Origin: Microcaldota archaeon
Lineage (GTDB): Archaea > Micrarchaeota > Micrarchaeia > Micrarchaeales > Micrarchaeaceae
Length of the DNA stretch: 37,811 nucleotides
NCBI GenBank assembly: GCA_021800515.1
Contig: JAJYYU010000004.1
Location: forward strand, 1-37,811
Direction of reading: 5' to 3'
Shown: positions 1-37,811 of the stretch, piece by piece
Position numbering within the stretch: the stretch's first letter is position 1
Layout: every line of letters begins with the position of its first letter
The notes under the pieces: generated by a model
What the model saw: the letters and a program-made list of their open reading frames with translations, nothing else
Database searches by the model: none
What the model was told of the DNA's origin: nothing
Program-made: the position numbers and the translations under genes

Positions 1-153
1 TTATTATTTTTTTATTATTATTTTAATTATTACTATTACTTATATTACTATTAATTTAATGAGTTAACATTTAAAATAATTAGATAAAATAAATTACCTA
101 TTTTGTATGCCTCAGCCTAGTTTAATGAGAAAGTTATAAAAATATTGCATATC

Positions 154-166
154 TATATATAATTAA
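154..166 (+). promoter_or_regulatory. Candidate TATA box of the rpo3 / ribosomal protein operon
   Basis: A TATATATAATTAA stretch lies about 90 nt before the rpo3 start. The whole 1-254 region is extremely AT-rich, so the box could be chance. No other gene is visible in 1-254. Confidence 0.35.
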
Positions 167-254
167 TCTTTTGAATAGATTATTCTTATTTTTAAATTTT
201 TAAATTTTATTTATTAAGTTTAATCTCTAAAATATACGGATTTCTCGTGATACC

Positions 255-821
255 TTGAAGATAGAGCAGATTACAAGCGATAATAAAACCCTAAGTTTTG
301 TATTAAAGGATGCAAACTACAGCCTTGCAAATTCCCTGAGAAGGATTGCGATGAATAGCGTAGATACCTTTGCAATAGATTCCGTCACATTCTATAAAAA
401 TACAAGTTCAATGTTTGATGAGTATATCGCACATAGAATAGGTCTTGTACCGATCATAACGCCTAAAAAAGGCTATTCTGCAGGAGATGAAATCCTGTTT
501 AATCTTGAAGCTGTTGGTCCAAAGATGGTGTATTCATCAGAACTGGTGTCAACGGATAAGAATGTAAAGGTTGCAAACTCCGGCATACCGTTAATAAAGC
601 TAGCAAGCAACCAAGAGCTAAGAATTGATGGGAAGGCAGTGCTGAACACAGGGCAAAAGCATGCAAAATTCCAACCAGGCATTGTGACATATGAGGAAAT
701 AAATGAGTCTTCATTTAAGTTTTATGTTGAAACATTTGGTCAGATGCCTCCGATTGAAATAATCGAGAATGCATGCAAAAAAATAGAACATGAATTAAAG
801 GACATTAAAAACAAATTATAA
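255..821 (+). CDS. rpo3: DNA-directed RNA polymerase subunit Rpo3 (subunit D)
   Basis: This is the archaeal counterpart of bacterial alpha and eukaryotic Rpb3; with Rpo11 it nucleates RNA polymerase assembly. The family signature of the dimerisation domain, NSLRRIAMNSV, is near residues 26-36, and the sequence then follows the family through YIAHRIGLVPI. At 188 residues the protein is short: the ferredoxin-like Fe-S insertion domain found in some archaeal Rpo3 proteins is absent, as in several other archaea. The start is TTG at 255, supported by a GTGAT Shine-Dalgarno at 247-251 and by the usual family N-terminus (MKIEQI). It opens the block that continues with tRNA-Leu and L18e. Confidence 0.95.
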   Translation: MKIEQITSDNKTLSFVLKDANYSLANSLRRIAMNSVDTFAIDSVTFYKNTSSMFDEYIAHRIGLVPIITPKKGYSAGDEILFNLEAVGPKMVYSSELVSTDKNVKVANSGIPLIKLASNQELRIDGKAVLNTGQKHAKFQPGIVTYEEINESSFKFYVETFGQMPPIEIIENACKKIEHELKDIKNKL

Positions 822-855
822 GTATGTGTGCTTCATTAATTTAACAATATATTGT

Positions 856-957
856 GCAGGAGTGGCAGAGCTTGGCCAAATGCGCAGGACTGAGGTGCTT
901 TATGCTCGGAACTTCTGTGTCTTAGAGACTGCGTGAGTTCGAATCTCACCTCCTGCA
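856..957 (+). tRNA. tRNA-Leu(GAG) with a 16-nt anticodon-loop intron
   Basis: The acceptor stem GCAGGAG (856-862) pairs with CTCCTGC (950-956), followed by discriminator A957. The anticodon stem CAGGA (885-889) pairs with TTCTG (913-917), giving anticodon GAG at 892-894. A long variable arm (GTCT 919-922 with AGAC 926-929) makes it class II. The T arm is GTGAG-TTCGAAT-CTCAC (933-949). Anticodon GAG reads CUU/CUC. The gene sits between rpo3 and L18e, the same place relative to L18e-L13-S9 as in haloarchaea. Confidence 0.95.
896..911 (+). other. tRNA-Leu intron (37/38) in a canonical bulge-helix-bulge
   Basis: Intron TGCTTTATGCTCGGAA lies between positions 37 and 38. The central 4-bp helix is 890-893 (CTGA) with 906-909 (TCGG, one G-U pair). 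The 3-nt bulges are GGT (894-896) and AAC (910-912), and the outer hairpin is GC-TTTAT-GC (897-905). This is the 3-4-3 substrate of archaeal tRNA splicing endonuclease. Removal restores a 7-nt loop. Confidence 0.88.
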
Positions 958-989
958 AATAATAAATCAAATATTAACGACTGATTTGC

Positions 990-1355
990 ATGAAAATAGA
1001 TATGAAACAGGTAAGCAAAAGGATAGAAAATCCAACGGCCCTTGAATGGTTCAGCGTTATTGCCGAAACCCGAGAGAAGGACAGGAGCAACAAGATCTAT
1101 GAAAATCTTGCAAAACTCTTAAATAAAAGGAACAGTATTAAGGTTAACTTGTGGAAATTGGGCAAGTACTCAAAGGAAGGAGATTACTTGATTGTCCCTG
1201 GAAAAGTTCTTGGAGTAGGCAGCCTTGACCATAAAATAAGCATCTGCGCGATTGATTTTTCAGAATCTGCGCTTGAGCAACTACGCAAATCAAATTCAAC
1301 AGTCCTGAAAATAAAGGATGCGCTAAGCAAAAAAGGATTTAAAATAATAATATAA
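990..1355 (+). CDS. rpl18e: 50S ribosomal protein L18e
   Basis: This is the archaeal/eukaryotic large-subunit protein eL18, related to bacterial L15. Its 121 residues match the usual length of about 120. Recognisable segments are ENPTALEWFSVIAET at the N-terminus, then the VPGKVLGVGSLDHKISICA core and a basic C-terminus. The ATG at 990 is used; a second in-frame ATG at 1002 is possible. It follows tRNA-Leu by 32 nt and precedes L13, the order conserved in archaea (L18e-L13-S9-Rpo10-S2). Confidence 0.95.
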   Translation: MKIDMKQVSKRIENPTALEWFSVIAETREKDRSNKIYENLAKLLNKRNSIKVNLWKLGKYSKEGDYLIVPGKVLGVGSLDHKISICAIDFSESALEQLRKSNSTVLKIKDALSKKGFKIII

Positions 1356-1394
1356 TTGAGTTAGTAATAAAGACGTATAATTAAAAGTGAAAAT

Positions 1395-1850
1395 ATGCCA
1401 ATAAAACTTGATAATGATTTTGAAGTTTATAATGCTGATCAGGAGATTCTTGGAAGGCTTGCCAGCATTGTAGCAAAGCAGTTATTGAACGGCAAAAAAG
1501 TTGCAATAATAAATGCAGATAAAGCATTGCTGAGTGGAAGCAAGAAAGGCATAATTGAAAAGTATAGAACAAGGCTGAATCTTGTAGAAAAGGCAAACCC
1601 TGCGCATTCACCATATTGGTCACGAAGGCCTGACCTGCTTGTAAAAAGGATTGTTAGAGGTATGCTTCCATACAGAAAGCCGTCAGGCAAAGAAGCATTC
1701 AAGAGATTGTTTGTGTTCATAGGCACGCCTGAAAACATCAAGGCAGAAAATATTAAAAAATTGAATATAAAAGACCCGAAAAAGATTTTTGTTAATACAA
1801 TTTCTATAAGAGAGCTTTCAAAGCTGCTCGGGTACAATGCAAAATTATAA
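1395..1850 (+). CDS. rpl13: 50S ribosomal protein L13
   Basis: This is uL13, a large-subunit assembly protein. The 151-residue product carries the archaeal pattern DQEILGRLASIVAKQLLNGK near the N-terminus, a basic RRPDLLVKRIVRGMLP centre (roughly 78-95) and the C-terminal helix SIRELSKLLGY. An AGTGA Shine-Dalgarno lies 5 nt before the ATG. It ends 8 nt before S9, so the two are surely cotranscribed. Confidence 0.96.
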   Translation: MPIKLDNDFEVYNADQEILGRLASIVAKQLLNGKKVAIINADKALLSGSKKGIIEKYRTRLNLVEKANPAHSPYWSRRPDLLVKRIVRGMLPYRKPSGKEAFKRLFVFIGTPENIKAENIKKLNIKDPKKIFVNTISIRELSKLLGYNAKL

Positions 1851-1858
1851 GGGATTAC

Positions 1859-2371
1859 ATGGACGAGACTACTACTAATAATGAAGTAAAAAAGCCTGCA
1901 GCGAGGAAACCTAGAAAGCAGACAGCAAAGGTGCCATCGCAAAAGTCAAAAAAAGCTAATGCAAAATCTATAACTGTTATTGCAACAGGAAGAAGGAAGA
2001 GTGCAGTAGCCCGTGCAAGCTTGTCAAATGGCGATGGGACCATATTAATAAATAACAAAAGTCTTGACTTAATCGAGCCAAAAGAGCTAAGAAGCATTAT
2101 AATGGAACCTTTTTCGGTTTCGCCAACTGCCGCCAATCTCAAGGACAAGATAAACATAAAGATTAATGTATTTGGTGGAGGTATGAGTTCTCAGGCGCAA
2201 GCCTCAAGAAATTCTATTTCAAAGGCTATAATAGCATTTGTAAACAATGATTCAATCCGCAATGAATTCAATGACTATAGGTACATGATAGCTGACGATC
2301 CAAGAAGGGTAGAGTCAAAGAAGTTCAAGGGACCTAAGGCAAGAGCAAGGTTCCAGACATCATACAGGTAA
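1859..2371 (+). CDS. rps9: 30S ribosomal protein S9
   Basis: This is uS9, whose C-terminal basic tail reaches the P-site tRNA. The S9 domain begins around residue 41 with ATGRRKSAVARASL and runs to the typical terminal RARFQTSYR. The first 40 residues are a Lys/Ala/Pro-rich extension, unlike most archaeal S9 proteins of about 130 residues; it is disordered in appearance and probably binds rRNA. The ATG at 1859 is preceded by GGGATT. Confidence 0.96.
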   Translation: MDETTTNNEVKKPAARKPRKQTAKVPSQKSKKANAKSITVIATGRRKSAVARASLSNGDGTILINNKSLDLIEPKELRSIIMEPFSVSPTAANLKDKINIKINVFGGGMSSQAQASRNSISKAIIAFVNNDSIRNEFNDYRYMIADDPRRVESKKFKGPKARARFQTSYR

Positions 2372-2382
2372 GTGCGATTTTT

Positions 2383-2414
2383 CTGCATGCAGAACTTTAA
2401 TTGTTGCATGCAGA
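2383..2414 (+). repeat. Two direct copies of TGCATGCAGAA, each holding a TGCATGCA palindrome
   Basis: Copies are at 2383-2393 and 2404-2414, start to start 21 bp (about two helical turns), just upstream of a TATA-like element (2427-2436). The position fits an operator or activator site for the gene at 2502. Function is inferred. Confidence 0.5.
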
Positions 2415-2426
2415 ATTTTAGCAAAA

Positions 2427-2436
2427 ATTTATAAAT
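2427..2436 (+). promoter_or_regulatory. TATA box before the 70-residue unknown gene
   Basis: TTTATAAATA follows an A-rich stretch that could act as the TFB recognition element. Transcription would start near 2458, leaving a short leader before the ATG at 2502. Confidence 0.5.
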
Positions 2437-2501
2437 ATCTAAATATCCTCTAATATAATCCTGCAATAAAAATAATAAAAATAAAACTTATGGTGAACTA
2501 A

Positions 2502-2714
2502 ATGCCTTTACAAAAGTCAAAAAAAGAGGAGATAATAAAAACTATAAACACTCTTTTGGATGGCATATGTGGAAATGACAAGGTTTGTTATAGAGACATG
2601 CTAAGGAATATAGAGTCCAACAGCGCCTTGCCGCAGGTTTGGAAGAAGATAGCAAAGGATGTTGTACTGCTTAAAAGGCAGCAGACATACCATAAAATTT
2701 TGCAGAAAAAATAA
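2502..2714 (+). CDS. Small basic helical protein of unknown function
   Basis: The 70-residue product is Lys-rich and predicted helical by inspection. It contains Cys23 and Cys29, and its central part (LLDGICGNDKVCYRDMLRNI) faintly recalls the small archaeal UPF0147 helical proteins; I do not regard that as established. A GGTGA Shine-Dalgarno lies 7 nt before the ATG, so translation is likely. It has its own promoter-like TATA box and lies between S9 and rpo10 inside a conserved block. It is not Rpo6, which is often encoded near here in other archaea; the Rpo6 signature is absent. Confidence 0.6.
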   Translation: MPLQKSKKEEIIKTINTLLDGICGNDKVCYRDMLRNIESNSALPQVWKKIAKDVVLLKRQQTYHKILQKK

Positions 2715-2804
2715 ATCTTTATTAAATACTCTCAACTATTTAAATTAAAAATAATATTTTTAAGATTATAATAAGATTATAGATTATAAGAACAAGTGAT
2801 TGAA

Positions 2805-3005
2805 ATGATTATGCCTGTAAGATGTTTTTCATGTGGACAAGTAGTTGCAGACAAATGGGCTGAATACGACAAAAGAGTCAATTCAGATCATGAGGACGCT
2901 TCAAAGGTGCTTGACGAAATGAATGTTAAGAGGTACTGCTGCAGGAGAATGTTCCTTGGAAATATTGAACTGATAGATGAGTTTATAACCCTTGACAGGA
3001 AATAA
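2805..3005 (+). CDS. rpo10: DNA-directed RNA polymerase subunit Rpo10 (subunit N)
   Basis: This small zinc-bound subunit bridges Rpo3/Rpo11 and the large subunit. Family hallmarks are PVRCFSCGQV (first CxxC pair) and RYCCRRMFL (adjacent cysteines). I start at ATG 2805 (MIMPVRC), because GTGAT at 2796-2800 is a Shine-Dalgarno with 4-nt spacing and because known Rpo10 proteins begin one or two residues before PVRC; reading GTG 2796 as the start would consume the ribosome site. The product is 66 residues, normal for the family. Confidence 0.94.
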   Translation: MIMPVRCFSCGQVVADKWAEYDKRVNSDHEDASKVLDEMNVKRYCCRRMFLGNIELIDEFITLDRK

Positions 3006-3052
3006 AAAGGCAAAACAAAATTTAACTCTATTAAATTAGCAATTAAGCATAA

Positions 3053-3064
3053 AATTATATAATT
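3053..3064 (+). promoter_or_regulatory. Candidate TATA box for rps2
   Basis: The palindromic AATTATATAATT lies in the rpo10-rps2 spacer. A start near 3084 would give a leader of about 105 nt that holds a small hairpin (AGGG 3113-3116 with CCCT 3123-3126) and a third TGCATGCA palindrome (3162-3169). Confidence 0.4.
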
Positions 3065-3190
3065 ATAAGGCTTATAATAAAGCAATAAACGACTGCAATA
3101 GCACACATTTTCAGGGTTTATGCCCTCATTAATGTAGTATATTCCAAAGCCAGGCAGCAGTTGCATGCAATCCAAACCAAGGTGAATAAA

Positions 3191-3949
3191 ATGGAAGAAC
3201 AATTTATCGCAAACCAGAGCGAATATCTGGAAGCAGGAATACATATAGCTACAAAGCTCAAAAGGCCAGGAATGGAAAAATTCATATATAAGGTAAGAGA
3301 GGATGGCCTTTATCTGTTTGACTTAAAGACTATTGATTCAAGAATAAGAATAGCAGCAAGCATGATTTCTGATTATAGCGCAAATGACATTCTTGTTACA
3401 GCATCAAGGATTTATGCGATTGCGGCAGCAAAGAAGTTTGCAGAGATAATAAATGCTAAATTTATTGAGAAAAGAGTCAGGCCAGGGATATTTACAGACC
3501 CTAACAAAGAGGATTTTGTGGAGCCAAAGCTTGTTATAGTTAGCGACACACGCAATGAAAAACAGGCAGTCAAGGAGGCAAGCACAAAAAGCATTCCTAT
3601 TATCGCGCTATGTGATACTGACAATTCGCCGAAATATGTTGATTTTGTAATACCTGTCAATAACAAGGGGAGGAAGGCTTTGGCATTTACATTTTACCTG
3701 CTTGCACGGGAGGTCCTCAAGGCAAGAGGAGATATAAAGTCAAATGACGAGTTCAAGTATTCTGTCCATGACTTTGAGGCGCAGCTCCAGACAGAGCAGA
3801 AGCCTGACTCGGCGCACCAGTACGTGAGGCAGTACCAGAAAGGTGCCATGCATACACGAGAGAATTCTCAACAGCCAGTCCAGCCATCTGCTAATACTAC
3901 ATCTGCTGAAAAAAAAGATGACGTATCTGCGTCTAAATCTGCAGAATAA
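3191..3949 (+). CDS. rps2: 30S ribosomal protein S2
   Basis: This is uS2 of archaeal/eukaryotic type. The core runs from YLEAGIHIATKLK through RIRIAASMI, the RPGIFTDP loop and the ALCDTDNSPKYVDFVIPVNNKG segment. Start chosen at ATG 3191 because GGTGA at 3181-3185 is an ideal Shine-Dalgarno; the in-frame ATG at 3161 lies upstream of it. The last 50 or so residues (Gln/Ser/Thr-rich, ending KSAE) extend beyond the usual archaeal S2 and look disordered. It is the last gene of the conserved block. Confidence 0.95.
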   Translation: MEEQFIANQSEYLEAGIHIATKLKRPGMEKFIYKVREDGLYLFDLKTIDSRIRIAASMISDYSANDILVTASRIYAIAAAKKFAEIINAKFIEKRVRPGIFTDPNKEDFVEPKLVIVSDTRNEKQAVKEASTKSIPIIALCDTDNSPKYVDFVIPVNNKGRKALAFTFYLLAREVLKARGDIKSNDEFKYSVHDFEAQLQTEQKPDSAHQYVRQYQKGAMHTRENSQQPVQPSANTTSAEKKDDVSASKSAE

Positions 3950-4249
3950 AGCACAGTGCATAAAGCCATTATTATGCAGGAACTTAACTTATAGTCTAGT
4001 TTTAACCAAATAAGCAAGAAATAAGGATTTATTCCTTGTAATGTATCAAGTCTGTTTCATTCCTTTTTCTACAATGCCTGAATCTTTAATCATGTAAGGA
4101 ATAGTAGGATGTATGATGTAGGATGAACATGCAATGCAATAGATATTTATTTATATTTCAAAGCTCTATAAAAGTTATATGAAAAGCTGCTGATCGATTA
4201 GACTGCAGCAGTGCAGCAAGAAATTAATAAATAAATACAAGGTGTTAGT
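3950..4249. other. Intergenic region with promoter-like elements and an inverted repeat
   Basis: No convincing coding sequence is present. TATAAAAG at 4167-4174 is a plausible TATA box for the gene at 4250. An inverted repeat CTGCTG (4187-4192) / CAGCAG (4206-4211) lies around the predicted transcription start; GCTGC at 4186-4190 could also pair with GCAGC at 4213-4217. A direct repeat GTAGGATG occurs at 4104-4111 and 4118-4125. Confidence 0.45.
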
Positions 4250-4804
4250 ATGGGGATTATTATAAAAGGGGACCTGCCCACTGAAAATAAGATAACTAAG
4301 ATGCCAAAAGATTACACAAACTACGATTTAAAAAAAGACAGCAGTACTGTATTGGCGCAGAAAATTTCAAAAGTGCTTCTGCCATCTCAAATCTCTTTTC
4401 AGTTTATTAATAAAAACATTGCATATGAAACTAATAAAGGATACATGTCCTGCGAGGACAGTGTTATTGTTACTGTAAAAGATAATAATGGAAAAGAAAA
4501 CTCTTATCCTATATCCCAAGAGGAATTTGATGCAACATATGAAAAGGCTGGCGACAATTATATACTAAAGCCAAATCTTGTGCTTGCTCTTGAACTTAAT
4601 GAGTCTTTCTATGTGCGCTATCCATGGAAGATTCAGGCGTTTTACGGGAATGAAGGAGACTGGCTCGTAAAAGAAAATGATAAAATGCTAGTCATCCCAA
4701 AAGCGGATTTCAATAATAATTACAAAATTTTAGGGAATCTCTTAAAACTGCGCGAGTATGCCAAAAAATATAAGGATCAACTTAGGACATCTGAGGCAAA
4801 ATAG
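4250..4804 (+). CDS. Protein of unknown function, first of a three-gene unknown cluster
   Basis: The 184-residue soluble protein has no signal peptide or membrane segment. Its second half seems to contain two related units: residues about 64-107 (CEDSVIVTV to SQEEFDATYEKA) and about 122-160 (YPWKIQAF, GDWLVKENDKMLVIPKADF). These recall the short beta-rich GDYLV...IPKDVFxxTYE module of small phage and bacterial proteins. That similarity is only by eye. A GGTG motif precedes the ATG. The next gene follows within about 30 nt. Confidence 0.6.
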   Translation: MGIIIKGDLPTENKITKMPKDYTNYDLKKDSSTVLAQKISKVLLPSQISFQFINKNIAYETNKGYMSCEDSVIVTVKDNNGKENSYPISQEEFDATYEKAGDNYILKPNLVLALELNESFYVRYPWKIQAFYGNEGDWLVKENDKMLVIPKADFNNNYKILGNLLKLREYAKKYKDQLRTSEAK

Positions 4805-4835
4805 AGAAAGCAATAAATTAATTAATCTTTTAATT

Positions 4836-5342
4836 ATGCATATGAATAGTAATATAAAATTTATCCACTATGCTATCCCTAATCTTAATTTCAACGACAT
4901 TTCAATATTGCAGAAAATAACATTTTATGCAGGAAATAGCCAAAAGAGGGTTTCTATTAATTGCCCCCCACTTGCATTACAAGTACCTTTTAATCCAGAA
5001 ATGGATAATAAAGTAAAGTTGCAAAAGCTGAAAAAAACAACAGGCCTTTCATTATTTCTCTCATCTAAAAATATGAAAACCCTATTTATATTGCATAAAA
5101 ATAATATAATAAAGAGAAAATTAAATTCAGTTGGTGCTTTCAAGGCAGAAGACGGCCTTGATGCTGCAAAAGCAATAAGGCTTAAGCAGTTGCCTTTCTT
5201 AAATGACATTAATAAGATAAATCTTATTGAAAAACAACTAAAGGTTGTAATGTTCCTTACAAATTCAAAAAATATCGCACAACTTGTGCATGCGCCTATT
5301 ATCCATTTGTATGATTTAAACAATGGAAAGAGAAAAAAATAA
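4836..5342 (+). CDS. Protein of unknown function, second gene of the unknown cluster
   Basis: This reading frame could be extended upstream to 4758, overlapping its neighbour, but ATG 4836 or 4842 just after the upstream stop is more natural. The product is about 168 residues, basic and Asn/Lys/Ile-rich, with a central amphipathic part and a Lys-rich tail (NNGKRKK). No signal peptide, membrane span or known motif was recognised. Close spacing on both sides (31 and 16 nt) suggests one transcript with its neighbours. Confidence 0.55.
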   Translation: MHMNSNIKFIHYAIPNLNFNDISILQKITFYAGNSQKRVSINCPPLALQVPFNPEMDNKVKLQKLKKTTGLSLFLSSKNMKTLFILHKNNIIKRKLNSVGAFKAEDGLDAAKAIRLKQLPFLNDINKINLIEKQLKVVMFLTNSKNIAQLVHAPIIHLYDLNNGKRKK

Positions 5343-5358
5343 ATAAAATAATGATAAA

Positions 5359-5838
5359 ATGGAAAAACAATCAAAAAAATATATATTAAATATATTAAAA
5401 TCTAAATTGAGAAAAGAAAAAAATAATAAAACAGAAAATTCTAATCAGTTATTGCCTATTATCACTGTTCCCTCAGACTTAATTGTGGCAATTTTTTATT
5501 ATCTTGGACCTGAATTTCGATTTTCTTCTAATTTGCTAAAAATAAATAACGCCTTTTATAACTTAGCTCAGGAAAGAAGATTCAAACCAATTTTTAATGA
5601 GATTATTTTTGATACGTCCAAAGGCTACCCTTATACAGAGACTATACAGTATGCAATAAATAGGATGGAAAAAGCAGATCTTCTTAATTGCACCGGTCCA
5701 TATCTTGACAAATATCATGTTTCAAGCAAATATTTTGAATCCCATGAATCTTCTATAGAAAATATATTCTTGCATAAAGAAAAAAATCTTTTGAAAAAAG
5801 CAGCAGCCAAGTTCATAACTTATATAAATAAAGATTAA
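5359..5838 (+). CDS. Unknown protein with Panacea (DUF4065)-like winged-helix features
   Basis: The first 30 residues are Lys/Asn-rich. From about residue 40 the pattern is helical: a hydrophobic LIVAIFYYLG helix, a second helix near 58-72, FD at 84-85, then GYPYTETIQYAINRMEKADLL near 89-109. The order (helix, helix, F-D, Y-P-Y, helix, leucine turn) resembles DUF4065/Panacea domains, where a YGP(Y/F)S motif precedes a helix; that family includes antitoxins. The match is by eye and weak, so the role stays unknown. Confidence 0.5.
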   Translation: MEKQSKKYILNILKSKLRKEKNNKTENSNQLLPIITVPSDLIVAIFYYLGPEFRFSSNLLKINNAFYNLAQERRFKPIFNEIIFDTSKGYPYTETIQYAINRMEKADLLNCTGPYLDKYHVSSKYFESHESSIENIFLHKEKNLLKKAAAKFITYINKD

Positions 5839-5899
5839 AATAAAGCAATAATTGTTGTTTTATATATCTATACATATTAAATTAAAATATTGATCAAAT

Positions 5900-6955
5900 A
5901 TGAAAAACCAGACGTCATCAAGAAAACTGGAGCATATAAAATTGTCATTGAATAAGGATGTTCAATTTAAAATCACTAATCAGTTTGAGAATATATTATT
6001 GCTTCCCAAAAAATCAAAAACTGTTGCCCAGTCAGAAGTTGATCTATCCTCACTATTTCTTGGCAAAAAGGTAGGTGCGCCGATATTTATGTCTGCTATG
6101 ACTGGTGGCCATGAAAAGACATTTCAGATAAATAAGAATTTGGCTGAGGCTGCAGATGAATTCAACATTCCAATGGGACTTGGAAGCCAAAGGGCAATGA
6201 TAGAAAATAACAGCCTTGCATATACATATGATGTCAAGAAATATCATGATATAATCTTACTTGGCAACATAGGCATTGCTCAGCTTGCAAATTATAAGCC
6301 TTCCCAGATACAGCATATGCTAGATGAAGTGCATGCTGATGCATTATGCGTACATACAAATCCAGCTCAAGAAATAGCTCAACCTGAAGGAAATCTTGGA
6401 TTTAAAAATGCATTTGCCAATTTGAAATCTCTTGCAGAGAGCATTGATTATAAAGTAATACTCAAAGAGGTTGGAAATGGCATATCAAAAGAGGTGGCAG
6501 AAAAGGTCAGCAGAACAAAAGTCTATGGAATAGATACTGGGGGAGCAGGTGGAACAAACTGGATTGCGATAGAGCTTTTCAGGAATTATTCCCATGATAT
6601 GGATTTTATAAAGGAATGGGGCATTCCCACTGCGCAGTCGCTAATTGAAATAAAATCTGTATTTAATAGATCGGTTACAGCAACAGGCGGTATACGTACA
6701 GGCATTGATGTTGTAAAGGCAATATCACTCGGTGCTGACTCCTGTGGAATAGCGATGCCGATGCTTAAAGCAAATAAAGACGGCAGCAAAGGTATAAAGC
6801 ATTATATTGCCAGACTAATAGAAGATATAAAACATGAGATGTCACTTCTCAATTGCGCAAATATAAATGATTTGAAGGCATTGAAATTTACTATAAATGC
6901 TCCTCTTTCAGATATCCTAAAACAGAGAAATATAAATCTAAATTATCTGCGTTAA
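5900..6955 (+). CDS. fni: Isopentenyl-diphosphate delta-isomerase, type 2
   Basis: This FMN- and NADPH-dependent enzyme interconverts isopentenyl and dimethylallyl diphosphate, feeding archaeal lipid synthesis. The 351 residues match the family length. Visible hallmarks are the N-terminal R-K-x-E-H, APIFMSAMTGG with the following helix (about 59-80), GLGSQRAM, the LLGNIGIAQL segment, GTNWIAIELFR, the glycine-rich ATGGIRTGIDVVKAISLGAD stretch (phosphate-binding end of the TIM barrel) and GIAMPML. A TATA-like TTATATATC about 40 nt upstream suggests its own promoter. The downstream mevalonate genes lie 28 kb away. Confidence 0.95.
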   Translation: MKNQTSSRKLEHIKLSLNKDVQFKITNQFENILLLPKKSKTVAQSEVDLSSLFLGKKVGAPIFMSAMTGGHEKTFQINKNLAEAADEFNIPMGLGSQRAMIENNSLAYTYDVKKYHDIILLGNIGIAQLANYKPSQIQHMLDEVHADALCVHTNPAQEIAQPEGNLGFKNAFANLKSLAESIDYKVILKEVGNGISKEVAEKVSRTKVYGIDTGGAGGTNWIAIELFRNYSHDMDFIKEWGIPTAQSLIEIKSVFNRSVTATGGIRTGIDVVKAISLGADSCGIAMPMLKANKDGSKGIKHYIARLIEDIKHEMSLLNCANINDLKALKFTINAPLSDILKQRNINLNYLR

Positions 6956-7340
6956 TATTAATGCTATCCATCTATCCTTGCAACCTTTAAAAATATGCTT
7001 CAAGAAAAATGGAATGCATTGCCTAAAGATATAAATATCACAATAACGCAAGCATAATCAATAATGAAAAGAGAACTACAAACAAGGATTATTTTTATAA
7101 ATGGCGTAACAATAAATATAATAAATATTAACAATGAAACATAAATCTTGTGAGGAAAAATAAGTACCAAATAAAGTACTTTTGTAGCAATAAAGATAAA
7201 GCACTTACAAAATTTTGTTCAATACATTTAAATACTTTAATATAAAAATAATATTTAATTGGGTTGAAATTATTAAAAAGATGATAGGGCACGATATAAA
7301 AGTATGTAATACTATATTTAGCTATTAATGGTTGAATTTA
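6956..7340. other. AT-rich intergenic region without a recognised gene
   Basis: Only very short open frames occur (for example 26 codons from ATG 7064), with no ribosome site or known motif. GATATAAAAG near 7291-7300 is a plausible TATA box for the large metallophosphoesterase gene. Confidence 0.4.
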
Positions 7341-10151
7341 ATGGCAAATGGAAAATTATTAGTAAATTTTCTTGATTCAAAAAATTCAACCTTCACCCTC
7401 TATCCTATCAATCTTTTAACTACCTCTTCCTCAAACAATGCAAAAATACAGTTGCTTAGCATCGGCAATATACACAGTGGGCTCAAAGATTTTAGCAACA
7501 AAGCTATGATAGGAATCTCAGAACTTCTTAAGGAAAAGAAAGCTGAAGGGGATAGCCCTGATGTAATAGTAATAAATGGAGGCGCCCTTCCATATGGCAG
7601 TACAACCCAGCATATTCCAAGGACAAGAGGCCCTAGAAGATGGGATGACATGCTTGCAATGTTTAATGATATAAACAATCTGAGGGATGCAGCAGACATA
7701 ATACAGGTTTATTTTACCAGAATCTTCAATAGTGCTGATGAAAATGCAAAGGTAATTTATGTAATGGGCGAAGATGACCTTAAATATAAAACAGACATAG
7801 CAACAACATTGAACTATGACTTTGTGTATAAACCTGAAATTTTGAATGATTTATGCCTTAGTCTTGAGAGTGAGATAGAGTCAAGGAATAAGATAATAGA
7901 GATAACAACATCGTCAAAGGAAAAAATAGAAAAATCCTTAAGGGTGCTGAATTCAAAGATAAAAAAAGGTGTGCAACCAGACAGGATTGAAAAATTAAAG
8001 CATGAAAAAGAAATTGAAAATAACAAGAACAAGCTAGAGCTTCTAAAGAACCAGCAGGAAATGCAGGAACTTATAGAGATACGGCAAAAAATATTGATGC
8101 TCTATTCGCAAAGCAGCAAATTTAATTCATTGGATCTTAAAGCTCTCAAATTGCGCAAGCATGAAATAGAAGAGGAATTAGTAGGTACAAATAAAAAAAT
8201 AGATGAGAGCAAAGATATATTTAGCGCAGATTACAAAAAATTGATTATTTCCGGGAAAAAACTTTCAAATGAACTGAAGGCAATAGATATTACTATCAGC
8301 AAGATAAAGAATCTGAGCCTAAATATACAAATGGCAAACAAGTCAAAGCGTATAGACACTTTTACAGGGACAATCCCTGCAGAAGCGCAGTCAATAAAGC
8401 TTATTGAGGAGATAAGTTTTGACTACTTTAAGTATGTACTAGGATTTGCATTTGGAAGGAAAAGAGAAATTCTTCTTGTAGGCAAGAATAACTTAAATTC
8501 ATTCAACTTTTCAAAAAACAAATTAAGCCTTAAGACACTAATTTCAAATAACCCTTCGAATACATCAAATGTCTTCAAGATGAAGTCAAATTCTGAGATG
8601 AATGTAACAATAGGCAATATATCGAGAAAATTACAATTCGAGCCGAACCTGGCTATAGTCGGCCACACAATGTCTAATTCATTCACTATAATTCCTTCTT
8701 ATAATAATTCCAATAAAAATATAGCAATTTCCTGTTCAGGACATCTTTCAGATCCCCAAAAGACATTTGCGCTCTGGAATGAAAAAATAAAGACAAGGCT
8801 TACAAGTGCATTTGAAAAATCTCTTTTATTTTCAGGAATAACTTTAATCTCTTTTGATGGTACCAATTTTATATCCGATGTAATAAAACATGATTACTTA
8901 GTCAATAAAGCAAATGCCCTTATTGAGAAAGAAAAGGCAAATATCCCAGATTTGATTAAAAAGCAGTTGCAGATAAACAACAAGGCAAGCAATCAAATAC
9001 CTGTTAGCAAAAATGAAAATAAGGAAGGCAAAGCTCATGACATCAATATCTTTAATGAACTGAAAATTCAGAAGTTTATTGACGATGCAAGGATACAGAA
9101 GATGCTTATATCTCACAAGCTTCTATCTGAATTGAGAGAAAAGGACTTAAAGTATGTATCTTTTAATGATTTTGTCAAGCAGCAGAATAAGGTAATTCCT
9201 CTTTCAAAGATTTCAGTGGCAAGTATAAGCGACATACATTTCGGCAGTGGTGAGACAAAAATAGATTTATTAACAGCATGCGTGAATGATATTTCAAACA
9301 ATCCTCCAGATGTTTTAATACTTAATGGGGATATAATTGAAGGAAACCTAAACAATTATATGAATGTGATAAAAGAACGTAAAAAGCCTGAGCTTATAAA
9401 TGAATACTTAATGTTTCTACAGCAAAAGAAGCTCAGTAAAACAGAGATATTGAAGGAAATGAACAGTTTCCTTACTAATTTCATTAATGAAACACCTATA
9501 CAAAATATTGATGCACAGATAGAGCCTTTTGTAAAAATAATGACTCCTGCGATTGATAAGGTCATCGAGAAAAAAGGAGCTATAATCATTGCAAGTGGAA
9601 ACCATTACAATAAGACATACAGGGAAAACAAGCTTGATGAAGCAGAAAAGCTTGCAAGTGCAATAAAATCCTATATAAGAGGGAAATTCCCTGATTTTGA
9701 GAATGTCAAGATTATACATGGATCTGCATACGGCGCAGGCGAATTTTCAATTGATGTGAATGGTAATAACATACCTATACTAATAGCGCACAGTATTGGA
9801 AGGAATGTAGAGGGAATTGTAAATAAACTGAGAAAGAAGAATTCAGACGCGCAGATAAGTGTAGGATCTCATTGGCATCAGTATATGCAGGTAAATACAA
9901 CTGATAACAGCATTGAAATTACTCCCTCCCTTACTTCTGTCGAAGAAAATTCATTTTTGGAAGCGACAAACAACTCTGTTGGGGAGATAACAGGATATGT
10001 GCATTCAGAGTACGAGATTGGAAACGATAAGGTTTTAAGGCATAAATCAGAACTAAGGTCGAATGACTATTTCAAATCAGTGCTGCGAACGAGATCTAGT
10101 GACCTGCAAAGTGAATTTTTTAACGCAAAAAAGCAGATTAAGGTAAGGTGA
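7341..10151 (+). CDS. Large protein with two metallophosphoesterase-like halves, the first degenerate, joined by a coiled coil
   Basis: Start taken at ATG 7341, since GGTTGA just upstream resembles a ribosome site; TTG 7332 adds three residues. The product has about 937 residues. The C-terminal part has the complete metal-ligand set of calcineurin-like phosphoesterases: D631-x-H633 (SDIHFG), D664 (LNGDIIEG), N754-H755 (SGNHYN), H817 (AHSIG) and H844-x-H846 (GSHWHQY). The N-terminal part keeps the spacing but not the ligands: GNIHSG near 43, NGG near 79, GEDD near 143, so it looks like an inactive copy. Residues about 170-330 are Lys/Glu-rich coiled coil. No signal peptide is seen. Substrate is unknown; nuclease or phosphodiesterase activity of the C-terminal half is inferred. 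Confidence 0.75.
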   Translation: MANGKLLVNFLDSKNSTFTLYPINLLTTSSSNNAKIQLLSIGNIHSGLKDFSNKAMIGISELLKEKKAEGDSPDVIVINGGALPYGSTTQHIPRTRGPRRWDDMLAMFNDINNLRDAADIIQVYFTRIFNSADENAKVIYVMGEDDLKYKTDIATTLNYDFVYKPEILNDLCLSLESEIESRNKIIEITTSSKEKIEKSLRVLNSKIKKGVQPDRIEKLKHEKEIENNKNKLELLKNQQEMQELIEIRQKILMLYSQSSKFNSLDLKALKLRKHEIEEELVGTNKKIDESKDIFSADYKKLIISGKKLSNELKAIDITISKIKNLSLNIQMANKSKRIDTFTGTIPAEAQSIKLIEEISFDYFKYVLGFAFGRKREILLVGKNNLNSFNFSKNKLSLKTLISNNPSNTSNVFKMKSNSEMNVTIGNISRKLQFEPNLAIVGHTMSNSFTIIPSYNNSNKNIAISCSGHLSDPQKTFALWNEKIKTRLTSAFEKSLLFSGITLISFDGTNFISDVIKHDYLVNKANALIEKEKANIPDLIKKQLQINNKASNQIPVSKNENKEGKAHDINIFNELKIQKFIDDARIQKMLISHKLLSELREKDLKYVSFNDFVKQQNKVIPLSKISVASISDIHFGSGETKIDLLTACVNDISNNPPDVLILNGDIIEGNLNNYMNVIKERKKPELINEYLMFLQQKKLSKTEILKEMNSFLTNFINETPIQNIDAQIEPFVKIMTPAIDKVIEKKGAIIIASGNHYNKTYRENKLDEAEKLASAIKSYIRGKFPDFENVKIIHGSAYGAGEFSIDVNGNNIPILIAHSIGRNVEGIVNKLRKKNSDAQISVGSHWHQYMQVNTTDNSIEITPSLTSVEENSFLEATNNSVGEITGYVHSEYEIGNDKVLRHKSELRSNDYFKSVLRTRSSDLQSEFFNAKKQIKVR

Positions 10152-10263
10152 AAAAGGCAATGAAATAGAAAGGAGATAGAATAAAAAAATAGAACTGAGA
10201 TAGAACCGAAATAAAAATAAATATTATAAAAAGAATTAAATTTAATTTCTATGAGGTTTGAAA

Positions 10264-10854
10264 ATGCAAAAAATAATGGCGCAGGACAGCAAAATTGAAA
10301 GTTTGTTAAGGTCTAAACTAAGTGAAGTCGGCCTTGGAAAGTGCAGCCCATCTTCTTTTGAAATTAATGTGGCATCAGTTCTAATAAAATACAATCTTGA
10401 CTTTGATTTTAACCAAAAATTAGTTTGCGATACAACTGCGATGGTCCCAAGTCTATTCTCTACAAATATCCCTCTTGGCTTCAAATCCAAGCAGGATATT
10501 GCGCTAGCACAGGTGCCTATGCCTCATGAAACTATTTTCAGGCCAGATTTTATTATAAAAAACCTGGAAGTGAATAAAAAAAGTCTTGTTCTGGAGCCTC
10601 ATGGAAAGCAGTTCTTTGATGAGAAAAGAATCCATAAATACAAGAGTTTTATGGATAATTTTGGAAGTGATTATTATTTTATAATAATAACTGATATGAC
10701 TATAAGCTCGTTAACTAGAAGGTTAATGAAATCTGGCTTAAGGATTAATGATATCTGCAGCGAAGTAATTTATTCTAAGCGCAACGGCGCGCTGAAAACT
10801 CTTGAGAAAAGACTTGTTAAGTTCAAGAGAGAGGAAGCACAAGAAATAATGTAA
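10264..10854 (+). CDS. Unknown protein with PD-(D/E)XK nuclease-like motif
   Basis: Start set at ATG 10264 because GAGGT lies 6 nt upstream; TTG 10258 overlaps that site. Around residues 95-120 the sequence reads RPDFII, then about 11 residues, then LVLEPHG, followed by a helix (KRIHKYKSF) and a hydrophobic strand (YYFIIITD). A strand-borne PD followed by E-x-(H/K) and a strand is the layout of PD-(D/E)XK nucleases, with His in place of Lys. This is pattern inference only. It lies 112 nt after the metallophosphoesterase gene and 32 nt before the LRV gene, so coexpression is likely. Confidence 0.55.
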   Translation: MQKIMAQDSKIESLLRSKLSEVGLGKCSPSSFEINVASVLIKYNLDFDFNQKLVCDTTAMVPSLFSTNIPLGFKSKQDIALAQVPMPHETIFRPDFIIKNLEVNKKSLVLEPHGKQFFDEKRIHKYKSFMDNFGSDYYFIIITDMTISSLTRRLMKSGLRINDICSEVIYSKRNGALKTLEKRLVKFKREEAQEIM

Positions 10855-10886
10855 TATATTTACTGAAATAAGTAAAATCTGATATT

Positions 10887-11264
10887 ATGTATAAATCATT
10901 GACAAAAGAGCAGTTGAAAAAATTCATTAAGATAAAAGAAATGTGTGAAGATGAGCTTATTCTTGGCAGAAGTCTGAGTGAGGCAATCGCATACGCGCAA
11001 ATATCCCATGACCCAAAGCAGTTAATGGATCTTGGCAAGCATAGTGATTGGTTTGTAAGATATTCTGCATTCAAAAATCCTCATATGCCTTTTGAAATCC
11101 TAAAAAGAGCAGGAAACACAAAGGATCCATATATAAAATCCGGAATTTCTAAGAATATCTCAACCCCCTTTGAAATAATAAAGAAATTAATGCAGGATCC
11201 TGACAAGGATATTGCAGCAAATGCTGAAAAAACGCTTATGCTAAAGAGATTGAAAAGAGACTAA
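10887..11264 (+). CDS. Leucine-rich-repeat-variant (LRV)-like alpha solenoid protein
   Basis: Two repeats are visible in the C-terminal two thirds: DWFVRYSAFKNPHMPFEILK and DPYIKSGISKNISTPFEIIK, each with the LRV pattern of (V/I)R..A.N, N-P/I-S, (M/T)PFEI(L/I)K, and a third partial unit (DPDKDIAANAEKT). Such repeats form short helical solenoids that bind partners. The N-terminal cysteine cluster of the Azotobacter LRV protein is absent. The 125-residue protein is soluble. It lies between the nuclease-like gene and the methyltransferase, with gaps of about 30 nt. Confidence 0.6.
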   Translation: MYKSLTKEQLKKFIKIKEMCEDELILGRSLSEAIAYAQISHDPKQLMDLGKHSDWFVRYSAFKNPHMPFEILKRAGNTKDPYIKSGISKNISTPFEIIKKLMQDPDKDIAANAEKTLMLKRLKRD

Positions 11265-11291
11265 CTCCAATATTTCTGCAGGCAGGATAAT

Positions 11292-11855
11292 TTGCTATTC
11301 AATAATCTAAAATTAGAATCTTGTGGCAGAAATGTATATTATCCAAGGGAAGACTCTTTTATTATGGCAGAGGCAGTTGAAAAACTAGCATTTAAAAAAA
11401 CATTAGACCTAGGCACAGGCACAGGAATACTCGGGCTTACAGCATGTGCAAATGGCTGTAAAGTGACTTTTGCTGACATTGACAAAAATGCATTGGATTG
11501 TGCAAGGCGCAATTCCATATTAAATTCATTTACAGGGGAATTTATTGAAACAGACTTATTTTCTAATATCCCCCAGAAATTCAATACAATAATATTCAAT
11601 CCACCATACCTTCCGTCGGAGCCGTTAGGCTCTCTAGACCGCCGGGAGTATGCACTTGACGGAGGCATACATGGCAGGGAGCTAATAGATCTGTTTTTAA
11701 GTCAATACAAAAATTATGTGGAGAAAGAGCATATAATTATCATGCTCGAAAGCTCATTCAACAACTATGAGGCGGATATAAAGAGTCTTAACGCAGAGGT
11801 ATTCAAGGCAAGTCATTATTTTTTTGAGGATTTGGCTGTACTGGTTTTCCAGTAG
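11292..11855 (+). CDS. HemK2/PrmC-type protein-(glutamine-N5) methyltransferase
   Basis: This S-adenosylmethionine-dependent enzyme most likely methylates the GGQ glutamine of release factor aRF1. The 187 residues show the class I fold: YYPREDSFIM near the N-terminus, SAM-binding DLGTGTGILGL (about 37-47), an acidic FADIDKNALDCA strand and the catalytic NPPYLP motif (about 106-111). Length and lack of an N-terminal helical domain fit the archaeal/eukaryotic HemK2 (Mtq2) subgroup. The start is TTG 11292, giving the usual short lead before the YPREDS motif. Its last 53 nt overlap the convergent trmI gene. Confidence 0.88.
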   Translation: MLFNNLKLESCGRNVYYPREDSFIMAEAVEKLAFKKTLDLGTGTGILGLTACANGCKVTFADIDKNALDCARRNSILNSFTGEFIETDLFSNIPQKFNTIIFNPPYLPSEPLGSLDRREYALDGGIHGRELIDLFLSQYKNYVEKEHIIIMLESSFNNYEADIKSLNAEVFKASHYFFEDLAVLVFQ

Positions 11856-12420
11856 CAATGTGCTTCTGCCCAAATATTAGATAACCTGTATGCCATATCC
11901 CCTTTGTAGACGGCCTTATACCGGCTTCACGGATAAGGATATCCCTCATTATCACTTCAGCAGCAAATATATTTTTAAACCCATATTTTTCAAGCTTGCT
12001 GAAAAATTTTCTTAGCTGCTCAATATGTAAAACATATCCTGCAACATACCCATTGTCCTTAAGGGCCTTGTATGCATTTTTGACTGCCTTCTCTGAATTA
12101 GGCAGGTCAAGTACAACAACATCAACGTCTTTTTCAAATATTTTTTTTGTTATATCTGCATTATGTATTATTAAGTTATCAAGATTCTCTATTCTTTTGT
12201 TATGCTCTGCTATCTTCACAAATTCAGGTTTCAGTTCATACGAATAAACCTCTTTACATATCTTTGCCATGCTTACTGCCAGCCATCCGCTTCCAGTTCC
12301 TGCGTCGACACAGATGCTGTTCTTGTTTATGTTTGCATATGCTATTATTACGCCTATATCTTTTGGAAGAATTACCTGCGGCCCGCGTTTAAGTTTTTTA
12401 TAATGTGAAGGAATAAACAT
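11803..12420 (-). CDS. trmI: tRNA (adenine-N1)-methyltransferase TrmI, N-terminally short
   Basis: Archaeal TrmI makes m1A at positions 57/58 of the tRNA T-loop. Diagnostic segments are KRGPQVILPKDIG at residues 11-23, the SAM site DAGTGSGWLAV (about 40-50), the VVLDLPN motif near 100 and the terminal GIWHTGYLIFGQK. At 205 residues it lacks the small N-terminal beta domain of typical TrmI (about 250 residues): it begins exactly at the PS/RGPQ junction. An in-frame TAG lies 24 nt upstream and a TATA box at 12448-12455 places the start near this ATG, so truncation is real. A Pro/Asn-rich tail overlaps the convergent methyltransferase gene. Confidence 0.87.
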   Translation of the reverse strand: MFIPSHYKKLKRGPQVILPKDIGVIIAYANINKNSICVDAGTGSGWLAVSMAKICKEVYSYELKPEFVKIAEHNKRIENLDNLIIHNADITKKIFEKDVDVVVLDLPNSEKAVKNAYKALKDNGYVAGYVLHIEQLRKFFSKLEKYGFKNIFAAEVIMRDILIREAGIRPSTKGIWHTGYLIFGQKHIATGKPVQPNPQKNNDLP

Positions 12421-12447
12421 GCGATCATTAAATTCTATACATCTCTA

Positions 12448-12455
12448 TTTTTTAT
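12448..12455 (-). promoter_or_regulatory. TATA box for trmI (nearly leaderless)
   Basis: On the minus strand TATAAAAA lies about 30 nt before the trmI ATG at 12420, so the mRNA leader would be only a few nucleotides. It is divergent with the next promoter. Confidence 0.55.
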
Positions 12456-12490
12456 AGTTTTGTTTTTATGCATATCCTGTTAAGGAGTAA

Positions 12491-12500
12491 CTATAAATAT
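12491..12500 (+). promoter_or_regulatory. TATA box for the leaderless gene at 12523
   Basis: CTATAAATAT is centred about 27 nt before ATG 12523, the spacing of a leaderless archaeal promoter. It decides the start over TTG 12508. Confidence 0.6.
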
Positions 12501-12522
12501 TAAAAGATTGCTAACAATAATC

Positions 12523-13305
12523 ATGGATAATATAAAATATGCAGGGCATAACTCCAATTCATCAGCCTCAGCTCTCACCATCGAGGCAAAGGGAAATGTA
12601 AGCTACAACCATCAAAAGGCGTTTATATTTTTATACCCCCAGCAGGACATATTTGACATTGAGTTAAACGTTCTAAAATTCAGGATAGAGCATAAGTATT
12701 ACAGTAAAAAGGATAATGATATAGGCGATAGCAATAATAAAAATAGCGCAGCCGCTAATATTATGCAAAGTTTTCTGAGATGTAAGGATAAATACTCAGA
12801 AATGCTAAACTCCTGCATTAATGCAAGATACCGGCAAAAAGGATATAACATCTCATTTGCAGTTCTTGATGACTGCAGTGTATCTAACATAATAACTGTG
12901 CATGAATCAGATCACATTATAAATGTAGGTATTGATTCCGCAACCCACAGGTCCAAAAACAAAGAAGGAATATATCCCTATCCTGACAATGAAAATATAA
13001 TACAGAAGCTTGGGAGTATATCTTCATTAGTTGTTACTGGATTCCATATGTGGGACTGCGTTGAGAAATTAGCGCAGGCAGCGCATAGCCATGGTATAAA
13101 TACTCTTGTGGATGAGGACCTCACAGAATTTTTCAAGTTCAGATTTCAAGAATCATTTTTCAAAGCAGATACATACCCAACATTTAATCCATATCTTGAT
13201 CCTAATTTCAATGAATCCAGCATAAATGCCTTCCTGTCAGCAAGAAAGGATAAGCCATGGCTGATTCAGGATTACAAAAGTCTTATAAGGCAGGATAAGG
13301 CATAA
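12523..13305 (+). CDS. Unknown protein with a faint isochorismatase-like motif
   Basis: The 260-residue soluble protein starts at ATG 12523 (leaderless). Around residues 163-198 it reads SSLVVTGFHMWDCVEKLAQA followed by HSHGINTLVDEDLTEFF. A strand ending in G, five residues, then CV, a helix, a Gly turn and an acidic strand is the pattern around the catalytic Cys of isochorismatase-like hydrolases. The N-terminal half lacks the usual DMQ motif with the catalytic Asp, so membership is doubtful. It is convergent with topA, whose stop lies 32 nt downstream. Confidence 0.55.
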   Translation: MDNIKYAGHNSNSSASALTIEAKGNVSYNHQKAFIFLYPQQDIFDIELNVLKFRIEHKYYSKKDNDIGDSNNKNSAAANIMQSFLRCKDKYSEMLNSCINARYRQKGYNISFAVLDDCSVSNIITVHESDHIINVGIDSATHRSKNKEGIYPYPDNENIIQKLGSISSLVVTGFHMWDCVEKLAQAAHSHGINTLVDEDLTEFFKFRFQESFFKADTYPTFNPYLDPNFNESSINAFLSARKDKPWLIQDYKSLIRQDKA

Positions 13306-13336
13306 ACAAAGCATTAAGCAGCTAGTTGCAATATCT

Positions 13337-15631
13337 TTATTTTTTACCAACTTTCTTTATCTTATTTTTACCTGCTTCTGCCTTTGCAGTGCTTGTTTTT
13401 GCTTTTCGGGTATTCTGTTTTTTTGTTTTATTTTTTACGCTGCCTGCCTGCAACTTGGATTTGACAGGAATACCTGCCTCTTTTTTTAGAACTTTTTCTT
13501 GTACAAGCGAGTCTGCAGGTACTGGCAAATCTGATGTTTCTTTGTTTACTATATCTTCAGCCTCTTTTGAGGCCTGAACTGTGATAGCTCCTGCTGTAGT
13601 TACTGGGGTGCTAGGTTTTTTGTACCAATCTTTTTTCGTCTGGCAGTTTGGATCGAGATCCATCTCAAAGACTTTTTTGAACCTGATGACTTTTATTATT
13701 GGGGTATGGCAGTATTCGCAAACCTTACCAGTTGGTATAATTTTGGAATTCCCTGGCAGAGGGTATGTGTTTGTGCACTTAGGATAGTTGTCGCACCCCA
13801 CAAAAAACTTGCCTGTTTTTGATTTCTTTATCACAAGGTTTCCGCCGTCCTTTGGGCACTTGCCAAGAGTCTGAGTGCTTCTCAGGCCTGCTTTCAGCTC
13901 CTCAGAGATCTTTACGTTGTTTTTGTCGAATGCGTCAAGCGCCTTAGTAAGCATCTCCTTGCCCTCTTTGAGTACATTGCCTTCAGTCTCCTTGCCCTTT
14001 GATATTGCATCCATATCCTTTTCAAGCTTTCTTGTAGTATTCTCATCAACAATCATTTCGCAATACTTTTTAAGTGCGCTGTATATACTTGCTCCAAACT
14101 TAGTTACCATTATGCTTTCCCCTTCAACATAATTCCTCTTGAAAAGGGTATCTATTATTCCTGCTCGCGTTGCCTTTGTGCCAAGGTTCCTTTTCTCAAG
14201 TTCTGCAAGAAGGGTCGCCTTGGTATACCTCTTTGGTGGCTGTGTCTGCGACTTTGCAATACCTGTCTTCTCAGCAACTGTATTTTCTCCTTTTTCAAAT
14301 CCCTGGATAAGCTGCTCGTCAGGCTTGTAGAAGGGATAAAATTCAGTCCACCCCTTTCTTGAGATATGATTTCCTGAGGCATAATACTTTTCAGATCCAA
14401 AAGTAGCTATGACCCGCGTTCTGTCAATCTCCATAGGCTCTGCAAACGCTGCAAGAAATCTCCTTGCTATAATATCATAAAGCCTTTCTTCATCGCGACT
14501 TAGATTCTCAGGCTTTATACCTGTTGGATAAATCGCAGGGTGTGCTTCATCGCTCTTTTTTCCTTCAATAGGTTTAAGCCTTTTCTGCGAGATAAGGTTT
14601 TTTGCAAGAACCTCATACTCCTTTATTTTTGACATATTTTCAAGTATTTTTGAAAGGTTTAAAGAAGCTGGCAATTTCTGGGATGATGTTCTAGGATAAG
14701 AAATAAATGAACGCTCATATAGTGACTGCGCAATGCTTAGCGTTCTTGATGGATCAAAATGCAAATTTTTGCTTGCTTCTATCTGCAGGGCAGTAAGATC
14801 AAATGCAGGATTCGGAGGCACTGATTTCCTTGTCTTTTCTATATCTAGTATTACGCCAGCATTTTTGTTGTTTTCGGTCTCATCAAGCGCCTTCCTTGCA
14901 ATGCTTTCATCAAATATCTGCCCTCTCGAATTCTCAAATTCTGTGCCCTTGATAACTGCTGTCAATTTCCAAAAAAATCTTGGGATGAACTTTGATATTT
15001 CCTCCTCTCTTTTTGCAAGTAGGCCCAGGCTAGGGCCTTGCACTCTACCTATGCTTAGCATGCTTTTTCCATAACTTGTTCCATATACAGAGCGCGTCAG
15101 CGCAATGCTCAAATTGATGCCCCATAGCCAATCAAGCATGTGCCTTACTTCCCCTGCATAAAAATTATTTATGTCCAAAGGGTGCAGGTTTTTATATGCC
15201 TCAAGGATATCCTCGTTTGTGGTTGTTGAGAATTTCATCCTTTTTGCGTTCTTCAAATAACCTGCATCTACTTCCTTAATTATGTTTGTGCCTATAACTG
15301 TTCCTTCTATATCGTAGTCGCAGGCATTTATGAAGAAATTGCATTTTTTTGCGATTTCTAGTATTGCATCAAGATACTTTTTTGTATATTCCTTGTTCTT
15401 AAGCTTGTAAGCAGGAGCCCATTTCACTTCAAGAATAGGGAAACCCCCTCCCCCGCCTACTATTGTAAATAAATGTCCTACAGCAGCAGCAACGAATATT
15501 TTGTCGCTTTTATTCTCTATTTCATAATAACTAATTCCACTGTCAAGTTTCCTGTTAAATTTGCCTTCTCCAAGAGTTGTTGCAACTCGCAATGCGACGC
15601 TTGGTTTTTCTGTGATGACCAGTATATTCAT
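13337..15631 (-). CDS. topA: DNA topoisomerase I (type IA)
   Basis: It relaxes negatively supercoiled DNA by cutting one strand through a 5'-phosphotyrosine. Domains in order: TOPRIM at the N-terminus with E8 (VITEKPS) and the D105-x-D107-x-E109 metal site (ACDYDIEG); the toroid with SIGRVQGPSLGLL (193-205); active Tyr312 in FISYPRTSS; then TKATRAGIIDTL. The C-terminus has a four-Cys zinc finger near residue 600 (CPKDGG to CDNYPKC) and a second (CEYC ... C), ending in a Lys/Ala-rich tail. The 764 residues fit archaeal TopA. A GAGTGG Shine-Dalgarno precedes the ATG. Confidence 0.97.
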   Translation of the reverse strand: MNILVITEKPSVALRVATTLGEGKFNRKLDSGISYYEIENKSDKIFVAAAVGHLFTIVGGGGGFPILEVKWAPAYKLKNKEYTKKYLDAILEIAKKCNFFINACDYDIEGTVIGTNIIKEVDAGYLKNAKRMKFSTTTNEDILEAYKNLHPLDINNFYAGEVRHMLDWLWGINLSIALTRSVYGTSYGKSMLSIGRVQGPSLGLLAKREEEISKFIPRFFWKLTAVIKGTEFENSRGQIFDESIARKALDETENNKNAGVILDIEKTRKSVPPNPAFDLTALQIEASKNLHFDPSRTLSIAQSLYERSFISYPRTSSQKLPASLNLSKILENMSKIKEYEVLAKNLISQKRLKPIEGKKSDEAHPAIYPTGIKPENLSRDEERLYDIIARRFLAAFAEPMEIDRTRVIATFGSEKYYASGNHISRKGWTEFYPFYKPDEQLIQGFEKGENTVAEKTGIAKSQTQPPKRYTKATLLAELEKRNLGTKATRAGIIDTLFKRNYVEGESIMVTKFGASIYSALKKYCEMIVDENTTRKLEKDMDAISKGKETEGNVLKEGKEMLTKALDAFDKNNVKISEELKAGLRSTQTLGKCPKDGGNLVIKKSKTGKFFVGCDNYPKCTNTYPLPGNSKIIPTGKVCEYCHTPIIKVIRFKKVFEMDLDPNCQTKKDWYKKPSTPVTTAGAITVQASKEAEDIVNKETSDLPVPADSLVQEKVLKKEAGIPVKSKLQAGSVKNKTKKQNTRKAKTSTAKAEAGKNKIKKVGKK

Positions 15632-15658
15632 TTTTCCACTCGTATATTAATAAATGCA

Positions 15659-15668
15659 AATTTATAAA
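15659..15668 (-). promoter_or_regulatory. TATA box for topA
   Basis: TTTATAAATT on the minus strand is centred about 33 nt before the topA ATG, giving a leader just long enough for the GAGTGG ribosome site. Confidence 0.5.
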
Positions 15669-15711
15669 ATCAGTTCCTAAAAATTGTAAAGCAATAAATT
15701 TCCAAAAACTC

Positions 15712-15720
15712 TTTTAATAT
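15712..15720 (+). promoter_or_regulatory. TATA-like box for the ABC permease gene
   Basis: TTTTAATAT is centred about 23 nt before ATG 15739, which has no Shine-Dalgarno; a leaderless mRNA is likely. Confidence 0.4.
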
Positions 15721-15738
15721 GCCTTACTAAATTTATTT

Positions 15739-17370
15739 ATGAATGGAATATTAAATCTGGTGCTGATGCTTTTAGTCAATACAAGCTTTTCATGGCTGAG
15801 GCTATTCATAGCTTTGGCACTGTCAGTAATACTGAGTCTATTTATAGGTATTGCGGCTGCCAGATCAAAGATCGCAGAGAAAATAATCCTTCCGGTGCTC
15901 GACATATTCCAGACGCTGCCAATCCTTGCGTTTTTCCCTATTGTGATAGTGATCATACTCAGCTTAGTAAAAGGATCTCTCGGGATAAATTTGGCAGTAA
16001 TCTTCTTGATAATAACTAGCATGATATGGAACATTTCTTTTGCAGTTTATGAAGCAGTCAAAACGCTTCCGAATGAATTTCTTGAACTATCCAAAATATA
16101 CAACATGAGTCAAATCCAAAAGATAAGTAAGATCTACATTCCTGCAGCAATGCCTAAGGTGATGGAGCAGTCTGTGTTATCATTTTCTATAGGCTTATTT
16201 TATCTTGTTACAAGTGAAATATTCTCGACAGGGAACAGTAGTTACTCTGTAAAATATGGGATAGGCGTAGAGCTGATAAAATTTGGTTACTCAGGCAATA
16301 TGCTCTACTATCTTGCAAGCATTGCAGTTTTAATACTCTTTATAATTCTTACTAGATTTATGGTGTTTGTGCCACTTGAGAAGTACTTCAACAAATTCAA
16401 TGAGGATAAAGAAACTGCGACTCCAAAAATAGTAAAGATATATAAATTCCTTAAAAAACCGATATTCAAGCCTAAATTGCGACTCACTAAGATGCATGCA
16501 AAAAAGCATGCCACAGTGCTTTTCCATGCAACCAGGCATTCTCCCAGGCTGACTTACAGGAAGCAGATAGTTAAAACCGATAAAAAAATTTCATTTTTAA
16601 TTAGCCCAAAAATTATAAAGCTTGTAAGCATTGCTGTTTTTGGCTTGCTTATTGTAAGCGCAATGGCATTTGTATATAGCGCACATTATAATGCTCTTAT
16701 TCAAGTTGGTAATTATGAATATATTTCCTTAATTTCATTATTATATTCATTTATAAGAATCTGGATTGCATTTGCAGTAATACTCGCAATTTCGATACCT
16801 CTTACAATTTATCTTATTTTCTTATCCAAAAACAGCGGAAAATTTGTGACCTTTTTCCAGATTCTTGCATCTATACCTGCCACGATTCTTCTTCCATTAA
16901 TAGTCTTATATCTGAAAAATAGTGGGGAAGCCGTTGCATTTATTATATTTTTAATAAGCGGCATATGGTATGTGATATTCAGTGTCTTGGCGTCATCAAA
17001 AACCTTTAACAAAGAAATATCTGAGGTGCAGTCAGTATTTGGAATAAAAGGATTTAATGCTTTTAAAAAAATATATATAAAAGCAATAATGCCAGGAATA
17101 ATAACAGGTGCAGTAACAGGAATTGCTGCAGAATGGAATGCAAGCATTGTTGCAGAATATTTTACAAAATCTGGAATAAATGGCACGCAGGTGGTGACGC
17201 AGGTAAATATGGGCATAGGCAAGCTTTTGGATACAGCCCTGTCATCAGGGCCTCATGGCAACATGCTTTTAATGAGTATAGCATTAATAAATCTGACAGT
17301 AATGATAATACTTATAAACACATTTCTATGGAAAAAGCTTTATAAGAAAGTGGCAGACATATATTCATAA
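15739..17370 (+). CDS. ABC importer, fused double permease (NitT/TauT type)
   Basis: The 543-residue membrane protein contains two BPD_transp_1 permease domains in tandem (about residues 10-220 and 290-540), each with five or six hydrophobic segments and an EAA-like cytoplasmic loop: FLELSKIYN...IYIPAAMPKV in the first and ISEVQSVFGI...IYIKAIMPGI in the second. This matches the duplicated permease of anion (nitrate/sulfonate/bicarbonate-like) uptake systems. A basic, His-rich linker (about 240-280) joins the halves. The ATPase gene follows 11 nt later. No solute-binding protein gene is nearby, so substrate cannot be assigned. Confidence 0.88.
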   Translation: MNGILNLVLMLLVNTSFSWLRLFIALALSVILSLFIGIAAARSKIAEKIILPVLDIFQTLPILAFFPIVIVIILSLVKGSLGINLAVIFLIITSMIWNISFAVYEAVKTLPNEFLELSKIYNMSQIQKISKIYIPAAMPKVMEQSVLSFSIGLFYLVTSEIFSTGNSSYSVKYGIGVELIKFGYSGNMLYYLASIAVLILFIILTRFMVFVPLEKYFNKFNEDKETATPKIVKIYKFLKKPIFKPKLRLTKMHAKKHATVLFHATRHSPRLTYRKQIVKTDKKISFLISPKIIKLVSIAVFGLLIVSAMAFVYSAHYNALIQVGNYEYISLISLLYSFIRIWIAFAVILAISIPLTIYLIFLSKNSGKFVTFFQILASIPATILLPLIVLYLKNSGEAVAFIIFLISGIWYVIFSVLASSKTFNKEISEVQSVFGIKGFNAFKKIYIKAIMPGIITGAVTGIAAEWNASIVAEYFTKSGINGTQVVTQVNMGIGKLLDTALSSGPHGNMLLMSIALINLTVMIILINTFLWKKLYKKVADIYS

Positions 17371-17381
17371 ATAGTGATTGC

Positions 17382-18125
17382 ATGAAATTGTTGGATGTTA
17401 ACAATATTGTTCTATCTTATAATTCATTTAAAATCCTTGATGATATATCTTTTGACTGCAATAAAGACCAATTTGTTTCAATAATAGGCCCATCAGGATG
17501 TGGAAAAAGCACGTTATTGAGGATCATTGCAGGCCTTGAGAAGTCGACCAGCGGCAGCGTCAAATACAAAAACAAACTGATTACAAAGCCTATTTCAAGG
17601 ATCTCATTTGTATTCCAAAGCTCGGCGCTGCTTCCATGGCTTACAAATATTGAAAATATAAAACTTGGCCTGTCTAGATTTAAAATGAGCGATGCACTAA
17701 AGACAAAGAAAGCATTTAAATTATTGGAAAAATTTCAGCTTGAGCGTTTTGCGGATATGTATCCGAATATATTAAGCGGAGGTATGAAACAGAGGATAGG
17801 TATTGCTCGTGCGCTTGTTGCAAATCCTGAAATCCTTTTAATGGATGAGCCATTCAGCGCACTTGACGAACTTACTGCAAATGCATTGAGAACAGATATT
17901 AATTACATGCTTAGGCAGAGCAGCGTATCTGTGAATTTAGTAATACTGATATCCCATAATGTGGAAGAAGTGGTTGCACTCTCAGATAAGATTATAATTC
18001 TGTCTGAGAAACCCTCAAGGATAAAGAGGATTCTGGATGTTGATCTTGAATATCCAAGAAATAAGAGAGACCAAAAGTTTCTAGACTATGTTGACAAAAT
18101 ATACAGTATACTGATGAATGAATAG
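17382..18125 (+). CDS. ABC importer ATP-binding protein (TauB/SsuB type)
   Basis: This is the ATPase of the preceding permease. Walker A GPSGCGKST is at residues 36-44, the Q-loop in SFVFQSSALLPW, signature LSGGMKQR and Walker B ILLMDEPFSALD follow, then the switch His in ISHNVEEVV. The PWLTNIENI spacing after the Q-loop is typical of nitrate/sulfonate/taurine ATPases. The 247 residues are of normal length. GTGATT 3 nt before the ATG serves as ribosome site. Confidence 0.94.
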   Translation: MKLLDVNNIVLSYNSFKILDDISFDCNKDQFVSIIGPSGCGKSTLLRIIAGLEKSTSGSVKYKNKLITKPISRISFVFQSSALLPWLTNIENIKLGLSRFKMSDALKTKKAFKLLEKFQLERFADMYPNILSGGMKQRIGIARALVANPEILLMDEPFSALDELTANALRTDINYMLRQSSVSVNLVILISHNVEEVVALSDKIIILSEKPSRIKRILDVDLEYPRNKRDQKFLDYVDKIYSILMNE

Positions 18126-18141
18126 CTCTTATTGCGCTTTG

Positions 18142-18324
18142 TTAAATTTCTATTTTTGTCTCTTTTTCATCAGCTATAAACCCAATTCTTGCATGGCTTC
18201 CATCGCAAAAAGGCTTATTGTTTGAATGACCGCATCTGCAGAAATGTTGCTTGTATTTTTTTCCATCAATGATAATCTCATTCGGACCGTTCTTTAAAGA
18301 TTTTATGATTATACTTGTTACCAT
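18142..18324 (-). CDS. CDGSH iron-sulfur domain protein
   Basis: The 60-residue protein carries the full CDGSH signature: C29, C31, C40 and H44 in CRCGHSNNKPFCDGSH, which binds a redox-active 2Fe-2S cluster with three Cys and one His, as in mitoNEET. It lacks a membrane anchor, as is usual in prokaryotes. It begins 2 nt after the pyrophosphatase stop, so the two genes are translationally linked. Its partner is unknown. Confidence 0.93.
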   Translation of the reverse strand: MVTSIIIKSLKNGPNEIIIDGKKYKQHFCRCGHSNNKPFCDGSHARIGFIADEKETKIEI

Positions 18325-18326
18325 TT

Positions 18327-18842
18327 TTATCCCTTTTTTCTATTTATAGCTTCATTTATTTTATCTTTTGCTTCTTTTGCATCCCCAAAATCCGTTATCT
18401 TGACCCATTTATTAGGCTCTAGTTCTTTGTAATGCGCAAAAAAATGGATTATTTTATTTTTTATTGCATCCTGAACATCTGTGATGTCCTTGATGCCTGA
18501 AAATGACGGATCAATCTTATCCTTCGGGACTGCAATTATTTTTTCATCCCTCCCTTCTTCATCTTCCATATGAGCTATACCAACTGGCCTGACTTCAATA
18601 ACAGATCCTGGCGTGAATGCTTGGTTGCTTATTACCAATACATCTATAGGATCACCATCAGTGCTTTTTGTATCAGGTATAAAACCATAATTGAAAGGGT
18701 ACACCATTGAGGTATACAGTATTCTGTCAACTTTAAGTACTTCCTCTGTTTCATCAAATTCATATTTTATGTTAGAGCCAAGCGAGATCTCTACAAAAAC
18801 GTTCACTGTATCCGGTGCATTTTTTCCAAAATCGACTTTCAT
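18327..18842 (-). CDS. ppa: Inorganic pyrophosphatase (family I)
   Basis: It hydrolyses diphosphate released in biosynthesis. The protein has 171 residues from ATG 18842; an in-frame extension to 18938 is less likely because [10 protein letters not shown] fits the family N-terminus and a TATA-like element lies at 18881-18891. Hallmarks: YEFDE, the [12 protein letters not shown] strand, the metal-binding DGDPIDVLV motif, and the ELEPNKWVK segment near the C-terminus. It is the first gene of a two-gene unit with the CDGSH protein. Confidence 0.95.
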
Positions 18843-18880
18843 AAAACCATCCTTGATGATAAATATAGCGCGATAAAGTA

Positions 18881-18891
18881 TTAATAAATAT
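18881..18891 (-). promoter_or_regulatory. TATA-like element for ppa
   Basis: TATTTATTAAT on the minus strand, centred about 44 nt before ATG 18842. It lies inside the possible 5' extension of the frame and so supports the shorter start. Confidence 0.4.
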
Positions 18892-19063
18892 TTGTAAATT
18901 ACCAAGCTTTTTTCCTTAGATGCTATTTTAGGCAGCATTTAGATAGCAATAGATAGCACGTTACTTTATGTTTTATAGCCGTATTTGTTAACTAATCCCT
19001 CAGCATTATTTTTTACATAGTATTTAAATATCTTATCATACATTATATAAGTAGTGATATAAT

Positions 19064-19342
19064 ATGCGATATAATATGAACGAAGATGAAAATGGTTGCG
19101 GTTGCAACTGCAATCACAGGGGAATGCACCAAAGAATGCATGGGTATAGAGAAATGCCAATGCAAGGAATGGGCGGCATGCAGCATGGCGGAATGGGCTA
19201 TGATAATGAAAACCTCGGACCTCTACATAAAGAAAGGCTTGTTGAAAAGCTCAAGCTATATAAAGAGGATCTAGAAGAGCAGGTAAAATTCATAGCTAAG
19301 CGCATAGACGAGCTTGAGGGCAAGTCTAAAGAAGAAAAATAA
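19064..19342 (+). CDS. Small Cys/His/Met-rich protein with C-terminal coiled coil (DUF5320-like)
   Basis: The 92-residue product has a metal-ligand-rich N-terminal half: CGCNCNH followed by many Met, His and Gly residues (about 20-46). The C-terminal part (residues 55-88) is a Lys/Glu/Leu coiled coil. The layout resembles small DUF5320-type proteins; binding of Cu or another soft metal is inferred. GTGAT 5 nt upstream supports ATG 19064; ATG 19076 is an alternative. It precedes the PadR gene by 12 nt, so the two probably form a sensor-response pair. Confidence 0.72.
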   Translation: MRYNMNEDENGCGCNCNHRGMHQRMHGYREMPMQGMGGMQHGGMGYDNENLGPLHKERLVEKLKLYKEDLEEQVKFIAKRIDELEGKSKEEK

Positions 19343-19354
19343 TAGAAAGATAAA

Positions 19355-19720
19355 ATGCCTGGTGGATATTGCCGATGTGGACCGTTTAGGATCGACATAA
19401 TACCAAAAGGTCTGCTCAAGCCCTTTGTGTTGAAGCTTCTCTCAGAGCGCCCGATGCATGGGTTTGAGTTAATGGAGCAGATATTTGAGAAAACAGATGG
19501 GATGTGGAGACCTGGGCCCGCGGCTATATATCCAACTTTAGAGTGGCTAGAAAAAATGGGCTATATAAAACATACTGAGGCAGCAATAAATTCTGACAGG
19601 CCGAGAAAGCAGTATGAAATAACAAAGAAAGGAAAAGATGCGATTGCAGGTTATAATTCTGATTCCAAAGCTATAATCATGAGCATGCAGAAGTTTGGAT
19701 CAATATATAAAAAATTTTGA
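19355..19720 (+). CDS. PadR-family transcriptional regulator
   Basis: The 121-residue protein has the PadR winged helix: LLKPFVLKLLSERPMHGFELM (residues about 20-40), PAAIYPTLEWLEKMGYI (recognition helix and following helix, about 55-71) and RPRKQYEITKKGKDAI (wing). The usual C-terminal dimerisation helix is short. Its N-terminus, GGYCRCGPFR, carries a CxC motif not typical of PadR and may bind a metal or be redox-sensitive. Cotranscription with the Cys/Met-rich protein suggests control of its own operon. Confidence 0.88.
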   Translation: MPGGYCRCGPFRIDIIPKGLLKPFVLKLLSERPMHGFELMEQIFEKTDGMWRPGPAAIYPTLEWLEKMGYIKHTEAAINSDRPRKQYEITKKGKDAIAGYNSDSKAIIMSMQKFGSIYKKF

Positions 19721-19774
19721 GCCATTAATCTGCATTTCAAGGATATCCTTCTAATGCTAACTAATTCAAAACTA

Positions 19775-19784
19775 TTATATATTT
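19775..19784 (+). promoter_or_regulatory. TATA box for tRNA-Ser
   Basis: TTATATATTT is centred about 30 nt upstream of the mature tRNA 5' end, consistent with transcription start a few nucleotides before 19810. Confidence 0.6.
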
Positions 19785-19847
19785 AATCGATTTAAAATTA
19801 CTTTATAATGCCAGGATGGCAGAGTCCGGTAATGCGCACGCCTGGAA

Positions 19848-19858
19848 AATATCCTGTC
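19848..19858 (+). other. tRNA-Ser intron 1, anticodon loop (37/38)
   Basis: The 11-nt intron AATATCCTGTC follows A37. The central helix 19842-19845 (CTGG) with 19853-19856 (CCTG) has one T-T mismatch; the 3' bulge is TCA (19857-19859), and the 5' side closes into a short loop, so this is a relaxed bulge-helix-loop motif. Confidence 0.75.
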
Positions 19859-19890
19859 AGCGTGTGACCTCACGGTCATTTGGGTTCAAA

Positions 19891-19907
19891 TGCTTTTATG
19901 CTGAATA
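19891..19907 (+). other. tRNA-Ser intron 2, non-canonical, in the T-loop (59/60)
   Basis: The 17-nt intron TGCTTTTATGCTGAATA sits in a perfect 3-4-3 bulge-helix-bulge: T stem TTGGG/CCCAA, 3' bulge TAT (19906-19908), central helix TTCA/TGAA (19885-19888 with 19902-19905), 5' bulge AAT (19889-19891), and hairpin GC-TTTTAT-GC (19892-19901). Excision restores the T-loop TTCAAAT. Confidence 0.88.
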
Positions 19908-20021
19908 TCCCAATCCTGGCGTTTAAATTTAAGTCCCTTCCTCCAGAAGCTTTATTCCTTAATAAATAGCAACCATCTCTTCTCTATTAAATCATTTTGC
20001 AGAATTTATACTGGTAGATTT

Positions 20022-20324
20022 TTAATAAAAAATATGGATTTGGTTCTTGCAGTCATTGCATTCATAGCTTACATATCTGTGTGCACTGACTATCTTTATA
20101 CTGCAGTTCTTGCCTGGAATAAGCAGGGCATTGCATTTTTTGCAGATCCTGTTCTTCATCTCTTTGCTGAGTTTTATTTTATAATGTGTGCTTATCTTTC
20201 TTAGCCTTTTTATATAGCCTTTTGCAAGTGCAGCATCGCCTATCTCTGTCCTTTTTTCTGCGGCATTGAAGAGTATCTGGATTCTTTCATTTCCTACCTG
20301 TTTTATTAATTCTTTTCTGTTCAT
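20022..20324 (-). CDS. rnp4: RNase P protein component 4 (Rpp21/Rpr2 family)
   Basis: This protein works with RNase P RNA in 5' maturation of tRNA. The 100-residue product has an N-terminal helical part (RKELIKQVGNERIQILFNAA; GDAALAKGYIKRLRKI) typical of Rpp21, then a zinc ribbon with C61-x2-C64 (CKKC) and C89-x2-C92 (CNDC). It is the last gene of the L29-aIF1-UbiA-Rpp21 unit and is convergent with tRNA-Ser. Confidence 0.9.
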   Translation of the reverse strand: MNRKELIKQVGNERIQILFNAAEKRTEIGDAALAKGYIKRLRKISTHYKIKLSKEMKNRICKKCNALLIPGKNCSIKIVSAHRYVSYECNDCKNQIHIFY

Positions 20325-20353
20325 TCCAATCCCTATTCTTCTATGCCTAATCT

Positions 20354-21262
20354 TTATATCGGTAAATAAACCAATGCAGAGGCGATAAATGCGATCAGCG
20401 CAAGCGCCATAGCTCCAAGGCCGATGTTCCTCATCAAGTCATATTTACGGGCCTTTGCAGTATTGCCTAGTTTTTTCTTTGTTATATTAATCTTTATATA
20501 TATTGCATTTACATATATGAGCAGTGCATCAACAACAAGTATCAATGCAAAATATACTGCATTTAGCATGAAGGGAGGGTTAAAAAAGAACAGGTAAATT
20601 GATATTCCTATTGCAACTACATAAAGCAGAAATGCGAATACGCTTGCCTGTGCGCGTCCGACTGCGCTTACAATATTCCTTGTTTTCCTGACAAGCATGT
20701 CTCCATCATAGTCTCTGATTGTGCCGTGCACTTCTCTTGCTATTCCTGCGAATAGAATGAGCACACTGATTAAAAGTATATTTGATGACACTGTGCCTGA
20801 GACTACATAATTACCATAGATAAATGGAATAGCCATTGATAAGGCTATAGATACATTGCCGACTAGGAACATATCCTTTAGTTTGTAGCTGTATAACATT
20901 GAGATTGCTCCGAATACTACTGCTATTGCCAATGCCTCTGCATTTATGAATGCTGCGCCGGCTATGCCTATAACCAGGCACGCGATTGATACGTTAAGCG
21001 CAGCTCGTGGTGTTATTGCACCTGTCACTATTGGCCTGTTCTTCTTATTTGCCCTGTCTGTCTCGACATCGAAATAATCGTTTATCGCGAATGCAGACAT
21101 GCTTATGAATATAGGAGCCACAAGGCTCAGTAAAAGCAGACTCAGGCTAGGAGCACGTTTCAGGACTATTATTTCGCTAGAGATTACTGCAATAATAAGC
21201 ATTATGCTGTGCTCTATTCTTGTGAGTTTTAGGATTTGCTTTATGCTCTCAGAGATGGGCAT
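20354..21262 (-). CDS. UbiA-family prenyltransferase, probable digeranylgeranylglyceryl phosphate synthase
   Basis: It probably adds the second geranylgeranyl chain to the glycerol backbone of archaeal ether lipids. The 302-residue membrane protein has eight or nine hydrophobic segments. The first Asp-rich motif, NDYFDVETDRANKKNRP (residues 61-77), and the second, RDYDGDMLVRKTRN (about 182-195), bind the Mg-diphosphate. The N-terminal LTRIEHSIM matches archaeal DGGGP synthases rather than quinone enzymes; a quinone role is not excluded, since a complex I operon is nearby. It lies 15 nt after aIF1. Confidence 0.88.
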   Translation of the reverse strand: MPISESIKQILKLTRIEHSIMLIIAVISSEIIVLKRAPSLSLLLLSLVAPIFISMSAFAINDYFDVETDRANKKNRPIVTGAITPRAALNVSIACLVIGIAGAAFINAEALAIAVVFGAISMLYSYKLKDMFLVGNVSIALSMAIPFIYGNYVVSGTVSSNILLISVLILFAGIAREVHGTIRDYDGDMLVRKTRNIVSAVGRAQASVFAFLLYVVAIGISIYLFFFNPPFMLNAVYFALILVVDALLIYVNAIYIKINITKKKLGNTAKARKYDLMRNIGLGAMALALIAFIASALVYLPI

Positions 21263-21277
21263 AAAAACACCGTCATG

Positions 21278-21583
21278 TCAAACAACATCTATGTTCGACT
21301 CCTTGTATCCAATAGTTAGCAGAGCCTTTACAGCATCCTTTTTATGGTCCCCTTGAAGCTCTATCGAGAGATTCCTAGATGTCCCTCCACATGCAAGGAT
21401 CCTTTTGAGCTTTTTCGTGACTTCAACTATTTCGCTGTTGTCGATGCCGTCGATGATTGTTATCAGCTTCTTAAACTTTACCTTCTTCAGGTAAACTTTT
21501 ATTTTGTTTTCTCCTTCCTTATCAAGTATGGAACATACGCATATGTCCAGTGGAAGGCCGCATTTTGGGCATATATCTGTCAT
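21278..21583 (-). CDS. Translation initiation factor aIF1 (SUI1 family)
   Basis: aIF1 binds the small subunit and enforces start-codon fidelity. The 101-residue protein has a zinc-ribbon-like N-terminus (C5, C8, C15, C17 in CPKCGLPLDICVC) followed by the SUI1 fold: VTIIDGID equivalent (LITIIDGIDN), KKLKRILACGGTSR and IELQGDHKKDAVKALLTIGY. Its ATG overlaps the L29 stop codon (TAATG at 21585-21581), so the two are translationally coupled. Its presence beside an AUC-start gene is noteworthy. Confidence 0.95.
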   Translation of the reverse strand: MTDICPKCGLPLDICVCSILDKEGENKIKVYLKKVKFKKLITIIDGIDNSEIVEVTKKLKRILACGGTSRNLSIELQGDHKKDAVKALLTIGYKESNIDVV

Positions 21584-21780
21584 TAAATATTTACACCTCT
21601 TTGTGAAAGAATTGTTTTTATCCTTGCTATTGTCTTTCTGATTTCTTTCGACTTGACAACCTTGCTTGCCACTCCTGTGGACTTTATCTTCTGCCTTTCC
21701 TTAGACAGTTCAAGTTCCAGGTCATTAAGCTTTGAAACCAGATTGTTGTTGTCATTACTCTTGATATCTTTTATCTTGAT
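21583..21780 (-). CDS. rpl29: 50S ribosomal protein L29 with an apparent AUC start codon
   Basis: Translated from ATC at 21780 the 65-residue product begins (M)KIKDIKSND and continues NLVSKLNDLELELSKERQK, then SKEIRKTIARIKTILSQRG; this is the full two-helix uL29 with its KEIR..IARIKT signature. No ATG, GTG or TTG lies in frame between the upstream TAA (12 nt before) and residue 37, so every standard start would remove half the protein. AGGTG (21790-21786) is a strong Shine-Dalgarno 5 nt before the ATC. Either a true AUC start or an ATG-to-ATC error or mutation. Gene order L29-aIF1 is standard in archaea. Confidence 0.9.
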   Translation of the reverse strand: MKIKDIKSNDNNNLVSKLNDLELELSKERQKIKSTGVASKVVKSKEIRKTIARIKTILSQRGVNI

Positions 21781-22282
21781 GTAAACACCTGCTTATAGTT
21801 TATAGTTTTAAAATAAATAGGAAGACTGTTCAATAACTATTGAAGTAAATAAATATTTAAAATAGTCGGTTTATTTTCTCTTAGCTTAGGATACTGGCAT
21901 TTATATTCCTTTCATTTTGTCACTACTTTGATAAGTTTTTTTGCATATGATTAACCAATATCTCAATACATATGCAATAATAATACATGAATAGACATAT
22001 ATTGTTACTTTCTTTATACTAATAAATCTATTCTTTCCTTGCAAGGTAAAATATCTCTTTTAGTCTTGAAAAGATTCTTTTCTAATATAGTAAATAAGCA
22101 AATTTCTGGAAAAACTTGCCACGAAGTGAAAAACTTATGACTAGAAAAACAAATGGAAAAATCAAAATTAACATCGATGGTAAGATTCTTAAAATGTTAC
22201 AGTTAACTATTTAGATATTTATATGTTTACCTCGTTTGAGTTTCTAAGTAATTTATAAATATTTGGAATAATACAACTTTTT
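21781..22282. other. AT-rich divergent intergenic region
   Basis: No reliable gene is seen. Short frames exist (25 codons from ATG 22137 on +; a minus frame of about 35 codons with one internal TAG around 22020-22165), but neither has a ribosome site or known motif. The region holds the leader of L29 and the promoter of the HAD gene. Confidence 0.4.
22252..22260 (+). promoter_or_regulatory. TATA box upstream of the HAD gene and its leader ORF
   Basis: TTTATAAAT is centred about 27 nt before ATG 22283, so transcription should start at that ATG. Confidence 0.55.
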
Positions 22283-22345
22283 ATGGGCAATCAAAAAACC
22301 TTTCAGTTTAAAGAGGTGAAAGAATCCAGCAATCTAAAGAAATGA
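22283..22345 (+). CDS. Possible 20-residue leaderless leader peptide
   Basis: ATG 22283 lies at the expected transcription start and opens a 20-codon frame (MGNQKTFQFKEVKESSNLKK) whose TGA overlaps the ATG at 22342 of the HAD gene as ATGA. The arrangement suggests translational coupling or a regulatory leader peptide. It may be chance; there is no homology to lean on. Confidence 0.35.
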   Translation: MGNQKTFQFKEVKESSNLKK

Positions 22346-23064
22346 ATGAATGCATGAAGTATATGGCAAAAACAAAAGCGGCTATATTCGACCTTGACGA
22401 TACCTTGATAAGGGGCAACGCCTTGGAAAATATCGGAAAGGCATGCCTGAAAAAAGAGCTTGTTAATGGCGATTTAAAGAATTTTTTGCGCGGAATCGAA
22501 AATTTCATTATCATAAAGAATAAATTAAGGAATGAAAGGACAGATGATAATGCTTTATATGACTCTTTGCACATTTTTTATGACTCCTTGATCAAAGCAG
22601 GAATAACAGAAAAAGAAATGAGTTTTGCCGCTAAAAGCTATATAGAAAAAAATATTATAAAAAACACAGTAATGTTGGCCAGGAATTTTGATAAGGTAAA
22701 AATGATTTCAACAATGAGTGGCTCTACTGTCTCCAAAGTTGCTATGGGATTGGCAAATTTTCAGGCCTTTATATCAAATGAGGATATATTTGACAAGGAC
22801 GGAAAACTGACCGCTGCCGCGATAATAATGAAAAATGGAGAAGAGAAAGCTGAAGTGACTTCGATCGTAATGTGGCAGCACAGAATATGCATAAAAGACT
22901 GTACAGTGGTAGTAAACGGTTATAACGATCTTCCTCTGCTTTTTGAAGCCAAGAAAAACGGGCTTGTAATTGCATCGCCTTATGCTGTAGAAGAGGTTAA
23001 GAAAAATGCGGATATCGTGCTCTCGGAAAAAGAGAATCTGATAAAATTCAAAAGGGAACTGTAA
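22342..23064 (+). CDS. HAD-superfamily phosphatase (subfamily IB-like)
   Basis: The hydrolase nucleophile motif DLDDT is at residues 17-21, motif II is in ISTMSGST, a Lys follows in the KNGEEKAEV stretch, and motif IV is VVVNGYNDLPLLFEAKK (usual form GDGxND, here NGYND). Helical cap between motifs I and II (about residues 25-110) matches subfamily IB, which includes phosphoserine phosphatase. The replacement of the first motif IV Asp by Asn could weaken Mg binding. ATG 22342 or ATG 22363 (MAKTKAAIFDLDDT) may be the start. Substrate unknown. Confidence 0.82.
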   Translation: MNECMKYMAKTKAAIFDLDDTLIRGNALENIGKACLKKELVNGDLKNFLRGIENFIIIKNKLRNERTDDNALYDSLHIFYDSLIKAGITEKEMSFAAKSYIEKNIIKNTVMLARNFDKVKMISTMSGSTVSKVAMGLANFQAFISNEDIFDKDGKLTAAAIIMKNGEEKAEVTSIVMWQHRICIKDCTVVVNGYNDLPLLFEAKKNGLVIASPYAVEEVKKNADIVLSEKENLIKFKREL

Positions 23065-23068
23065 TCAA

Positions 23069-23545
23069 TTATATTGTTTCCAAGAATTCAGAATCTTTCA
23101 AATAACTTTTTATGGAATTACCGGACCTTACTGCTTCCACACCCTCCACCACTATATGGTTGAATACTACTGAAAACAGAAGGATCTTATTATTCTTATA
23201 TTTCTATCATGCAATTGATATATCCTTTATGAAATGCATCGTCAATATTGCAACATCCGGATAATTATCATTGGGATTTAAAGGAAACCTCCTCCCACGT
23301 TTGCCGACGCTTGTTATTGTAAATAATTTATTTCTTATTTCTTCTATTTTTGATATTCAACCAGAGATTTTTCATTTTTGCGTTTATATTTGCACTGCTG
23401 TTTGGTCATCTTCTGATTTATATGGAATAATCTTTCTGATTGCGATAACAGGAATAACGTGCCTTCTTACAAACAAAGACGCATATAGATTAAAATCTTA
23501 ATAACGTTACTTGGTAAATTTTCGTTATTGCTTTTTATGTTTTAA
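23069..23545 (-). pseudogene. Decayed protein-coding gene of unknown family
   Basis: On the minus strand a protein-like reading continues for about 475 nt across three frames. First NLPSNVIKILIYASLFVRR, then IPVIAIRKIIPYKSEDDQTA up to a TAA at 23386-23384; then YKRKNEKSLVEYQ in a second frame; then KIEEIRNKLFTITSVGKRG and LNPNDNYPDVAILTMHFIKD in a third, followed by TGA TAG and NNKILLFSVVFNH to SYLKDSEFLETI before TAA 23071-23069. One frame change falls at an A5 run where one added A restores the frame. No start codon opens it. The balanced composition suggests true ancestry; the family is not recognised. Confidence 0.45.
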
Positions 23546-23564
23546 GAGGTATTACTTATGATGA

Positions 23565-23885
23565 TCAAGGCCCTATCTTATTACATCTTTTCATAGCATA
23601 TATTTTCAGCAAATTGTTTGCGATAAGTTCATCATTTATATTTAAGGTATACTCTATATCACTAAGGTTGGACAGTTCGCCTCTTTGCATTTCGTAAAGT
23701 GCACTTTTTCTTAATGCACTGCATGATGCTGCAAATGGATTTCGCTCCACTTTTTTTATTTCAGGCAGTGTCGTGTTAACATTTTTAGCGGTTTCTTGTC
23801 TTGGTGCGCAACCGCTTCCCATCGCAACAACTGCCAAAACACCCGCTCCGATTAACGTATTGCGAATAATTTTTTTTGTTTCCAT
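23565..23885 (-). CDS. Small predicted lipoprotein
   Basis: The 106-residue product starts METKKIIRNTLIGAGVLAVVA, a basic n-region and hydrophobic stretch, followed by a lipobox-like AMGSGC with Cys26. The mature part is short and polar, with Cys near residues 55 and 100 that could form a disulfide. Such lipid-anchored proteins face outward. The signal layout is nearly bacterial in form. It lies 67 nt downstream of the glycine-zipper gene on the same strand, and both begin MET with similar leaders. Confidence 0.72.
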   Translation of the reverse strand: METKKIIRNTLIGAGVLAVVAMGSGCAPRQETAKNVNTTLPEIKKVERNPFAASCSALRKSALYEMQRGELSNLSDIEYTLNINDELIANNLLKIYAMKRCNKIGP

Positions 23886-23952
23886 TATATCACTTAATAT
23901 CTTTTTCTATTTTATAAAGCAATCTATTCTGAAATCCCTGTAAAGAGGGTTT

Positions 23953-24498
23953 TCAGTTTCTTGGCACTACACGTACCATGCCTGTTGCAGACTGGATTAC
24001 AAATACTTTCTCTCCGTTGTAAAAGTTAAGATTGCCAGGCTCAGTAATTGTCTGATATACTCCATTATTATACCTGACTGTTACCTGTGTTCCAGGACCT
24101 TCTGCAAAATGCTTCCCTACGCTGTTGCCTGCAATGCCTCCAAGTATTGCTCCTCCGATCTCTGCAAGGGTATTTCCTACTCCTTTTCCTATTCTGCTGC
24201 CTGCCATTGCTCCTGCAATGCCTCCCACGACCGTACCTTCAGGTCCTGCATTGTCATTATAATTAATACTAACTGCTCTCTCCCCAACAACAACTGCCGG
24301 TGCAGTTGTGCTTGCGGAATATGGTGTTGATATATTGTTCGGGTTTGTCGGTATATATCCATTGTTGTACCAGGCATTTGCCTTTGGAATGTATAAATTA
24401 ACCGCCATAGCAACTGCTGCAATGCCGATTCCAGCGCTTCTCAAAAACTTCTTAAAGCCCTTTTTGTTGTCATATTTTTTAATATTCATTGTTTCCAT
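23953..24498 (-). CDS. Exported glycine-zipper (SlyB/Pcp-like) protein
   Basis: A signal peptide spans about residues 1-42 (basic KKGFKKFLR, hydrophobic AGIGIAAVAMAVNLYIP, cleavage near KANA-WYNN). Residues about 88-132 form a glycine-zipper: repeated GGIAGAMAGSRIGKG and GGAILGGIAGNSVGKHF, the 2TM module of SlyB/Pcp/PAL-associated proteins in Gram-negative bacteria. A C-terminal beta-like domain (TQVTVRYNNGVY to VIQSATGMVRVV) also resembles that family. There is no lipobox Cys. Presence in an archaeon suggests transfer from bacteria, perhaps with the neighbouring lipoprotein. Confidence 0.82.
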   Translation of the reverse strand: METMNIKKYDNKKGFKKFLRSAGIGIAAVAMAVNLYIPKANAWYNNGYIPTNPNNISTPYSASTTAPAVVVGERAVSINYNDNAGPEGTVVGGIAGAMAGSRIGKGVGNTLAEIGGAILGGIAGNSVGKHFAEGPGTQVTVRYNNGVYQTITEPGNLNFYNGEKVFVIQSATGMVRVVPRN

Positions 24499-24729
24499 AA
24501 TAACACCTTTTACTATACTATATGTAATAGCAAATGTGATATTTAAATGTTTCTATAGACCTCTTTATTTTACCTCTGGCATTATGACTTGCAATTCATA
24601 CCTTAGTATATCTAAATAGGCAATAAAATATTAAAAAAATTCTTAAATCAATATTCTTTTAATTATTTGGCAATGCTGTCAAGGATGCGCAAATTATGTG
24701 CCCGTCTTACAATTTTTTTCAATTCATCT

Positions 24730-26124
24730 TCATAAAAGCGCTCTGGCTGCAATCGAAGCAGCATGCATAAAAAATTCAGGATATAGCCCAATTCCAACAA
24801 TTACAAAAATACATATTCCAGTGACTATGGCAATATTCCTGCTGATCATGATATGTTTTTTGTTGGTCTTCCTGTGCATTGCAATCATAAGCTTGCCATA
24901 ATAATAAACTGAAATAAAACTGTTTATTATCCCTATGAATGCCAGCACAGCCATTCTTGCATTGAGCGCACTTGAAAATAGGAGGAACTTTCCATAAAAT
25001 CCTAACAAAGGAGGGATGCCTATCATAGAAAGCATAAGTATGCTGAGTCCTATCCCTGCAAACATGTTTCTCTGTGCCAGTCCGTCATAATCTGAGATTG
25101 TATTCATTCCGTACTGTGACTCCAGCCAGAACACGAATGCAAATGCCCCTATTATCATGAATGCATGTGCGATAATCTGGAAAATTGAGGCTTCCAGCCC
25201 AAGGCTGCTTGCGGCCGCAATACCTATCATGATGTAACCTGCCTGGGATATCGACGAATATGCAAGCATCCTCTTGACGTTCTGCTGCACCATTGCCACA
25301 AGATTCCCGAAGAACATCGTTGCTATGCTGAGCATTGCGATTATGCCTGAAAAGAACCAGGTGTACTGCGCGAATACGAGGAACAGCACCATCATCATTG
25401 CAACAAATCCTATTTTTTTGTTTATTCCAGAGATCATTGCAGTGAGGTTTGCCCTGGCGCCCTGGTATACGTCAGGGATCCAGAGGTTGAACGGAAATGC
25501 AGCGGCCTCAAATCCAAGTGCAGCAATGAATAAGACAATTCCTAATTCTATTAAATAGTTTCCTGATATTGCACTGTTTGATGCAAGGCCTGCAAGTGCA
25601 AGCTGTGGATTGTACGGAAATACAAGTACCATCGCGAATGAAAATATAGATACTGAAATGGCACTGAGGATGAACATCTTCATTGCTGCCTCTAGGTGTA
25701 TTTTGTTTTTGGTCATTATTGCAAAGCTTGTAGCGACTGATGCCATCTCAATAGCAAGAAACAATGTTATCAAAGAGTAAGCCATTGGTACGATCATCGC
25801 GCCTGTTGCTATAATCCCTAGCAAGGTGTAGAAATAATCTGCCTCTGAATCATATGAGAGCACAAGTATAAGAATAAAGAGAATAGAAAATAGGCAGGTG
25901 AAGAGCATTGAAAATCTGTATATATGGAAGAGATTAAGCAGCACTGCATCTGCATTTGAGATAAACAGCCAGCCGGACACCAGGGCCAGCAGAGCGAGGA
26001 GAACTACAAGCTGCAAGAACTTTGCTTTCTTATTTCTTATCAATGAAAATGATATGCTGAATGCAAAGAGTGTCGCTACTAGTATTAATATGAGGTATGA
26101 AATTGAAATATTATTGATTACCAT
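24730..26124 (-). CDS. nuoN: Complex I membrane subunit N (NuoN)
   Basis: NuoN is an antiporter-like proton-pumping subunit. The 464-residue protein is almost wholly hydrophobic (about 13-14 spans). It includes the conserved Lys-containing loop FPFNLWIPDVYQGARANLTAMISGINKKIGF and the following MLAYSSISQAGYIMIGIAAAS segment, plus IGIPPLLGFYGKFLLFSSA. It is the final gene of the nuoI-N run. Its 3' end is followed by about 200 nt before the glycine-zipper gene. Confidence 0.94.
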   Translation of the reverse strand: MVINNISISYLILILVATLFAFSISFSLIRNKKAKFLQLVVLLALLALVSGWLFISNADAVLLNLFHIYRFSMLFTCLFSILFILILVLSYDSEADYFYTLLGIIATGAMIVPMAYSLITLFLAIEMASVATSFAIMTKNKIHLEAAMKMFILSAISVSIFSFAMVLVFPYNPQLALAGLASNSAISGNYLIELGIVLFIAALGFEAAAFPFNLWIPDVYQGARANLTAMISGINKKIGFVAMMMVLFLVFAQYTWFFSGIIAMLSIATMFFGNLVAMVQQNVKRMLAYSSISQAGYIMIGIAAASSLGLEASIFQIIAHAFMIIGAFAFVFWLESQYGMNTISDYDGLAQRNMFAGIGLSILMLSMIGIPPLLGFYGKFLLFSSALNARMAVLAFIGIINSFISVYYYGKLMIAMHRKTNKKHIMISRNIAIVTGICIFVIVGIGLYPEFFMHAASIAARALL

Positions 26125-26151
26125 TATATTACCTATTTACCTATGTATTGG

Positions 26152-27600
26152 CTAAATTTTAAATATGCTCAGCATGATAAACGGAAATGCGCCGAATATG
26201 AATATGAATAGCAGGAGAATGCAGAATGCAATTCTCTGCTCAATCCTGATAGAGCCAACAGCCCGCGTGTATTTGCCTGTTGACATAAAGGATTTGCTTA
26301 TTATAAGATACAGGAAAGCACCTACAAGCAGGAGCGCAAGAAGCGGCGCAATGCCTGCAATCCCGAATGCGCTTACTGCTCCTATAAAAATCAATAGATC
26401 TGCAATAAATGCGGATGAGAGGGGAAGCCCAAGCATTATGAACACGCCTGCCAGCAATGAATATGCCACAAGCCGCGCGTTCTTCACTATGCCTTTCAGG
26501 ATATGTATATTTCTTGTATTGAATATGACCTCAATCGATCCTGCGCCAAGGAATAGCATTGCAATCAGAAGCCCATGGCTGAGCATTGCATAGACACCTC
26601 CATAAAGTCCAAAACTGCTGAATTCAGAAATTCCGAAAAGTACAATTGCCATCTCAGTTATTGTTGAATAAGCAATGACTCTTTTTATGTCGTCCTGCTT
26701 CATCATTGCGAGCACTGAATAAAATGCAGATATTACTGCAAGCGCAGCAATATAATTTCCAAATGTTTTTGAAATAGGCAGCATTTCAAACAGCAATATC
26801 ACGCCAAATCCTCCAAATTTTGTAAGTATCCCTGACAGCAGCATTGACCCCTGCGTTGGTGCTTCTGTATGCGCGTCAGGCAGCCATAAATGAAAAGGGA
26901 ATACAGGCATATTTATTATGAATGCAATGAAAAGCAGCGCGAATATTGCTGTCTGCTCTCCTGCAGGTATGAGGCTGGAGTTCGCAATGATTGTGCTTAT
27001 ATTGAATGAGTGCACAGGCGTATAAAAATAAATCATAAGAATGCCAAACAAAAGCAGGGAGCTTGCAAGAATCTCATATATAAGAAATTTCATTGCAGCT
27101 GATTTCCTGCTTTCTGATCCAAGGGAATTTATGAAAAAGAACATCGCTATTACTCCGATGTCCCAGAATATAAAGAATATAAATAAATTGAGAGAGAGAA
27201 AAAGCCCTGCGCTTGCAAGCTGGAAAAGTACTATAAGGAATTGAGTTGCCTTCTGCCTTATCCTATGCACATTTCCTGCAAGTGATGTTGCAAATAGCAC
27301 TATGCTTGACATCATGAACAATGCGAATGATATAGGATTAATGCCCATCTCAAAGTTTATATTCAGGCTGCTTATGAATGGTATTGATGCATTAATTGCA
27401 CTGCTGTGGCCTGCATACAGATAAGCAAGCAGAAATAAAGATACTGCAAGCGCAATCCCCGTAGAAGCCATGCCTATGATTCTGCTGAATTTTTCCTTTG
27501 TGATTGCAATGAGCAGGAGCGCGATAGCAGGTACTGCCAGACTTATTGCAATGCTGTATTTCGCAATTTCCTGTACCAATGCATATGCTACTGCAATCAT
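26152..27600 (-). CDS. nuoM: Complex I membrane subunit M (NuoM)
   Basis: NuoM is the central antiporter-like subunit. The 482 residues contain the hallmark FPFHLWLPDAHTEAPTQGSM and LLSGILTKFGGFG, then DDIKRVIAYSTITEMAIVLFG and LGLPLSSAFIADLLI. About 14 membrane spans are apparent. The gene lies between nuoL (4 nt) and nuoN (27 nt), the standard order. Confidence 0.95.
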   Translation of the reverse strand: MIAVAYALVQEIAKYSIAISLAVPAIALLLIAITKEKFSRIIGMASTGIALAVSLFLLAYLYAGHSSAINASIPFISSLNINFEMGINPISFALFMMSSIVLFATSLAGNVHRIRQKATQFLIVLFQLASAGLFLSLNLFIFFIFWDIGVIAMFFFINSLGSESRKSAAMKFLIYEILASSLLLFGILMIYFYTPVHSFNISTIIANSSLIPAGEQTAIFALLFIAFIINMPVFPFHLWLPDAHTEAPTQGSMLLSGILTKFGGFGVILLFEMLPISKTFGNYIAALAVISAFYSVLAMMKQDDIKRVIAYSTITEMAIVLFGISEFSSFGLYGGVYAMLSHGLLIAMLFLGAGSIEVIFNTRNIHILKGIVKNARLVAYSLLAGVFIMLGLPLSSAFIADLLIFIGAVSAFGIAGIAPLLALLLVGAFLYLIISKSFMSTGKYTRAVGSIRIEQRIAFCILLLFIFIFGAFPFIMLSIFKI

Positions 27601-27604
27601 GATA

Positions 27605-29383
27605 TCATTTGATTATGAAGAATATTATAAGAAAAACGAGCCCAGCGGCAAATACTGCAATATATGCATTCACCTCCCCGTTTTCAAATGCGCGCAATGC
27701 ATTGCCTGTAAGCAATGCAATCTTGCCAATCATATAAGTAAATCTATTGAAAGCCCTATCAAAATAGAACAATGCATTTGCTGCTGCTGCAATGATTTCT
27801 GCAACAATTAGGTATGCGCCCCATACAAATACATTGTTGTAAAGGATTCTGCCTGCAATGCCTGGATTTTTTTCCCTAGCTGAAAGAGCCTTGATGTCTT
27901 TTTTTCTATAAAACAGCCATGCTGCAGCAATGCTGGTCAGTATTAAAAGAGTTTCAATTGCAATGTCGTTTATGTTCTTAATATAATTTATTCTAAGAAT
28001 GCTTATGTAATTGACTGCAAAATACATTGCAAAAGAGCTTATGATTAATAATGCGAGCACGATTCCAATGCCGATCTCCATCGGGCGCTTAGAGAATCTG
28101 ACAGTTGTGCGTTCCTTTTTATTTTTCTTAAGTACAAAGAACCATCTGAAAATATATAAAGTGCTTAATACATCTATTCCAAGCAGCACTGCATAAACAA
28201 TCATATTTGAACGTGCAGCAATGCCTATTGCTGTTTTGCCAAAGAACCCGCTAAGAGGGAAAATCCCTGCAAGCGAGAGCGCAGCTGCAAGCATTGAAAA
28301 AGAAATAAGCCTTGAATTTACTGCAATTTTGTGTATATCCTCCCTGTCATGGTTTGCTTTCATTGCATACCCTGCTGAAAGGAACAATAATGCTTTGTAG
28401 AATGCCTGGACAATGAACAGGGCAACAGCAGCGTATACTGCATTAAGGCCCAGCGCGACTATCATAAGCCCCAGATCTTCTATAGTAGAGTATGCAAGTA
28501 TCTTCTTTATATGATTTTCAGACAATGCATTCATAGCCCCGAAAACAGCAGTTATCAAACCAACTGCAAGCAGAATCCATAGCATATTGCTCTCTGCAAA
28601 TAATGGAAGGAGCAATATCAGGAGGAACACGCCTGCCTTTACCATTGTAGAGGAATGCAGGAATGCAGATACTGGAGTAGGCCCTTCCATCGCAAGCTGA
28701 AGCCAATTACTGAATGGAAATTGCGCAGATTTTGTAAACACTGCAATCAAGAGAAAACTTAGAGGGAAGACTGCAAGAGGCGAAGCTGCCATGCCTAGCA
28801 GAGTGTAGAAATTAAATGTATGGTAGATGTTGAAAAATAGCACTATTGCTGCCAGCATTGAGATATCCCCTATAAGAATTGTTGTTATTGCTGCCCTTGC
28901 AGCTTCTGATACTTTTGATTTTGCATACCAGAATCCTATAAGCAAGTAGCTTGTTATCCCGAGAAGTTCCCAGGCTATAAACAGTGAAATGAAGTTTGCA
29001 GATATTGCAAACAGCATCATTGCGAGTGTGAATATAAGCATTTCAAAATAATACCTATTCTGGTCCTCTGGCTCATCCATATAGCCTATCGAGTATATAA
29101 AGATTGCAATGCCTATCATACCAACAAGGAAAAGCAGTATCTTGTTAAGCAGGAATGTGGATACAGTTATATTAAATGCAACTTCTCCGAATGAAAACCA
29201 GTGCAATGCATAAATTCCACTCTGCTGTGCAATTATACTGCATGCAATTGCAAATGAGGAAACCACTGCTGCAAGAGCAATGTATTTTATAAGCCTTGAT
29301 TTTTTGTCAATAACTCCTGAAAGCAATGCTATAAATGCCGCAAGCGCAAGCGGAGCCAATACATAGATAGGATATATGAACAT
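27605..29383 (-). CDS. nuoL: Complex I membrane subunit L (NuoL)
   Basis: NuoL is the distal antiporter-like subunit with the long lateral helix. The 592 residues include GYMDEPEDQNRYYFEMLIFTL-like start of the conserved core (about 96-116), LLGITSYLLIGFW, AQFPFSNWLQLAMEGPTPVSAFLHSSTMVKAG with the key Pro/Lys region, and IKKILAYSTIEDLGLMIVALGL. The C-terminal third, which in other species forms the lateral helix and last span, is present. Gaps to neighbours are 2 and 4 nt. Confidence 0.95.
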   Translation of the reverse strand: MFIYPIYVLAPLALAAFIALLSGVIDKKSRLIKYIALAAVVSSFAIACSIIAQQSGIYALHWFSFGEVAFNITVSTFLLNKILLFLVGMIGIAIFIYSIGYMDEPEDQNRYYFEMLIFTLAMMLFAISANFISLFIAWELLGITSYLLIGFWYAKSKVSEAARAAITTILIGDISMLAAIVLFFNIYHTFNFYTLLGMAASPLAVFPLSFLLIAVFTKSAQFPFSNWLQLAMEGPTPVSAFLHSSTMVKAGVFLLILLLPLFAESNMLWILLAVGLITAVFGAMNALSENHIKKILAYSTIEDLGLMIVALGLNAVYAAVALFIVQAFYKALLFLSAGYAMKANHDREDIHKIAVNSRLISFSMLAAALSLAGIFPLSGFFGKTAIGIAARSNMIVYAVLLGIDVLSTLYIFRWFFVLKKNKKERTTVRFSKRPMEIGIGIVLALLIISSFAMYFAVNYISILRINYIKNINDIAIETLLILTSIAAAWLFYRKKDIKALSAREKNPGIAGRILYNNVFVWGAYLIVAEIIAAAANALFYFDRAFNRFTYMIGKIALLTGNALRAFENGEVNAYIAVFAAGLVFLIIFFIIK

Positions 29384-29385
29384 TA

Positions 29386-29685
29386 TTACCCTTTTAATTT
29401 TGAAAGTTTGCTGACATCAAGGCTAAGATTCTCCTTTGACATATACCTGTAGAAGACTATTAATGAGATTATCTCTATTGCAGCAACTGACCAGATTGCA
29501 AAGAGCAACACCACAATAGCACTGCCAGGAAGCAGGTATGAGAAGAATGAAACTGCCAATATAGTCCCTGCAACAAGCATCATCTCAACAGATATTATAA
29601 TCAATATAAAATGCCTTGAAATAGCTACTCCTCCAAGTCCTATTGAAAATAGAATAAATGCGATAAAAATAAAAAGTAAAATCAT
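29386..29685 (-). CDS. nuoK: Complex I membrane subunit K (NuoK)
   Basis: The 99-residue, three-span protein shows the family segment SIGLGGVAISRHFILIIISVEMMLVAG, with the conserved Glu in the second span (VEMML). ATG 29685 is preferred because GTGAG just before it is a Shine-Dalgarno; a GTG start at 29694, overlapping the nuoJ TGA, is the alternative. It is tightly coupled with nuoJ and nuoL. Confidence 0.93.
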   Translation of the reverse strand: MILLFIFIAFILFSIGLGGVAISRHFILIIISVEMMLVAGTILAVSFFSYLLPGSAIVVLLFAIWSVAAIEIISLIVFYRYMSKENLSLDVSKLSKLKG

Positions 29686-29690
29686 TAGTC

Positions 29691-30170
29691 TCACTTTCTA
29701 CCCAATTCTCTTAGCAGAATTATTGATGAGATTGTGGCTCCAAACAGGACAATTGCAATAATAAATATATTAAATATCTGGCTTGACATTGTTTTGGCAA
29801 TCAGCTGTTGGGTAAGCAGGTTTGTAGGAGTGCCAGAATCTGAGAATACCATAGCTTTCATAGGGTATGCAATAACTGCAAAAATAACAGCTGAAAGTGC
29901 AACCACCTTTGCAAAGCTTACGAACTTGAAATTTGAGAACTCTACAGCAGCTACTGCTACAAACATGTAAGTTGATATTCCTCCCACTGTTATTATTACC
30001 TGCAGCACTGCAAGCAGAGGCTGGCCTAGCATTAAAAAGATGAATGCAGTAAGCAGGAATATAAATAAAAGAGACAGAATTACATAAAGCATATTTTTAA
30101 ATGCAAAGACCAAAAGACCCAGAGCAGCAATAAAAAACATTACAAGCAGCAATGCTATTTCAAAAATCAT
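29691..30170 (-). CDS. nuoJ: Complex I membrane subunit J (NuoJ)
   Basis: The 159-residue hydrophobic protein has about five spans and the family features NMLYVILSLLFIFLLTAFIFLMLGQPLLAVLQVIITVGGISTYMFV in the middle third (the pi-bulge helix region) written here in part only by position, residues about 26-70. The C-terminal segment ILLRELGRK is typical. It begins 138 nt after nuoI. Confidence 0.92.
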   Translation of the reverse strand: MIFEIALLLVMFFIAALGLLVFAFKNMLYVILSLLFIFLLTAFIFLMLGQPLLAVLQVIITVGGISTYMFVAVAAVEFSNFKFVSFAKVVALSAVIFAVIAYPMKAMVFSDSGTPTNLLTQQLIAKTMSSQIFNIFIIAIVLFGATISSIILLRELGRK

Positions 30171-30249
30171 TTAATCATAATCTTTAATTTATTCATTATT
30201 TTTTTAATTGTTTTTTACTAATTGCAATTTACTAATTACCCCTTTATCT

Positions 30250-30288
30250 ATTTTTACATTTAATTTTTACATTTAATTTTTACATTTA
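30250..30288. repeat. Three perfect tandem copies of a 13-nt AT-rich repeat
   Basis: ATTTTTACATTTA occurs at 30250-30262, 30263-30275 and 30276-30288, in the stretch between nuoI and nuoJ. Related but imperfect units (TTTGCATTTA-like) occur at 30790-30890 on the other side of nuoI. Read on the transcribed (minus) strand the unit is TAAATGTAAAAAT. Confidence 0.7.
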
Positions 30289-30308
30289 TCTATTTAAGTA
30301 AGCCTAAG

Positions 30309-30683
30309 TCATCCATCAAGATCTTCAGGTCTTATTACAAATTCTCTCTTGTCAAATCTTTCAAAATCATAGTTTTTTGTCAGTATAAGGCATTTTGTAG
30401 GGCATACTTCCTCGCAATCTCCGCAGAACATGCATCTTTCCATATGCAGTTCAGGCATCTTTTTTGTGCCTTTCTCTGTTTCTATATCTACCATTTCTAT
30501 TGTTTTATTTGGGCATATTATTGCGCAAGCCCTGCAGCTTATACATGTGTTTATATCGAGCTTTAGCATCCCCCTAAAGTTATCTGTAACTAATTCCCTT
30601 TTTTCAGGAAATTCCAAAGTGCTTGGTTTCTTAAAAGCCTGGGCAGCAGCGCGAACCAGTGAATTTAATGCCTTAAAAGCCAT
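30309..30683 (-). CDS. nuoI: Complex I subunit I (NuoI), two 4Fe-4S clusters
   Basis: NuoI carries clusters N6a and N6b, passing electrons toward quinone. Two ferredoxin motifs are complete: C47-x2-C50-x2-C53-x3-C57 (CISCRACAIICP) and C84-x2-C87-x2-C90-x3-C94 (CMFCGDCEEVCP). The 124 residues are shorter than the bacterial subunit (about 160-180) through a shorter N-terminal helix and tail. It is the first gene of the operon here; nuoA, B, C, D and H are not in the window. The next gene upstream (fen1) is divergent. Confidence 0.93.
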   Translation of the reverse strand: MAFKALNSLVRAAAQAFKKPSTLEFPEKRELVTDNFRGMLKLDINTCISCRACAIICPNKTIEMVDIETEKGTKKMPELHMERCMFCGDCEEVCPTKCLILTKNYDFERFDKREFVIRPEDLDG

Positions 30684-30968
30684 ATCATCATTATAATTTA
30701 TTATTAATTTATTATTATTAAATTATGCAAATATAATATTAATTTTAATTACACGTCTATATTTACTAGTTCATCTTTATTAATTATATTATTTGCATAT
30801 TTGCATTTATATTTGCATTCATGTTTGCATTTAATTTTTATATTTACATTTATACTTTATATCTGTACATTTTATATTTACATTTATTTACTAACTGTTA
30901 AAATATTAATAAAATTTATTTTAAAATAAACTAAAATAAAAATAGCTAAAAATAAAATATTGATTTTG
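30684..30968. other. AT-rich divergent promoter region between nuoI and fen1
   Basis: No gene is visible. The stretch 30790-30890 consists of loosely repeated ATTTGCATTTAT / ATTTACATTTAT units of about 12-14 nt. Several TATA-like words occur, too many to choose one. Confidence 0.45.
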
Positions 30969-32009
30969 ATGTCTGTTGATTTGAGTAAGCTCGTTTCAAA
31001 AAGAAAAATCACTCTTGATGATCTTAGTGGAAGAACAGTGGCTATCGATGCATATAATATGTTATATCAGTTTTTGACAACTATAAGACAGCCTGACGGC
31101 ACCCCTTTAATGAACAAAGGAGGCAATGTAACAAGCCATTTGTCAGGGATTTTTTACAGGACCTCTGATTTTATCATGCATGATATAAAACCAATATATA
31201 TTTTTGATGGGATCCCTTCAATGCTTAAGCAGAGGACAATACAGGCAAGATCAAGAAAGAGGCAGGAAGCCTATGAGATGTGGCAGAAAGCAAAGGACGA
31301 AGGCCGCATCGAAGAAGCAGGTGCATATGCAAGAGTGAGCACGCGGGTCACAAAGGAAATCGTAGACAGTGCTAGAAGGCTGCTTGACCTAATGGGGATA
31401 GGATATATTAATGCGCCAAGCGAGGGCGAGGCGCAGGCAAGCGTCATGTGCAGGCAAGGCCTTGTGCATGCTGTTGCAAGTCAAGATTATGATACAATGC
31501 TATTTGGCGCTCCGCTTGTCGTTAGGAATATGTCAGTATCAGGTAGGAGAAAACTTCCGAATAAGAATATATATATAAATGTAGAAACAGAGCTTCTAGA
31601 TCTTGAGGAAACAAAAGCTGCTCTAGGCGTAACCCAAGATCAAATAATATGGATAGGCCTCATGCTTGGCACTGATTTCAATGATGGTATAAGTGGCATA
31701 GGTCCTAAGACCTCATTGAAGATAGCAAAGCAGTCTTCATCCCTTCAGGAAGTCTCTGACTTTATAAGGGAAAAATATGGCAAGGAGTTTGACTTCAATA
31801 TTAATGAAGTAGAACAGCTTTTCAAGAATCCTGAAGTAATGGAATTAAATAGCGATGACATAAAATCATTGCTTTCGCATAGAATAGATAAACAGGGCCT
31901 GATACAATTCATGTGCGCAGAGAACGATTTCGGCACAGAGAGAATAGAAAAATTTGCAGACCAGATTATTAAGAAGAGCAGTGCATCAAATCAAAAAAGA
32001 TTATTTTAA
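30969..32009 (+). CDS. fen: Flap endonuclease 1 (FEN1)
   Basis: It cuts 5' flaps in Okazaki fragment processing and repair. Start set at ATG 30969 (MSVDLSKLV), matching the family MGVxL N-terminus that must be free; the frame extends to TTG 30960. The acidic two-metal site is complete: D27, D80, E152, E154, D173, D175 and a further Asp in LGTDFNDGISGIGPKT (about 230). The 346-residue protein ends in NQKRLF, a shortened PCNA-interaction box, as the usual QxxLxxFF is cut at its last aromatic. Confidence 0.96.
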   Translation: MSVDLSKLVSKRKITLDDLSGRTVAIDAYNMLYQFLTTIRQPDGTPLMNKGGNVTSHLSGIFYRTSDFIMHDIKPIYIFDGIPSMLKQRTIQARSRKRQEAYEMWQKAKDEGRIEEAGAYARVSTRVTKEIVDSARRLLDLMGIGYINAPSEGEAQASVMCRQGLVHAVASQDYDTMLFGAPLVVRNMSVSGRRKLPNKNIYINVETELLDLEETKAALGVTQDQIIWIGLMLGTDFNDGISGIGPKTSLKIAKQSSSLQEVSDFIREKYGKEFDFNINEVEQLFKNPEVMELNSDDIKSLLSHRIDKQGLIQFMCAENDFGTERIEKFADQIIKKSSASNQKRLF

Positions 32010-32059
32010 AGTTTTATAAAAAAAATGCCTTAAAAAGTAAAATTAATTGTTATAACGGT

Positions 32060-32443
32060 TTAATCTGCAAATTCTACTCGGCCTAAATTTACAATCTTAT
32101 ATACATTGTCGCCTTTGCTGACTTTCCACTTTAACTTGATTCCTATACTGTCGCCTGGCTCTGCATGGCTGACACTTTTCTTGTCTATCTCTATGCTTTC
32201 AACGCGTTGCCTTATTGCTTCATCTTCAGACCCTATTTCTATAATATCTCCAATATCAAGCGGATCGCTGAGCTTTACTGCAGCTACATTTATTTTGTCA
32301 AAAAACTGCTCTATCCTGCCTACTTGTATCTTATTCGCTGTTCTGTTTGTATTTTCAGTTTCGCTTCGTCTGCTTCTTTTTTCTTTTTCATAGTCTTCAA
32401 ATTCTTCTATTATACTGTCCAAACTTCTTTTCTTTTTTGCCAT
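32060..32443 (-). CDS. EF-Tu domain-2-like small protein
   Basis: The first 40 residues are charged (KKKRSLDSIIEEFEDYEKEKRSRR). Residues about 41-125 form a single beta-barrel related to domain 2 of EF-1A/EF-Tu: VGRIEQFFDKINVAAVKLSD, LDIGDIIEIGS, RQRVESIEIDKKSV, and AEPGDSIGIKLK. The pattern matches stand-alone archaeal EF-like proteins without a GTPase domain. Its role is unknown. It follows rfcS by 8 nt and is probably cotranscribed with it. Confidence 0.8.
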   Translation of the reverse strand: MAKKKRSLDSIIEEFEDYEKEKRSRRSETENTNRTANKIQVGRIEQFFDKINVAAVKLSDPLDIGDIIEIGSEDEAIRQRVESIEIDKKSVSHAEPGDSIGIKLKWKVSKGDNVYKIVNLGRVEFAD

Positions 32444-32451
32444 AAAATCTC

Positions 32452-33408
32452 TTACTTTACATTCAATGCAATATGTGCAAGCATTGCTTCGAGCTGTATT
32501 CTTTCATTTGCACCTTCAACTATCCTGAAATTTGCCTCGCCTATATCGCTTATTATCATTAACTTCATATGTTCATCAATATCCATGCTCTGTGCTTCCC
32601 TATAACATTGCGTAAGTATGTCTTCTCCTGACATTCCATATTTTAGTATAAGCTGATCAAGTTCTCTTCTTGCAGCATCAAAATTTTTGGATGCTGCGGA
32701 CTTAAGCATCGTGCTTATTTCTTTAGGTCTTGCCCTTGCAGATATCTCGTATACTGCTTGTTCAGTAATCTCTTTATTCTGCATTGCGGCTGTCTGCATT
32801 ATGTTTGTTAACTTTCTAAGATCTCCCTCGCTGATATAAATCAGTGCATTGATTGCCTTTTCATCAATAGAAAGTTTCTCGTTAGATGCAATATGCTCAA
32901 CGTATTTTCTTATATTATCCTCTGTCAGCGGCTTGAACCTAAATACTACACACCTACTTTGGATTGGTTCTATTATTTTGCTTGCATAGTTTGCGCTTAA
33001 TATGAATCGCGTTTCTGATGAAAACTTTTCCATTGTCCTTCTCAAAGCATGCTGTGCATCTGCTGTGAGCGAATCTGCTTCATCAAGAAAAATTATTTTT
33101 ATGTGCACCTTTGAAAGTGCAATAGTCTTTGCAAATTCTTTGACTTCGCCGCGAATTACATCTATTCCACGGGTATCACTGGCATTAAGCTCTTTAAAGG
33201 CTCCAGGTAATTCCTCATTATAAAGGTCATTTGCCATGGCAATTGCGCATGTTGTTTTTCCTACACCTGCACTGCCTGCAAAGATCATGTTTGGAAAATT
33301 TTTATTCTTGACAAATTCCTTAAGCCTACTTACAATAAGATCTTGGCCAATAACTTCTGACAGTTTATGCGGCCTGTATTTTTCAGTCCAAGGCAGATCA
33401 AGTAGCAT
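32452..33408 (-). CDS. rfcS: Replication factor C small subunit
   Basis: This AAA+ protein forms the main body of the clamp loader that places PCNA on DNA. Walker A GSAGVGKT is at residues 45-52, Walker B IIFLDEAD at 105-112, and the SRC arginine-finger motif at 151-153. The first segment PWTEKYRP is the conserved RFC box. The 318 residues match the family, with no intein. The large subunit is not in the window. FEN1 is convergent with this operon. Confidence 0.96.
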   Translation of the reverse strand: MLLDLPWTEKYRPHKLSEVIGQDLIVSRLKEFVKNKNFPNMIFAGSAGVGKTTCAIAMANDLYNEELPGAFKELNASDTRGIDVIRGEVKEFAKTIALSKVHIKIIFLDEADSLTADAQHALRRTMEKFSSETRFILSANYASKIIEPIQSRCVVFRFKPLTEDNIRKYVEHIASNEKLSIDEKAINALIYISEGDLRKLTNIMQTAAMQNKEITEQAVYEISARARPKEISTMLKSAASKNFDAARRELDQLILKYGMSGEDILTQCYREAQSMDIDEHMKLMIISDIGEANFRIVEGANERIQLEAMLAHIALNVK

Positions 33409-33544
33409 TTAATCACAAGTAATAGCTCTTTTAAAGACATATTTGCAGGCAAATTATTTAAACATATTGAGAATTGGCATTCAAGATTCTTATATTAATT
33501 TTTTTTATAATTTTTTATGTCATTTTATGTAATTTTTATCTATG

Positions 33545-33559
33545 TAGGTGTAAAACCTA
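33545..33559. repeat. Small perfect hairpin upstream of the TnpB remnant
   Basis: TAGGT (33545-33549) and ACCTA (33555-33559) flank GTAAA. It might be an end hairpin of an IS200/IS605-type element, but no matching right end was found. Confidence 0.35.
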
Positions 33560-33638
33560 TCTTTAGAGCTGGAATATGAGCCCACCGCAAAGTATAACAA
33601 GGTATATAAATATTAATAACCTAATAAACATGGTCGTC

Positions 33639-33804
33639 ATGAAAACTGTATATAAATATCGTGCGTATCCTTTAAAGGAACAGAAGGAAATGTTTAATAG
33701 GCAGATGTTTATTGCAAATGAACTTTACAACCTCCTCTTTGAAAAATCAAAAGTATACTAAAGTTCAACAGTGGGAGGATGTTATAAATAAAGTAAAATT
33801 ATAA
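33639..33804 (+). pseudogene. Remnant of a TnpB (OrfB, IS200/IS605 group) gene, N-terminus only
   Basis: From ATG 33639 the 40-residue reading MKTVYKYRAYPLKEQKEMFN, continuing to RQMFIANELYNLLFEK, matches the N-terminal beta strand and helix of TnpB (the K-x-R-x-Y-P-x-x-E-Q pattern). A stop at 33759 truncates it. A protein-like reading KVQQWEDVINKVKL continues in the next frame to 33804. The RuvC-like catalytic part is gone, so it encodes no nuclease. It lies between rfcS and mvaD. Confidence 0.75.
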
Positions 33805-33847
33805 AGTAAAAGATTAAAAAGTAAAATTAAATAAATATGGCGTAGTT

Positions 33848-34933
33848 ATGGATAAAAAAACAGTGCACGATTTGCTTAGCAAAGTATTTACTGCAAAAGG
33901 ATCATCTAATATTGCATTTTCGAAATATTGGGGCAAGAAAGACGAGGATCTCATATTGCCGTTTAACTCCTCAATAAGCATGACGCTTGATAATAAAGAT
34001 GTATATACAATAACAAGCGTATTGTTTTCAGAGGTAATTAAATCAGATGTATTTGTTTTAAACGGCGAACTCCAAAATTTAGAAGACAAAGACACGAAGG
34101 AAAGATTCAAGATTGTAGACATAATGCGCAAAATGGCTAAAACCAACAAAAAAGCTCTTATAGTATCTAAGAATTCCTTTCCTACTGCTGCAGGTCTGGC
34201 ATCAAGTGCATCCGGAGTTTCTACCTTAGTATATGCTTGTAATATTGCGCTGGGGCTTAAATTATCTACAAAAGAAATGTCAATAATTGCAAGGCAGGGA
34301 AGTGGAAGCTCATGCAGAAGCATTGTTGGTGGCATAGCAAAATGGAATAAAGGAGGTAGTAAAAAAGATGGTTCTGATTCATATGTTGAGCAAATTATTG
34401 ATGAGAATTACTGGCCAGAGCTTATGGATATAATTGCGATTGTAGATCCAGGGAAAAAGAAAGTCTCATCAAGAGCAGGAATGAAGCAGACAGTTGAGAC
34501 AAGCCCATTGTACAAGATAAGACCCAAATACGTTGAGGAAAGCATAACACCGCAATTAGTACATGCAATAAAATCAAGAGATTTTGATACAATAGGAAAG
34601 CTGATAATGAAAGAAAGCAATGACCTACATGCTGTTATGCTGGATACTTACCCCCCTATATTCTATCTAAATGATATATCACGTGAGATAATCTATGCAA
34701 TACACGAATTAAATCAGCGCAAAGGAAAAATAATAGGCGCATATACATTTGATGCAGGGCCAAATGCGCATATAATAACGCTTCAGGAAAATAAGTCTAA
34801 AATAATTAATATGTTGAAACATATTGATGGGGTAAAGGATATCATGTCTGTAAAAATAGGGTCAGGCCCTGTACTGCTTAATACTCAAAAGAGCCTTATT
34901 ACAAAAAATAATATATTAAAATTTCTAAAATAG
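33848..34933 (+). CDS. mvaD: Diphosphomevalonate decarboxylase
   Basis: It makes isopentenyl diphosphate by ATP-dependent decarboxylation in the classical mevalonate route. The 361 residues show NIAFSKYWGK (21-30, with Lys26), NSSISMTL, the GHMP ATP loop PTAAGLASSASG (112-123), R157 in SSCRSIVGG and the catalytic Asp302 in AYTFDAGPNA. Retention of Lys and Asp argues against the related mevalonate 3-kinase of Thermoplasmatales. A bisphosphomevalonate decarboxylase cannot be excluded. The phosphomevalonate kinase gene follows 13 nt later. Confidence 0.93.
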   Translation: MDKKTVHDLLSKVFTAKGSSNIAFSKYWGKKDEDLILPFNSSISMTLDNKDVYTITSVLFSEVIKSDVFVLNGELQNLEDKDTKERFKIVDIMRKMAKTNKKALIVSKNSFPTAAGLASSASGVSTLVYACNIALGLKLSTKEMSIIARQGSGSSCRSIVGGIAKWNKGGSKKDGSDSYVEQIIDENYWPELMDIIAIVDPGKKKVSSRAGMKQTVETSPLYKIRPKYVEESITPQLVHAIKSRDFDTIGKLIMKESNDLHAVMLDTYPPIFYLNDISREIIYAIHELNQRKGKIIGAYTFDAGPNAHIITLQENKSKIINMLKHIDGVKDIMSVKIGSGPVLLNTQKSLITKNNILKFLK

Positions 34934-34946
34934 ACTGCGTGGCAGG

Positions 34947-36074
34947 ATGAGCAGCATTATTGAATCTAAAGCTCCTGGCAAGATATTATGGCTTGGGGGA
35001 TATGCAATTCTAGAGAAACCAAATATAGGGCTGGTAACAACAACAGACAATGCATATGTCACTGCAAGGATAACACTGCTTGATAATAATGAGGTGCATT
35101 TGTCAGCGCAAGATCTTGATGAAAAATACGATGGGTCAATCAATCTAACTACTGGAAAAATCATCCCTAATGCACCACAGAGGCTTAATCTGCTTAAAAC
35201 AAGCTGCGAGATTGCAAGCATGTACGCATTATCAAAAGGCAAGAATATAAAAGGGCTTAGAATAAGCACAAAAAATGATAAACAGTTTGCATATGCCTTG
35301 GACTCTGGAAAATTATCAAAGAGCGGATTAGGTGCAAGCGCGGCAGTGACTGTTGCTGTTGTCAAAGGTATTCTTACAGCATATGGAATGGATCCTATGG
35401 AGAATGAGGCAGCTCATAAGCTTTCCCAGTTAGCGCATAGTGTTGCGACTGGAAAGGTGGGCAGTGGATTTGACATTGCCGCAGCGACCTATGGCAGTAT
35501 TGTATATGAAAGGTATTCTCCTGGAATACTAAAGGATTTTCCAAAGGCGTATTCATACAATGATATAAAAAAGATAACAGAGCAGCACTGGGATTATAAA
35601 ATAGAACCTCTATCCTTGCCAAGAAATTTCAAGGTATTAATGGCTAATTTTATCAACGATGCAGCCATAACAATATCCCTTGTCTCAAAAGTTAATGAAT
35701 TCAAAGCAAAAAATTATGATGAATACAGCAAGCTAATTACAAAAATAAATGAGCAGGATGAGCTTGCCATACGTTATCTTAGAAAATTGTCAAAAGGCAG
35801 CATAGATCCAGAGGACCTTGCTAAATTTAAGGCAGCATTTGACAGTGCACGGTTAGTTACCAAAGAACTTGGCGCCAGCGCAGGCATAGATATAGAAGAT
35901 AGCGAGGCAACAAAATTGATAGAGGACTGCAAAAGAAATGGTGCATTAGTTGCGCGGCTTCCTGGCGCAGGTGGAAGAGATTCCATAGCTGCAATCGCAA
36001 TCGGAGATAAAGCCTATTCCAAATTAAAAAAATTTTTGTCGAGTAAAAATAAATTAAAATTGCTTGAAGTATAA
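34947..36074 (+). CDS. Phosphomevalonate kinase (ERG8 / GHMP type)
   Basis: It phosphorylates 5-phosphomevalonate to the diphosphate, the substrate of the preceding enzyme. The 375-residue GHMP kinase starts with KAPGKILWLGGYAIL, has the ATP loop LSKSGLGASAAVTVAVV (roughly 122-138), then KVGSGFDIAAATYGSIVYERY, characteristic of ERG8-type enzymes, and the C-terminal LPGAGGRDSIAAIA. Most archaea lack this enzyme and use alternative routes; Sulfolobales have it. GGCAGG before the ATG may be the ribosome site. It forms a two-gene unit with mvaD. Confidence 0.92.
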   Translation: MSSIIESKAPGKILWLGGYAILEKPNIGLVTTTDNAYVTARITLLDNNEVHLSAQDLDEKYDGSINLTTGKIIPNAPQRLNLLKTSCEIASMYALSKGKNIKGLRISTKNDKQFAYALDSGKLSKSGLGASAAVTVAVVKGILTAYGMDPMENEAAHKLSQLAHSVATGKVGSGFDIAAATYGSIVYERYSPGILKDFPKAYSYNDIKKITEQHWDYKIEPLSLPRNFKVLMANFINDAAITISLVSKVNEFKAKNYDEYSKLITKINEQDELAIRYLRKLSKGSIDPEDLAKFKAAFDSARLVTKELGASAGIDIEDSEATKLIEDCKRNGALVARLPGAGGRDSIAAIAIGDKAYSKLKKFLSSKNKLKLLEV

Positions 36075-36083
36075 GAAGTAATT

Positions 36084-36179
36084 GGTAAATTGATAAATTA
36101 ATAAATTGATAAATTAGTAAGTTAATAAATTAATAAATTGATAAATTAGTAAGTTAATAAATTAATAAATTGACAGATT
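36084..36179. repeat. Tandem 8-nt repeat array with a 32-nt higher-order unit
   Basis: Twelve consecutive 8-nt units of the form RATAAATT (with AGTAAGTT and GACAGATT variants) fill the spacer after the kinase gene. A 32-nt unit (four 8-mers) is perfectly repeated at 36099-36130 and 36131-36162 and begins a third time. The rest of 36075-36361 holds no gene. Confidence 0.85.
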
Positions 36180-36361
36180 AATAACTAATTATCAAATAAT
36201 GCTTTTTTCTAGGCTTGTATCAAACATGTAAATCTTTATTTCTTATTTTATAATAAAATATATAATTATATACTTTAGTAAATATAATTAATTCTTAGCA
36301 GTTAATAAAATATTTAGAATATTCATTATTATGCTATTGCCTATATCATTATCCTGATAAA

Positions 36362-37783
36362 ATGTCTGCTTCTATAAGGGGAATTGTTTCATGCGTAAAT
36401 CACATTGATGGAGAATACACAATTTTCTCTGATAAGCCGATCAATATAAAGTCAAATATCGTACTAGAGCTGTATGATATTGTCTCATTTGACGGAAGTG
36501 CAGTCATTGAATCAGGATTGTATACTCCTGATATTGTAACTATAGAGGGGAAATCAAGTAAGCAAGAACTTGTAGAGCATATTTCATCATATGTTCATGC
36601 TACTACTGAATCATTAGGGTTCAGTAAAAACAAAAAGGATATGCTTACCAAACTGCAGCCAATAATAAAAACAGAGGCTATACCAAAAATCTTTAATGCC
36701 ATTGAGATATGCGTTGCTGAATTTGTAAAGTCATTTTTTTCAGGATCCCCAATTATAATAAGATTTCATAATGATGGAGATGGAGTAAGTGGGGGCCTTG
36801 CGGTTTACTCTGCTGTTATGAAACTGCAGGAAATCTTTGTAAATAAAAATATATTTTGGGAAATGCAGCGTACGATAGCTTATGATTTAGACTCGTACAT
36901 CAATGACAATCTTATATTCCGAAATTATGATGGTGTGGAAAATCCTCTTCTTATAATTATAGACTTTGCATCATCTGATTCTAGTCTCCCGCAGATAAAT
37001 GATATTGCTAAAAAATACAAGTTGATATGGCTTGATCATCATATATATGATAACAAGGCTCTGCTTGATTCAGTGAGGTACTATATAAATTCATGGAATT
37101 TTGGAGGTGATTCAAACATAACAGCAGGACTTATAGCATGTATATTTTCATCTTTTATTACAAATGTAAATATTGACCTTTTAATGAACGCTTCGCTTGT
37201 AAGTGATCACAGCATATATGCACCAGATTCTGCAGTTGCAGTAGAGGCCTCAACAGTGCTTGACTTCATTACAGGGACAAGAGCTTATAGCAGTATGGGA
37301 ATAGGAGAAATCTATAGGCTTGTAAATGACAGCGCAAAAATGCATGAAATGTACTCCCATGCAGAAAACATCCTTAACGAGCAGATTGAGATGGGGCTTA
37401 GCAATCTGAAAATTCATTCAAATGGCGGTATACGCATATGCACACTTGATTTTGATAAGATAAAAGAGGATGGAAAGGATTATATACTTCCTGGAAGATA
37501 TAGCTCCAAGCTTCAGGATGTAATCTCATCAAAGTATGGTAATGCAGTGACAATAGTATACTATAATAGGTTCATTTCTGTAAGAATAAGCAAGGCTATT
37601 TCAGAGCGCATAGATCTCATAAATATGTTCAATGGTATAAAGAACTCTTTTTCAGATGTCGAATCATGTGGCGGGCATACAGAAGCTGCGAGCATAAAAA
37701 TGAAAACTTCTGATAAAGAGCCTCTGATGGCTGTGCTGCGCGAACTTATAAAACAGATTCAGAATAAAATTATGCAGACATAA
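36362..37783 (+). CDS. DHH-family phosphoesterase, RecJ/GAN-like
   Basis: The 473-residue protein opens with an OB-like beta-rich region (about 1-62), then a helical linker and the DHH domain: motif I H136-N-D138-G-D140-G, motif II D201 in LIIIDFAS, motif III D225-H226-H227 (WLDHHIYD), and motif IV Asp in SLVSDHSIYA. The DHHA1 domain near the C-terminus has the substrate motif SCGGHTEAASIKM. This layout matches archaeal RecJ-like exonucleases, including GINS-associated nuclease; a nanoRNase role is possible. No operon partner is visible before the window ends. Confidence 0.88.
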   Translation: MSASIRGIVSCVNHIDGEYTIFSDKPINIKSNIVLELYDIVSFDGSAVIESGLYTPDIVTIEGKSSKQELVEHISSYVHATTESLGFSKNKKDMLTKLQPIIKTEAIPKIFNAIEICVAEFVKSFFSGSPIIIRFHNDGDGVSGGLAVYSAVMKLQEIFVNKNIFWEMQRTIAYDLDSYINDNLIFRNYDGVENPLLIIIDFASSDSSLPQINDIAKKYKLIWLDHHIYDNKALLDSVRYYINSWNFGGDSNITAGLIACIFSSFITNVNIDLLMNASLVSDHSIYAPDSAVAVEASTVLDFITGTRAYSSMGIGEIYRLVNDSAKMHEMYSHAENILNEQIEMGLSNLKIHSNGGIRICTLDFDKIKEDGKDYILPGRYSSKLQDVISSKYGNAVTIVYYNRFISVRISKAISERIDLINMFNGIKNSFSDVESCGGHTEAASIKMKTSDKEPLMAVLRELIKQIQNKIMQT

Positions 37784-37811
37784 TTATTATTGCAATTTAT
37801 TCGTATCCATA

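Follow-up and report, generated by a model that had tools for sequence, protein, structure and literature searches.

The infC gene of Escherichia coli, encoding IF3, starts with AUU, and IF3 regulates its own synthesis through this codon (PMC9410913). An AUU start is also given for E. coli pcnB in PMC9410913, and PMC6237735 describes eukaryotic eIF1 as repressing itself through a poor start context. For Saccharolobus, aIF1 is reported to make initiation complexes formed in vitro on non-AUG mRNA less stable (PMC6237735). The archaeal start codons listed in a review are AUG, GUG and UUG (PMC7531240), and we found no report of AUA, AUU or AUC starts (together AUH, or ATH in DNA) in archaea in the open-access literature searched.

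We analysed a 37,811-nucleotide stretch of DNA (the window) from a Candidatus Micrarchaeota draft assembly of 49 contigs. On its minus strand, the gene for ribosomal protein L29 (rpl29, 65 aa; 21583..21780) is followed by the gene for aIF1 (SUI1; 21278..21583), downstream of which lies a gene for a UbiA-family prenyltransferase. A first-pass annotation of the window had proposed that L29 starts with ATC. Comparison across the family to which the window belongs indicates that AUA, AUU and AUC very probably are the start codons of L29 there, used in dependence on a Shine-Dalgarno sequence. Like the GUG and UUG starts of archaea, they would be non-AUG starts with a Shine-Dalgarno sequence (PMC7531240), but they are absent from the AUG/GUG/UUG set of that review.

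Start codon of L29 in the window and its family

The minus-strand frame 21780-21583 matched the Pfam L29 profile PF00831 at 2.3e-10 over its full length (profile 1-57 of 57) and a second L29 profile, TIGR00012 (NCBIfam), which places the product in uL29. The codon at its start is ATC (21778..21780, minus strand) and aligns with the ATG of the sister family and the ATA, ATT or ATC of relatives. An AGGTG Shine-Dalgarno sequence lies 5 nt before it (21786..21790, minus strand) with its GTG out of frame, and an in-frame TAA 12 nt upstream of the ATC (21793..21795, minus strand) bars any upstream start. The earliest in-frame ATG, GTG or TTG is a GTG at codon 37 (V37). On each of these points, from the 65-residue frame to the lack of a canonical start before V37, the first-pass annotation was borne out.

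L29 was found in 77 of the 85 genomes of the window's family, and its 5' end was readable in 75, the other two being at contig ends. At the Met column these 75 species carry ATA (62), ATT (7), ATC (4) or ATG (2), so that conservation across the family supports the AUC start (ATH in 73/75). No ATG was seen in close kin; the two readable genus mates of the window have ATC (G001) and ATA (G002). GGTG is present upstream of the codon in all 73 non-ATG genes, with a spacing of 5 nt (9 species), 6 nt (63) or 7 nt (1); where the spacing is 6 nt, G at -10 is invariant and A stands at -11 in 51 of the 63 genes. An error of sequencing or assembly that made ATC from ATG might be suspected in a window from a draft assembly, but separate assemblies of 73 species share this codon class, and among them is a single-contig genome of the family (G033, 989,838 bp) with a non-ATG L29 start. 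Conservation of the ATH column together with GGTG 5–7 nt upstream in 73/75 genomes excludes chance or error, and we regard the probability of an error as negligible.

A tree was built on L29 plus aIF1, two short proteins, by a quick search. On this tree the L29 start underwent at least eight changes among ATA, ATT and ATC and only one inferred switch to ATG. The two species with an ATG-started L29 are sisters, and their GGTG is degraded (GGTAG, GGTAC). The Shine-Dalgarno sequence and start codon changed together few times, and their association was not significant once relatedness was counted (independent-pairs test, too few events); we therefore do not treat it as independent evidence. ATA made up 62 of the 73 ATH codons at the L29 start versus 329 of 487 other L29 Ile codons (Fisher p 0.0024, uncorrected for relatedness).

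The sister family within the order has ATG as the L29 codon in 51 of 55 genomes; ATA, TTG and ACG were each seen once. The ATA belongs to G154 (locus L180), has GGTG at 5 nt and would be an AUH start gained separately, the genus mate G249 (L182) having ATG. The apparent ACG follows AGGTG in G047 (L170), where an in-frame GTG could serve too.

In other Micrarchaeota orders, L29 mostly has a canonical start three codons further upstream (ATG GCN ATH ...). This position raises the alternative that L29 in the window's family starts at the GTG inside AGGTG (GTG CTT ATT ATA, M-L-I-I-K), with ATH encoding a conserved fourth residue, Ile. The GTG stands at the same distance as the ATG of those orders, and hence at the ancestral start position. 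In 62 of the 73 family genomes it can be read in frame with no stop in between and could be a second start. We weighed this reading seriously and rejected it on account of frame breaks, a stop codon and the invariant G ahead of the GTG. A GTG start is impossible in 11 of the 73 genomes, including the window, because the frame is shifted, as happens with a spacing of 5 or 7 nt, or because a stop codon intervenes, as at L159, where the spacing is 6 nt and a TGA lies between GTG and ATA. Loss of the usable GTG took at least nine changes on the L29 plus aIF1 tree. Under a GTG start, moreover, neither the invariant G ahead of it nor the frequent A before that G would be needed, and the GTG itself is never replaced by ATG. 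The two spacer codons vary freely, but no change to Leu or Val was seen at the ATH codon, although such changes do occur at this residue in the outgroup orders. Finally, GGTG at 5–7 nt is exactly the distance found before ATG starts in the G033 sample (69 cases) and in the window genome. A GTG start of L29 is thus improbable, and comparative anatomy places the start at the ATH codon.

The other features of the region accord with a Shine-Dalgarno-led archaeal start at the family's usual spacing. The 3' end of 16S rRNA, which provides the complementarity, carries GAUCACCU in four family genomes among the matches listed, the window's own 16S end not being among them. TATA-like boxes precede L29 near -31/-30 in the sister family, a position that fits a leaderless L29 mRNA there, and at about -40 to -54 in most of the window's family, from which a leader of about 10–24 nt, with room for GGTG, is estimated. 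No clear TATA box was assigned upstream of L29 in the window.

AUH starts in other genes

The first-pass annotation had called an AUC start of L29 exceptional. Conservation supports the start, but the single-gene view was too narrow, since ATA or ATT also stands at the start of aIF1A, aIF2-gamma and uS4 in the window's genus. In three genus members aIF1A starts with ATT, aIF2-gamma with ATA or ATT, and uS4 with ATA placed right after a stop codon, a column at which 27 other species have ATG, TTG or GTG. In the window genome, a GGTG Shine-Dalgarno sequence precedes the ATT of aIF1A (L288:13870-14208), the ATA of aIF2-gamma (L368, 7004-5793, minus strand) and the ATA of uS4 (L278:6415-6975), and G001 and G003 of the same genus retain AUH in all three genes. 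RNase HII of the window's genus likewise has an AUH start with the GGTG signal. Overall, RNase HII starts with ATA in 8 of 16 loci from four genera and with ATG in others; the ATA loci include L406-L410 and L417 from several other genera of the family, and a stop codon immediately precedes the ATA in five loci. None of the other AUH starts that we found is as well conserved as that of L29-aIF1.

ORFs in about 546 kb of the window genome were scored for their first codon at GGTG spacing, which was ATG in 33 cases, TTG in 7, GTG in 1, ATH in 10 and one of the other codons in 6 together. When no canonical start followed within the next 10 codons, ATH accounted for 6 of 10 cases versus a background of 13% (p 0.0007), and decoy tetramers and other spacings gave no comparable ATH excess in this genome. 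Further candidates for AUH starts there are a CDC48-like ATPase and a membrane protein. By contrast with this genome, a 400-kb sample of G033 yielded no AUH start besides that of L29, so that AUH as a genome-wide habit was rejected for G033.

Two side observations concern single ORFs. On the plus strand of the window (22315-22326), an ORF for a HAD-like hydrolase carries an in-frame ATC six codons ahead of its first ATG. GGTG lies 5 nt before this ATC and is missing from the ATG, and the ATC may be a second AUC start in the window. In G011, three further ORFs have GGTG-N5-ATA starts (L440:18596, L442:17906, L444:14293), one of which resembles a glycosyltransferase by its N-terminus.

Because several other genes share the arrangement seen at L29, as conservation shows for uS4, aIF1A, aIF2-gamma and RNase HII, we infer that this lineage tolerates third-position start mismatches, and thus AUA, AUU and AUC, where a strong Shine-Dalgarno sequence is present. 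The use of such codons in genes other than an initiation factor's own recalls the AUU of pcnB; that, however, is a single gene in E. coli (PMC9410913), whereas here a family-wide conserved case is joined by several more genes.

Coupling of L29 to aIF1

The gene after L29 matched PF01253 (7.3e-11) and NF002096, and its product shows the archaeal N-terminal Cys motif CPKCGLP..ICVC in the alignment, which identifies it as aIF1 of the SUI1 family. It follows L29 directly in 75/75 family genomes. In the window, the L29 TAA and the aIF1 ATG overlap as TAATG (21585-21581, minus strand), and across the 75 family genomes the distance between the genes is -4 to +2 nt, so that stop and start overlap or abut in every one, as in translational coupling. 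Most sister-family genomes share this close spacing.

GGTG also occurs within the C-terminal codons of L29 (21594..21597, minus strand), 10 nt before the aIF1 ATG in the window. All 75 family genomes write the Gly concerned as GGT, and in 73 of them the next base is G; at another conserved Gly, GGT is used in 6 of 52. This embedded GGTG is held at 10–12 nt from the aIF1 ATG, outside the usual 5–7 nt, in the two families of the order alike; it probably serves aIF1 as a separate ribosome binding site at an unusual spacing. The coupling of aIF1 to L29 proposed in the first-pass annotation thus agrees with the tight junction in 75/75 genomes, but given aIF1's own ATG and the conserved GGTG inside the end of L29, the dependence of aIF1 on L29 translation may be partial.

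A changed basic loop of aIF1 was considered as a possible source of relaxed start selection. In the alignment, this loop reads mostly KKAKF(D/N)K in the window's family and mostly EKKKFRK in the sister family, with a similar net charge (3.63 versus 3.89); some sister-family species share the Ala. Residues seemingly equivalent to those shown to bind 30S (PMC6237735) are kept.

Initiation on AUH and possible control by aIF1

We propose that the strong GGUG Shine-Dalgarno sequence, 5–7 nt upstream on a short leader, would dock the 30S subunit and that the initiator tRNA would meet AUH in the P site. We infer for the tRNA step that the ordinary initiator Met-tRNA would read AUA, AUU or AUC (AUC in the window), the third-position mismatch being tolerated and Met inserted. 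RNA editing or an unusual initiator tRNA could in principle render the codon AUG-like, but A-to-I editing could rescue AUA and not AUU or AUC. In a tRNA scan that covered about 508 kb for the window genome and 400 kb for G033, recovered few tRNAs and can miss intron-containing ones, the candidates included only ordinary Met(cat) tRNAs. We consider either route highly improbable.

Initiation at AUH by the ordinary tRNA could make the operon responsive to aIF1. High aIF1 would reject the near-cognate codon and output would fall, and low aIF1 would let AUH through; L29, and aIF1 coupled downstream of it, would thereby be sensitive to the aIF1 level, and the weak start is perhaps kept for that. 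Such feedback fits the anatomy of the locus, with coupling in 75/75 genomes, a third-position mismatch like that of the infC AUU and the published discrimination of aIF1 against non-AUG codons, and selection for a weak start would agree with the way the family has held on to AUH at L29. On the other hand, aIF1 is equipped with an ATG and an embedded GGTG of its own, and genes unrelated to initiation use AUH too. That AUH was retained so that L29-aIF1 would respond to aIF1 is accordingly put forward as a tentative suggestion, on the doubtful side.

AUH could also be a neutral by-product of strong Shine-Dalgarno sequences in a reduced genome whose start selection is relaxed, with no regulation of L29-aIF1, and we give this about an even chance. 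In the window genome, genes without a role in initiation, such as those for RNase HII and the CDC48-like ATPase, also have AUH starts, and RNase HII and uS4 alternate between AUH and ATG or TTG from species to species; with AUH present in RNase HII and other genes, tolerance alone could suffice. A purely neutral origin sits less easily with the near-fixation of ATH at L29, where changes within ATH far outnumber the one to ATG while uS4 switches freely, and with the inclusion of aIF1A and aIF2-gamma, both players in start selection, in the AUH set of the genus. A broader scheme, in which archaea practise self-control of the IF3/eIF1 type, with AUH on L29 acting for aIF1 and extended in the window's genus to aIF1A and aIF2-gamma, is somewhat less probable again than the responsiveness of L29-aIF1 by itself. 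If it were true, three start-selection factors would be expressed via codons that they are expected to reject.

Like infC, the locus places a third-position mismatch start before a gene whose product selects against such a start, the near-cognate codon being ATA, ATT or ATC in 73/75 genomes. It differs in that the odd codon is mostly AUA and stands on the coupled upstream L29, that aIF1 itself keeps AUG, and that regulation is only proposed. The resemblance to eIF1 (PMC6237735) lies in a homologous SUI1-family factor whose own output depends on start-site stringency, but eIF1 has AUG in a poor context, whereas here AUH with a strong Shine-Dalgarno sequence stands on a coupled upstream gene.

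Family-wide AUA, AUU and AUC starts would widen the archaeal set of start codons. If AUH starts hold, gene callers can misplace the starts of essential Micrarchaeota genes or overlook such genes altogether. The L29-aIF1 locus also opens a testable question, namely whether a fidelity factor regulates itself via a poor start in archaea, as IF3 does in bacteria and eIF1 in eukaryotes.
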